Origin: Acidiphilium sp.
GTDB lineage: Bacteria > Pseudomonadota > Alphaproteobacteria > Acetobacterales > Acetobacteraceae
DNA length: 44,947 bases
Reading direction: 5' to 3'
Assembly (NCBI GenBank): GCA_028688905.1
Contig: JAQTXH010000010.1
Span: 7,026-51,972 of the forward strand
Shown here one piece after another: positions 1-44,947 of this stretch. A program made the position numbers and the translations under genes. A model generated the notes under the pieces. That model did not search any database. It was not told the DNA's origin and was given only the letters and a program-made list of their open reading frames with translations. Within the stretch, counting starts at the first letter, position 1. The number at the start of each line of letters is the position of its first letter.

Positions 1-68
1 TTTTCGGCAGCCCGCGATGCATCTGCAACGATACGTGCGAAGTCAGAGCCTTTGATTGTGATGTCCAT
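1..68 (-). CDS. Partial gene, N-terminal 22 residues only
   Basis: The first 68 bases encode, on the minus strand, the start of a protein beginning MDITIKGSDFARIVADASRA; the rest lies outside the window. The start is set by GGAG seven bases upstream of the ATG at 68; an in-frame ATG two codons earlier lies too close to that site. The same GGAGAATGACAATG leader precedes the next gene upstream (start 359), so the two leaders look duplicated. The N-terminus is vaguely like that of DNA polymerase III beta-clamp proteins, but 22 residues are too few to assign a function. Confidence 0.6.
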   Translation of the reverse strand, partial: MDITIKGSDFARIVADASRAAE

Positions 69-110
69 TGTCATTCTCCGTGGTGTGAAATTGTTATGAT
101 TCGATGTGGA

Positions 111-359
111 TCAGCACGGGAACCCGCCGCTCATGTAGATGTTCGGCCATTCCTCAGTCGGAGCGGAAAATCCGTATTCGGACTTAAAATTGAAAGCGTG
201 TTTGCTTCTGCGGCGGCCTTTGTCGTCAGTGATCGTAAAAAACGTGTTGCCGTCGCAGTGCCAAATATCCTCCACGACGTATTCTTTGCCGATCGTGATG
301 CCTCCGAATGCGTTGAAGTTGTCGATGCAAGTAACTTTACTTCCGATCGAGATTTCCAT
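111..359 (-). CDS. Small phage hypothetical protein (82 aa)
   Basis: I do not recognise a named family. The protein has the pattern of many small phage proteins that begin with a beta-strand-rich segment: KVTCIDN, then ITIGKEYVVEDI, then FFTITDDKGRRR. This suggests a compact SH3-like or similar beta barrel; that is inference. The ATG at 359 is chosen over the in-frame ATG at 365 because GGAG lies seven bases upstream of 359. It is the second gene of a minus-strand row (1076 to 1) of short proteins spaced by 20-75 bases and probably co-transcribed. No signal peptide or membrane segment is visible. Confidence 0.75.
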   Translation of the reverse strand: MEISIGSKVTCIDNFNAFGGITIGKEYVVEDIWHCDGNTFFTITDDKGRRRSKHAFNFKSEYGFSAPTEEWPNIYMSGGFPC

Positions 360-384
360 TGTCATTCTCCGTTGCGTGATGTGA

Positions 385-645
385 TTAGGCGGCCAGATCG
401 CGGAATTGCTTTGCTTCTTTCGTGCGACTGCCAGCGGCCCATGCTTTCAGTGCAGCAAATAGCTCGCCGAACGGTTCATCCCGATACCGCTCATTATTCG
501 CGACAAACCAAAGCAAATCGCGCTCCCGTGCGCTCTTGGCGCGGCAATAAGCGGCAAAGAAAGCGCCTGACATTTGTTCTGACCAGGAGAGCCATTGCGT
601 GTCGCGAGCCCATGCGTGGAATCCGGCGGTGTTGCATGATGACAT
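385..645 (-). CDS. Small hypothetical protein (86 aa), Trp/Ala-rich
   Basis: The open frame extends to 732 but the upstream 29 codons overlap the neighbouring gene and carry no ribosome site. The ATG at 645 has AGAGGAAC seven bases upstream and gives MSSCNTAGFHAWARDTQWLS. The protein is soluble-looking and probably helical, with segments FFAAYCRAKSARERDLLWF and LFAALKAWAAGSRTKEAKQF. I do not recognise the family and assign no function. It follows the 118-residue gene at 720-1076 on the same strand after a 74-base gap that holds a GC-rich hairpin (686-707). Confidence 0.7.
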   Translation of the reverse strand: MSSCNTAGFHAWARDTQWLSWSEQMSGAFFAAYCRAKSARERDLLWFVANNERYRDEPFGELFAALKAWAAGSRTKEAKQFRDLAA

Positions 646-685
646 GATGAGTGTTCCTCTATTTTCAGTCCGATTGACTGCTAGG

Positions 686-707
686 CGCGGCGGTATTGCC
701 CGCCGCG
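686..707. repeat. Intergenic GC-rich hairpin
   Basis: A perfect 8-bp inverted repeat, CGCGGCGG (686-693) and CCGCCGCG (700-707), closes a 6-base loop between two minus-strand genes. There is no T-run on either side, so it is not a canonical rho-independent terminator. A role as an RNA processing or stabilising structure is possible; the sequence shows only the hairpin. Confidence 0.5.
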
Positions 708-719
708 TAAAGTAGTAAA

Positions 720-1076
720 TCACCGTATCCAATAAGTCACATCGCCGAATTCAATAGCGGTATAGTCCATCCGGAGTTCGTAAGCTGCCTTATCCCAATC
801 GATGCAAGTGTGCGGCCATTTCGCGTTCTCATCGATAATGCCGCACACTTCGCCGAATACCTGAGCGTAATTCTTGAAATACGAATCACGGACCAATTGT
901 GCGCCACGCTCCCAATCTGGGGCATAGTCCTCACCTTGCCTCTTCAGCGACTCAAGCAGGACAATTTCATTTTGCTCATCTTCGGAGAGATCGTCACGGT
1001 CTGCAAGCTCATCGAGTCGCGCGATTACGTCGCGAGAATCAATAATGTCGTCGAATTTGGTGATTTCGTTCGTCAT
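720..1076 (-). CDS. Conserved phage protein resembling the C-terminal part of ArdA antirestriction proteins (118 aa)
   Basis: The protein starts with a charged helix (ITKFDDIIDSRDVIARLDEL). It ends with a block DSYFKNYAQVFGEVCGIIDE (residues ~65-84) followed by a WPHTCIDWDKAAYELRMDY stretch and a final VTYWIR. ArdA proteins end in a similar order: an acidic helix, then IDYEAxARDL, then a short strand. ArdA is an acidic DNA mimic that blocks type I restriction enzymes, but this protein is shorter and matches at most the C-terminal lobe, so an antirestriction role is inference. AAGGAAC six to seven bases before the ATG supports the start. It is the longest gene in the minus-strand early row. 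Confidence 0.8.
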   Translation of the reverse strand: MTNEITKFDDIIDSRDVIARLDELADRDDLSEDEQNEIVLLESLKRQGEDYAPDWERGAQLVRDSYFKNYAQVFGEVCGIIDENAKWPHTCIDWDKAAYELRMDYTAIEFGDVTYWIR

Positions 1077-1101
1077 TGCTTTGTTCCTTTTGTAAGATTG
1101 A

Positions 1102-1302
1102 TTAAGCTAGAAGTGCCGCAAGTAATTCGTCATCAGAAAGTTCGCTTATACCGTCATCGACATTCATTTGATGGATAGCGGCATAGCAAGCCTTGCGATG
1201 TGCAATATAGCGTGTCCGTAAGCTGCCCTTGGTCAACAATATACCGAGGTCACATTGCTCTATATCGCGGGCGATAGCGCTCAATGTGTCCTGGTCCAGC
1301 AT
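1102..1302 (-). CDS. Small hypothetical protein (66 aa)
   Basis: This short, acidic, probably helical protein begins MLDQDTLSAIARDIEQCDLG and ends in DGISELSDDELLAALLA. I do not recognise a family. It lies 25 bases upstream of the ArdA-like gene on the same strand. Its ATG at 1302 sits one base after the stop codon (TAA) of a weak upstream frame (1304-1501), which would allow translational coupling; otherwise only GATGGGAT serves as a ribosome site. Codon use matches its neighbours. Confidence 0.6.
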   Translation of the reverse strand: MLDQDTLSAIARDIEQCDLGILLTKGSLRTRYIAHRKACYAAIHQMNVDDGISELSDDELLAALLA

Positions 1303-1303
1303 G

Positions 1304-1501
1304 TTATCCCATCAAACAAATTACGTTAGGCGTTGCGTGTTTCGATAAGTTCAATCTAATCACCTTAACCACATCAGTCAACCAATTATTCATCACATCA
1401 TCGTGAGTATCGTGAATACGGCAGAGGGTACATCTGCCGTAGTGCAAGGCAATCCGCCCCACTGCGCGGGCAATGCCCATGAATATGACCACAAACAGCA
1501 C
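1304..1501 (-). CDS. Doubtful small ORF with hydrophobic N-terminus (65 aa)
   Basis: A GTG-initiated frame encodes a hydrophobic start (MLFVVIFMGIARAVGRIALH), then a CTLC pair and a polar tail ending next to the start of the gene at 1302. No convincing ribosome site precedes the GTG. The near-abutting stop and start (TAA, then ATG one base on) is the main argument that it is real. It could be a small membrane protein or non-coding leader sequence. Confidence 0.3.
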   Translation of the reverse strand: MLFVVIFMGIARAVGRIALHYGRCTLCRIHDTHDDVMNNWLTDVVKVIRLNLSKHATPNVICLMG

Positions 1502-1670
1502 CGCGCTAGGCCAGGATCGATCGCGCGCCGATGGGGTGGGGAGGTGGGGACAGGAACCGGTCGAGCCTCAAAACACCGGCTAACCCCCTCGCGGAATTTT
1601 TCACAAATTTGATTTAGGTATTTTGTTGCGAGGTGCTGTGTTTTTGTTGTATGTATTTTTGTATTGAGGA
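1502..1670. other. Intergenic region between divergent gene blocks
   Basis: No convincing gene. The left part holds a G-rich tract on the plus strand (1533-1549: runs of four, four, two and four G separated by single bases or A/T) followed by a C-run near 1591. The right part (1605-1670) is strongly AT-rich with several TTTTTG and TTGTTG words. A promoter for the rightward genes would be expected here, but I cannot fix a -35/-10 pair. Confidence 0.4.
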
Positions 1671-1682
1671 TTGGAGAATCGG

Positions 1683-1943
1683 GTGAGCGGGTATGTATCG
1701 GATGGCCACGAGAATGCGGTTGGTGGTTTGGTATCGACGTTTGTTCCGGGCAGTTTTGGGTGCCATGAAGCGCTGCACATGTCGTTTGTTTTGGCTGAGA
1801 TGGTGGATCGATATTTGGTGGAGCATCCAGCGATAGCGGGGAATGAGGAGTGGCTGGCGAAGGCGACTGCTGCGTCGGATGCTTTGCACGGTTTGTATCA
1901 GGCTGTGGGTGGGGTGCATTTCCGTGGCGCGTCGGATGGTTGA
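1683..1943 (+). CDS. Conserved small phage protein (86 aa)
   Basis: After a short N-terminus the protein has a SFGCHEALHMSFVLAEMVDR block and a helical tail with WLAKATAASDALHGLYQAVG. Small proteins with GCHEALHxxxxLxxxVDxxLxxHP and a closing LYQxxG are common in phages of alphaproteobacteria; their function is unknown to me. Start choice: the frame opens with TTG at 1671, but GGAG lies six bases before the GTG at 1683, so GTG is preferred. It is predicted helical and soluble. Confidence 0.75.
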   Translation: MSGYVSDGHENAVGGLVSTFVPGSFGCHEALHMSFVLAEMVDRYLVEHPAIAGNEEWLAKATAASDALHGLYQAVGGVHFRGASDG

Positions 1944-1975
1944 TTCTTCTGAGCCTGTGGGAGAATGTGTGGGAG

Positions 1976-2065
1976 ATGCCGTGCGGCGCTTTTGTGAGGT
2001 ATTGGGATAGTTCTGTGCCGATGTTGGCGGTGTTTGATAGGGACGGCGATGAAGTTAGCCGGTAA
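1976..2065 (+). CDS. Possible very small ORF (29 aa)
   Basis: A short frame encodes MPCGAFVRYWDSSVPMLAVF followed by DRDGDEVSR. Its codon use matches the flanking genes, and it lies exactly between the stop at 1943 and the HicA-like gene, which it overlaps by 17 bases. GGGAG at 1959-1963 could serve a GTG at 1967 or this ATG, but neither spacing is ideal. The fragment looks protein-like but is too short to judge. Confidence 0.25.
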   Translation: MPCGAFVRYWDSSVPMLAVFDRDGDEVSR

Positions 2066-2267
2066 TGGGCGTCGGATGCGGGATGCGGTGGCCTGGGCGG
2101 AGGAGCATGGGTGGAGTGTTGAGCGACGAAGATGCGGGCACTTGGCGTTTCGGAAGGGCGGGCGTGTTGTTTTTGCGGCTTCGACGCCTTCGTGCCACCG
2201 GGCTGCGTTGAACGTGATTGGGGAGATGCGTCGGGCGGAGCGTTTCAGCCGAACGCGAGAATTTTAG
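2049..2267 (+). CDS. HicA-like small protein (72 aa)
   Basis: The protein matches the short alpha-beta-beta-beta-alpha layout of HicA-type mRNA interferases: a helix ending in HGW (MRDAVAWAEEHGWSVERR), a CGHLAF strand holding the usual glycine-histidine pair, then GGRVVFAASTPSCHRAALNV and a final basic helix. HicA toxins cleave mRNA and are neutralised by HicB; a phage copy could also be a repurposed RNA-binding protein. No hicB follows it; the only HicB-like protein here is at 4686-4889. The ATG at 2049 is preferred over the in-frame TTG at 2034 because AGGGA lies six bases upstream. Its 3' end overlaps the convergent integrase gene by 23 bases. Confidence 0.65.
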   Translation: MKLAGNGRRMRDAVAWAEEHGWSVERRRCGHLAFRKGGRVVFAASTPSCHRAALNVIGEMRRAERFSRTREF

Positions 2268-3381
2268 CGGTTTCGGATTGTGTGCAGAACCGTCCCCATG
2301 CTTGCATGAGTTCGCGGCGCCGTTCGATTGTGGTTGAGCGGGCGTATGCGGCTTCGACTTTGTTGGGGTTGGTGTGGGCGAGGGCGGCTTCGGCGAGTTC
2401 GCGGGGAAAGTTGGTGGATTCCTGAACCCATGTGCGGAAGGTGGATCGGAGACCGTGAACGGTGCCGTCTGTGAGGGTGCTGGCGAGGGTAATGTCTGAC
2501 ATGGGTGTGTTGAACCGACCGGGGAAGATGAAGGTGCTGAGGCGCGGCTGATCGGCGAGGACGGCCATGGCGGCGTCGCTGAGCGGGATGATGTGGGTAT
2601 TGCCGTTTTTGGTGCGGGTTCCGGGGATGATCCATGTGCGGGCTTCTGTGTCGATTTCTGACCATGTGGCTCCGCGCGCTTCGGCTGAGCGTGTTGCGGT
2701 CAGGGCGAGCAACCGAAGGCATCGGCCGGTGGTTGTTTCAGGTGCGTTCGCGAGGATGTCGGGCATGGCGCGCCAGTTGGCGGCTTCGTGATGTGTGACG
2801 CGGGCGAGCTTGGCGCGGGACGGCAGGAGATTGGAGAGATGCCCTTTCCAGCGGGCGGGGTTTTCGTCGGTTCGCCAGCCGCGCGATGTGGCGTAGTCGA
2901 TGACGGATTCGATGCGACCGCGCACACGGGAAGCGGTTTCGGGCTTGGCGATCCAGATGCCGGAGATGATGGCGAGAATGTGGTCTGTGGTGATGTCGTT
3001 GATGCTGTGGTTCCCGATGTGGGGAAATGCGTAGGTTTCCAGGGTGGTCATCCACTGCGTTGCGTGTTTGTCGCTACGCCAGGCCGGGGCGTGCGCATCA
3101 AAGTAAGCAGCGGCGGTGCTGGCGAACGTATGCTCGGCTTCGGGGCGCGACTGGGAGATTCCGCGCTGTATGCGGAATTTGGCGTTTGCGGCGAGGTCAC
3201 GTGCTGCGGCGAGTGAGATAGCGGGGAAGTGCCCGAGGGTTGTTTCGTGTGCTTTGCGGTTTTTCATCCAACGGAAGCACCATGCGGTGCTGTTGCCGCG
3301 TTTGACGAAATAGAGACCGTTGCCATCGGAGTAGCGTCCGTTTGTTTTGATGGCTTGGATGGTTTTGGTTGTGAGGTTCAT
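2245..3381 (-). CDS. int: P4-type tyrosine recombinase / phage integrase (378 aa)
   Basis: It catalyses site-specific recombination between phage and host attachment sites. The N-terminal ~80 residues form the DUF4102-like arm-binding domain (SDGNGLYFVKRGNSTAWCFR). A core-binding domain covers ~85-185 and the catalytic domain ~195-360. The catalytic set is complete: R231 in LTATRSAEARG, K258 in TRTKNG, H309 and R312 in VHGLRSTFRTW, H336 in LAHTNP, and nucleophile Y346 in AAYARS. Length is normal for the family. AAAGGAG eight bases before the ATG fixes the start. It is transcribed away from the structural genes and ends inside the 3' end of the HicA-like gene. No tRNA or att core is recognisable nearby. 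Confidence 0.97.
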   Translation of the reverse strand: MNLTTKTIQAIKTNGRYSDGNGLYFVKRGNSTAWCFRWMKNRKAHETTLGHFPAISLAAARDLAANAKFRIQRGISQSRPEAEHTFASTAAAYFDAHAPAWRSDKHATQWMTTLETYAFPHIGNHSINDITTDHILAIISGIWIAKPETASRVRGRIESVIDYATSRGWRTDENPARWKGHLSNLLPSRAKLARVTHHEAANWRAMPDILANAPETTTGRCLRLLALTATRSAEARGATWSEIDTEARTWIIPGTRTKNGNTHIIPLSDAAMAVLADQPRLSTFIFPGRFNTPMSDITLASTLTDGTVHGLRSTFRTWVQESTNFPRELAEAALAHTNPNKVEAAYARSTTIERRRELMQAWGRFCTQSETAKILAFG

Positions 3382-3496
3382 GATTTTGTCTCCTTTGGAA
3401 GTATGGGCAGATTATACCGATTGGCTTAAAATGTCACGCGAAATATGTTGCAACGATGATTAAAGTGAGGTATTGGTTGTGAGAAGGAGAAAAACG
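3382..3496. promoter_or_regulatory. Divergent intergenic region between integrase and small-gene operon
   Basis: This 115-base gap separates the integrase (leftward) from the gene starting at 3497 (rightward) and must hold promoters for both. The integrase ribosome site AAAGGAG lies at about 3390-3396 on the minus strand. A perfect GTTGCAAC palindrome occurs near 3446-3454 and could be a small operator. Rightward, TTGCAA followed 17 bases later by TATTGG is a weak candidate -35/-10 pair. Nothing else is evident. Confidence 0.35.
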
Positions 3497-3736
3497 ATGA
3501 GCAAGTCTGTTGATATAGGGTCTATTGAGAAGGGCGTTCCGATGCCAGCGTTGAAGCGTGGCGCGCGTCGATCGCGATATCCGTTTGAGCAGATGGCGAT
3601 TGGTGATTCGTTTGTTGTGACGGGCCTGACGGTTGCGGGTGTTCGCAGCCAGTGTGTTGCGGCGAAGGCGAAAGGGTTAGGCAGTTTCAAGATTGCTGTT
3701 GAGGAAGACAAAATCAGGATTTGGAGGGTTTCGTGA
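3497..3736 (+). CDS. Conserved small phage protein with RYPFxxMxxGDSF motif (79 aa)
   Basis: The core RSRYPFEQMAIGDSFVVTGL is the hallmark of a widespread small phage/plasmid family in which an IEKGVPMP start is followed by a [KR]YPFxxMxxGDSFxV strand and a final VRVWRV-like strand (here KIRIWRVS). The function is unknown to me; the fold is probably a small alpha/beta domain that may bind nucleic acid or mimic a regulator. AAGGAG seven bases upstream fixes the ATG at 3497. Its TGA overlaps the next gene's ATG (TGATG), so the two are translationally coupled. Confidence 0.8.
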   Translation: MSKSVDIGSIEKGVPMPALKRGARRSRYPFEQMAIGDSFVVTGLTVAGVRSQCVAAKAKGLGSFKIAVEEDKIRIWRVS

Positions 3737-4077
3737 TGAGAAATATATTTTTGGCTGGCGTGGTGCTGGTGGCGTCTATAGGGGTTGCCCATGCGGCGGG
3801 GCCGCGCCCGAACTGGTATATTTTGAATGCGTCCACGTACACTTGCGTTCAGGCTTCGGCGCTGGGGTATCCTTTCGATAATCCATACAATTTAAGAATG
3901 TATGCCCGGTTGAAGCCGGACTATGGCGGCACGAAAATTTATCGTCACGCGAACGGATCGTTGATAGGCGCGATCATCAGCACGCAAAACAAAGAGTTGT
4001 TCTACACGGTTAATCTCGCGACATGCCAACAAGTTGTGGCGGATGCTCACCTTAAAAATTTGAACGATTTGAAGTAA
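3736..4077 (+). CDS. Secreted/periplasmic hypothetical protein with signal peptide (113 aa)
   Basis: The N-terminus MRNIFLAGVVLVASIGVAHA is a clear Sec signal peptide: a positive start, a hydrophobic core and an AHA cleavage site, followed by a mature protein of about 93 residues. The mature part has just two cysteines (YTCVQ and ATCQQ), fitting a single periplasmic disulfide. I recognise no family. It starts at an ATG overlapping the upstream stop, with GGAGG at 3722-3726, and is followed directly by the methyltransferase gene. A secreted non-structural protein beside the integrase fits a lysogenic-conversion (moron) gene, for example in envelope modification or superinfection exclusion; that is inference. 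Confidence 0.8.
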   Translation: MRNIFLAGVVLVASIGVAHAAGPRPNWYILNASTYTCVQASALGYPFDNPYNLRMYARLKPDYGGTKIYRHANGSLIGAIISTQNKELFYTVNLATCQQVVADAHLKNLNDLK

Positions 4078-4719
4078 ATGCAGTCAACATTTGAGCTGCC
4101 GCTGCTTTCCCCGGCAAGCCATCGCAGCGACGTTCATTCGTGGCGGGGGCATTTCGGGTTTGCGCAGCGGCTTGTTGCGGCGCTGCGGCCCCGGAGCTTT
4201 GTCGAGTTGGGCGTCCACAAGGGGGATAGCTATTTCTGCGTGGTGGAAGCTATTTCGCGTTTTCCTGACACTGTTCGCGCGGTTGGTGTGGATACGTGGC
4301 AGGGCGACGCTCATGCGGGGTTCTACGACGAATCTGTTTACCGTGGTGTCGTTGCGGTGAACGCGCAATATCAGGCGTTTTCGACGCTGATGCGATGCAC
4401 GTTCGATGATGCGTTTTCAAAGATTTCCGGGCAGATCGACTTATTGCACATTGATGGTCTGCATACCTACGAGGCGGTTTCGCACGACTTTCGCTTGTGG
4501 GAACCGAGGGCGAACGACGTGATCTTGCTGCATGATATCAATGTGCCGAAGAAGTCGTTTGGCGTCTGGCAATTGTGGGACGAGATCAAGGTGGAGTTTC
4601 CGGGGCGCACGTTCGAGTTTTCGCACTGCAACGGCTTGGCCGTGTTGGCAAAGAGCGACAAGGGGCTGGCGGCGGTGCGGTTGATTCAGGTTGAATTCGG
4701 CAGTCCTGTGGATTGCTGA
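4078..4719 (+). CDS. Class I SAM-dependent methyltransferase, Methyltransf_24-like (213 aa)
   Basis: The order of motifs is that of class I methyltransferases of the family often found with glycan biosynthesis genes: SAM-binding motif I FVELGVHKGDS (41-51), an acidic residue after the next strand (GVDTWQGD, ~70-77), DLLHIDGLHTYEAVSHDF (121-138) and the post-core VILLHDIN (148-155). Related proteins methylate sugars or act beside glycosyltransferases; the substrate here is unknown. The ATG follows the upstream TAA with no gap. Its 3' end overlaps the convergent gene at 4686 by 34 bases. It may act on envelope glycans with the large glycosyltransferase at 11782-15591, but that link is speculative. 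Confidence 0.85.
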   Translation: MQSTFELPLLSPASHRSDVHSWRGHFGFAQRLVAALRPRSFVELGVHKGDSYFCVVEAISRFPDTVRAVGVDTWQGDAHAGFYDESVYRGVVAVNAQYQAFSTLMRCTFDDAFSKISGQIDLLHIDGLHTYEAVSHDFRLWEPRANDVILLHDINVPKKSFGVWQLWDEIKVEFPGRTFEFSHCNGLAVLAKSDKGLAAVRLIQVEFGSPVDC

Positions 4720-4889
4720 GCCGCCCGCTCCACCAGCCACGCGGCGCGATCTGCGGCATCGTCTTTGCTGTCGCCGATCGCTCTGGCCCCAGGAATCGCG
4801 GGGATAACGGCTGAGTATGTGCCGTCCTTCAGATCCTCAATTTCGATGACGTGGGTTTTGCCGGCGACTTTGCGCGCGATGAAATACAT
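4686..4889 (-). CDS. HicB-like short protein (67 aa)
   Basis: The protein follows the N-terminal HicB/partial RNase H-like pattern: a first strand, VIEIEDLKDGTYSAVIPAIP, a conserved PG turn (IPGARAIGDS) and a helix DDAADRAAWLVERAAQ. HicB antitoxins normally add a ribbon-helix-helix or HTH DNA-binding domain, which is absent in this short version. Its ATG overlaps the stop of the upstream gene (4889), so the two form an operon. No HicA lies next to it; the HicA-like protein is 2.4 kb away on the other strand. A stand-alone regulator is an alternative. Confidence 0.65.
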   Translation of the reverse strand: MYFIARKVAGKTHVIEIEDLKDGTYSAVIPAIPGARAIGDSKDDAADRAAWLVERAAQQSTGLPNST

Positions 4890-5092
4890 CAGATCGTCCT
4901 TACGTCGATATTGTCGCCGGACATGTCCAGATCGGCGATGGCGTAGATGTCGCTGATCTGATCGAAGAGCGCGGCTTTGATTGCCTCGGTTTTGGTCCAG
5001 CCCGATCGTTTCATGTTCAGTGCAGCTTTCGTTGTGGCCCGGACAACCGCCGCTCGGTCGGCATCCGGGTAGGTCTCGATGATGATACGCAT
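4889..5092 (-). CDS. Small hypothetical protein upstream of HicB-like gene (67 aa)
   Basis: The protein begins MRIIIETYPDADRAAVVRAT and ends in a YAIADLDMSGDNIDVRTI stretch. I do not recognise the family. A first beta-strand, a helix and a second helix containing SGWTKTEAIKAALFDQI are predictable by eye. The 1-base overlap with the HicB-like gene (TGATG) implies coupled translation and a shared function. Its start lies 45 bases from the large terminase start on the opposite strand, so a divergent promoter must be very compact there. Confidence 0.6.
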   Translation of the reverse strand: MRIIIETYPDADRAAVVRATTKAALNMKRSGWTKTEAIKAALFDQISDIYAIADLDMSGDNIDVRTI

Positions 5093-5137
5093 GGGTTGTC
5101 TCTAACCCAATTTGGGCGATTGGCGGATAAGAGGCCC

Positions 5138-7033
5138 ATGCTCACATTGACAGAATTTTACAATGCTATTCTTGAACCGCGTGGGTTTGTTTTGCCGCCG
5201 CATTTGATGTGGCCTGCGGCGTGTCTGGAAGATCAGAGTATCACGAAGCTGATGCTGATTGCGGGTCCGAGTTGTGGGAAGTCGCAATTGCTGACGACGA
5301 TTTACCCCGCTTATCGATTGGGCATGAATCCTTCGCACACGATTATTGGTGTGTCTGGATCGGAGGGATTGATTCAGGGGTTCATGTCTGCGGTCATGGA
5401 GTTGATCGAGTTCAGCTATGAATTTCGGCAGATTTTCAAGACTGTGCGCCCTGACAAAGAGGCGGGGTGGAGTTTGGAGAAAGGTGCGTTTGTAACGGGG
5501 CGTGCGATTGGCGATCCTGACGCGGGGTTCTGGGCTGGGGGTCTCGGGTCGAAAACGCTGGTCGGGAAACATGCGTCTGAAATCTTGCTCGATGACTTGC
5601 ACAACGACGACAATTCGATGAGCGCGGAGCAGTGCCGGGGCGTTGTGCGGAAATATTATAATACGTTGCTGGGCCGCGCGAAGGCTGGTGGTGCTCGGTT
5701 TGTTCTGGCGGGTCGCCGTTGGCATGAGGAAGATATTTACGGCCATCTCGGGAAGGCGGGGAGTTGGGTATCGGTTGTTTTGCCTGCGGAGCGGGTGAAC
5801 AGTTCCGAGTTGTGGTGCGATATTACGATCCCTCACGATGTGAGTTGCGCTGTGGCGGATATGTTGGGGCGCGGTGCGATTGTCAGTGAAAGCGAAGCCG
5901 GGATTAAATACAAGGCGGTTTATGGTCATGACCCGGCTGGCAAGGGGTTTTTCTGGGTTGGTAATGACGCCAAGCGGAAAGAGATCATGGACGTGAAGCG
6001 CAATGCCCCGGCGACGTTTGAGAGCACGTATCAGTGCAATCCGGGTGCGCGGGAAGGGACGATCTTTTTGGAAGAGGATTTTGCCAGTCGGTTTATTCCG
6101 CCTGGTAATCTGGGGGCTGGCATTTCCGACAAGGCTGTTGCGGTTTGGTGTGATAGTGGGATTGTCATTCAGGCGTGGGACACGGCGTATGGTCAGAGTG
6201 CTGATTCGGCTTATACGGTTTGCGTGACCGGGCTGTTGAAATTCTGCAAGCACTGGCACAAGGGCGAGACGGATGAGATCGGCGAGTGCGATCCTCATTT
6301 TGACGTTCATATTCTGGACGTGTGGCGGGACAAGCCTGATTTTGGCGAACTGACGGTTGCGTTTCGGAAGCAATATCAGAAGTGGAAACCGCAGACTGTT
6401 TGCGTGGAAGACAAGGCCTCCGGGATTCCGCTGATTCAGGTTTTCAAGAAGACGGGGATTCACATCAAGGGGGTGAAGGTTCCGGTCGGGAAGCGCGAGC
6501 GTGCTTTGAATGTTTTGGATGGGGCGACGGGCTCGGTTCAGGGTTGGTTCCGGTCTGGTCGGGTTCATTTCCCTGTTGAAGCGCCGTGGATGGACGCTTT
6601 GAAGGCTGAGATGAAAGACTTCATGGGCGACAATTCGGGCAAGAAGGATCAGGTTGATGCGATTGTTCATCTGATTGCCTATGCGATTCAGCGTGGTTCC
6701 AAGAGCGCGATGATGTCTGCGGATTGGTCGCCTGAGACTGTGGATGCGAAGATGGGAGTTGTTGCGGGGGATATTGAGATTGATCAGTATGCGATGATTG
6801 GTGTTCCGCGTGGGTTTGACATGCCTGATCAGGGGGGCGGGTTAAGTCTGGATGGGTTGATCGGGGCCATGAACGCATCGATTTTAGAGAGTGATGATTT
6901 TTTTGGTGCGACGTGCGCCCGGTGCCGCCATTACGAGCGCGGGTTCTGCACGAAATTGAAACGCGGTGTGGCGGCGATAGACGGGTCTGGGTGCTCGTTT
7001 CACTCAGGGCTTGGGGATGCGCTGGTGGGGTAA
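5138..7033 (+). CDS. terL: Terminase large subunit, TerL (631 aa)
   Basis: It is the ATP-driven packaging motor and headful/cos nuclease. Residues are counted from the ATG at 5138. Walker A is GPSCGKS (43-49), Walker B ILLDD (149-153) and the coupling segment FVLAGRRWHEED (~188-199). The RNase H-like nuclease acids are D348 in QAWDTAYG, E424-D425 in CVEDKASG and D507 in KKDQVDAIVHL. An unusual C-terminal extension carries four cysteines (593, 596, 604, 619) plus a histidine and looks zinc-binding. The frame opens at TTG 5096, but AGAGG just before 5138 favours the ATG; the upstream start cannot be excluded. No recognisable small terminase lies next to it. The 3' end overlaps the convergent gene by 34 bases. 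Confidence 0.95.
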   Translation: MLTLTEFYNAILEPRGFVLPPHLMWPAACLEDQSITKLMLIAGPSCGKSQLLTTIYPAYRLGMNPSHTIIGVSGSEGLIQGFMSAVMELIEFSYEFRQIFKTVRPDKEAGWSLEKGAFVTGRAIGDPDAGFWAGGLGSKTLVGKHASEILLDDLHNDDNSMSAEQCRGVVRKYYNTLLGRAKAGGARFVLAGRRWHEEDIYGHLGKAGSWVSVVLPAERVNSSELWCDITIPHDVSCAVADMLGRGAIVSESEAGIKYKAVYGHDPAGKGFFWVGNDAKRKEIMDVKRNAPATFESTYQCNPGAREGTIFLEEDFASRFIPPGNLGAGISDKAVAVWCDSGIVIQAWDTAYGQSADSAYTVCVTGLLKFCKHWHKGETDEIGECDPHFDVHILDVWRDKPDFGELTVAFRKQYQKWKPQTVCVEDKASGIPLIQVFKKTGIHIKGVKVPVGKRERALNVLDGATGSVQGWFRSGRVHFPVEAPWMDALKAEMKDFMGDNSGKKDQVDAIVHLIAYAIQRGSKSAMMSADWSPETVDAKMGVVAGDIEIDQYAMIGVPRGFDMPDQGGGLSLDGLIGAMNASILESDDFFGATCARCRHYERGFCTKLKRGVAAIDGSGCSFHSGLGDALVG

Positions 7034-7377
7034 TTTGCTGCCGCGCCACCGCCGTAGCGCGCATCGAAGCGCCGCACGACGTCACTGGCGAGCATCTGGG
7101 CCGTGACGATGTTGCCGCCGTCAGCGCCGCTGCCTGCGTCCCTGTAGCCGGTTTCGGAAAGCAGGATGCGGTCGCACAGCGTCTGCACAGCCGCCTCGGC
7201 CTCGATGTCGATCTTGCCGGCGGATTTCAAGCGGCGATGGGCGGCCTGGATGCGCGTTCGCAGTTCGCCCGCGTGATCGCTCGGTTCGGACAGGGTTTCG
7301 AGTTGGGCGAGTAGTTCTGGCGTGATGGTGGTTGGCTGCGGCGCGGGTGCGGTTGGTGGTTTGCGGCGGCGGGTCAT
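7000..7377 (-). CDS. Hypothetical protein (125 aa)
   Basis: The protein has a Pro-rich start (RKPPTAPAPQPTTITPELLA), then a helical middle with ELRTRIQAAHRRLKSAGKID and LCDRILLSETGYRDAG, and a low-complexity C-terminus. I do not recognise a family. It is the last gene of the minus-strand block 9872-7000. Its ATG overlaps the stop of the preceding gene (7374-7377), showing tight coupling. Given its place beside the terminase it might take part in packaging, but no domain supports that. Confidence 0.7.
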   Translation of the reverse strand: MTRRRKPPTAPAPQPTTITPELLAQLETLSEPSDHAGELRTRIQAAHRRLKSAGKIDIEAEAAVQTLCDRILLSETGYRDAGSGADGGNIVTAQMLASDVVRRFDARYGGGAAANYPTSASPSPE

Positions 7378-7580
7378 GATGCCTTCTCCGCAGAGGGCAC
7401 GGAAAATAATTCCTCGGCCGTCAAAGTCATCACGCGCCGGACGCGTATGAATTGGAAGCCGTCGCGGCGCCGTTCAATCGTGTCCGGCACCACCGCTTCG
7501 GTAATCGCCCAATCAGATCCGCGCAGGCGTATGATGTTTGGGCCGGGCGCATCGAGGTCTAGGATCGGTTTTTCGGTCAT
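7374..7580 (-). CDS. Hypothetical protein (68 aa)
   Basis: The short protein starts MTEKPILDLDAPGPNIIRLR and continues through a beta-rich centre (SDWAITEAVVPDTIERR) to a final helix. It shows no recognised domain. The ATG at 7580 overlaps the stop codon of the 426-residue gene upstream (ATGA), and its own stop overlaps the next start, so genes 8850-9671, 7577-8857, 7374-7580 and 7000-7377 behave as one translational unit. The longer frame reaching 7670 is out-of-frame sequence of the upstream gene. Confidence 0.7.
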   Translation of the reverse strand: MTEKPILDLDAPGPNIIRLRGSDWAITEAVVPDTIERRRDGFQFIRVRRVMTLTAEELFSVPSAEKAS

Positions 7581-8857
7581 GATGCGGCCCGCCACGCAGC
7601 CCGCAGATCGCGAATAAGGGCTTTGGTCATGTATCGCCGGGCGTCGTTGTCGATGTGCTTGGCACTCCAAGGCTCGCGCTCGTTCACGCCGCGTTCGCGT
7701 TCGGTGAGGTAGGTTTTGCGGCGGCCATAATATTCGCCGTAGGGGCCTGATGGGCCGGCAACGCGCCCGGTTTCTTCATCTGCCCCCCGCCACTGATGCT
7801 TGAACAGGCTATCGGCCAGCGTCCACACTTCGGCGCGGCGGGATGGCGCGTAACCGTGCGTCATAGCGGCTTCGCCTGCGACTTTGCGTTGCCTGCCGCC
7901 GTCGATCACCGCCAGTCCGAGACGCTTCCAGAGTGCGGATTTGCTGCGATATGAGCCGAGATCGCCGGATTCACCGACGATGATGGCGAGGCCCAGATCG
8001 CCAGCGCCTTTGATGGCTTTCCACCACGGATAGACGGGCAGTTGCTTGGCGATCGCGATCATTTGCTTTTCTGTATCGGCGCGCATGTGATCCCAGATGC
8101 GGCGGGAGTGTGCGGATGTGAGGATCATCGGGACGTTGGCCCAATGCGGCAGGGAGGGCGCAAGCGAACTGGCCTGTTCGGCGTGGATACTTTGGCCCTC
8201 CCTGCTTCCCTTGCGGGATGGTTTGCGCGCGGGCGCGAGGACAATGGCCTGTTCGGCATTCCACTGCTGGCCCGCGCGCTCGGTGGCTTTCGCCTCCGAT
8301 GGTTTACCGGCTTCGACGAGGCGTCGGACGCGCCCGATCTCTGCCCAGAGTTTCTTGCCGTCCTTGTCCTCGATCGGCTTACCGCTCGCATCTGTCAGCT
8401 TGGAGCCATCCTCAGCGACTTTCGGGCGATAACCGGCCAGTTGCGCGAGGAACGCTTCAAGCGAGCGGTCGATGCGCGACTGCGTTTTGATCGCGAACCG
8501 GCGCTGGCGTTGGAGCGATGCCAGTTCTTCGATGATGGTATCAACCGGGGAGGGCGGCGGCACTCTGGCCTGTTCGGCGACACCCTTATGGCCCTCCGCC
8601 GGTTGATTGATGTCCAGTGAGGCGGGCGCGCGATCTGTGGCCTGCTCGGCGTGAGAGGACTGGCCGACCTCACTGGATTGATCCGCGCGGCGTTCCCGCA
8701 CGCGCGGCGAGGGCGCGAGTTTGTTGGCCTGTTCGGCGAAACGACATTGGCCCTCGATTGGTGAATTGGAGGCCGCACCCTTTCGAGTGCGGCATGAGGG
8801 CGTTCGGAACATGGCCTGTTCGGCTACCCTGCCTTGGCCCTCAATCTGATCAAACAT
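7577..8857 (-). CDS. Protein with IS110-transposase-like C-terminal domain, carrying six palindromic repeat insertions (426 aa)
   Basis: Four repeat peptides (consensus GQxxxAEQAxxxxxP) occupy residues ~5-105. A helical region (ELASLQRQRRFAIKTQSRID) follows, then two more repeats at ~195-235. The C-terminal part includes WKAIKGAGDLGLAIIVGESG and SKSALWKRLGLAVIDG, which is the helix-hairpin-helix pattern of the IS110/IS116 transposase C-terminal domain. The protein ends in DNDARRYMTKALIRDLRAAW, like other phage proteins of this type. The DEDD catalytic domain of IS110 enzymes is not seen, so it is probably a DNA-binding protein rather than an active transposase. A packaging or terminase-partner role is possible from position only. 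The start overlaps the preceding stop. Confidence 0.8.
   Translation of the reverse strand: MFDQIEGQGRVAEQAMFRTPSCRTRKGAASNSPIEGQCRFAEQANKLAPSPRVRERRADQSSEVGQSSHAEQATDRAPASLDINQPAEGHKGVAEQARVPPPSPVDTIIEELASLQRQRRFAIKTQSRIDRSLEAFLAQLAGYRPKVAEDGSKLTDASGKPIEDKDGKKLWAEIGRVRRLVEAGKPSEAKATERAGQQWNAEQAIVLAPARKPSRKGSREGQSIHAEQASSLAPSLPHWANVPMILTSAHSRRIWDHMRADTEKQMIAIAKQLPVYPWWKAIKGAGDLGLAIIVGESGDLGSYRSKSALWKRLGLAVIDGGRQRKVAGEAAMTHGYAPSRRAEVWTLADSLFKHQWRGADEETGRVAGPSGPYGEYYGRRKTYLTERERGVNEREPWSAKHIDNDARRYMTKALIRDLRAAWRAAS
8149..8205 (-). repeat. Palindromic coding repeat, copy A
   Basis: The arms GCAGGGAGGGC (8149-8159) and GCCCTCCCTGC (8195-8205) pair perfectly over 11 bp and enclose 35 bases with the core GGCCTGTTCGGC at 8171-8182. 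In the gene frame it encodes GQSIHAEQASSLAP. Confidence 0.9.
8225..8279 (-). repeat. Palindromic coding repeat, copy B
   Basis: The arms GCGCGCGGGC (8225-8234) and GCCCGCGCGC (8270-8279) pair over 10 bp. The 35-base interior has the invariant core GGCCTGTTCGGC. It encodes GQQWNAEQAIVLAP. The outer arm is CG-alternating, unlike other copies, yet fully complementary. Confidence 0.9.
8540..8607 (-). repeat. Palindromic coding repeat, copy C
   Basis: A long arm, 8540-8555, pairs with 8591-8607 over 16 bp with one bulged base; GGAGGGC and GCCCTCC form the inner part. The 35-base interior has the core GGCCTGTTCGGC. It encodes GHKGVAEQARVPPP. This is the longest stem of the family. Confidence 0.9.
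8613..8677 (-). repeat. Palindromic coding repeat, copy D
   Basis: The outer arms TCCAGTGAGG (8613-8622) and CCTCACTGGA (8668-8677) pair perfectly over 10 bp. A two-base internal mismatch separates them from GGC/GCC. The core has one change, GGCCTGCTCGGC, synonymous in the gene. The interior length is again 35 bases. It encodes GQSSHAEQATDRAP. Confidence 0.9.
8708..8756 (-). repeat. Palindromic coding repeat, copy E
   Basis: The arms CGAGGGC (8708-8714) and GCCCTCG (8750-8756) pair over 7 bp around a 35-base interior with the core GGCCTGTTCGGC. It encodes GQCRFAEQANKLAP. Confidence 0.9.
8795..8843 (-). repeat. Palindromic coding repeat, copy F
   Basis: The arms TGAGGGC (8795-8801) and GCCCTCA (8837-8843) pair over 7 bp around a 35-base interior with the core GGCCTGTTCGGC. 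It lies at the very N-terminus of the IS110-like protein and encodes GQGRVAEQAMFRTP from residue ~7. Confidence 0.9.
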
Positions 8858-9671
8858 TGTACGTCTCCGAGTTTGCGGCGCTGTATTCGTTCTGGGCGAC
8901 TTCTGGCGTCACATGCTTCGCGATGCGCTCGCCGTCTGGAACGCCGGTAATCACGCGCTCGATGAACAAAGCGTCGCGGCGGTGTTCCTTGATGTAGGAG
9001 CGGCACATTTCCGGCGTGGCCTCACCGAGCGGCACATGGCCGATCATGAAGGTTTCGAAGATCGTTTTTGCGCGCCGCTCACCGAGTTTTATGAGGGTTG
9101 CTACATCGACACGCGGCGGGTTTGGCGCGCGGCGGAACGGTGCCTTGATCTCGGTGAAGCGCCCGGTTTCGTCGTCGCGGCCAACAACCTGTGTGACTGT
9201 GTGCGCTTCGATGGTTATGGGACGGGAGGGCGACCGCACTATGGCCTGTTCGGCGTAGCCTAACTGGCCCTCCCGTCCATCCGCTTGCGCGGGTTGCTGC
9301 GATGCGGGCGTATCTGCGTTGGCCTGTTCGGCACCACGCTTTTGGCCCACATCGCCCCCTTGCGGGGATTGTTCGGGAGAGGGCGGCCGTTCAGTGGCCT
9401 GTTCGGCGCCGCTAAGTTGGCCCTCTCCCTCGCCGGCTTGCGCCAGCGATTCCAGATATTCTTTTGCCCGGCTCTGCATGAGCGGGCGCATCAGTTCGAG
9501 CATCGCGAGGTTGTCCGAACTCAGGATCGCCAGCAGTGCGATGGTCCACTTTGAGCGCGGATGCGCCTTCATTACTTGGCGCGCGGCGGCTTCGAGGCGC
9601 TGTGCGGGCGTTACGCCTTGCGCGGCCATCACCTCGCCGAAAGTGCCGATTTGAGACTGTGATTGGGGCAT
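8850..9671 (-). CDS. Hypothetical protein carrying three palindromic repeat insertions (273 aa)
   Basis: Residues 1-80 form a helical domain (QGVTPAQRLEAAARQVMKAH, then a leucine-rich helix). Residues ~80-165 are the repeat region, with three copies of the GQxxxAEQAxxxxxP element separated by Pro/Gln-rich linkers. The C-terminal ~105 residues look folded again (VVGRDDETGRFTEIKAPFRR; LIKLGERRAKTIFETFMIGH). I recognise no family; the repeats sit in what seems to be the linker between two domains. Its stop overlaps the start of the IS110-like gene, so they are coupled. Being a DNA-end-adjacent gene of a packaging region, a small-terminase function is conceivable but unsupported. Confidence 0.75.
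   Translation of the reverse strand: MPQSQSQIGTFGEVMAAQGVTPAQRLEAAARQVMKAHPRSKWTIALLAILSSDNLAMLELMRPLMQSRAKEYLESLAQAGEGEGQLSGAEQATERPPSPEQSPQGGDVGQKRGAEQANADTPASQQPAQADGREGQLGYAEQAIVRSPSRPITIEAHTVTQVVGRDDETGRFTEIKAPFRRAPNPPRVDVATLIKLGERRAKTIFETFMIGHVPLGEATPEMCRSYIKEHRRDALFIERVITGVPDGERIAKHVTPEVAQNEYSAANSETYNV
9217..9280 (-). repeat. Palindromic coding repeat, copy G
   Basis: The arms GGACGGGAGGGC (9220-9231) and GCCCTCCCGTCC (9267-9278) pair perfectly over 12 bp and extend to 9217/9280 with one bulge. The 35-base interior has the core GGCCTGTTCGGC. It encodes GQLGYAEQAIVRSP in the 273-residue gene. Confidence 0.9.
9299..9355 (-). repeat. Palindromic coding repeat, copy H
   Basis: The arms GCGATGCGGGC (9299-9309) and GCCCACATCGC (9345-9355) pair over 10 of 11 positions, with one C/A mismatch. 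The 35-base interior has the core GGCCTGTTCGGC. It encodes GQKRGAEQANADTP. Confidence 0.9.
9375..9429 (-). repeat. Palindromic coding repeat, copy I
   Basis: The arms GGGAGAGGGC (9375-9384) and GCCCTCTCCC (9420-9429) pair perfectly over 10 bp around a 35-base interior with the core GGCCTGTTCGGC. It encodes GQLSGAEQATERPP. Confidence 0.9.
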
Positions 9672-9686
9672 GGAATCTAACTCCGC

Positions 9687-9872
9687 TTAGGATTGATTTT
9701 TGGATTTCCGGGCCTCGTCACCGAGCCCTCGTTCCAGCAGCATCCGTGCGGCGTCTGCGGTATTTGGTATAGGCCAGATCGTTTTGCGGAACTCATCAAT
9801 CTTGCGCCGCATCTCTTGGGAGATTCGCACGTTGAGTGCGTATGGCTGTGCTTCGACTGTATTTTGCTGCAT
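9687..9872 (-). CDS. Ribbon-helix-helix-like DNA-binding protein (61 aa)
   Basis: The segment YALNVRISQEMRRKIDEFRK is the strand-then-helix start of Arc/MetJ/CopG-type RHH repressors, and a second helix follows (NTADAARMLLERGLGD). Such proteins bind operators as dimers through the N-terminal strand. The gene is first in the leftward block and lies next to the intergenic region that drives the rightward structural operon, where a palindrome (10036-10049) could be its operator. The frame opens at 9926, but the ATG at 9872 gives a normal RHH length; the ribosome site (GGA, seven bases upstream) is weak for both starts. Autoregulation is inference. Confidence 0.7.
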   Translation of the reverse strand: MQQNTVEAQPYALNVRISQEMRRKIDEFRKTIWPIPNTADAARMLLERGLGDEARKSKNQS

Positions 9873-9926
9873 TTCGATGTCCAATTTGAAAGCCTGACTG
9901 ACAGCGTTATAGCAACCAAAACGCAT

Positions 9927-10105
9927 ACTCGCAAGAAAATAATGTCAAACACTCAAAAGATTATCTGTTTTTCTGTTTCAATGCAAGAGGCAATGCCAAT
10001 AAACAACGCAACAAACTTTCATTATAACAGTGCATAACAATAGATTGTTGCGCGTTGCTCAATTAGATACTATATCCAGCGTCATCCGTATTGCAGGACC
10101 GCCCG
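9927..10105 (+). promoter_or_regulatory. Control region for the rightward structural operon
   Basis: This AT-rich gap separates the leftward RHH block from the portal gene. It contains the palindrome AACAATAGATTGTT (10036-10049, pairing around a central AG). It also has an inverted pair CGCAACAA (10007-10014) and TTGTTGCG (10045-10052), 30 bases apart. A candidate sigma70-type promoter is TTGCGC (10048-10053), 17 bases, TATATC (10071-10076). The -35 overlaps both inverted repeats, so a bound repressor would block it. AGGA at 10094-10097 is the portal ribosome site. Confidence 0.45.
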
Positions 10106-11761
10106 ATGGCCCCTTCCGACTCGCCAATTTTCGATCCCAATATTAGCGACGGCGATGTCACGACGAAGGCCATGTTCCCGCGCCCCGACGCGATGAACGG
10201 CGGCTCATTTGTCAGAGATGTAGGCAGCTACGTCAACTTTTACGAAGAGGCCGCAAAGGCGCAACCGCCCGCTATCCCTCAAACATACAGTTATTCCCGT
10301 ATTACCTACATGCCGGATGCCAATTCGTCCGGCTATCTCTCATGGCCGGGCATTGCTCCCGAAGCCCTCGACAAAACAGCCCTCGAAAATATCCTGCCGC
10401 AACTGATCATCTTTATGCGCGTCGCCGATGTCATGCGATATTCGCAGTATTCGGATCATCCGTGGCGGCCCGGTTGGAAAATCGAACTCCGCAATCCCCG
10501 CGCGTCCCCCACCCCCGGCCAGCTACAAGCTATTCAGGACGCCCGGCATTTCATCACAAACTGCAATATCGAAAGCACCAACAGCGAATCCCGCGAACGC
10601 GACGCAGCCGGGGTTTCCGACTTCTCCCGCTATCTTGCGGCAGTCACGCGCGACACCCTGACTTATGACGGTATTGCGGTCTGGACCGATACCGACACAT
10701 CGGGCCGTGTCACCACATTCGCGCCCCTCAATGCAGGCCGCATCCGCCTTGCGAACCGCGAAGGCTATATGGGTGATCCAGCCAAGTTCGCCGTGCTCCT
10801 GGACGAAACAGGATCAGTCATCCGTGATTTCACCAGAGAAGAACTGACATGGTATGTCAGAAATCCCCGCACAACGCCCAATGTCTACGGTTACGGGTTC
10901 AGCGAACTTGAAGTCGGCGCGAAACTCATCATGGGTTTCCAAGGTGCGCTCGATCTGAATATATCGACGTTCGAGAAAAACGCCATCCCGAACGGGATAC
11001 TACTTCTCGAAGGCGGCGGATGGTCTTATCGCCAACTCGAAATTCTGACACGCATTTGGCAGAACCTCAAAAAGGGAAACACCAAATCATGGGCGCTGCC
11101 GGTTATCGCCGTCCCCGAGGATGGCAAACTCTCGATCCTGAATATGATGGACATGAAGGGAACGGATGTTCGCTATCAGGATCACATGAACATGATGGCC
11201 GGAGCGTTCTGCACGCTCTATGCGTTCCCGGTCAATCGGCTTGGCTACAAGATCAGCGGGCGCGGCCCCGATAGCGCCCCGGCTCCTGACGCTCAAGGCA
11301 AGCTGATCGATAACGATGATCCCGGTCTGGCTCCGCTCCTGATCCACCATGAAAACGTCATTCAGGAATATTTCGTCGCCTCGCGATGGGATGATCTGAA
11401 ATTCTCCTTCTCCGGCAAGTTCCCGAAAGAAGACGCCCGCGAATATGAAGCGCGGTGGAACTCGATGACATGGGGCGAGCGCCGCGCGCATACCGACGAG
11501 CGGCCATTAACCGAGATCGCGCCCGAATGGTTGAAGCCATTGGCCGAAATGCTCGAACTGACGCCGGGCGATCAGGCGTTCTCCGGTGTGTTCCAGACTG
11601 CCGCGACGGCCATGCTCATGAACAAGCTCGGCATCCAAACAGGCCGCGATCCCGAACAAGTCGGTTCGCGCATGGAATCGAAACGCGACCCGGCAGCAAG
11701 CGAACAGCACGGCCATACGAGCGGCGTGCGTAGGGATAGCGCCGCTGAATCAAAGTCCTGA
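10106..11761 (+). CDS. Portal protein (551 aa)
   Basis: The protein forms the dodecameric ring at the capsid vertex through which DNA passes. Supporting features are its length, its place as first gene of the head operon, and typical portal sequence. These are an N-terminal variable region, a middle with RVADVMRYSQYSDHPWRPGW and YLAAVTRDTLTYDGIAVWTD, a LTWYVRNPRTTPNVYGYGFSE segment (the YG[FY]SExE motif of HK97-like portals), and GAFCTLYAFPVNRLGYKISG near residue 390. The C-terminal ~60 residues are polar and probably disordered. ATG 10106 has AGGA seven bases upstream; the frame also opens at TTG 10091. Confidence 0.88.
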   Translation: MAPSDSPIFDPNISDGDVTTKAMFPRPDAMNGGSFVRDVGSYVNFYEEAAKAQPPAIPQTYSYSRITYMPDANSSGYLSWPGIAPEALDKTALENILPQLIIFMRVADVMRYSQYSDHPWRPGWKIELRNPRASPTPGQLQAIQDARHFITNCNIESTNSESRERDAAGVSDFSRYLAAVTRDTLTYDGIAVWTDTDTSGRVTTFAPLNAGRIRLANREGYMGDPAKFAVLLDETGSVIRDFTREELTWYVRNPRTTPNVYGYGFSELEVGAKLIMGFQGALDLNISTFEKNAIPNGILLLEGGGWSYRQLEILTRIWQNLKKGNTKSWALPVIAVPEDGKLSILNMMDMKGTDVRYQDHMNMMAGAFCTLYAFPVNRLGYKISGRGPDSAPAPDAQGKLIDNDDPGLAPLLIHHENVIQEYFVASRWDDLKFSFSGKFPKEDAREYEARWNSMTWGERRAHTDERPLTEIAPEWLKPLAEMLELTPGDQAFSGVFQTAATAMLMNKLGIQTGRDPEQVGSRMESKRDPAASEQHGHTSGVRRDSAAESKS

Positions 11762-11781
11762 CTGTCAAATGGAGCATCACA

Positions 11782-14700
11782 TTGTCCGAACATAACAACC
11801 GCAAACCCTTCATTGCCATATTCCCTGCCGACATGGCGGGATGCGGCCATGCGCGGATGATCCGCCCCGCCGTTGCGCTTGAACAGGCCGGTATGGCGAA
11901 CGTCGTCATGACGCCGAACCTTGCCGATATTGACCAGATGCGTGCCTTGGCCCCGGACGTTCTGGTATTCCAGCGCCCCAATTCACCAGAACTTGCCGAA
12001 ACGATCGGCAAATTGCGCGCGGCGCTCCCGGATACCTTTTTCGTCTATGAACTCGATGATGCGTTCGGCTTGGTGCCGGATGAATCCGCGCATAGCACGT
12101 TTATTCATTCGCAGACTGACGCCCATATGGCGACAATCATGCGCCTCTGCGATGTGGTGACGACAACAACCGAAACTCTTGCCGCCCGCATCCGCGAATT
12201 TGCCGGCGAGGAATTGAGCGTTCGGGTTATCCCGAATATGATTTTTCAGGAAGAGTTCGACAAACTCACAACGGTTCGGAAGCAAGCCCGCGCGACCAAA
12301 GGCAAGAAACTCCGTATCGGCTGGGCGGGCGGTATCGGGCATATCCCTGACTTGAAACTGATTGCCCCTGCCATCAACCAGATCGGCAACGCTGTCGATT
12401 GGGTATTCATGGCGTTGCGGCCAGATGGCGTCGATCCCGCGCTGATCGAATATCATGACGCGGTATCAACCAAAGACTATCCGGGCAAGCTGGCGTCGCT
12501 TGGTCTGGATATCCTGATTGCCCCGCTGGTGGATAACGGCTTCAACCGCTGCAAAAGCAACCTCAAACTGCTCGATGCGGCGGCGCTGGGCATCCCTGCT
12601 GTGGCGTCTGCCGTCACCCCATACACCGAAGGCCATCCGCCGCTTCTCGCATCCGTAGGGCCTTCTGCGGCGGAATGGACGGATGCGCTTGTGCGGATCG
12701 CCGCGCTGACCCCGGAACAATGCCAGGAACACGCGCGTCATCTTCGGAAATGGGCGCAGAGCTATATTTACGAAACCCACATCAAGGAACTTGCGGCGGC
12801 GTGGTTGCCTGAGGGGCCGCTTTTCAAGCGCGTTACGTCCAATATCAAACCGACCGAGTTTGTTCTGTGCGCATCTGGCATTGACCCGTTCGCGGCTGGC
12901 AAATGGGCAGACAGCGTGGGCGCGGTATCGGTTCATCCTGACATCGAAAGCGCAGCACAGGACGCCCGCAATCGGCGGTGTGCGATGCTTTGGGTTCGGT
13001 TCGGATCAATGCTCTCGTCAATTCATGCCGAGAAGATGATTGATGCGGTGAAAAAGGACGGCGGCAAAACAGCGTCGTATTCGGCGATGTCGAATCTCGG
13101 GACCGGCGTAGCGATCCCCAAAGCGGGACAATTCAACCAAACCTCGCCGGACGCCGCAGCGTGGATGACCAAGTTTTGCCTTTCGACATTCAAGCCACCC
13201 GAGATGCATGAGTTGTTGCAGCCGTCTGGTTCGTTCGTCTGGGTAACGGCGGAAGCCTTGGCGGAGATCGGTATTCCTCTGGTGGCGCGGGCAGAAGAGG
13301 AAATCGGGGTCGATGCCGCCTTGATGGATTGGTCTGTGTCGGCTCGCAAGGCAGGATTCCGGCATTATGCCGTGCCGTGGATTTACGTTCAATCCATTGT
13401 GCCGATTACCCCCAACCGGGATGTCATGGTTGCCGCGCTGAACCGGGCGCAGATGCGGTGGCGCGATCTGACTAAAGCCCAATTGCCGGATACTCTGAAA
13501 GCCGTGCGCCGGACGGCTGAGCGTGGCTATCTGGTCGATTTTTACCAAGGGCCTCCCCCGCAAGCAAAGTCGCCCGAACAGGTCTATGATCAATGGACGC
13601 TGACGTTCGATACGGCAGATCAGTTCCCTGACGCTCCGAACGTGCATGTGTTTCAAAACGAAATCTCGCATCAGGATTTGGCGCGCATCCCCTGCGATCA
13701 TTGGGTTTGTGTCGTGCCTCATGGCGTCGAACTGGCCGATCATGCTCCGGCTTTGATTGCTGCTTTTGCCGATGACGATGACGAATTTATTTTTGGTGAC
13801 GAGGATCGTATTCTTGGCGGGCGGCGCTGCGATCACTGGTTCAAGGGCAGCTATGATCGCACGCTGCTCATGCAGCAGGACTACATCACCAACGCCGCAT
13901 TTATCCGGGTCTGGCGCTTGCTGGAACTCAAAGCGGATTCACCGATTACCCGGCGCGATATCTTTGCATTGGCTTCATCAGAAACCAAAATCCGGCATAT
14001 CCCGCGCATTTTGTCCCATGTAACCGAAGACTACGTTCCTCTGATGGCCGAAGAACGGATGGCGGTCGTTTTGAGTAATGCCGGGCATCAGAAACCAACT
14101 CTGACCGCTCGCCCCTATCAGGCCCATTGGATCGACGTATCGCTTGCGCCAATTGAATCTCCATTGGTTTCGATCATCATCCCGACAAAGGACAAGATCG
14201 AACTGATCGAACCGTGCATCAAGTCGCTGATCAGCAACACCGCTTACAAGAACTATGAGGTGATCGTCGTCGATACCGGCAGCACCGATCAGGCCGTCAT
14301 TGAATACGAGCGGCGCTTGGCATCCGATGGCACGATTACGTTGTTGCGCGATGATCGGCCCTTCAATTGGTCCGCTGTCAACAATCTCGCGGCGCGGGAA
14401 GCCAAAGGCGATATTTTCCTTTTCCTCAACAATGATGTGACTTTCCATAACCCATCATGGCTGAGCGAAATGGTGGCGTACACCATGTCTGGCCCTGATG
14501 TGGGCGCAGTCGGCGCGCGGCTCTTGTTTCCAAACAGCACGATCCAGCATGTCGGTGTCATGTTTGATCGGGGTATCTGTGGGCATATCCATAAAAACAT
14601 GCCGGCACATTCCCCCGGCTATCATGGCCTCGCCGCGTTGAACCATGAAACGGATGCGGTGACTGGCGCGGTCCTGATGGTACGGCGGGACGCTTATAAG

Positions 14701-15591
14701 GATGTCGGTGGTTTCAACGAAGATTTCGTAATGAACTATAGCGATGTGGCATTCTGTCTGGACCTCCAAAAGGCAGGATACCGCAATATCGTTGTCACCA
14801 AAGCCGATATCGTTCACCACGAAAGCGCCACCCGGTCAGCCGCCAACAGTGAAACGGGCATGAGCCTTCTTCAAAAAGAGGGGAAATTGCTCGGCGAACT
14901 GTATGGAGATATCGTTTCCAAACACTGGAATCGCAATCTGCATGTCGGTGTCGATCCGAGCGGCACTTATATTCATGGCCTTAATTTTGAATTGCCCGCT
15001 TGGCCGCCCGAACCTTTTCCGTGGCTCGACGACAATCGGAAATTCGTTCTGGTCGTGAACGGCGCGACCTTGGACAATGCGGAACTCTCGCGGCGCGGGA
15101 TGATCTGCATTCACGCATTCCTCAAGGATTCCGTCATGTCGGTGATTCAGCCATCTCTTTACAACGAAGAGACGTGGGATATCCGCAAGACAGAAACCAA
15201 AGCAAATGTCCTTGATTTTTGCCGCGGTATCGGGGTCGGGGAAATCATCTTCTGTGGGTTGAACGGCCAGTCTGATGTGACCGCCCTCAATTTCATGTCT
15301 TGCCTCGGTATGCCGATCACCTATTGGCCGCGCTCCGTAGAGGCTCTGTGCCCCCGTGGGACCGGAACTTACCCAAATGGCGATGGCAAACCCCACGCCT
15401 GCGATAAAGGATGGCTGACAGGCGCTTGCGAAAGTTGCATCGAACAGCACGGCACGCCCATTGGGTATGTCGATCCAGATAATTGGCGTGCGGCATGGAA
15501 AAAGTTCATGCAGACGGCGAGGTTCAACCCTTCACACCTGGCGGATCATGGCGCAGAAGTTTCGGATTGGGTCAATGTTCCAGTCTCTTGA
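11782..15591 (+). CDS. Giant multi-module glycosyltransferase (1269 aa)
   Basis: Three glycosyltransferase-like modules can be read. Residues ~10-340 look like a GT4/GT-B unit: LRIGWAGGIGHIPDLKL and NLKLLDAAALGIPAVAS are the nucleotide-sugar side motifs. Residues ~630-770 match the first part of a bacterial GT2 family: FGDEDRILGGRRCDHWFKGS, LLMQQDYI, HIPRILSHV. Residues ~790-1010 are a full GT2 domain: SIIIPTKDK, VVDTGSTD, FLNNDV, AVTGAVLMVRRDAYKDVGGF and SDVAFCLDLQKAG. A C-terminal part has clustered cysteines (~1188-1222). The TTG start has GGAG eight bases upstream. It likely glycosylates virion or host surface glycans. A gene this large between portal and protease is odd. Confidence 0.9.
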   Translation: MSEHNNRKPFIAIFPADMAGCGHARMIRPAVALEQAGMANVVMTPNLADIDQMRALAPDVLVFQRPNSPELAETIGKLRAALPDTFFVYELDDAFGLVPDESAHSTFIHSQTDAHMATIMRLCDVVTTTTETLAARIREFAGEELSVRVIPNMIFQEEFDKLTTVRKQARATKGKKLRIGWAGGIGHIPDLKLIAPAINQIGNAVDWVFMALRPDGVDPALIEYHDAVSTKDYPGKLASLGLDILIAPLVDNGFNRCKSNLKLLDAAALGIPAVASAVTPYTEGHPPLLASVGPSAAEWTDALVRIAALTPEQCQEHARHLRKWAQSYIYETHIKELAAAWLPEGPLFKRVTSNIKPTEFVLCASGIDPFAAGKWADSVGAVSVHPDIESAAQDARNRRCAMLWVRFGSMLSSIHAEKMIDAVKKDGGKTASYSAMSNLGTGVAIPKAGQFNQTSPDAAAWMTKFCLSTFKPPEMHELLQPSGSFVWVTAEALAEIGIPLVARAEEEIGVDAALMDWSVSARKAGFRHYAVPWIYVQSIVPITPNRDVMVAALNRAQMRWRDLTKAQLPDTLKAVRRTAERGYLVDFYQGPPPQAKSPEQVYDQWTLTFDTADQFPDAPNVHVFQNEISHQDLARIPCDHWVCVVPHGVELADHAPALIAAFADDDDEFIFGDEDRILGGRRCDHWFKGSYDRTLLMQQDYITNAAFIRVWRLLELKADSPITRRDIFALASSETKIRHIPRILSHVTEDYVPLMAEERMAVVLSNAGHQKPTLTARPYQAHWIDVSLAPIESPLVSIIIPTKDKIELIEPCIKSLISNTAYKNYEVIVVDTGSTDQAVIEYERRLASDGTITLLRDDRPFNWSAVNNLAAREAKGDIFLFLNNDVTFHNPSWLSEMVAYTMSGPDVGAVGARLLFPNSTIQHVGVMFDRGICGHIHKNMPAHSPGYHGLAALNHETDAVTGAVLMVRRDAYKDVGGFNEDFVMNYSDVAFCLDLQKAGYRNIVVTKADIVHHESATRSAANSETGMSLLQKEGKLLGELYGDIVSKHWNRNLHVGVDPSGTYIHGLNFELPAWPPEPFPWLDDNRKFVLVVNGATLDNAELSRRGMICIHAFLKDSVMSVIQPSLYNEETWDIRKTETKANVLDFCRGIGVGEIIFCGLNGQSDVTALNFMSCLGMPITYWPRSVEALCPRGTGTYPNGDGKPHACDKGWLTGACESCIEQHGTPIGYVDPDNWRAAWKKFMQTARFNPSHLADHGAEVSDWVNVPVS

Positions 15592-16765
15592 ACTGGCCCT
15601 CGCCAGCGTTTTTCAAACAACGCCCGAAAATCGCAACCACCACGATTATAGCAGGATCGACGAAACATGCCCGTGCGATATTTGCACGACATGGCGGCGA
15701 TCTCGTGAAGTCTATTCCGATGTTCAGCAGCCCATCGCCTATCACCCGGACGATTGCCATTGCATCGGTTGCGACGCGGCCCGGCGCGCTCGGTCAATCT
15801 TTCTCGCAGCCGACAATCGCCGCACCTTGTTTTGCGAGATCGGGTTTCACGTTCAGGACAATCCCGAAGCGCGGCGCATTTTGCAATGGGTCCGATCCGA
15901 GTTTGTGGCGGAAAACCGCAGCGACTCATGGTGGGCATCGCGCGGCGAAAACTACTCGATTGCATACTGGCTGCAACGATACCAACGCCAGCCTCTTATT
16001 CGTTCAAATCAAATCGTAACTCCCCCGAAAAACAGGAAATCCACAATGGCCGAAGACTGGAAGAGGCTCTGGTATGCCGAATACCAATCCCGCCGCGCGC
16101 AACACGAAACCGACCGGCAAGTGAAAATGGAGCAGATTGCGGCACTCCAAGCGCAACTCGATGAAGCCATGAATGCTCTCGAAGAGCACGATAAAGCGGC
16201 ATCCCTGATGGCGCTTCATTATGCAATCCCCCTTGTGTCCGGCGGAAGCGGATATCTGTATTCGGACAAGCCGGTTTCCCCGACGCCCTTGTTCCAGGTT
16301 TGTATTGCCGTTGTCCGGGACGCCGGGCCGAACGGACTCACTTCTCAGCAAATCCTCGATAAGGTGACAGTCAAAGGATATGCGAGCACGTTGGCGTCCA
16401 TTTCCACCATCATGCTTCGGATCAGCAAATCGGGCGCTGTCGGCAAAGACAAGGATACGGGCAAATGGTTCATCGTGCCCCCTGAAGATCATCAAACAGA
16501 GGACACAGAAGCGGAAATTGCCCCTGATGATTCTGATATTCCTGCTATCAAACCGCCCGCAGGTCCAACCATTACGGAAATGGTTATCGAGGCCCTGAAC
16601 AACACTCCAGAATCAAGCCTATCTCGCGATGATCTCGAACGCGCCGTTTCCGATCTTGGCGGCAATCCTGCATCAGTCGGTTTCCGTCTGGCTTTGGGCC
16701 GGATGAAGGCAAACGGGAAAATCCACGAAACCGAAATCGGCTTTGCGCTGGGCCGCGCGCCCTAA
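15548..16765 (+). CDS. Cys-rich protein with two winged-helix-like segments (about 405 aa)
   Basis: The N-terminal half holds CPCDIC and CHCIGC motifs, about 30 residues apart, fitting a zinc site. A coiled-coil-like stretch follows (WYAEYQSRRAQHETDRQVKM). The C-terminal half has two similar HTH-like units: ICIAVVRDAGPNGLTSQQIL-like text near 270-340 and MVIEALNNTPESSLSRDDLE near 345-400. I recognise no family. The start is uncertain: ATG 15548 (overlap 44) or 15575 (overlap 17); the longer frame from 15461 is glycosyltransferase sequence read out of phase. Lying between a glycosyltransferase and head genes, it may be regulatory or a DNA-binding head protein. Confidence 0.65.
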   Translation: MAQKFRIGSMFQSLELALASVFQTTPENRNHHDYSRIDETCPCDICTTWRRSREVYSDVQQPIAYHPDDCHCIGCDAARRARSIFLAADNRRTLFCEIGFHVQDNPEARRILQWVRSEFVAENRSDSWWASRGENYSIAYWLQRYQRQPLIRSNQIVTPPKNRKSTMAEDWKRLWYAEYQSRRAQHETDRQVKMEQIAALQAQLDEAMNALEEHDKAASLMALHYAIPLVSGGSGYLYSDKPVSPTPLFQVCIAVVRDAGPNGLTSQQILDKVTVKGYASTLASISTIMLRISKSGAVGKDKDTGKWFIVPPEDHQTEDTEAEIAPDDSDIPAIKPPAGPTITEMVIEALNNTPESSLSRDDLERAVSDLGGNPASVGFRLALGRMKANGKIHETEIGFALGRAP

Positions 16766-16790
16766 CGCAAACCACGTCTAAGCCAATGCA

Positions 16791-16818
16791 AACATGCGGC
16801 TTAATCGGGCCGCATGTT
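16791..16818 (+). promoter_or_regulatory. Hairpin enclosing the start codon of the next gene
   Basis: AACATGCGGC (16791-16800) and GCCGCATGTT (16809-16818) form a perfect 10-bp stem with an 8-base loop. The ATG at 16814-16816 lies inside the 3' arm and no strong ribosome site is visible. No T-run follows, so this is not a terminator. It probably limits initiation unless opened by ribosomes arriving from the upstream gene. Confidence 0.55.
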
Positions 16819-17266
16819 GCAGGCCAAGTGGAATGATGGGCAGATCACTGTTACGGTAGCCAAAGGCTATCCGTGCATCGTCACGATCGCCCTTATTAAA
16901 GCCAAAGGCGAAAAGCCTGAATACCATCAGCGCCTCATTAAAGGCGGCATTGCTTCCTATAATATAGCAAGCGACAAACCCGACGAAGCGCGCCTTTCAG
17001 TCATCAAGGCGCTGCGTCAAGGCGAACACGATAGCCCTCCTGCCGGTTATCCAGAGGATCGCAGCGAATACGCCGATCCCGACCACTACATGTTTCCGCT
17101 CAACACAAAAAAACGTGTCCGCTCGGCAATCGGTTATTTCTCGGCGCATGATTGGGACGCCGCTGAACACAAAAAGCGCGGCGCTAAACGCATCCTTCGG
17201 GCGGCAAAAAAATTCGATATCGAAGTATCCAAAGACAGCGACGTTTATCGGGCGGCGCACTCATGA
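16814..17266 (+). CDS. Conserved phage head-region protein (150 aa)
   Basis: The C-terminal half carries YMFPLNTKKRVRSAIGYFSA followed by AAEHKKRGAKRILRAAKKFD and ends in KDSDVYRAAH. This YxFPLxTxxRVRxAIxYF...KRIxxAAKxFGIEV pattern is recurrent near prohead proteases in phages, sometimes fused to the protease, and resembles DUF6582-type segments. The function is unknown; a role in head assembly fits the context. The N-terminal half is beta-rich. The ATG lies in a hairpin (16791-16818). The last codons overlap the protease start (ATGA). Confidence 0.75.
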   Translation: MLQAKWNDGQITVTVAKGYPCIVTIALIKAKGEKPEYHQRLIKGGIASYNIASDKPDEARLSVIKALRQGEHDSPPAGYPEDRSEYADPDHYMFPLNTKKRVRSAIGYFSAHDWDAAEHKKRGAKRILRAAKKFDIEVSKDSDVYRAAHS

Positions 17267-18132
17267 ACACTCATTCCGAAGCCATAATCGTATCGCTCCC
17301 GGCGATCGTCAAAGCCTATACGAAATCCGAAACCGGGCAGAGAATTATTGAAGTCGAGGCGTCCAATGAGTTCGTGGACGGCCAAGGCGACGTTATTTTG
17401 CAGGCTGCCCTTATGGGGAGCGCCAAATCATTTGTCGAAACCGGTCATATCGACATTGATCATCTATCCGAAATCGGCGATCGGCTTACGCCACCAATCT
17501 CCAATCCTTCCGCCTACATCATAGGTCGCCCGCTCGAAGTTATCGACGGCGGCGAAGGCCGCACTCTTGTCCGCTGCGAAATCATGCGTGGCTCCGATGG
17601 CCGCGAAGACCCGGTAGGCCGGAAATACGATGAGTTCTGGCAGTCCCTTCAATCGACGCCTCCTGTAGCGTGGCGTGCATCGATCTATGGCTTCCCGCTT
17701 TCCGGCATGGTCGAGACCATCAAGAATGGCAAAGACAAAAAAACCGGCGCGCTCCGCTATATCGTAAAAGGTATCGACTGGCGCTCGCTCGCCATGACGC
17801 GCAACCCCGTCAATACCGCAATCGTCGGGACCGCCCGTATTGTCAGCGCCAAATCTTATATTGCCTCGGTTGTCGCAAAAGGTTCGGGCGAGTTAGTCGA
17901 AGCATCCCCGCCAGATTGGTTTTCAGCGCCTCGTTCACTTGATGAATTATGGGGCCAATACGAGCGCCATATTGCGCGGGACTGTCCGCATTGCGGATTA
18001 GGCGACGGAATCGGGTCTGTATCGGCTTTCAAAGATCATTTCCGTTACTGCACCTTCGCCGATCCAGATCAGAGCGAAATCCTTTCTCATGCCCTGATGT
18101 ATCTGCTCGCCAAAGAGCGCGCACGGCGATGA
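17263..18132 (+). CDS. Prohead protease-like protein (289 aa)
   Basis: The segment IIEVEASNEFVDGQGDVILQ (residues ~28-47) is the typical start of phage prohead proteases (XkdF/HK97 gp4-like). It is followed by GHIDIDHLSEIGDR, a plausible catalytic histidine, and WRASIYGFPL near 140-150, a plausible nucleophilic serine. IGRPLEVIDGG and IDWRSLAMTRNPVNT also fit. These enzymes cleave scaffold and capsid N-termini during maturation. The C-terminal ~80 residues add a CPHCG pair and HFRYC, a possible zinc site not usual for the family. It overlaps the upstream gene by ATGA and precedes the scaffold-like and capsid genes. Catalytic residues are assigned by eye only. Confidence 0.75.
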   Translation: MNTHSEAIIVSLPAIVKAYTKSETGQRIIEVEASNEFVDGQGDVILQAALMGSAKSFVETGHIDIDHLSEIGDRLTPPISNPSAYIIGRPLEVIDGGEGRTLVRCEIMRGSDGREDPVGRKYDEFWQSLQSTPPVAWRASIYGFPLSGMVETIKNGKDKKTGALRYIVKGIDWRSLAMTRNPVNTAIVGTARIVSAKSYIASVVAKGSGELVEASPPDWFSAPRSLDELWGQYERHIARDCPHCGLGDGIGSVSAFKDHFRYCTFADPDQSEILSHALMYLLAKERARR

Positions 18133-18148
18133 TCACTCAATTCAATTC

Positions 18149-18174
18149 TGATCTTCGTCAATCAATCAAGATCA
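18149..18174. repeat. Small intergenic inverted repeat
   Basis: TGATCTT (18149-18155) and AAGATCA (18168-18174) form a 7-bp stem with a 12-base loop in the 79-base gap between protease and scaffold-like genes. No T-run follows. It may modulate mRNA stability; significance is low. Confidence 0.35.
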
Positions 18175-18211
18175 CGAATACCCCCATCATGAAATCACGG
18201 AGCTTGATCTG

Positions 18212-19453
18212 ATGTCGATCCCGTCCGCCCGCAGCGTTCTTGAAGCGATTGGCGTCCTACAGGCCGCGCCCAAAGACGAAATCCTTTCCGCACTTGGAGA
18301 TGCCAATATGCTTAGCAAAGCGCACGCCGAAGTTCTGTCTCCCGGCGAGGAGATCAAGGACCATTGGACGCAAGGCCAGACAAACGCTGCGCCGCGCCCG
18401 GAAGAGATTGAGTTCGGCAAGCCGCAGTCGGCTTCCGGCAACGGCGCTGCCCGCATGATCGGCGATTACTCGAACCCGGCTCCGCAGCATGGCGCGACCG
18501 CGACGGTCGAACAGCTTTCGCGCGATCTGGGCTCTGTGCTGGTGACGATGCGTTCAATGCAGGCGCAGCAGGCATCGTTGGAAACGGCCATCGCCGCTCT
18601 CGTTGCCAAAAAGGCGAAAGCCGAATCCGATAATGTCTACGAGGACGATGAGCCCGACGAAGACAAGGAAATGGCCGAGAAGGCCAGCAAGAAAGCCCGC
18701 CAGCTTCTCAAGGAAGCCCGTGGCCTGATCCGCAAAGCCGAAGACGCCGAAGAGGAAGAGGAAGACGAAGACGACGCCGAAAAGGCCAAGTCGCTTCGCC
18801 GCCGCGCCAAATCCGCTCGCGCCAAAGCCACTGACGCCCTCGCCCGCGCCATGAAGTGCGATGCCGCCGCCAAAGCGTTCGGCACCGAGTCCATCGCCAA
18901 GGCCATCCTGTCGGTCGCCGCCAAAGCCGAAATCGAACTGACCAAGGCTGAAGACGACGAGGACGACGACGAGGACGAAAAGGAAAAGGCCAAAGCCGCC
19001 GCCAAAGCAGCCAAGGCCGCCAAAGCCGAAGAGGCCGCGCGCAACCAGGACGACAAGCCCGACGAGGAAGGCAATCAGGACGACGCCGCCAAGGCGTTCG
19101 CAACCAAGATGGCCGAAATCGACAAGGCCCTTAACGGGCTTGGCGTCATGCAGACCGACATGAAGGGCATGATGGAGCACATCATGGCGCGCGGCAAAGC
19201 CGGCGGCGTCCCGCCCGTCATGGGCAAAAGCCAGGTCGCGACCCCCGGCACCGTCATTTCCGGCATCCGCTCGGAAATCCAGGGCATGGCCGCAACCCGC
19301 GCGCTTTCGAGCAATGACGTTGAAGCCGCCGAAAGCATCATCCGCATGGTCGAGAGCGGCGCGATGGACCCCGTGTTCATCAAAACCCGCATCGCCGCCG
19401 CGCCCCCGGCGATCAAGTCCATCTTCGCCCCCCTGAACCAGTTGGCCGCCTAA
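18212..19453 (+). CDS. Scaffold-like, highly charged coiled-coil protein (413 aa)
   Basis: Residues ~133-300 are an extreme low-complexity stretch of Ala, Lys, Glu and Asp with acidic runs (EEEEEDEDDAEKAK, DDDEDEKEKAKAAAKAAKAA), predicted to be long helices. An N-terminal ~100 residues and a C-terminal ~100 (MAEIDKALNGLGVMQTDMKG to the end) look more ordinary. Position directly between prohead protease and major capsid protein and this composition fit an internal scaffold that is degraded during maturation. No sequence motif proves it. GGAG lies nine bases before the ATG. Confidence 0.7.
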   Translation: MSIPSARSVLEAIGVLQAAPKDEILSALGDANMLSKAHAEVLSPGEEIKDHWTQGQTNAAPRPEEIEFGKPQSASGNGAARMIGDYSNPAPQHGATATVEQLSRDLGSVLVTMRSMQAQQASLETAIAALVAKKAKAESDNVYEDDEPDEDKEMAEKASKKARQLLKEARGLIRKAEDAEEEEEDEDDAEKAKSLRRRAKSARAKATDALARAMKCDAAAKAFGTESIAKAILSVAAKAEIELTKAEDDEDDDEDEKEKAKAAAKAAKAAKAEEAARNQDDKPDEEGNQDDAAKAFATKMAEIDKALNGLGVMQTDMKGMMEHIMARGKAGGVPPVMGKSQVATPGTVISGIRSEIQGMAATRALSSNDVEAAESIIRMVESGAMDPVFIKTRIAAAPPAIKSIFAPLNQLAA

Positions 19454-19478
19454 CGGCTCACACGGAGAGAATCACACA

Positions 19479-21218
19479 ATGAGCACCGTCCTTCGCAGTG
19501 AACGTGAAGTGAACCACCTGAATCAGCAGGCGGCACACACCATCATGAAGTCGCTTCCCTCGTCGTTCCCGGACCTCTCGCCTTATGGCGCGTCCGGGGC
19601 GAGCGCGGATAATCAGCAGCATCTTACCAAGCTGATCACCCAACCGGATTATGCCGAGAAATGGCATAAAGGCTTCGAGCCCGCGATGGCAAAGGCGAAT
19701 GCCGCCGCTGCCGTTGTCCGTAAAGGATCGCGCCTTTCGCCTTCTGATCGCGGTATCGAACTGGCGAAAGCCAACCTCGATGTCGGCACCCTTACCAACT
19801 TCGCGCAGATCACCGGCGGTCAGTCGCTCGGCTATGTCTCGCTCGATACCCAGATGGCGCGCGGCACCATCCGCCCGAACAGTTTCACGCTGTATCAGGC
19901 GCTTCCCAAATCGGCGGCCTTCCAGGTTGTCGATTACTGGGCATACGCTTCGGATACCGGCGCGGCACTTCCCGGCGCGGCGTTCTCCGGTTTCTCGAAC
20001 GTCAATACCGGCACCCTGCCGACCAACTATGGCCGGTATGAACTCGAAAACATCGAGTTGAAATTGCTGGTCGATGGCCGCGCCATCACCACCGCCCTCG
20101 CCGCGCAGAACAGTTTCGTCGATGTGCAGGCGCAGGAAAACATCAACGCCGCTCTCGGTATCATGGAGTCGGTGGATTGGGCGAACTACTGGGGCAACAG
20201 CACCCTGTTCCCGAATCAGTATAACGGGATGAGCACCTTTATCCCGTCCGCCAACACCTTCGATTACCAGACCTTCGCTTCGTCCACATCGTCAATGGGG
20301 TGGACCTCGGCGCAGACCCTGTTCAACCTGATCTACGTCGCCGCCGGCCAGGTCGCTTCCTACAACAACTACGGTCGCATCACACACGCCTTCATGGCCC
20401 CCGATGTGGCTGCCGACCTCCAAGGCGTTGTCACCACCCTGCTGAACAACTTTGTCAATGGAATGCCGGGCGGGCAGCGGATCGAAGCCATCAACATCAA
20501 CGGCGACGTGCAGGGGATGCGGACCCGCTTCGGCGAAATCCAGTTCCCGATCGACCTGATGATCAATGCCCGCGATATTCCGGCGCAGGCCATCATCAAC
20601 GGCGACGGCAGCAACCGTGCCACCCTGACCAGCCCGACCCCGCCCGCCACAGTCACCGTAGCAGTGTCTGGCGGCACCAACTCGGCTTCGGCCTGGGGCA
20701 CCGCCTACGTCGCTTCCAGTGGCATCTACACCTATGCCGTTGCCTCGTGCGACCAGTTCATGAATGAATCCATTCTGAAATTCGCATCGCCAGTCAGCGG
20801 CATCGCGGTAAACGAAGCTTATGTCGTTACCATCGCGCCGCCGTCCGATCTGACCGCCGCAGTCTATCGCGTGTTCCGCTCCGGCCTTGGCTATACCGGC
20901 ACCGCCCCGGCGCTCGTCCGCTACATCGGTGCAGTCGCCGCCAACGGGTCGAGCAATGTGACTTTCGACGATCTGAACACCCACATCCCCGGAAGCGAAA
21001 GCCTCTTCCTGTTCGATCTGGCGGAAGAAGATAACGCCCTCGATTGGCGGTATCTGTTGCCTCTCACACGTGTTGAGTTGTTCGCGCAAAACCTCTTTAT
21101 GCCATGGGCCATTGCTGCAATCGGCGCGATCCGTCCGAAAGTTAGCAAGTTCCACGCGCTCATCAAGAATTATGTGCCGGACAATCCTACGTTTAATCCG
21201 CTTTCTGCGAACGTCTGA
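19479..21218 (+). CDS. Major capsid protein with an inserted Ig-like domain (579 aa)
   Basis: The gene follows scaffold and protease and has a strong ribosome site (GGAGAG). The protein has the sequence style of HK97-fold capsid proteins: an N-terminal arm, LTNFAQITGGQSLGYVSLDT (~105-124), a long QNSFVDVQAQENINAALGIM helix region (~210-229) and a C-terminal segment LFDLAEEDNALDWRYLLPLT resuming the core. Between ~383 and ~503 lies a Gly/Ser/Thr/Val-rich beta stretch (TVTVAVSGGTNSASAWGTAY; YVVTIAPPSDLTAAVYRVF) that reads as an Ig- or fibronectin-III-like insertion, probably surface-displayed. It ends the head operon at a strong terminator. Confidence 0.85.
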   Translation: MSTVLRSEREVNHLNQQAAHTIMKSLPSSFPDLSPYGASGASADNQQHLTKLITQPDYAEKWHKGFEPAMAKANAAAAVVRKGSRLSPSDRGIELAKANLDVGTLTNFAQITGGQSLGYVSLDTQMARGTIRPNSFTLYQALPKSAAFQVVDYWAYASDTGAALPGAAFSGFSNVNTGTLPTNYGRYELENIELKLLVDGRAITTALAAQNSFVDVQAQENINAALGIMESVDWANYWGNSTLFPNQYNGMSTFIPSANTFDYQTFASSTSSMGWTSAQTLFNLIYVAAGQVASYNNYGRITHAFMAPDVAADLQGVVTTLLNNFVNGMPGGQRIEAININGDVQGMRTRFGEIQFPIDLMINARDIPAQAIINGDGSNRATLTSPTPPATVTVAVSGGTNSASAWGTAYVASSGIYTYAVASCDQFMNESILKFASPVSGIAVNEAYVVTIAPPSDLTAAVYRVFRSGLGYTGTAPALVRYIGAVAANGSSNVTFDDLNTHIPGSESLFLFDLAEEDNALDWRYLLPLTRVELFAQNLFMPWAIAAIGAIRPKVSKFHALIKNYVPDNPTFNPLSANV

Positions 21219-21238
21219 TCGACGGCTTCTAACGAAGA

Positions 21239-21269
21239 AAGGCCCCGCTAATTATGCGGGGCCTTTTTT
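21239..21269 (+). terminator. Rho-independent terminator after the capsid gene
   Basis: GGCCCCGC (21241-21248) and GCGGGGCC (21256-21263) form a perfect 8-bp GC stem with the loop TAATTAT, followed by six T. Upstream A residues extend the stem with the T-run. It lies 20 bases after the capsid stop codon. Confidence 0.95.
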
Positions 21270-21321
21270 GTTGATAGGTTATAGGCGAATATTCTAACCC
21301 ATTTATTTCTACGCGAAAAGA

Positions 21322-21372
21322 TTGACGTAAACGGGCAAATAGTCTAATGTCTCCTGACCTCAAAATGGAGAC
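21322..21372 (+). promoter_or_regulatory. Candidate promoter overlapping an SD-masking hairpin (plus-strand homing endonuclease)
   Basis: TTGACG (21322-21327), a 17-base spacer and TAATGT (21345-21350) form a plausible promoter. GTCTCC (21349-21354) pairs with GGAGAC (21367-21372), which contains the Shine-Dalgarno for the ATG at 21377. A transcript from this promoter would start near 21357 and lack the 5' arm, leaving the site free. A read-through transcript would contain the hairpin. Confidence 0.45.
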
Positions 21373-21376
21373 TGAA

Positions 21377-22945
21377 ATGCCTGCCGCAAACCCGATCAAA
21401 CATTGCCCCGGATGTGATGACCCCAACATTCGCTCGTCTATTCCCTTTGAACTGCAATGTTCCCCATGCCGCAAAAAGGAACGAAACAGAATTTGGCGTG
21501 AGGCAAACCCCGGCGCTATGGCAAGCAATGCTAAGCGGTGGCGTGAAGCAGGAAATAAGCCAAACCGCCCCGCAGATTATAATAAAAAACGAGCGATAGC
21601 ACATAGAGAGAAGTATCATTCAGATGAAATATTTCGCCTAAAATGTAAGGAATCTGCAAAGCAATACCGGACAGGCAATCCCGAAAAAGTTAGACTATTA
21701 TTATCTGAGTGGCGCAAGAAGAATATTGACCATTCCAGAAAATACCATCGCGAATACAACTCCAATAGGAAGGCGAACGATCCCGAGTTCCACAAACGGG
21801 CTTTGGACGCGGCATCTCTATGGCGGCATCGGAACTGGAAACCGGCGACTACAGGGCTTGGATGGGTCCATGATGTTGAAAAATCTAAACTGGTGGACGG
21901 AAACCACATCAGAAAATTAAAGGCTTGGCAAAACGGGTTTTGTTATATCTGCAATAATCCAATGGGCGAAAGTACGGTTGAACACATAATCCCGAGATCA
22001 ATTGGCGGCTCTAGCGTTACGCAGAATGTTGTCTTGTCGTGCAGTAAATGCAATTATTCGCGACAGCATCGCTTGCTTAATGTTGACTGGAAACCGGAAA
22101 ACAGAGAGCCAAATGTCGAAAATTATTTTGTGACGTATAAGACAATTGGCAACGCTCTTGCTAATGAAGGATTTGACTATCGCCAGACTGACGATGGATA
22201 TTTTGAAATAAAAGGAAATAATGCCACAAAGAATCTGTATATTCTTTCTACGTTCCAATGTAGCGAGAGGAACATAGCCACGTCATCGCAAAAGGTTTCT
22301 GTAGAAATTCAGAACATTGACCCGGAAGCAATCATTATATTTGATAATGAGTGGTACAGCCGAAAGTCAGCGGTCATGAATGCTCTTCGTTCTAAAATTG
22401 GGATTGCCGAGCGTGGGCGTGGCGCGCGCAAAATGGATATCGTAGAGATCAGTGCAGAGGCGGCTAGGGAATTTCTTGACAAAAATCATATTATGGGCGG
22501 CATTACCGAGCCCTATCGGATTGCCCTTATGGACGGCAATGAAATTTATGGCGTTGGTGTTTTCGCCGATCGTGAAAATGGCGCTAGATATGAGTGTGTC
22601 CGGCTTTCTTTCCGGGGGCACGTACCCGGAGGGATGAGTAGGATTATATCGGCGCTATTCCGACTTTACGGCAGACGCCCCATAACTACATTTATTGATA
22701 GCCGGTACGCTACAGGAATCGGCCACGACGCCATTGGGTTCAAAAATATAGGTAGGACACCAGCATCCTATCAATGGGTTTTTCCTGATCGGGTGCAACA
22801 CCAACGCTACCTGTCAAATGACAACAAATGTTCATACAATCTTTTGTATTTCAACCCGGAACTAACTGTTGATACGAACATCGGGATAAATGGGGTTCAC
22901 CGAATTTGGATACCCGGCAGGTGGCGGATGATTCTGGACGCCTAA
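21377..22945 (+). CDS. HNH homing-type endonuclease with Mom-like C-terminal domain (522 aa)
   Basis: The N-terminal part has CPGC and CSPC pairs and a run of basic, repeated helices typical of DNA-reading extensions. The HNH nuclease is at ~189-226: CYIC, VEHIIPRSIGG (H203) and LSCSKCN, with paired cysteines holding zinc. Residues ~315-345 (AIIIFDNEWYSRKSAVMNAL) match a segment common in phage homing endonucleases. Residues ~360-520 resemble the GNAT-fold Mom-like domain (FLDKNHIMGG, YECVRLSFRGHVPGGMSRII). It is AT-richer than its neighbours, carries its own promoter candidate and is flanked by terminators, so it is probably a mobile insertion. GGAG six bases before 21377 sets the start. Confidence 0.88.
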   Translation: MPAANPIKHCPGCDDPNIRSSIPFELQCSPCRKKERNRIWREANPGAMASNAKRWREAGNKPNRPADYNKKRAIAHREKYHSDEIFRLKCKESAKQYRTGNPEKVRLLLSEWRKKNIDHSRKYHREYNSNRKANDPEFHKRALDAASLWRHRNWKPATTGLGWVHDVEKSKLVDGNHIRKLKAWQNGFCYICNNPMGESTVEHIIPRSIGGSSVTQNVVLSCSKCNYSRQHRLLNVDWKPENREPNVENYFVTYKTIGNALANEGFDYRQTDDGYFEIKGNNATKNLYILSTFQCSERNIATSSQKVSVEIQNIDPEAIIIFDNEWYSRKSAVMNALRSKIGIAERGRGARKMDIVEISAEAAREFLDKNHIMGGITEPYRIALMDGNEIYGVGVFADRENGARYECVRLSFRGHVPGGMSRIISALFRLYGRRPITTFIDSRYATGIGHDAIGFKNIGRTPASYQWVFPDRVQHQRYLSNDNKCSYNLLYFNPELTVDTNIGINGVHRIWIPGRWRMILDA

Positions 22946-22979
22946 ACCAAACCTAACCCAACATCGCCGCTGCCCTGAT

Positions 22980-23010
22980 AATCCTGCCAGTTTCATTGGC
23001 AGGATTTTTT
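22980..23010 (+). terminator. Rho-independent terminator immediately before the NYN-like gene
   Basis: AATCCTGCCA (22980-22989) and TGGCAGGATT (22997-23006) form a perfect 10-bp stem with a 7-base loop, followed by four more T. The ATG of the next gene is only four bases beyond, and its AGGA ribosome site (23001-23004) is inside the 3' arm, so the structure could also mask translation. Confidence 0.85.
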
Positions 23011-23013
23011 CAT

Positions 23014-23592
23014 ATGAGCACATCGGTTGATTGGGACGTTAGCCCCACGGTTCCTTCTCTTGCTCCCTATGAGAAGACGGCGGTTTTCATTCATCTGGCG
23101 TCGTTGTTCAGATCGGCGAAACTGATAGGCAAGCACGTCGATTTTGCTGAACTACGGGATCATTTGATTACCGAATACAACCCATCGACGTTCAGGGCTT
23201 ATGTCACTGTGACGGTGGCAAGCGAGGTGGGCAATATCTCGGGCCTTGTGCAGTGGATGATGCACAACGGCTACCATGTCGTCCAGCGGGAAAAGCGGGT
23301 TATTGCGTCGGATTATGGACCGCCGCGTGTGATCGGCAATATCGACATGGATTTTGCTGTTGACGTGATGGAGTGCGCTCAATCTCTGGATCATGCCATT
23401 CTGTTTTTTGGCAGTTCGGATGGGACGCGGCTGATCGAGGCGCTGCACCGGCGGAATGTCCGAGTGACGGTGGCCGGTGTTTACGGCACGCGGGATTCTT
23501 CTGTCAGCAACGAGATTTACAAAGCCGCTGATGATTTTCTGGCGTTCGAGGATTTCCCCCCCGCCGTCATCAAAAACGCCGGGGATATCTGA
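23014..23592 (+). CDS. NYN/LabA-like PIN-fold protein with altered active site (192 aa)
   Basis: The layout follows NYN-domain ribonucleases: a first strand AVFIHLASLFRSAKLIGKHV where family members have FIDxxNL, a middle VQWMMHNGYHVVQREKRVIA, the acidic helix GNIDMDFAVDVMECAQSLDH, a strand HAILFFGSSDGTRLIEALHR in place of LxSGDGDFxPL, and RVTVAGVYGTRDSSVSNEIY. The first catalytic Asp appears to be His and the SGDGDF motif is changed, so catalysis may be lost, although the second acidic cluster remains. In phage head-tail modules its role is unknown. The start (23014) lies just after a terminator; the frame from 22996 is less likely. TGATG couples it to the next gene. Confidence 0.7.
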   Translation: MSTSVDWDVSPTVPSLAPYEKTAVFIHLASLFRSAKLIGKHVDFAELRDHLITEYNPSTFRAYVTVTVASEVGNISGLVQWMMHNGYHVVQREKRVIASDYGPPRVIGNIDMDFAVDVMECAQSLDHAILFFGSSDGTRLIEALHRRNVRVTVAGVYGTRDSSVSNEIYKAADDFLAFEDFPPAVIKNAGDI

Positions 23593-23960
23593 TGCAATTC
23601 ATCGCTCGTTTGAAGCCTGGCACCGGCCCGTTCAAGAACTGGACGATCCACCGCAAAGGCATCGGCGTTTTGGCCGGTGTAAGGTTTGCGCGCCGCCCGG
23701 CAGGCTATTTTTCCGGCCCCCTGACGCCCTTGGAATATGAAGTTATGTCGGTACACCCCGATGTGCTTGTGGAGGTCGTAGGAACGCTCCCTGTCGAACT
23801 GGCAACGCCCATCCTGAGTAGCCCAGAGCCGGAAGACGCGCCTGAGCCGGACACTGATGAGCAAGACGGCGACGAACCGGGCGAAGATCCATTGATGTTC
23901 GGTGATCCGGTTCCAGACGCGCCTAAACGGCGAGGCCGTCCGCCCAAGGTGCGCTTCTGA
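23592..23960 (+). CDS. Small head-region protein with AT-hook-like C-terminus (122 aa)
   Basis: The N-terminal half is compact (RLKPGTGPFKNWTIHRKGIG; FSGPLTPLEYEVMSVHPDVL). The second half is a Pro/Glu/Asp-rich linker (EPEDAPEPDTDEQDGDEPGE) ending in a basic KRRGRPPK, an AT-hook-like motif able to bind the DNA minor groove. I do not recognise the family. It overlaps both neighbours by one base (TGATG on each side), so it belongs to a coupled head-completion cluster. Role unknown. Confidence 0.75.
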   Translation: MQFIARLKPGTGPFKNWTIHRKGIGVLAGVRFARRPAGYFSGPLTPLEYEVMSVHPDVLVEVVGTLPVELATPILSSPEPEDAPEPDTDEQDGDEPGEDPLMFGDPVPDAPKRRGRPPKVRF

Positions 23961-24946
23961 TGTCGGTATCATATCAACAAGGCCCGGTTCAGATACCGCC
24001 CGTCCAAACCAAAGCCTTATGGACGTGGGACACCACCGGGACGTATCCGGTTGTCAAAGGGTATCCGACAACTGGCGGCCCGACCAAAACCGGGCTGTTG
24101 CCGCAGGATTTGCAAAACTTCATCGGTATTCCGCTTCAATTTTACGGCAATCCCCCGCAGTCGATTTTATCGACCACGATCCTGCAATGGATCAGGTGGG
24201 CGGAAGATCGGATTGAGCAGGAGACCAATATCCTCCTGACCCAAACGTGGATCGCGAGCAATCCGACCACCAATCAAAGCATGACGCAGGCTTCCGGCCT
24301 CCTTGTGCAAGATGTGGCGAAAGGCCAGCAACTCGGGATCGATTACGATCTGGCCGACGCCCCCTATGACTTCATCTTCTCGCTCGCGCAGGATGAAGGA
24401 TGGATGATTCGCGGTTTCCGCTGGCGGCCTCTCCAAAGCAATGCATACGGGCCAAACGATCAAACCGCATGTAAAAACGTAGTCTTCGTGTATCCGTTGC
24501 TCGATGTATATTTCCGCATCCCGCCATCGTGGTATGTAGAAGATCATCAGTTCGGTCTATTGCGCTTAGTTCCTGCACAGAATGTCCAAATGTTGCCCCT
24601 ATTTGCTATGCAGTTAGCGTTCATGGGCTTTGCAGAGGATGTTCCCGGTGGTTTAGCATTTCAATATACTGCTGGATTGACTGCAAATGACTATAACTCT
24701 GCTTGGTCGTTTATGCAGCAGCTTGTTTTATGCGAGGCGGCGATTACGGCGCTGAACATATTGCAGGGGACGGTGAATTACGGAGCCACGATGACATCGA
24801 TGAGTGTGGATGGCGTTGAGTACAAGACTCAGTATTCGCCGAACGGGGCGTTTTCCGGGATTATTCAATCTTTTGAGCGGCAGAAGAAGGAACTCATGAA
24901 AACGGCCCGCGACAAGGTCAGCGGGCCGATGATCACGACGCTGTAG
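23960..24946 (+). CDS. Head-tail connector / neck-type structural protein (328 aa)
   Basis: The gene lies after the capsid and before the tail genes, where adaptor or neck proteins occur. The protein contains LSTTILQWIRWAEDRIEQET, a helical segment typical of phage gp6-like adaptors (binding of Val/Ile-rich helix to portal), followed by a long beta-rich middle (YDFIFSLAQDEGWMIRGFRW) and a C-terminal helix (QSFERQKKELMKTARDKVSG). It is longer than simple adaptors. Assignment rests mainly on context. A GC-rich inverted repeat (24903-24928) is inside its last codons. The oppositely transcribed endonuclease gene ends five bases after its stop. Confidence 0.65.
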   Translation: MSVSYQQGPVQIPPVQTKALWTWDTTGTYPVVKGYPTTGGPTKTGLLPQDLQNFIGIPLQFYGNPPQSILSTTILQWIRWAEDRIEQETNILLTQTWIASNPTTNQSMTQASGLLVQDVAKGQQLGIDYDLADAPYDFIFSLAQDEGWMIRGFRWRPLQSNAYGPNDQTACKNVVFVYPLLDVYFRIPPSWYVEDHQFGLLRLVPAQNVQMLPLFAMQLAFMGFAEDVPGGLAFQYTAGLTANDYNSAWSFMQQLVLCEAAITALNILQGTVNYGATMTSMSVDGVEYKTQYSPNGAFSGIIQSFERQKKELMKTARDKVSGPMITTL

Positions 24947-24951
24947 TCATA

Positions 24952-26601
24952 TCACGAGTAAAGAATGTACCGTTTTTGTTTCAAACCGAACAATTGCCTA
25001 TAGCCGTGTGCTTCCGCGTTTTCAGATTCAGATTTATCTTCTCGATAATGAGGCATCCACGAACTTGCGGCAGTCCGAGCAAACTTCAATCGGTTCTCAA
25101 TACCTTGTGGGTTGACGTATCCATAAGACGGCGCGCGGCTCTCCCCGTCTAATGTAAATCCAACCTTGAGATATCCATTGCCCTCCCCAAAACGTGGGTC
25201 ACAATAGCTGACGATCGGCAAACCGTCATTAAAATGGCGCTGGAAATGCAAAATCAACTTTGAAACGCCTCCCATAATAGACCCTCGAAAAGCCATGCGC
25301 GTCAATTCAATGTGTTCATCTCGTTTCGTAAATGACGCAGCGCCATAAATTTCTTCGTTTCGTATCAAACCTAGAATTACGGATGCCCCTGGGCGGCTTC
25401 CTTGGATATGCCATTGGTCCATAAATACTTCGGTCGCGGCGGCTGGCAGGAGGTCAATTCCGAATTTTCTGGCCCCTTCTGAATCATGCATGCCGCATTT
25501 AGCTTTCAAGACATTTATTGTGGCGTCCGAACGTAATTGCCATTCATGGTCCCAGATCAAAATAGCATCAGGAAAATCGGTTCGTAGTTTTTGACATGAA
25601 AAGGTCGGGTGTGAATAACTTAAAGAAAATGAAGACATAACAATTATTTCCTTTCCATTCAGTTTTATAACTCCATTTTCAATAGTTCCGCCAATCTCAT
25701 TAGCCAACTCATGCGAGCACGTAGGGTTGAAGATTTTCATGGCGGCGGCGTTTCTGTGTATATTCCATTCGTGACTATAAATCTTGGCATGTTTTCTGAC
25801 GTTGCATGAATGACACGACATAACGATGTTTCCAGGTGCGTTTTTGCCGTTTCTTGATAATGGTATAATATGCTCAATATCCTTTTCTTTATTCAAGGTG
25901 TCGCCGCAGTAATAGCACTTTGCATCTTGCCAATGGTGAAGGTGACTAATAAACTCATTTGTAACTATTTCTTTGCTATAGTTATTCCTTCTATCACGAT
26001 ACTCGGCATGTTTGATCCTATAATACATAGGATTCTTTTTTCTATAATTTGCTCCATAAGCCAATCTCTTATCCCTATTTTTAATCCTGTGCGCGGCAAT
26101 CTTTTCTTTGTTGTTTTCGCTATAAGTCCGATTTATTGCTTTGCGTTCTTCAACGCTTTTCGATAGCCACCGCTTTTTTGCATTTTCTTTTACGCGAGAA
26201 TTGTATTCCGCGTCTGTGTGGTATCTAATGCGCTCTTTGGCTATACTGGCCTTAACCGATTCTGGAGAACGGTTTGCTTTGTTGTTTTTGCGCCAATTCC
26301 TGATATACGCGATTAGTTCCTCTCTGTTCTCTTCTCGGTATTTCTTGCTTTTTTCCGCGACATGTTCACGGTTAGCAGCAACGTATCGGCGCTTGGCTTC
26401 TGCAACAGCTTCTGGGTTTTTAGCGCGATACTCTCGATTATAGGCCGCCCGTTTTTCTTTATTATTCTCGGCGAACTGGCGGTTCTTCTCCCGAGTGCAA
26501 TCCCGGCAAAGTCGATCCAAACCATCTTTTTCGCGATTGTTCACAGTGAAATCCTGATTTGATTTCTCAATAAGGCATTTTTTACATATTTTGATATTCA
26601 T
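24952..26601 (-). CDS. HNH homing-type endonuclease, minus-strand paralogue (549 aa)
   Basis: It starts with a zinc-type CKKCLIEKSNQDFTVNNREK block with a second CRDC pair. A long basic region follows, built of repeated YRxxN/ExxxxxxRxYxxxN units (for example KRAAYNREYRAKNPEAVAEA), likely reading DNA. The HNH core is CYYC, IEHIIPLSRNG and MSCHSCN. The rest parallels the plus-strand enzyme at 21377-22945: AILIWDHEWQLRSDATINVL, then a Mom-like domain with FMDQWHIQGS and IELTRMAFRGSIMGGVSKLI. The gene is AT-rich and opposite to all its neighbours, as expected of a mobile insertion. Start 26601 is supported by AAAGGAAC; the frame extends to 26676. Confidence 0.88.
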   Translation of the reverse strand: MNIKICKKCLIEKSNQDFTVNNREKDGLDRLCRDCTREKNRQFAENNKEKRAAYNREYRAKNPEAVAEAKRRYVAANREHVAEKSKKYREENREELIAYIRNWRKNNKANRSPESVKASIAKERIRYHTDAEYNSRVKENAKKRWLSKSVEERKAINRTYSENNKEKIAAHRIKNRDKRLAYGANYRKKNPMYYRIKHAEYRDRRNNYSKEIVTNEFISHLHHWQDAKCYYCGDTLNKEKDIEHIIPLSRNGKNAPGNIVMSCHSCNVRKHAKIYSHEWNIHRNAAAMKIFNPTCSHELANEIGGTIENGVIKLNGKEIIVMSSFSLSYSHPTFSCQKLRTDFPDAILIWDHEWQLRSDATINVLKAKCGMHDSEGARKFGIDLLPAAATEVFMDQWHIQGSRPGASVILGLIRNEEIYGAASFTKRDEHIELTRMAFRGSIMGGVSKLILHFQRHFNDGLPIVSYCDPRFGEGNGYLKVGFTLDGESRAPSYGYVNPQGIENRLKFARTAASSWMPHYREDKSESENAEAHGYRQLFGLKQKRYILYS

Positions 26602-26608
26602 GTTCGGT

Positions 26609-26653
26609 GTTCCTTTCAACAAGGAACGTAGCGAATAACGGAAACATATGCAA
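26609..26653 (-). promoter_or_regulatory. Candidate promoter overlapping an SD-masking hairpin (minus-strand homing endonuclease)
   Basis: On the minus strand TTGCAT (26653-26648), a 17-base spacer and TACGTT (26630-26625) form a weak promoter. GTTCCTT (26627-26621) pairs with AAGGAAC (26615-26609), the ribosome site of the ATG at 26601, around a 5-base loop. A transcript starting near 26618 would lack the 5' arm and leave the site open, as with the plus-strand paralogue. Confidence 0.4.
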
Positions 26654-26696
26654 GCCTTGTCTAACCCAACAAGCAAATATCCAGCACTATTTTAAC

Positions 26697-27485
26697 ATGT
26701 CATCATCAGCGTTTACCCCGTTTCTGCCTCCGATGGACCCGTATGTCCTGCCGAACGCGCCGTTCGATCAGTTGATCAACGCCTACGGTTTGCAGATGAC
26801 GTGGCAGAAAAGCCATGCGTGCCCGTGTTCATCTGGCGGTGGGACACAAAGCCGGTTGTTGATGACGGGTGCGCCTGATCCTCAGTGCCAGACGTGCGGC
26901 GGCAGGGGGGTTTATTGGGACGCGCCGCAGGGTCCGTTTACGGTGATGCTGACGTTCATGCACCGGGCGTTTTCCAAAGATGAGCCCGGCGCTGCAATGG
27001 ACAACAAATATGGACTGGTACAGGAAGGTGAACCGACGCTCACGATCCCATCTTCTGTAACGGCACCTTATCAGCAGGCGTCGCTTTATGATGCGTGGGT
27101 GAATATCAATGCAGAGACCTACTACGAGACAAATCTGACTGTAGGGGGCAACGAGACCGTACCGTATCAGCAGAGCCTATCGATAGCGGCGAGTGGGGCG
27201 GTGAAGGTTTATGACCCGGCAACACATCAGGTTGTCGCGGTGTCCGGTTATACGGTGTCCGGTGGCACGGTGACGTTGCCGGGGCAATATCCGCCCGGCA
27301 CCGGCTATGTGGTTGGTTTCACGGCTGCTCCGGTTTACGTGGCTTTCAAGTCGTCTGGTGCGTATCCGCATATTCGGCCTTTTCAGCAAATCCCGTTGCC
27401 TCGCCGGTTTTCGTTGCGGGCGCTTGACCTTTGGCTGCGTGCGCGCGGGAGCGACACGTATGGCACGAGCCCGAATGTGCCATGA
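26697..27485 (+). CDS. Cys-containing neck/adaptor structural protein (262 aa)
   Basis: The protein has KSHACPCSSGGG and, 20 residues later, PDPQCQTCGGRGVYWDAP, giving four cysteines that fit a rubredoxin-like zinc ribbon at ~40-75. The remainder is beta-rich with a repeat-like centre (AVKVYDPATHQVVAVSGYTV) and a basic end. Small CxC...CxxCGGxG structural proteins are common in phage neck modules; exact function is unknown. Start 26697 (MSSSAFTPF) follows a region lacking a clear ribosome site; the frame opens earlier at 26607, but that part overlaps the endonuclease leader. ATGA couples it to the next gene. Confidence 0.65.
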   Translation: MSSSAFTPFLPPMDPYVLPNAPFDQLINAYGLQMTWQKSHACPCSSGGGTQSRLLMTGAPDPQCQTCGGRGVYWDAPQGPFTVMLTFMHRAFSKDEPGAAMDNKYGLVQEGEPTLTIPSSVTAPYQQASLYDAWVNINAETYYETNLTVGGNETVPYQQSLSIAASGAVKVYDPATHQVVAVSGYTVSGGTVTLPGQYPPGTGYVVGFTAAPVYVAFKSSGAYPHIRPFQQIPLPRRFSLRALDLWLRARGSDTYGTSPNVP

Positions 27486-28030
27486 GGGACGATGTCGTCA
27501 TCGACGTTTACACCGATCTTCCCCCTGACAAGCTCAATGCGGTGGGGATGGAGGTGTTCAGGCTGTGGGTTGATTTCGCATTGGGGCGCGGCTCTGTGAA
27601 TGGCCGCACTTTGCTGCACCCGACTGGACGCTATGCCTCATCGATTCAATTCCGGCGTGAGGGCGTTTCAAAGATTGCGATCTTTGCGGATGCTTCGATT
27701 GCCCCAGAGGCTTTGGTTTTGGAAAAGGGCCACGGGAAGATCGATCTGAAAAATATCCTGACGCACGGCAAGCCTTACAAGATGCACGGCCAGCGGACGG
27801 GGTTGGAATCGCCTCGCCGTCGCATGGTTCATGCGGGGCCGGAGGCGCGTCCTCGAACCAAAGCGGGCGGCGCAAAACTGTATGCCAATGCCCGGTCGGT
27901 GAATAGCACCGGCTATGCGCAGATCGGCAAAGATTCACCTCCTGATAGTTGGATCATCCCTCCGATGCGGGCGTATGCCCCGGCGGCCTATTTCGCGAAA
28001 ATGCTTCAAGCCAATTATGGGCGCTCCTGA
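27482..28030 (+). CDS. Tail-completion-like structural protein (182 aa)
   Basis: The protein contains VFRLWVDFALGRGSVNGRTL followed by a basic, glycine-rich section (SPRRRMVHAGPEARPRTKAG) and a C-terminal helix AYAPAAYFAKMLQANYG. I do not identify a family. The start is inferred from the overlap with the upstream stop (ATGA) and the TGATG overlap with the downstream start. Its place between neck protein and tail-terminator-like gene suggests a head-completion or tail-completion role, which is contextual. Confidence 0.65.
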   Translation: MRDDVVIDVYTDLPPDKLNAVGMEVFRLWVDFALGRGSVNGRTLLHPTGRYASSIQFRREGVSKIAIFADASIAPEALVLEKGHGKIDLKNILTHGKPYKMHGQRTGLESPRRRMVHAGPEARPRTKAGGAKLYANARSVNSTGYAQIGKDSPPDSWIIPPMRAYAPAAYFAKMLQANYGRS

Positions 28031-28899
28031 TGCCGAGTATTACCTATTCCATTGTCCCGACAGGTGGCGCGATCAACCTGTTTCCGGTTGCGTCGTCTGG
28101 TGCAACGTCGATGGTTCTAACGCGGTATGTTTCCGGCTCTACGGGGCTCGGGCCGGGGACTGTGTTGGTCAGCGGCGCGGTTGTTCCGTATTTCCTCGAC
28201 GTTGGTGATCAGACCGGGACAGCTTTGGTCGGGGCCAATGAATATGTCTACGAATTGTCGGATTCTGGCGGGGTTGTTTACACGCCGGGGATATATCCTT
28301 CTTCGGAAATCACGATTGTTCCCGACCAGTTGACGGAAATTCTTTTGCGGCTGTTTGAGGCCGGGGTGAACAATCTGGTTCCCCCTCCGGGCATCAAGAC
28401 GCCATCTTTTCGGCACGCCATGCCGATCGACCAATTGCCCGCATTGCCGCTCATCGTGCTGAACCAGTCTTTGTTGCAGCAAGAGCAAATCCCCGTTGGT
28501 CAGAATGTCGAAAATGCGGATGAGTCTGGGGACTGGACCCTGACGGGGTTTGCCAAGCGGATTTATCTCATTTCGGTTTTGACCCGCGATCCGATTGAAC
28601 TTGAATATTTCAGGGACGCGGTAATCGGCATTTTCAATGCGATCCTTGGGTCGGTGATGTCCCAGATTGGGATCAATGTTTCGCACCGCTACCAAGCCGC
28701 TTCGGGGCAGGATTCAGAAGATAGCACCCGCGCGCCCGGTTTCTATTATTCTGACATGATGATTGAACTGACCGGCACATACAATGTCGGGATTACCACG
28801 AATTACGGGATTATCCAGACGATTAGCGGAACGGTTTCGTCTGCGTTGGGAACGAATCAACCGGTGGACACTGATTTTCTGATCACATCGCCAACATGA
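28030..28899 (+). CDS. Tail terminator/completion-like protein (289 aa)
   Basis: The N-terminal 90 residues form an Ig-like beta domain (ITYSIVPTGGAINLFPVASS; YVYELSDSGGVVYTPGIYPS). The rest resembles a tail-terminator fold: helix PDQLTEILLRLFEAGVNNLV, strand ALPLIVLNQSLLQQEQIPVG, helix ELEYFRDAVIGIFNAILGSV, and a final strand MMIELTGTYNVGITTN. Terminators cap the tail tube and fix its length. Assignment is from layout and context. It begins at an ATG overlapping the previous stop (TGATG). Confidence 0.6.
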   Translation: MPSITYSIVPTGGAINLFPVASSGATSMVLTRYVSGSTGLGPGTVLVSGAVVPYFLDVGDQTGTALVGANEYVYELSDSGGVVYTPGIYPSSEITIVPDQLTEILLRLFEAGVNNLVPPPGIKTPSFRHAMPIDQLPALPLIVLNQSLLQQEQIPVGQNVENADESGDWTLTGFAKRIYLISVLTRDPIELEYFRDAVIGIFNAILGSVMSQIGINVSHRYQAASGQDSEDSTRAPGFYYSDMMIELTGTYNVGITTNYGIIQTISGTVSSALGTNQPVDTDFLITSPT

Positions 28900-28956
28900 T
28901 CCAAGCCTGAGCCAATATTGGAGCCGTGAATAGGGTCGCCCCCGAAAGGTGGCCCT

Positions 28957-29178
28957 ATGTCCGAAACGAAATCCACTCCTTCTCCTTCGTCGCCGCCTGC
29001 TCGTCTTTTGACGGCACGCCAGTTTGTCGCGGCCATCAAGGGCACTGCTCATGAGGTTTGGTCGCGGCTTTTACTGATCGACCACGGCACTGCGCGCCTG
29101 ACGATTGAAGGTTGGCACGCATTGATTGCCAAGCGCGGCCAAGAGCCAGCCCACCCCTCCGCAATGAAAAAGGGCTAA
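28957..29178 (+). CDS. Small hypothetical protein in tail operon (73 aa)
   Basis: A Ser/Pro-rich start (TKSTPSPSSPPARLLTARQF) precedes a helical segment with VAAIKGTAHEVWSRLLLIDH and a basic C-terminus. No family is recognised. AGGTGG lies four to five bases before the ATG and the gene directly precedes the sheath gene, sharing its strand. It may be a small assembly factor; nothing supports more. Confidence 0.6.
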   Translation: MSETKSTPSPSSPPARLLTARQFVAAIKGTAHEVWSRLLLIDHGTARLTIEGWHALIAKRGQEPAHPSAMKKG

Positions 29179-29184
29179 CGCAAG

Positions 29185-30963
29185 ATGCCGAACCTTGGCG
29201 TTAATTTCGCTGGCAATACGTTGTATCTGCCGGGGGTTTATTACACATCGAACGCGAGCGCGACGCAGCCGACCAATGCGCCGGCGACGCCTCCACTGGT
29301 TTTGATCGGCTATTTCTACGGACTTGAACCTCTGGTTCCGCAGACTTTCGATGCGAGCCAAGGCGCTGCTCCGTTGCTGGCAGCAATCCGTGGTGGCCCG
29401 GCATCCGGGCTTGTTTCGTTCATCACATCGCCATCACCGCAGTATTCCGGTGCGCAGTCGGTCACGCTGATCAATGCGAGCGCGAATACGCAATCGAATC
29501 TGACGCTACAGGCGGCTGGTTCGGGTGTTATTGTGCTGGAATCGACTGATTACGGGCTGCCGTCCAATCTTTTGCAGGCGGAAGTTCAAGCCGGGACTGT
29601 TGCCGGTATCGATCTGACTTTGTTCGATGGGTACAGCGGCACCACCTATCAGGGTAACAACCTCGGCGTTCCGTTCCAGGTCGGATATCTTGGCTCTGCC
29701 TCCGGCGTAACGCTTGCGGTTAGCGGGACGAACGGTGCGGCAACGAACCTCATCATCACGTCGCCGACTGCGGGCGAGTCAGTGAATGTGCCGCTCGGGG
29801 CCGGGCAATACCAGACCATTACCCAGGTCGTTGAATATCTGAACGGGACTGGCGTTTACCAAGCAAACGGCTTGTCGGATTCCGGCGGCGGTTTGGCGGC
29901 ATCGTCGCTGAGCATCGTGTCCGGTGTTGCTCTTGCTGCGGCGGCTTCTGGTGTTGCGAGCTACGTCAATGTCAACGCGACGCTGCTGGATATCGTTTAT
30001 TGGGTGAACCAATACGCGGCACTGGTTGGCACTGCTTCGGTCTCCGGTTCGGCTCAAAACATCCCATCCAATCTGCCTTCCGTCATCCCGCTCACGCATT
30101 TCAGCGGGGCAACGAGCGTTCCGCCCACCAACAGCACATATGCCGCCGCTTTCAATGCGGCGCTGAATACGCCTGCATGGACGGTTGTTGCTGACAGCAA
30201 TGCGCCGGCGGTTGTCGCTCTCGGGACGCAGCACGCGGTGACGGCTTCCGAGCCGGTCAATGGCAAGATGCGCCGGTTTTTCAGCGGATCGTCGGTTGGC
30301 GACACTGTGGCGACAACGCTTTCGATTGCGCAGGCGCAGAACAGTTCGACGACGACATATTGCTACCCCGGTATCACGCAAACCAATACCGTCACCGGGC
30401 TGCCGGAGACCTATGGCGGCTTGTATGTGGCGGCGGCGGAAGCGTCCATTGCGACGGCCAATCAGATCGCATTGCCGCTGACCAATAAGCCGCTGACCGG
30501 CACGGGCGTCGAAGTCGCGCTGACCAATTCGCAATTGATCGAGTTGCAGAATGGCGGCGTGTCTGTCCTGTTTTCCAATGGTGGCGTTCCGACGATCCTT
30601 TCGGATGTCACGACATGGCAGACCGATAACAACCCGTCGAACATCTACAATCAGCAGATCGCGTGCCGTCAATGGACTGGATACACGCTGATTGCCGCGT
30701 TGCGGCCCTATGTCGGCGGGATCGCAAGTTCGCTTGACATTGTCCGGGCCAAAAATGCGGCGACGAAATCCCTCAATTCCCTGATTTATACTGAGGGCAG
30801 CAACGGCGTTCTCAATTCCTGGAACCCGACGTCGCTGGTTCTGACCTACAGCGGAAGTAATCAAACGCTGGGCGTGACTGTTGATGCAGTCAATGTCGGG
30901 CAGAACCGCATCATCACGACGACAGTAAACGTGCAACCGCTCAGCCTGTCGGCTGTTGGGTGA
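29185..30963 (+). CDS. Contractile tail sheath protein (592 aa)
   Basis: The sheath contracts to drive the tube into the host. The protein begins LGVNFAGNTLYLPGVYYTSN (the LPGVY-type opening of sheath proteins) and holds a variable domain in the middle. It ends with the conserved C-terminal sheath region: VPTILSDVTTWQTDNNPSNI (~470-490), QIACRQWTGYTLIAALRPYV and a final DAVNVGQNRIITTTVNVQPL. Length is usual for myovirus sheaths. It is followed within eight bases by the tube gene, as expected. This gene is the strongest evidence for a myovirus. Confidence 0.92.
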   Translation: MPNLGVNFAGNTLYLPGVYYTSNASATQPTNAPATPPLVLIGYFYGLEPLVPQTFDASQGAAPLLAAIRGGPASGLVSFITSPSPQYSGAQSVTLINASANTQSNLTLQAAGSGVIVLESTDYGLPSNLLQAEVQAGTVAGIDLTLFDGYSGTTYQGNNLGVPFQVGYLGSASGVTLAVSGTNGAATNLIITSPTAGESVNVPLGAGQYQTITQVVEYLNGTGVYQANGLSDSGGGLAASSLSIVSGVALAAAASGVASYVNVNATLLDIVYWVNQYAALVGTASVSGSAQNIPSNLPSVIPLTHFSGATSVPPTNSTYAAAFNAALNTPAWTVVADSNAPAVVALGTQHAVTASEPVNGKMRRFFSGSSVGDTVATTLSIAQAQNSSTTTYCYPGITQTNTVTGLPETYGGLYVAAAEASIATANQIALPLTNKPLTGTGVEVALTNSQLIELQNGGVSVLFSNGGVPTILSDVTTWQTDNNPSNIYNQQIACRQWTGYTLIAALRPYVGGIASSLDIVRAKNAATKSLNSLIYTEGSNGVLNSWNPTSLVLTYSGSNQTLGVTVDAVNVGQNRIITTTVNVQPLSLSAVG

Positions 30964-30971
30964 GGTGAACA

Positions 30972-31490
30972 ATGCCCGCATTTAATCAAACCCAACTCAA
31001 TTACCGCGCCCGGAACGCGAATAGTGTAACCATTATGATCGGTGATATTCCGGTTGCGTTCGCGCAGACGGTTTCTCACTCGTTCGATATGGGCACTCAG
31101 GCGCTTTACGGTGTCGGGAGCGCCAAGCCGCAGGAAATTCAGCAGCTTCAATTCTCGCCGCAAGTCACGCTGGATAATTTCGCGCTGACGCCGGTAGGGG
31201 AATCACTGCTCGAAGGCGGCAATGATCTGGTCCCGCTGCTCTCGAACAACCAGTTCAACATCAACATCGTGGATGGAACGACAAACGCCACGCTATACAC
31301 ATATGTCGGTTGCACCGCGAGCAACTTTGCTGAAAACATCCCTACCAATCAGGTCATCACTGACGCTATCACATTCCTTGCGATGGACGTTTACGGCTCT
31401 ACCGGCCAGTCGATCCTGAACAGCAATTCCGTTCTTAACACCGCTGCCGCTGGTGTCGGCACACTGACCTCGGGAGGGTTGGGGCTCTAA
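30972..31490 (+). CDS. Tail tube protein (172 aa)
   Basis: Located directly after the sheath, with GAGGTG before the ATG. The protein has the size and feel of Mu-gpM/XkdM-like tubes: SVTIMIGDIPVAFAQTVSHS, GMGTQALYGVGS-like centre (residues ~36-50, DMGTQALYGVGSAKPQEIQQ), and DNFALTPVGESLLEGGNDLV. The tube forms the inner channel stacked from the baseplate. The C-terminal ~35 residues (TGQSILNSNSVLNTAAAGVG) are low in complexity and probably flexible. Confidence 0.82.
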   Translation: MPAFNQTQLNYRARNANSVTIMIGDIPVAFAQTVSHSFDMGTQALYGVGSAKPQEIQQLQFSPQVTLDNFALTPVGESLLEGGNDLVPLLSNNQFNINIVDGTTNATLYTYVGCTASNFAENIPTNQVITDAITFLAMDVYGSTGQSILNSNSVLNTAAAGVGTLTSGGLGL

Positions 31491-31514
31491 TCTCGACTTT
31501 TATAGGAAAATCAA

Positions 31515-31952
31515 ATGGCAAATGAAGTAACTGCGAATACCATAACGATCAAACGAGATGATGCGGAATATATTTTCCGCGTGCCGTCTGTGAAAGATGA
31601 TATCCGTGTGGGGCAGGCGGCGCGGTTGATCCGGGCTGATCTGGACCCGAACGGATACGGCGGTGAGGATGGACTGGATCAGCGATCCGTCCTGACCTCG
31701 CGCTATCTGGCGGTATTCGAGGTTCTGCTTGAAAAATCGAGCGCGACCTGGATCGCATGGAAAGTCGCGAAAAAGGGTGCGGATACCACGACTGTTTTCG
31801 ATAGCGATGCGGTTCCGGCTGATCGGGCTGACGACATTATTGATATCGGCATCGAGTTCGATAATGAGGTGATCCGATTTCGCGAAAGCCGGACTGGAAA
31901 CGGAAAGCCCCCTGGCACTGAAACTGTGGCGGGTCAGCCGTTGCCTGAATAA
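31515..31952 (+). CDS. Tail assembly chaperone, short product (145 aa)
   Basis: The gene sits between tube and tape measure, the classic place for gpG-type tail chaperones. The protein starts with a beta-rich portion (NTITIKRDDAEYIFRVPSVK) and goes on to DDIRVGQAARLIRADLDPNG and LTSRYLAVFEVLLEKSSATW. It is read through to a stop at 31952, but the +1 frame stays open from 31873 and continues into the downstream region, so a longer frameshifted product of about 241 residues is likely. A CCC CCT run at 31908-31913 is the candidate slip site. AGGA lies seven bases before the ATG. Confidence 0.75.
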   Translation: MANEVTANTITIKRDDAEYIFRVPSVKDDIRVGQAARLIRADLDPNGYGGEDGLDQRSVLTSRYLAVFEVLLEKSSATWIAWKVAKKGADTTTVFDSDAVPADRADDIIDIGIEFDNEVIRFRESRTGNGKPPGTETVAGQPLPE

Positions 31953-32241
31953 CCAGTCGCCATTTTCAGACGAAATTCTCGGCATGTCGATGGCGCAGAT
32001 GGATTTTGTTTTGGAGATGTATTCGCGAGATCATCCTGACGAATTGAAATTCAACCGTGCGGGTGATGCCCCTGCTCCGGCGATTGCGGCGTTGCTGAGC
32101 CGCCGCCTTACGGGTCGGGCGCTTGCTGAGTTCATGGGCAAGCGTGTGAACGTGGCGGCGGGAACAGCGAAGGCTTTGGCGGCATCTACGCCGCAATGGC
32201 TGCGCGACAAGTTGAAAGGACGCTCCGATGCCCACGATTAA
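31873..32241 (+). CDS. Frameshift extension of the tail chaperone (T-part)
   Basis: The +1 frame is open from 31873 to 32241 and reads as good protein through the overlap: PLALKLWRVSRCLNNQSPFS then DEILGMSMAQMDFVLEMYSR, the SDEIL-M--AQMDFVLEMY pattern of gpGT T-regions. The in-frame ATG at 31984 has no ribosome site, so this part is probably made only by frameshifting. The remainder (APAIAALLSRRLTGRALAEF) is helical. The stop overlaps the tape measure start by 14 bases. Confidence 0.7.
   Translation, partial: SDFAKAGLETESPLALKLWRVSRCLNNQSPFSDEILGMSMAQMDFVLEMYSRDHPDELKFNRAGDAPAPAIAALLSRRLTGRALAEFMGKRVNVAAGTAKALAASTPQWLRDKLKGRSDAHD
31908..31913 (+). promoter_or_regulatory. Candidate +1 frameshift site
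   Basis: In the chaperone frame the codons read AAG CCC CCT GGC. A P-site CCC tRNA could slip one base forward onto the next CCC, moving ribosomes into the open +1 frame. Proline CCC-U slippage is known for the structural genes of Listeria phage PSA. A -2 event at the same place would give the same frame. Confidence 0.5.
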
Positions 32242-34948
32242 CCTGAACGGCGCGGGCGGCGGCAAGGGCGGCAAGGGCGGCTCCGGTGGCAAGCAGTCGG
32301 CGGTAGCGCGGGCGTGGCAGAATTTAATCGAGAACCCATCGGTATCGAGCGCGGCTGATTTCCGCATTGCGTGGCAGAACAGCCCTGTAGCCGATCAGAT
32401 TTTCCACATGGGCCGCACATCGAGTTCGCCGGGGAGCAAGGACAAGTTCGCGGCGGCGATCAAGGCGTTACGCGCGCAACCGGGGCCGCAGGGCATTCCG
32501 CGCCTTACTTATCAGCCGATGACGCCGCGCTTGAACGCGATGCACAAGGTCTACGCGGGCCAGGTGGGGACGTTCGGACGCGGGACGATCACCATAGACC
32601 AGAACGGCGTTGCCTATCCGCACAAGGGCGGCTTGCCAGCGCGTATCCCCGGCACTGGCTTTACGATGGTCGGGGGCGGGGGCGGGGGCGGACGTGGAGG
32701 TGGTGCAAACTTCTACTCCGGTGCTGGTGGGACATACCCCGAGCGTGGCGGCGTGCCGGCGCTTTACAATCAGAGCCGGGCGCTCGTTCCGACGAAGAGG
32801 ATTGAAACCGCGCTGGTAAAGATCGAGCGTGCGACGGAATCCAGCGCCCGGACTGACAAGGTTATTGCGGGCAAGGTTGCCGGTGGCGGTGGCGGTGCTG
32901 GCCGATATTCCGGTGGCGGTGGGTATTCCGGCAATTACGACAAGCCGGACTATAGCGCATCCTACGACATCCCCGGCACGCTGGCGGGGCAACGGGCAGC
33001 GGCACGGAAGGCGGGGGTGCGGTCCCCCCGTGGCGGCAAGGGGGCCGCTAAAGGCATTTATGCGTGGCACTATAAGGGTCTCGGTCACGCGGCTGTGGCG
33101 GGGCTTGTAGGTGGCGCATCAGCCGATTTGATCATGGAGGCAATTTCCGCAGCTAGGGACGTACTGAACCCCGCCGAAATTGCGGCCAATGTCGCAAATG
33201 CCTTTGGCAACAAAGCCGCTCCCCAAATGGACCTCCGAATTGCTGCGTCTCGCTATGGGCGAGCCGGGGGCTTTTCGCGCGGGGCACTTGCAAATCGGCT
33301 GTTTCCGGGTGGTGGCGTTACGCCACACATGATGTCGATCCTCGGGATTTCGTCGCCTGCGGAGGCGATGAAAATTCTTGAATCTTCCGGCATTTCACCG
33401 CGATCAACATCTCAAGCGATGTCGATTGTCGGCGGCATGAGAATCGGCGCATTAAGCCCTGCGCTATCCACACTTCACTCCGGTCAATTCGCCAGCATGG
33501 CGAATAGCGCAATGTCGATGGGGTTGATCAAGCCAAATCAAGGCGGAATTGAAGGATACGCACTCCAACTCTCACGTGTTCTGACCCCGGCGATCGCCAA
33601 AGGGTTCAACGCTTCGAGAATTGCCCAAAGCATCGACCAGAACATCCGCACATTGGGTGGTTACGGTGCCGGGGTATCGACGCGCGGGCTGATGAATTTT
33701 TCTGGCCGTATGCAATCTTCAGGTTTGCCATCTGCTGCAACGGGGCAATTGGCCGTGAGTGCGGCGCAAAGCAACGCAGCAACGTGGCAGTCGGTGGGTA
33801 CGAGCCCTGTTTCGACGCTGATCGCCGGGCAATACGCACAATCTCATCGGACGCGCGCATCTCTCATCAAATCGATGGGGCTGCCGATGTATCGCAAGAT
33901 CATGGCGTCGCCCGCTGGTCGGTTACAGATGTCGAATTATCTCGCGGCAATGAAGGCAGGAAAGCCAATCCTCGCGCTGCCGTATCTATCGACGTGGTCA
34001 CAAGCTAATCCGCAATTCGGCGCTCATGTGATGTCGAGCGGCGCGCAGAGAATGATGGGCGTTGGGCCTAATTCGCCTGATTACATGAAAACGGCTGCCG
34101 GGGCTGTTGCGTTCGGTGGGTTGTATGCGCCAGGTGCGGTCGGTGCGTCGTCAGGGTATCAATCGGGTTCGGCCCCCGGTGGCCCTTCCAGTACGATGAC
34201 GGGGTTCATCGGGCGAGCAAACTCCGAAGCCGGGCTGCGTTCCTACGTTTTCAGCCCCGCAAAGGTTAAATCCGGCCATTATTATCGCGAGTTGTTGCGC
34301 CTCGGCTTTTCGGCAAAAGAAGCGCATAGCCTGATCGCGACCGGGGCCAAAACGGGGATTGATCCTGTTGCCTATGGCAAGCTCGTTACCCGTGCGGAAG
34401 ACAGTAACCCGCAAGCATGGGCGGCCAATAGCGGCAGCACTGCATCCGGCCCGGCGCAAACCACCATCGGAGCCAAGACGGCTGCGGCGCTTCATGGCGG
34501 TCCTTCCATCGGCGCGCAATCAAGCAGTAAATCCGCGAATCTCAGCGGGGGATTGGTCTATTTCGCACGTCGAATTAAAGAATATCATAAAGCAACTGGA
34601 ATTATGCCTACCGGGACGATTGCCGGGGCTTTGTATAAAGGCGGCGCAGGCGGTTGGGTAAGCCAGATCAATTCCACAGACGCCCGCGCTTTGGCAAATT
34701 ATGGCGCGACAATGCAATCGGCTGGCGGTTTGGGTTTGCCGAAGAACGTATATAGAGATACCGCAAGGCAGGGGCAGAATAACCAGGAGGCTGCGTACAC
34801 AGCTTTTGTCGAGTTTACGCCTGCCGTGACTACGGCAACGGCAGCGATTGGAGGGATGACAAGTGCGGCGAATAAGTTCATCAGCACAGTCAATGCCCGT
34901 GGTACACAAGGCGCGGCATTGAGTGTCCCGGCTCAGCGCGGCAACTGA
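32228..34948 (+). CDS. Tape measure-like protein with lytic transglycosylase-like C-terminal domain (906 aa)
   Basis: Position after the chaperones and size fit a tape measure, which fixes tail length and enters the periplasm during infection. Residues 1-270 are Gly-rich and basic. A short hydrophobic stretch occurs near 290-310 (GHAAVAGLVGGASADLIMEA), followed by a helical central part. Residues ~680-830 look like a lysozyme-fold SLT domain: YYRELLRLGFSAKEAHSLIA, then RAEDSNPQAW with E724 as candidate catalytic glutamate, SGPAQTTIGAKTA in the GxxQ position, and GLVYFARRIKEYH. This would help the tail cross peptidoglycan. AAAGGA seven bases upstream supports the ATG. Confidence 0.8.
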   Translation: MPTINLNGAGGGKGGKGGSGGKQSAVARAWQNLIENPSVSSAADFRIAWQNSPVADQIFHMGRTSSSPGSKDKFAAAIKALRAQPGPQGIPRLTYQPMTPRLNAMHKVYAGQVGTFGRGTITIDQNGVAYPHKGGLPARIPGTGFTMVGGGGGGGRGGGANFYSGAGGTYPERGGVPALYNQSRALVPTKRIETALVKIERATESSARTDKVIAGKVAGGGGGAGRYSGGGGYSGNYDKPDYSASYDIPGTLAGQRAAARKAGVRSPRGGKGAAKGIYAWHYKGLGHAAVAGLVGGASADLIMEAISAARDVLNPAEIAANVANAFGNKAAPQMDLRIAASRYGRAGGFSRGALANRLFPGGGVTPHMMSILGISSPAEAMKILESSGISPRSTSQAMSIVGGMRIGALSPALSTLHSGQFASMANSAMSMGLIKPNQGGIEGYALQLSRVLTPAIAKGFNASRIAQSIDQNIRTLGGYGAGVSTRGLMNFSGRMQSSGLPSAATGQLAVSAAQSNAATWQSVGTSPVSTLIAGQYAQSHRTRASLIKSMGLPMYRKIMASPAGRLQMSNYLAAMKAGKPILALPYLSTWSQANPQFGAHVMSSGAQRMMGVGPNSPDYMKTAAGAVAFGGLYAPGAVGASSGYQSGSAPGGPSSTMTGFIGRANSEAGLRSYVFSPAKVKSGHYYRELLRLGFSAKEAHSLIATGAKTGIDPVAYGKLVTRAEDSNPQAWAANSGSTASGPAQTTIGAKTAAALHGGPSIGAQSSSKSANLSGGLVYFARRIKEYHKATGIMPTGTIAGALYKGGAGGWVSQINSTDARALANYGATMQSAGGLGLPKNVYRDTARQGQNNQEAAYTAFVEFTPAVTTATAAIGGMTSAANKFISTVNARGTQGAALSVPAQRGN

Positions 34949-36600
34949 TGTCATCCACAACCATCATCGACGCCGCTTTTGCCAGCCCGCAATGCTACGT
35001 CAATGTGTTTCCTTACGAGGGGGGCCAGTTCTCCATCGTCGGGGGCGCGGTGCTGGAATGCACCTATTCCAAGAACATCTACAGCAACGATGGCCGGTTC
35101 GAGATCGTGCTTGCGCCCGGCGGCCCGCACACCAATCGCGGGGCGACATGGGCAGAGATCATCACGCCGATGTCTTTTGTGCTGATTGGCATGTCGCGCG
35201 GGATCGGCACTGAAACCATCGTGTGCGCTGGCGTTGTGACCGAGATTGCGGAATCCCAAAGATGGGAAACGGGGCGGCCAACAAAGCGCGTCACGACGAT
35301 TACCGGAGCGGATTTCTCGTATTTCTTCAAATCCTTCAATTACACGTCCCTGTATTATCTCGGTGCTGCCGGGGCGACTTTGGGCCTATCCAGCCTTGGA
35401 TTGCCTGATATCCTGATCGACAAACTGAACGGCGCGCCGGATCAGTTTGGGAAGGCATTCTATACGAATATTATGGCTGGCGCATCAGGTATCATGGCTG
35501 ATACCTACGTGAACTACAACAACCAGCCAATTGATTTTTCTAAAGCGGTAGCAACTACATTTGAGCCGTATGGCGATAATATCATCATCCCATATGGAGA
35601 ACTTTATATCGCGTCATCGTCGAATTGGGAAGCCAAGTTCAAAGGTTCGATTTTTCCTTTTCCGTTCTACGAGTTCTTTACGACGACCGCGCCATCCGGG
35701 TTCTATTCGTCCTATGCGGGGTCAGCATCAGGCTTTGCGTTCCAGATGCCGCAGTTTCAAGGCAACGTGTCCGCGTCCCCATCGCTGGTCGCGCGAACCA
35801 ATCCGCTGCCGTATGTCAATGTCAGTGTCGATGGCGGCGGCAACGCGGCGTTCTCGGGGATCAACACCGACGCATGGGATGCGCTGCCAGCTTACCAAAT
35901 CAGTTACGGCGTCCCGGTTGAAAGCAACATAAGCTACACATCGGAAGGAACTGCGAATTTCGATTTTCTGAACCCGACATGGGCGTCGAGCATGTGGGGA
36001 AGTAGTGCGGCGAACACCGCATCATTCTCGCTTCTTTATCCCGGAGCAGTCGATACAACATCGATCCATCGCTACGGATATCAGCCCGTTATGTTCCCGA
36101 CCGCGTGGTACTATGACCCCAATGGCTATTACGCGCAGAACCCCAATGCGGATTTTATGGGGATGCACTTGAGCCTGCTAGGCCGCTTGTTCTCCTACTA
36201 CACGCCCGTCCCGATGATGGCACGTGGCAGCGTCTCTCATTGGCTGCGTCCCGATATCCTGCCGGGGTGCAAATATCGGTTTACGCCGTTCAAGCAATCG
36301 GAGCCATGGGATTTTTATATCATCGGCGTCGAGCATCGTTTCGTGTTCGGCGGCCCATCCATGACGACGCTGACGCTGGATCGTGGGCTTCCTACCGCGA
36401 TCTATGGCGACAACACGACTGCCGGGGTTCTCTATAATATGCACATCGGCAACGCCATGCGTCAGAACGGCGAATACGTGGTGGGCTTGCCCGTCTCTGG
36501 GCAAAAACCGCTGCAAATCCTTAATCCATTGAACGATGCATCCGTTCAGCAAATCCTTGGCGAGATCGCACAAGTCTATGTTACTCCGGGGGCATCCTGA
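34948..36600 (+). CDS. Baseplate hub-like protein (550 aa)
   Basis: The protein comes directly after the tape measure (TGATG overlap). It begins with a beta-domain (YVNVFPYEGGQFSIVGGAVL; NDGRFEIVLAPGGPHTNRG) and ends with VEHRFVFGGPSMTTLTLDRG, the HxFxxGGxxxTxLxLxRG motif characteristic of gp27/gpD-like hub proteins. Hubs form the central baseplate ring below the tube. The middle has an aromatic-rich expansion (SIFPFPFYEFFTTTAPSGFY), unusual for hubs, perhaps carbohydrate-facing. No LysM or hydrolase domain is visible. Confidence 0.78.
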   Translation: MSSTTIIDAAFASPQCYVNVFPYEGGQFSIVGGAVLECTYSKNIYSNDGRFEIVLAPGGPHTNRGATWAEIITPMSFVLIGMSRGIGTETIVCAGVVTEIAESQRWETGRPTKRVTTITGADFSYFFKSFNYTSLYYLGAAGATLGLSSLGLPDILIDKLNGAPDQFGKAFYTNIMAGASGIMADTYVNYNNQPIDFSKAVATTFEPYGDNIIIPYGELYIASSSNWEAKFKGSIFPFPFYEFFTTTAPSGFYSSYAGSASGFAFQMPQFQGNVSASPSLVARTNPLPYVNVSVDGGGNAAFSGINTDAWDALPAYQISYGVPVESNISYTSEGTANFDFLNPTWASSMWGSSAANTASFSLLYPGAVDTTSIHRYGYQPVMFPTAWYYDPNGYYAQNPNADFMGMHLSLLGRLFSYYTPVPMMARGSVSHWLRPDILPGCKYRFTPFKQSEPWDFYIIGVEHRFVFGGPSMTTLTLDRGLPTAIYGDNTTAGVLYNMHIGNAMRQNGEYVVGLPVSGQKPLQILNPLNDASVQQILGEIAQVYVTPGAS

Positions 36601-38342
36601 TGACCGAGTATTATTTTCCCAATGCCAATGTGGGTTTTCGTTCGATATCGCCATTGGCCGTGTCTGGCACTGATTATGTGCTCTATGATTGCATCCGCAA
36701 TGTCCGAAACATATTCAGCCTCGGCGGCGCGTCATCTGTCACGGCCTATGGAACGGCTGGTATGGGCATTACGGGGTTTTCCGGGGCAACCGTAGACGCC
36801 AGCGGCAATCCGTGGACGTGTCAGTATCTTGGCGCGTATCAGGGGCCGGGCGTTTCCGGGCAGATCACGGCGGATGGCGCAACGATGGGGGTTGCGTATG
36901 GCCCTTATTCGCAAGCCTATTTCGCACAAAGTTCAGGTGCGCTTTATGCCGCGTCGGGTGATACGGCTTCCCTGATCGCCTCGTTCCCGACATCTGCCCC
37001 CTGCTATGGTTTGGCGGTATCGGGCGATACGCTATTCACAATCGGTAACGGCAATCAGTCTCTAATCGGCGTCGCTATGTCGAGCGCAACGTCCGGCACT
37101 GTGACCGATTATACGTTGCCTTTCGCGACAGGATCATGCGTTGCGGCTGCCTCCGGGGTGGTGGCAGTCGGGGGGTATAATTTCGTCACATTGGCATCCG
37201 GCTCGCCGGGTATACAGGGCTTAGCAGTTTCTGTTGACGGCGTTCTGGCGATCGGGGATGCTGGCACCGTATCGTTCTGGCCGCAATCCGGCGCGTCATG
37301 GGCTTACGGAACATCGGTGTCGGGGCTCGGCACCGCGTCGAACCTCGCATGGAACGAAGCGGGAAGCCAGGTTTTACTTGCTGGCGGCGGGGATGTGTAT
37401 GTGATCGGATACAGCGCCGGGGTTGCGACATTGGCGCAAACCATCGCCATCGCCGATGCTTCAAACATCGCCGTATCGGGCTCGGTCGCGATTGTAAGCC
37501 AAAACGCATCCGGGACCGTGACGATCCTCAATGAGTCTGGCAGCACATGGGCGAGCGGACAGGTCATCACCGGATTGACCGGGTGCGAGCAGGCAATCTT
37601 CACCAGCGCATCAGGGGCATTTGTCGCTTATGCGTCAGGCGTCGCGGAACTGACGTATGGGGGCGGCACATGGTCTCTATCATCGTCTCCGATATCAGGG
37701 GTGGCGGCGCAAGGGGTGGCCTTTGATCGTAACGGCAATCCCTATGCGACATTCAATAACGGCGCGTCAGGCGGCTTCATCGCTTATACGGGCGCAACGG
37801 CCACATGGGCGGGCGCGGCGTCCGGCATTTGCTGCGTACAGGATCAGTTCGTTGTGGCAGACCCGGCGAACGGTCTATTGCGGCTGATCGGGCCGAATAG
37901 TACTGGAGGGTATCAGCAATACGGAACGGAAACAGCCCCGGCCAGCGGGGCGTCTACGATCGCCTATGGGGCGGCTATTTTGGCTGGTGGCCAGTCAGCG
38001 GTGGACCAGTATTATTGGGGGCATCCTTGGTCGCTTCATCGCGAGCGCAGTGGGGCGCTATCCGTGTTTGCGAACGGGGCTTTTTCATCGCCGGTTTCGC
38101 TAGGGGTTGGCGTTACACCGACCTGTGCGGCGATTGATGTCAGCGGCAATGCATGGTTCGGTGCTGGCAACAATGACGTTTATGAGGTTTCGAGCGTTGG
38201 AGCGCTGACGCAAACGATCCCGGTTGCGGTCTACCCCGGCCAGATTTCCGGCACAACGCTCGGTATGTCATCCTTGGCGTGGGTGAATAATCATCTCTAT
38301 GCGACAACATCGCTTTCCGGCGTGTTGATCGAGGTTATCTAG
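36600..38342 (+). CDS. Beta-propeller-like tail protein (580 aa)
   Basis: Most of the protein is a series of roughly 40-70-residue units built as GLAVSGDTLFTIGNG, IQGLAVSVDGVLAIGDAG, SNLAWNEAGSQVLLAGGGD, SNIAVSGSVAIVSQNASG, GVAFDRNGNPYATFNNG and similar, the strand pattern of WD40/NHL-type beta-propellers; six or seven blades are plausible. Phage propellers usually bind ligands or act as receptor or decorating proteins. It lies between hub and baseplate genes and overlaps both (TGATG, then an abutting GTG). No enzyme motif is seen. Specific function is unknown. Confidence 0.7.
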   Translation: MTEYYFPNANVGFRSISPLAVSGTDYVLYDCIRNVRNIFSLGGASSVTAYGTAGMGITGFSGATVDASGNPWTCQYLGAYQGPGVSGQITADGATMGVAYGPYSQAYFAQSSGALYAASGDTASLIASFPTSAPCYGLAVSGDTLFTIGNGNQSLIGVAMSSATSGTVTDYTLPFATGSCVAAASGVVAVGGYNFVTLASGSPGIQGLAVSVDGVLAIGDAGTVSFWPQSGASWAYGTSVSGLGTASNLAWNEAGSQVLLAGGGDVYVIGYSAGVATLAQTIAIADASNIAVSGSVAIVSQNASGTVTILNESGSTWASGQVITGLTGCEQAIFTSASGAFVAYASGVAELTYGGGTWSLSSSPISGVAAQGVAFDRNGNPYATFNNGASGGFIAYTGATATWAGAASGICCVQDQFVVADPANGLLRLIGPNSTGGYQQYGTETAPASGASTIAYGAAILAGGQSAVDQYYWGHPWSLHRERSGALSVFANGAFSSPVSLGVGVTPTCAAIDVSGNAWFGAGNNDVYEVSSVGALTQTIPVAVYPGQISGTTLGMSSLAWVNNHLYATTSLSGVLIEVI

Positions 38343-39062
38343 GTGTCTGGCATTCAGTCCATTTTCAGCGGCGCAGTGGCGGCGGCATCGTCTTTGCCGA
38401 TCGGCATTGCTGCGTTCGAGGGCGGCTTTCGGACAGTGCCGGTCAAAAATACCACGGTCGCTTATTACACACTTCGGATCATGGCTCCGTCATCAATCGT
38501 GCCGGTGGCGGGGTACACGTTCCCAATTTCGCCGGCGAACGTCCGCAAAGAGTTCACCGCTCTCACCAATTTCTATGATGTGCAGGGGGGGGCGGCTCAA
38601 AATGGCGTGGCCCGCTACATCGATGAGTATGGAAATACGCCGGTTATCTATACGCTTGAAGGAACTACGGGCTGGAAACTTCATTCGACTGACAATTTCC
38701 TCTATACAGGGATGCAGTCGATTCAGGCGGTTCAGGCTCTATTGAACCAATATGCATCGCTCAATGCGCAGCAAGTGCAGAACGGTTTGCCTTTGTTCAC
38801 GATGGAGTTCTACGATTATTTCACCGGAGATTATTGGCAAGTCGTTCCGGTAGGGCCGCAGATTATTTCGCAGGATCAATCCGCGCCGTTGTTTTTCAGG
38901 TATCGGTTTCGGTTGGTTGGTGTGCGTAATTTGTCGGAAGCAGTGACGGAATCCATCGTTGACCCGATCTTGAACGTGCTTAGTCTGGCGGTCGGTCCTG
39001 CCGCCAGTCAGACGATTTCCGGCATCGGCAATATCGTGTCGAATTATCTGGCGCTGCCATGA
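38343..39062 (+). CDS. Baseplate-associated structural protein (239 aa)
   Basis: The gene has a GTG start directly at the preceding stop. The segment GYTFPISPANVRKEFTALTN (~58-77) followed by YTLEGTTGWKLHSTDNFL has the FPxxPxxV...xxTGxTG feel of phage baseplate proteins that mediate LysM/wedge assembly. The C-terminus is helical and hydrophobic (ILNVLSLAVGPAASQTISGI). ATGA overlaps it to the gp25-like gene. Probable role: inner baseplate component; the family is not certain. Confidence 0.6.
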   Translation: MSGIQSIFSGAVAAASSLPIGIAAFEGGFRTVPVKNTTVAYYTLRIMAPSSIVPVAGYTFPISPANVRKEFTALTNFYDVQGGAAQNGVARYIDEYGNTPVIYTLEGTTGWKLHSTDNFLYTGMQSIQAVQALLNQYASLNAQQVQNGLPLFTMEFYDYFTGDYWQVVPVGPQIISQDQSAPLFFRYRFRLVGVRNLSEAVTESIVDPILNVLSLAVGPAASQTISGIGNIVSNYLALP

Positions 39063-40597
39063 GCAATACAGTTCCCATCGCCGGGTATGTCGGATCGGTA
39101 TTTACGACTGCGATTGCGACGCTTTCGGCGTTCAATACCGCTTTGGCGGGGACGACGAATCCAGCAAGCGCCTTGGCGCAGGCCATTGCGGCTTTCAAAA
39201 CGATGATGAACGGGGCGCAAGCCATCGCGGCTTATCGGATCGGCTTGGCATGGGAAACTGAAGCGGCCAATCTCGCCGAATTGCAGGGATTGCCTATCTC
39301 GCTGGATTCGACCACTGCGGCTTATTTCAATAATCGCATCTCGGCGTTCAATGATGCTTTTCCGGCGCTGCTCGCAATCGTGCCAGCCGCGAGCGGGTTT
39401 ATCAATGCGGCCACCGCGAACCAGACTGGCGTAGCGGCGATTCCAGACGCCGGGTTTCTGACGTTCTGCGAAAACTTCAATTATGAGACCGCGCCTACAG
39501 GTATGGAGCCATCCACCTTTACGTCCTTCGTCGAAGCCGAAATGACCGCGTGGCAAACCGTGGCGAATACGGTGGCAGCATTTCAAGGCAACAACCTCAC
39601 TTCCGCTTACGATACCGCTGTTCGGATGAAGAATGTCGCGGCGCAGGCATACGGGATCGTCAATGGGTTCACGTCCGGTTTTTTGAACGGTTATGGGGCA
39701 AGCGGCATGTCTCAAACCGAGATTGCCGGGGAAACATGGAATCAGATGGCGACGTTGCCTGCCATGCTGGCCGACGCGCCGCTGGTGAATGGCATACCCT
39801 CCACGCTGGACGCCCAGGAAGCCTCCGTAGCCCGGTATGTCCTCTTGTCCGCCGCTCAACAACTGGCCGTGTTCATCAACTCTGTAGACACGCCTACGGC
39901 CTCACAGGTGAATATCGCCACACTGCTCAGCGGGCAGTCTCTCCTTGATGTGGCGGCGCAACAGACCGGCAATTTCGAGAACTGGCAACAGATCGCCACT
40001 CTGAACAACCTATCCGTTCCATATACCGGCACGACCACTGCTGGCGTTGCTCAACCTGGCACGCAATTGTTCATTCCAATTCCGGGAACACAATCGGCGG
40101 CGTCGAATACGCCGGTTTCCTATGAGGTGAATTTCCTCGGCATTGATATTTACCTTGGCCCGATCGGGCAATCTATGTTGCCGTGGATCGGGGATTTTTA
40201 CCTGATTGGCGGGTACTCCAATTTACAATACGCCCTCAGCCGCCGCGTGCTGACAACGCAAGGTTCGCTTGTATATCATGTCAATTATGGAAGTCGGATA
40301 CCGCCGGAAGTAGGGAACATCCAGACTTCGCGGACCATCGGGCATATTGCCGCTTATGGCGCGTCGGCAATGCAATCCGATCCGCGCGTATCGTCCGTGA
40401 CCAATGTAAGCGCAAGCCTCATTGAAACCGGCGTGGTTCAGTTCGACGCGACCGCGATTCCGAAAGGAATGCCGGGATCGCCGGTATCTACAACAGTGAC
40501 GTTCCCAGAAGGATACTCAACATCGACAGGAAGTTCGGTGTATTTCACGGCTTCGGGAACGACAAATCAGAACGGGAACAGTTGGAATGTCAGCTAG
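39059..40597 (+). CDS. Baseplate protein with LysM-like and gp25-like segments (512 aa)
   Basis: Residues 1-280 are helical and Ala-rich. Around 290-345 a LysM-like unit appears (QSLLDVAAQQTGNFENWQQI followed by ATLNNLSVPYT). The C-terminal ~150 residues resemble the T4 gp25/gpW baseplate wedge: YLGPIGQSMLPWIGDFYLIG, YALSRRVLTTQGSLVYHVNY, then DPRVSSVTNVSASLIETGVV. gp25-like proteins join wedge to sheath at the start of contraction. A fusion of a LysM-like and a gp25-like unit to a long N-terminal domain is unusual. The stop overlaps the gpJ-like gene by 11 bases. Confidence 0.75.
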   Translation: MSNTVPIAGYVGSVFTTAIATLSAFNTALAGTTNPASALAQAIAAFKTMMNGAQAIAAYRIGLAWETEAANLAELQGLPISLDSTTAAYFNNRISAFNDAFPALLAIVPAASGFINAATANQTGVAAIPDAGFLTFCENFNYETAPTGMEPSTFTSFVEAEMTAWQTVANTVAAFQGNNLTSAYDTAVRMKNVAAQAYGIVNGFTSGFLNGYGASGMSQTEIAGETWNQMATLPAMLADAPLVNGIPSTLDAQEASVARYVLLSAAQQLAVFINSVDTPTASQVNIATLLSGQSLLDVAAQQTGNFENWQQIATLNNLSVPYTGTTTAGVAQPGTQLFIPIPGTQSAASNTPVSYEVNFLGIDIYLGPIGQSMLPWIGDFYLIGGYSNLQYALSRRVLTTQGSLVYHVNYGSRIPPEVGNIQTSRTIGHIAAYGASAMQSDPRVSSVTNVSASLIETGVVQFDATAIPKGMPGSPVSTTVTFPEGYSTSTGSSVYFTASGTTNQNGNSWNVS

Positions 40598-41747
40598 CTT
40601 AAGTTTTACCACGCCATCGCCGCCCGTCACAACGCAAGTCGCATCCCAACTTCTTGCCACAATGGCGGCTTTGACTGGCATCCCGAGTGATTACAACATT
40701 GGCTCGCAAATCCGCACAATGGCAGAAGCGGGCGGCTCCGTTGTCGAAATCCAAGGCGTCAGCAATCAGGCGCAGGCTTTGCAAGCCATCCTGTTCAGCG
40801 GTTTTTCTGCTTTTGACATTACGCCGAATGGCGCGAGTTATGCCACCGGGACGGTCCAGTTCGTCACCGGCACAGGAGCCTCGCCGCCAGTCGCTACTCA
40901 GAATGTCAATATCGCGGCGGGAACGATCGTTTCCACGAGCGGCGGCGTTCAATTCCAGACCGTATCGGCGGTCACGTTGCTTCAAGGCCAGACCTCGGTT
41001 ACGGCAAACGTCAGCGCGACGACAAGCGGAACGGCAGGGAACGTCTCTGCGAACACGATCACTCAGATTCTAACCGGGCTGACATATCCGCTCTATGTGT
41101 CAAACGCCACGCCGACATCCGGGGGCGTGAACGCAGAAACACAAAGTCAGACACAAGCCAGGTTTTCTTCGGCGATCGCTGCAATCGGCCTTGGCTCTCC
41201 TACAGCAATAGCCAATGCGGTGATCGGCGTAACCGTTTCCGGCACCGGCGAGACGGTGCAATACAGCACGCTTTATGAACCGTGGATCACAGCATCTGGT
41301 ACGGCCAGCGGGCAAGCATTATGGGAATTGTATGTCGATAATGGCTCAGGGACAGCCTCGGCCAGCTTGATTTCCGCGATCGGCAACATGATCAACGGCG
41401 TTCGGGATGCAGGCGTTCCGTACACGATCAATGCGGTCGAACCAACTTTTTGCGTGGTGTCCGTCAGCGGAACGATGGCGTCCGGGCAGAACTCGGCATT
41501 ATCGGCGGTGTCCGGGCTGATTGCCGCAGCGGTATCGGGGTATTTTGCCCTGCCGTTCGGCGCGACGGCGACGCAGGCGGCCTTGGCAGGATCAGTTGCG
41601 AACTCGGTTCCGGGATACCTATCATCCTTGGCGATTAGCCTGTTCGTGTCCGGGAGCGCCACCGCAGTCAGCGGGATCGCAGTTCCGGCTTATGGCCGCA
41701 ACCTTCTTGGAAGCGTCGCGGTAACACTCGCGGCGGCGGCAACATGA
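40587..41747 (+). CDS. Baseplate J-like protein (386 aa)
   Basis: The order of features matches Mu/P2 gpJ: an N-terminal helical part with DYNIGSQIRTMAEAGGSVVE, the long beta domain with ATGTVQFVTGTGASPPVATQ and VNIAAGTIVSTSGGVQFQTV, SGTAGNVSANTITQILTGLT (the GxxGNVxxGxI motif) and a C-terminal VYVxxxSG repeat with YGRNLLGSVAVTL. gpJ forms the baseplate wedge. It overlaps the gp25-like gene and is followed by the gpI-like gene (4-base overlap), the P2 order W-J-I. Confidence 0.88.
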   Translation: MSASLSFTTPSPPVTTQVASQLLATMAALTGIPSDYNIGSQIRTMAEAGGSVVEIQGVSNQAQALQAILFSGFSAFDITPNGASYATGTVQFVTGTGASPPVATQNVNIAAGTIVSTSGGVQFQTVSAVTLLQGQTSVTANVSATTSGTAGNVSANTITQILTGLTYPLYVSNATPTSGGVNAETQSQTQARFSSAIAAIGLGSPTAIANAVIGVTVSGTGETVQYSTLYEPWITASGTASGQALWELYVDNGSGTASASLISAIGNMINGVRDAGVPYTINAVEPTFCVVSVSGTMASGQNSALSAVSGLIAAAVSGYFALPFGATATQAALAGSVANSVPGYLSSLAISLFVSGSATAVSGIAVPAYGRNLLGSVAVTLAAAAT

Positions 41748-42394
41748 ATTACGCTCAAGTCCAAGCGCAACTGAACGACTTACCGGCCACATTCAAAAGG
41801 CTCGGCAATCCGTATGGGCAATGGATTGATGCCCTCACTTCTGCTTTGGCATTGTTCACCAATGCAGGCGATGCGACGATCCTGCAAATCATTGCCATTG
41901 GAAATGCGACCGGGCGATGGCTGGATATCTGGGGAATTATCTATGGGTTCCCGCGCTTTTATGGCGAAGCCGATCAGTTATATCGGGCTCGGATTACGTC
42001 GGCACTGACTGCACCGCACGTCACGATGGCAGCAATCGTGAATTGGGCGGCGATCTATTCCGGGTTTGTCGCGTCTGTCTCGGATACGGCGGCGTCAGGT
42101 GGCATCGGATACACGATCACGATTCCGCAATCCCTCACGGCATCCCAGATAGCGAGATTCCTTCAATCTTTGGCTTACGTGCGGCCGGCTGGCGTCCCCT
42201 TTCAGGTTCTACAAGGCCACGTTTCATTGTTTGTTGATACGGTGAATTATGAAGGTGGGGCGGCTGGGGTTACAGGTTCATATCTTGGGTCCAATGCTAC
42301 CCCGCTTACTCTGAATATACCGGCTTCTACCAACAATGCGCAGCCACTTTTGCCCGACTTCATGCTGAACGACCCGACGCTAAACCCGAACTAG
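41744..42394 (+). CDS. Tail protein I-like baseplate protein (216 aa)
   Basis: The protein lies directly downstream of gpJ with ATGA overlap. It carries ATGRWLDIWGIIYGFPRFYG, the WLDxxGxxYGxxR motif of P2 gpI/DUF2612 proteins, followed by ARITSALTAPHVTMAAIVNW. The C-terminal ~60 residues (VTGSYLGSNATPLTLNIPAS) are a low-complexity beta tail. gpI proteins form the wedge tip and anchor fibres. The next gene, encoding a probable fibre, follows after 38 bases. Confidence 0.82.
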   Translation: MNYAQVQAQLNDLPATFKRLGNPYGQWIDALTSALALFTNAGDATILQIIAIGNATGRWLDIWGIIYGFPRFYGEADQLYRARITSALTAPHVTMAAIVNWAAIYSGFVASVSDTAASGGIGYTITIPQSLTASQIARFLQSLAYVRPAGVPFQVLQGHVSLFVDTVNYEGGAAGVTGSYLGSNATPLTLNIPASTNNAQPLLPDFMLNDPTLNPN

Positions 42395-42413
42395 ATATGA
42401 CTTAATTTTGCGC

Positions 42414-42432
42414 GCCGGGGGATAAACCCGGC
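42414..42432 (+). promoter_or_regulatory. Hairpin at the fibre gene start
   Basis: GCCGGG (42414-42419) and CCCGGC (42427-42432) form a perfect 6-bp stem with a 7-base loop ending directly at the ATG (42433). GGGGGA, the only ribosome-site-like word, is partly in the 5' arm and loop, so initiation may be modulated. Confidence 0.5.
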
Positions 42433-44529
42433 ATGGAATATGGTAATTTCAACAACGAACAGTTCGTTGATTCCGGTACGCTGAACAATGCTTCGGCGTT
42501 GGTGTCGGGCGCGATCGCTATCACCAACAATATGATGACATCGCCGGGGATCATCAACCCCGACATGGCGATGCTCTCGTTCAGCGGATTGACGGTGACG
42601 GCTGACTTGCCCGCGCCGTTCGGCGTGCTGTTCGGGGATAGCCATATTGCGCAGGCGCATGGCACTCAAACAAATGCTGATACCCAATCGTATGCGGTGT
42701 CTTTTTCTTCTTTGGTTCCGGCATCCGGGAGTGTCACTGCTTATCTTCTTGCGTCGGCGCAAACAATTTATCAGAATCCGACAACGATTGTCGGGCCACC
42801 TCCGGGGCATCCGAATTACAACCCGAATTTCGTGCCATATACCGGGTATCTGAACACCGTTGACAGCTTGGCCTTATCTTCGTCCACGACTGCCGCCGAT
42901 AATTCCACCACATTCGAGATCGGGCGCACGACGCTAACCGCAGGGCAAACGTCGATTACCTCGATGAGCACGCAATACGTGTTCCCTGCCGCGCCGATGA
43001 TCGGGTTCAAATTCATGGCCCGAACGGCGGCCTATTCGATGATGCCGATGGATTGCCAAATGGTGCAGACCTTGGCGGCATCGGGCATTACGCTGGCGCT
43101 GCCGCCCGCAGAACAATCAGTAGGGCTTACGGCTCAGTTCTTGGCGTCGTTTACGAGCGGCACGGCTCTTGTCGTCACAAGCGGCTCTGATGTGATCTGG
43201 GGCGCGGCGTCTGGGAGCGTGACATCTCTAACCATGTCGCCGGGGGCATCGTTCACAGCCCTTAGCGAAGGCGGGTCATGGCGTATTACCAATGCGAACG
43301 CAATATTTACATTGCAAAATGGAGCGATTGCCACAGTTGTTCCAAACGCTACCGTTGCTCAAAATCCACTCCCCCTCGGCCAAGCGCAAGCCGACTTCGC
43401 CGCCATCAACGGCTCGGCGTCGGAGGCGTTTAATGTGGATACAGCGACTGCTGCCGCTAATGCAGTGCCGTTGGCGCAGTTGGAATCTCTGATCAATAAT
43501 CGAACGACGCCTTACGACCTCTTTGCGGGATTTGCGGGGGTTGGGACTGACTCTCAGATAATCGGAAATACAAATATTGTCCGATCCATTCAGTTTCCTA
43601 GAAATCTTGTCTGGTCTACGGCTTATGCGCTGACGGCGGCTACCGATGCGACGACATATCTTATTTATCATAACAGCACACAAGTAGGGACGCTGACTTT
43701 TGCTGCGAGCGCTACGCTCGGCGTTTTCTCTTGCTCAGGATTTAGCGCGGTTGCGGGGGATACGGTCTCAATCCACGGCCCCGCCACCGCTGATACAACC
43801 TTAGCAAGCGTAACGGTTACGATTCTTGGCAGCACCATAAGCGCCAATTCACCTTATGATTTACAATTCGGTTGCGGCACAAAACCGGCATCGAGTCAAA
43901 TTATAGGGACGTTTGTTCTTTCCGAAACAATCACGATTTCAAGCGCATTTGCTGGATCAATTTGCACGGCTTTGACGGCAGCAACGTCAACTGCGGTTCT
44001 TAGAATTACCGCTAATGGATCGTCTATCGGTTCTATCACTTTTTCATCCGGCGGCACGGATGGGGTGTTTTCGGGAGCTGGCGGGACTTTTGACGCAGGG
44101 GCAGTCATTCAGGTTTTTGCTCCTTCGGTTCAAGATTCCACTCTTGCGGGGGTCAGCGGCACTGTTTTTTCTGAATCGACCACCCTGCAAAATGTCTATC
44201 CGTTCATGGCAGGCTTGTCCGGTGCGCCATCTGCCGGAGAGGCGATTGCGGCATTTGATTTTGTGCGCCCGGTTTATTTCCCTGCAAATATGGTTTCCTC
44301 AGAGGCCATCGCTGGTGTCGCTCCGACAAATGCCGTCACATGCACGGTAACTCTTGGCGGGACTACGGTGGCAACGGCTGATTTCGCGGCAGGGGCGACG
44401 ACAGGCACGTTTGCTACATCCGCCGCGTTTACTGCGACACCGACACAGACAATGAAAATTATCGCGCCATCAAGCACGGATAGCACGTTTGCTGATCCGT
44501 CATTTACTCTCTGGGGAGTAACCATCTGA
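42433..44529 (+). CDS. Tail fibre-like protein with three C-terminal repeats (698 aa)
   Basis: Residues 1-350 are a beta-rich shaft-like region beginning MEYGNFNNEQFVDSGTLNNA. From ~355 three homologous ~105-residue units follow: one starting YDLFAGFAGVGTDSQIIGN, one YDLQFGCGTKPASSQIIGT, one YPFMAGLSGAPSAGEAIAA. Each has a central LTAATxATTYLIxxNxxxxG-like strand and ends in ADTTLASVTVTILG-like text. Repeated beta-sandwich units at fibre ends often bind receptors. No enzyme motif is seen. The stop overlaps the next gene's start (TGATG). Confidence 0.75.
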   Translation: MEYGNFNNEQFVDSGTLNNASALVSGAIAITNNMMTSPGIINPDMAMLSFSGLTVTADLPAPFGVLFGDSHIAQAHGTQTNADTQSYAVSFSSLVPASGSVTAYLLASAQTIYQNPTTIVGPPPGHPNYNPNFVPYTGYLNTVDSLALSSSTTAADNSTTFEIGRTTLTAGQTSITSMSTQYVFPAAPMIGFKFMARTAAYSMMPMDCQMVQTLAASGITLALPPAEQSVGLTAQFLASFTSGTALVVTSGSDVIWGAASGSVTSLTMSPGASFTALSEGGSWRITNANAIFTLQNGAIATVVPNATVAQNPLPLGQAQADFAAINGSASEAFNVDTATAAANAVPLAQLESLINNRTTPYDLFAGFAGVGTDSQIIGNTNIVRSIQFPRNLVWSTAYALTAATDATTYLIYHNSTQVGTLTFAASATLGVFSCSGFSAVAGDTVSIHGPATADTTLASVTVTILGSTISANSPYDLQFGCGTKPASSQIIGTFVLSETITISSAFAGSICTALTAATSTAVLRITANGSSIGSITFSSGGTDGVFSGAGGTFDAGAVIQVFAPSVQDSTLAGVSGTVFSESTTLQNVYPFMAGLSGAPSAGEAIAAFDFVRPVYFPANMVSSEAIAGVAPTNAVTCTVTLGGTTVATADFAAGATTGTFATSAAFTATPTQTMKIIAPSSTDSTFADPSFTLWGVTI

Positions 44530-44947
44530 TGCCTATTCTTAATGGGTCAGGCTATGGCGGCCCTTGGGGGTTGTTTACGATTACAGTTCCTCCGGTTACT
44601 GATGGGACGTTTGCGGTTTTTGCTTTAGGCCACACCACCACCACCACGAACATATACACTTACAGCAGCAATGCCGTCGCGACAGGGACTGTGTTGACTG
44701 GAAATTTGGCAAACTCCGGCGCTGCCGCTGGCAACTCTACCCTCGGCGTTTTTGCTTTAGGCGGCAACACCACCACCACGAACATATACACTTACAGCAG
44801 CAATGCCGTCGCGACAGGGACTGCGTTGACTACCGGTTTAGGCGACGGCGCTGCCGCTGGCAACTCTACCCTCGGCGTTTTTGCTTTAGGCGACAACGCC
44901 ACCACGAACATATACACTTACAGCAGCAATGCCGTCGCGACAGGGAC
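44529..44947 (+). CDS. Kelch-like repeat tail fibre, truncated at window end
   Basis: The frame opens at an ATG overlapping the previous stop and runs off the window. After MPILNGSGYGGPWGLFTI it is built of near-identical units of 43-44 residues: FALGGNTTTTNIYTYSSNAV then ATGTALTTGLGDGAAAGNST and LGV, starting again. Three units are visible at DNA periods of 132 and 129 bases with almost no substitutions. The pattern is Kelch-like (G-G followed by a NxYxY strand), suggesting a growing beta-propeller or repeat fibre. The high DNA identity implies recent expansion. Confidence 0.75.
   Translation, partial: MPILNGSGYGGPWGLFTITVPPVTDGTFAVFALGHTTTTTNIYTYSSNAVATGTVLTGNLANSGAAAGNSTLGVFALGGNTTTTNIYTYSSNAVATGTALTTGLGDGAAAGNSTLGVFALGDNATTNIYTYSSNAVATG
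44619..44947 (+). repeat. Near-identical tandem repeats of about 130 bp
   Basis: The word TTTGCTTTAGGC recurs at about 44619, 44751 and 44880, giving periods of 132 and 129 bases. The bases between are nearly identical, including AACATATACACTTACAGC and GCTGCCGCTGGCAACTC. The array continues beyond the window. Confidence 0.9.

Follow-up and report, generated by a model that had tools for sequence, protein, structure and literature searches.

Candidate TIGR-type guide units in frame inside a tasA-like phage gene and its partner gene

Rickettsia palindromic elements (RPE) are palindromes that lie in frame in coding sequence, and in the IS110 bridge RNA the guides flank an internal loop on both sides. 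Stem-loop TIGR arrays have units in which two spacers of 8-12 nt run from box C to box D between palindromic stems; in the part of the paper available, the arrays lie on either side of tas or on both, one example being intergenic, and arrays inside coding sequence are not described there (Faure et al. 2025, PMC12045711). The available part of the TasR structure paper gives CCA, UG and 9 nt. Box D is UG in the TasR arrays, and the boxes can diverge, according to the same part of the TIGR paper. Here, a stretch of 44,947 nucleotides from Acidiphilium sp. (contig JAQTXH010000010.1), referred to as the window, was analysed. As a preliminary description had reported, two overlapping prophage genes carry nine units, all on the same strand and in the same frame (8149-9429, minus strand), six in the gene at 7577-8857 and three in the gene at 8850-9671. 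I propose, with a probability of roughly 0.87, that these nine elements act as tigRNA precursors, the guide units of a stem-loop TIGR-TasA system, and lie in frame in tasA and its operon partner. The features, all on the minus strand, are as follows.

7577..8857, minus: gene B, TasA-like protein of 426 aa (profile, Foldseek, phrog_4285)
8850..9671, minus: gene A, partner protein of 273 aa (BLAST relatives, structure model)
9375..9429, minus: unit 1, gene A; spacers ACTTAGCGG / CTGAACGGC
9299..9355, minus: unit 2, gene A; spacers AAAGCGTGG / ACGCAGATA
9220..9278, minus: unit 3, gene A; spacers GTTAGGCTA / TAGTGCGGT
8795..8843, minus: unit 4, gene B, N-terminal part; spacers AGGCAGGGT / TGTTCCGAA; AG in place of YG at the first box D
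8708..8756, minus: unit 5, gene B; spacers ATGTCGTTT / ACAAACTCG
8613..8677, minus: unit 6, gene B; spacers GTCCTCTCA / CAGATCGCG; one stem mismatch
8549..8597, minus: unit 7, gene B; spacers TAAGGGTGT / GAGTGCCGC; stem extends beyond a bulge
8225..8279, minus: unit 8, gene B, between coiled coil and C-terminal domain; spacers GCAGTGGAA / TTGTCCTCG; absent from ortholog
8149..8205, minus: unit 9, gene B, same region; spacers AAGTATCCA / GTTCGCTTG; absent from ortholog
8772..8793, minus: example of an inter-unit linker hairpin with a GNRA tetraloop (GAAA)
Loops near 9441, 9363, 9288 and 8214: further linker hairpins with a GNRA tetraloop

Anatomy of the units and their gene products

Each unit is built in the order stem–CCA–9 nt–YG–loop–CCA–9 nt–YG–stem. 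The two CCA boxes and the 9-nt spacers are found in all nine units, and box D is YG at 17 of 18 places (CG 15, UG 2; AG at one). The core GGCCTGTTCGGC (plus strand) is exact in eight units and carries a single synonymous change in the ninth, and the 35-nt interval is invariant (9/9), just as first described. Three further statements of the preliminary description stand only in part. The inner GGGC/GCCC pairing, given for every copy, is perfect in eight, with a C.C mismatch in the remaining one, at 8639; the peptide GQxxxAEQAxxxxxP, given as shared, starts with GQ in eight units and with GH in one; and the spacing, given as always a multiple of three (72-87), is so within each gene (72-87, with 321 between clusters) but is 430 across the gene boundary. 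Allowing up to two mismatches, the core occurs at 25 places in the window; 5.9 were expected, and 100 shuffles gave at most 11.

The arms vary among the copies but pair inside each copy. In 15 units (the nine of the window and six of an orthologous locus), 88 contiguous pairs were counted, and chance pairing was rejected since none of 20,000 arm re-pairings reached this number. Both sides have changed in 8 of 12 outer stem pairs, and the covariation score is 0.360, compared with 0.110 for shuffled and at most 0.108 for slid alignments. Of the 35 inner bases, 18 belong to the two 9-nt stretches, which show no relation from copy to copy, a feature that the preliminary description had missed. Ordinary duplication was rejected as the origin of the copies. 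Hairpins with a GNRA tetraloop also occur in the linkers between units; the array regions for their count were picked after inspection. A search of Rfam with positions 7500-9750 gave three matches, with E up to 5, all under the gathering scores.

The gene B protein comprises array-coded disordered segments, a coiled coil (residues ~104-183) and an IS110/Nop-type C-terminal domain (~242-425), and no nuclease domain was seen in it. It matches phrog_4285 (2.3e-10), and a profile of 51 relatives matches the solved TasR 9mty_A (2.5e-18) and TasH (9e-5). When the predicted fold was searched with Foldseek, TasR/TasH chains (9mty, 21kl and others) held ranks 1-9, with modest whole-protein TM-scores against TasR (0.32/0.45), and ISCro4 and IS621 were matched with E of 0.02-0.6. 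Pfam Transposase_20 was matched by 11 of the 51 relatives, and the window protein alone had no Pfam match. The N-terminal DEDD/RuvC-like domain is absent from the model: no secondary structure is predicted before residue ~104, where the coiled coil begins. Judged from these profiles and the modelled fold, the product of gene B is a nuclease-less Tas protein (TasA). Among 289 genomes of the class, the phrog_4285 profile matched four; the three other than the genome of the window look to hold ordinary IS110 transposases. The gene A protein is predicted to have a helical N-terminal part, an array-coded disordered linker (84-154) and a small C-terminal domain, and its BLAST relatives sit upstream of tasA in other phages. 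It had no Pfam match, its predicted model (pTM 0.33) found no match in a fold search, and its PHROG match was weak (E 0.02, a family of unknown function).

Distribution, reading frame and spacer turnover

Is this arrangement found in other phages? A unit finder was built on the grammar of the window (CCA, 9-nt spacers, box D of C or T plus G, both accepted because the window units have them). It gave 336 matches, compared with 10 in one codon-shuffled copy. Its loop limit of 11 nt was fixed after the length distribution had been inspected; longer-loop matches, 9 versus 8 on the two strands, were background. In viral loci with a TasA relative, 232 de-duplicated units lie on the tasA strand and 2 on the opposite strand; units are present in 62 of 80 such loci, the other 18 having none at the finder threshold used. 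The units of these other phages are grouped near members of a single gene family, TasA; most have a 4-nt loop, and they occur in two reading phases and encode different peptides. Among 50,697 phage records, a TasA query matched 84, of which 76 are from Mycobacterium. For named phages, looser thresholds were used (box D AG allowed; stem of at least 6 for Fromanvirus or at least 7 in other scans). In INPHARED, gene A as query matched nothing and gene B gave three weak matches. The exact window-type pattern occurs in two IMG/VR contigs, parts of which looked unrelated by eye, and three times in a collection of 84,980 species, where one match is true and two, without pairing arms, fall by eye in an apparent transporter gene. 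Single- or two-protein queries of IMG/VR matched nothing, and early protein searches found only the genome of the window among 100 and 385 genomes and nothing in PLSDB.

The tasA frame contains 150 of the 232 units; the other 82 lie outside it, some in intergenic regions and some in other genes. Of 144 units upstream of the domain, 101 leave the tasA frame open and 8 and 11 the shifted frames; those downstream have no clear frame preference (16, 14 and 7 of 35). Stop codons in the in-frame units number 0, 39 and 81 by frame (zero in frame 0 by definition), their spacing modulo 3 is 62/18/14, and 20 units fall within the conserved match. Annotated genes of cultured phages harbour units, including all ten of Gordonia phage BENtherdunthat; in five Fromanvirus loci examined, every unit is intergenic. 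In an alignment of six TasA proteins, three Gordonia proteins have an in-frame insertion of ~38 residues in the conserved domain, with two, one and no finder units, respectively, and three relatives are without it. The array-coded parts of genes A and B are predicted to be disordered. With the units lying in frame inside these two genes, the same stretch of DNA seems to encode guides as well as protein.

In 14 orthologous unit pairs, which are not independent, the flanks are 80-83% identical, the stems 87-92% and box C 100%, while the spacers are 44% and 48% identical. One pair of relatives has spacer B in common and a different spacer A. In the kind of homologue comparison suggested in the preliminary description, the two units that the window has between coiled coil and C-terminal domain are missing from the ortholog in loci L015/L018. 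Since the boxes, loop and stem pairing are conserved while the 9-nt stretches change, the latter behave as guide spacers, and the units not as transposed copies. Complementarity between spacers A and B, glimpsed by eye in some units, was not above shuffles.

Across the pooled target scans, spacer pairs matched no more often than shuffled ones at gaps of 0-2, the published values. With up to two mismatches in 1.6 Mb, both strands counted, 257 spacer pairs had 16, 15 and 8 matches at these gaps, compared with 12-25 in three controls; at gap -1 there were 28, compared with 7-20. For 43 pairs of the named phages against 2.2 Mb, 18 matches were counted (controls, 16 and 22). When 32 Gordonia units were compared with four Gordonia phage sequences, one of them partial, one one-mismatch match was found (LonelyBoi 36851 to Spooky 37978, gap 2; control mean 0.15, maximum 1), which is not evidence by itself. 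Two mismatches gave 0 versus 1.65 and three gave 22 versus 22.75. BLAST of two targets against phages, at uncalibrated sensitivity, found nothing.

Proposed mechanism and alternatives

By analogy with known TIGR systems, expression, processing, DNA binding and a biological role may be sketched. The mRNA would fold into consecutive hairpins, each with two 9-nt spacers that run from box C (CCA) to box D (YG) and are held by a small loop and the closing stem. As in the system of Faure et al., a TasA dimer would bind the hairpins after their excision from the transcript; one spacer would base-pair with one strand of an 18-bp DNA target and the other spacer with the opposite strand. Since TasA has no nuclease, the outcome is likely binding without cutting, which might, for example, silence another mobile element such as a competing phage. 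The peptides that the spacers encode lie in disordered linkers, so that a change of spacer would spare the fold. It is conceivable, though I lean somewhat against it, that the tasA message is both mRNA and guide precursor, with guides and TasA regulating each other and with frame-safe swapping of 9-nt spacers. Excising guides would destroy the message that makes the effector; thus guide supply and TasA level would regulate each other. A spacer-replacement process would exchange cassettes of 9 nt, the length of three codons, within living genes and leave the frame intact, so that the turnover of guides would, as a side effect, drive the evolution of the protein linkers.

The preliminary description had read the copies as a phage analogue of RPE, able to spread within genes by copying itself in frame. 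In-frame, co-oriented palindromes tolerated in disordered linkers, and their presence or absence at homologous sites, are in keeping with this, and gain and loss of palindromic coding units is the part of that idea which survives. The mobile sequence is not supported: in the 3.4-Mb genome of the window, the exact pattern was not found outside the tas locus, and the covariance-model search it had suggested gave nine matches, all in that locus. The copies have only the boxes, loop and stem pairing in common, with about half of the inner bases unrelated, an identical grammar occurs in intergenic DNA of other phages, and the units cluster around one RNA-guided protein family; a mobile palindrome is thus very improbable. 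Even harder to sustain is selection on GQxxxAEQAxxxxxP as a protein motif with the DNA palindromes as by-product. Frame and peptide are constant in 27 of 27 rows of window-type units, partly by construction, as selecting the DNA pattern fixes the conserved codons. Against it, the stems covary, the conserved codons are nearly invariant at synonymous sites while neighbouring codons are free, members in two phases encode other peptides, intergenic units have the same boxes and stems, and the coded parts are predicted to be disordered. It is also unlikely, if less so, that TIGR-type units now serve solely as mRNA structure, for example in autoregulation of TasA via its own message. Their position in the tasA message and the target scans without targets would suit this, whereas a regulatory site needs no spacer turnover at fixed sites with stems and boxes kept. 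A guide function is the preferred reading.

If so, programmable guide RNAs are placed inside protein-coding sequence, and a single strand would encode the folded effector together with its disordered linkers and a library of guides, the reading frame and protein disorder making hypervariable guides tolerable. Such an arrangement would account for unusual repeats in phage 'transposase' genes and bring TIGR-TasA into cultured phages, where expression, natural targets and the role of a nuclease-less TasA become testable. Array scans limited to non-coding DNA will miss units in coding sequence.

Comparison with known systems

Unlike RPE, the window units have neither genome-wide dispersal nor a fixed element sequence. 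The C-terminal domain of gene B is related to that of IS110 transposases, but its model has no N-terminal DEDD domain, and numerous guide units take the place of the single bridge RNA. TasR and TasH are the closest solved structures and have the CCA box and 9-nt spacers in common with the window; they differ in having a nuclease domain, RuvC or HNH, and arrays of the dual-repeat type, and the window protein shows neither. As far as the available part of Faure et al. describes it, the stem-loop TIGR-TasA system, like the window, has a nuclease-less Nop/IS110-type protein, is found in phages, and has hairpin units with variable palindromic stems and two spacers from box C to box D. Gene A is not recognisable as the ParB-like partner of the TasParB operon described there. 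In contrast to that system, box D is mostly CG in the window, and the units lie in frame inside tasA and its partner gene.

Nine hairpin units in two overlapping genes

The repeats lie in a prophage context with integrase, terminase, portal, capsid and contractile-tail genes. As stated in the preliminary description, nine repeats occupy two genes. These overlap, and it was found that all nine repeats lie on the coding strand, which is opposite to that of the packaging genes:

Gene A, 8850-9671, minus strand: partner protein, three units on the coding strand
Gene B, 7577-8857, minus strand: TasA-like protein, six units on the coding strand

The layout shared by all nine units, given for the coding strand, is closing stem (its last bases GGG or CGG)–CCA–9 nt–YG–CC GA(A/G)CA GG–CCA–9 nt–YG–CC stem. 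Both CCA motifs (box C) and the loop are invariant, except for a single base in unit 6, and the 9-nt stretches (spacers A and B) differ in each unit. The 18 box D places have CG (15), UG (2) or AG (1).

The linkers between the units contain GNRA-tetraloop hairpins with loops near 9441, 9363, 9288, 8784 and 8214 (minus strand). Five such hairpins (stem of at least 4) are present in the 0.84-kb array, whose regions were picked after looking, versus 30 in the remaining 44 kb of the window. The linker of units 5 and 6 has an additional bulged hairpin with a GGAA loop; by eye, its ortholog counterpart has a GAAA loop and shares the bulged T, and its stem has changed yet still pairs. The GNRA hairpins are possibly spacers or processing signals.

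Elsewhere in the window, two large homing-endonuclease/HNH-like genes (21347-22945, plus strand; 24952-26676, minus strand) lie among the structural genes, and a very large gene of 1269 aa (11782-15591, plus strand), glycosyltransferase-like by eye, directly follows the portal gene.

Conserved pairing and spacer turnover

An orthologous locus (L015/L018) was found in a Proteobacteria MAG by scanning an 84,980-species collection. In an alignment of nine window units and six ortholog units, the arms vary among units yet pair within each unit, giving 88 contiguous own pairs, a number that none of 20,000 re-pairings reached. Pairing cells amounted to 86.2% versus 71.5% after shuffling, and the stem covariation score was 0.360 versus 0.110 shuffled and at most 0.108 with the partner slid. 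Eight of 12 outer pairs have changed on both sides. Four gene B units have same-place counterparts in the ortholog; the arms of three differ but still pair, and those of the fourth are unchanged. Two window units have no counterpart. The ortholog of gene A shifts frame between its two units (L018, around 13745), close to a run of seven A, which is either a sequencing error or real.

The preliminary description took the repeats for a phage-borne analogue of RPE palindromic elements. This view is not supported by the comparison of 14 orthologous unit pairs (flank identity at least 75%; pairs mutually non-independent): flanks are 80-83% identical, stems 87-92% and box C 100%, versus 44% for spacer A and 48% for spacer B. 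In one pair of fetched loci (L043 and L035), stems and loop are identical and the spacers unrelated; in L035 (= L141) the unit is located at the C-terminal end of the tasA frame. In another (L084 and L082), both units lie within the tasA frame and share spacer B, while spacer A differs. No covariation of spacers A and B was detected over 12 registers (largest |z| 1.8). As judged from the sequences, the units behave as guides, not copies.

Units in tasA reading frames and in cultured phages

A unit finder that combines the published grammar with features of the window units (two CCA-N9-YG, stem of at least 7) gave 336 hits in 0.80 Mb versus 10 in one codon-shuffled copy. I analyzed 80 IMG/VR loci, the best 80 of 144 confirmed, which were fetched with the TasA alignment. 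At least one unit was found in 62, and de-duplication left 232 units with a loop of at most 11 nt on the tasA strand, versus 2 on the opposite strand. Of these 232 units, 150 are inside the tasA open frame, in phases 2, 1 and 0 at 82, 64 and 4, respectively. A box D TG that precedes A would create a stop codon in phase 0, and A is the commonest first base of 4-nt loops. Between the conserved match and the 144 units located at most 1 kb upstream of it, the tasA frame is stop-free in 101 cases, versus 8 and 11 for the shifted frames. Twenty units are within the match itself, and the 35 downstream units show no clear frame preference (16/14/7). The 82 out-of-frame units lie partly in the upstream partner gene, relatives of which were found in several loci by BLAST, and otherwise in other frames or intergenic DNA.

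A search of 50,697 phage records with gp50 of Mycobacterium phage Rich found 84 with a TasA homolog, 76 being Mycobacterium phages (60 of the 84 are the matches listed). Of 14 phage records fetched, 12 contain units; Microcystis phage Mvi-JY20 and Arthrobacter phage Talia1610 yielded none.

Units in annotated genes of cultured phages
Mycobacterium phage Rich: three in gp50, two in gp51; one weaker, outside, by a looser scan
Rhizobium phage RHph_X2_25: two in the gene, one irregular behind it
Gordonia phage LonelyBoi: six of nine in gp46
Gordonia phage Spooky: four of seven in gp50
Gordonia phage Morrissey: one of six in gp42, remainder intergenic
Gordonia phage BENtherdunthat: eight in gp59, two in gp57; 10 of 10 genic in the 50 kb read

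Rhodococcus phage Peregrin has a single, intergenic unit, and five fetched Fromanvirus loci (L150-L152, L158, L159) have stem-loop units in the intergenic gap just 5′ of tasA. The labels 'transposase', 'DNA binding protein' and 'hypothetical' are all in use for TasA homologs of Fromanvirus mycobacteriophages. When six TasA proteins are aligned, those of BENtherdunthat, LonelyBoi and Spooky have an insertion of about 38 residues in the conserved domain, where the finder sees two units, one and none, respectively; those of Rich, Morrissey and BPBiebs31 lack it. It provides the clearest empty-site comparison.

Tas kinship and proposed guide storage

For gene B, a phage 'transposase' family gave a match. 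When 51 relatives were combined in a profile, it matched 9mty_A (TIGR-TasR complex, PDB) at 2.5e-18 and TasH at 9e-5. In the 331-residue TasR chain the match spans residues 145-297, behind the N-terminal nuclease, which places gene B with the nuclease-less TasA proteins. Its AlphaFold model has a coiled coil and a C-terminal domain, besides array-coded, disordered stretches (residues 1-59 and 204-223, pLDDT below 50). TasR and TasH chains fill the first nine places among the PDB matches of the model (E 3.7e-5 to 1.5e-3); IS110 recombinases come next, and Prp31 and Nop5 rank lower. A 2013 paper (PMC3706429) describes Mycobacteriophage Omega gp21 as an insertion of an IS110-like transposon and names Bxb1, BPBiebs and Euphoria among the A1 phages with homologs; given the Tas kinship, gp21 may merit a second look.

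Unit grammar, pairing, spacer turnover, kinship and reading frame are established here. By analogy with the TIGR-Tas system described by Faure et al. 2025 (PMC12045711), the units would be processed out of the transcript with Tas assisting, a Tas dimer and one tigRNA would form the RNP, and spacers A and B would pair with opposite strands of 18 bp. Without a nuclease, the outcome may be DNA occupancy, most likely against competing elements. Because the guides belong to the message, guide making and TasA making would compete.

No natural targets were found by spacer-pair scans against controls and by BLAST against phages. A LonelyBoi spacer pair (L161, 36851) agrees with Spooky gp55 (L160, 37978) in 17 of 18 positions, the gap being 2 nt; at a control mean of 0.15 hits, this match is not evidence by itself. 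The two phages have a common host, G. terrae 3612. The first-unit spacers of Fromanvirus loci are TAACGGTGA/TGATGACGT in HarryOW and BigPaolini (L152/L158) and TAAAGACGA/CGATGACGT in PacerPaul (L159). The two pairs resemble variants of a single target site, for which BLAST gave no match in phages.

Among the library papers searched, guide arrays in coding sequence appear in no title or abstract; table S1 or the supplementary figures of Faure et al. (PMC12045711) might show in-gene arrays without comment. This suggests known machinery with a new way of guide storage. According to the same paper, TasR arrays have CCA as box C, UG as box D and 9-nt spacers, and the boxes of other TIGR arrays can diverge. 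Two TasA-type clades have 'stem-loop arrays', in which boxes C and D flank two spacers of 8-12 nt, palindromic stems replace the edge repeats, and the loop can be constant. The window units fit this description; unlike the UG of TasR arrays, their box D is more often CG than UG.
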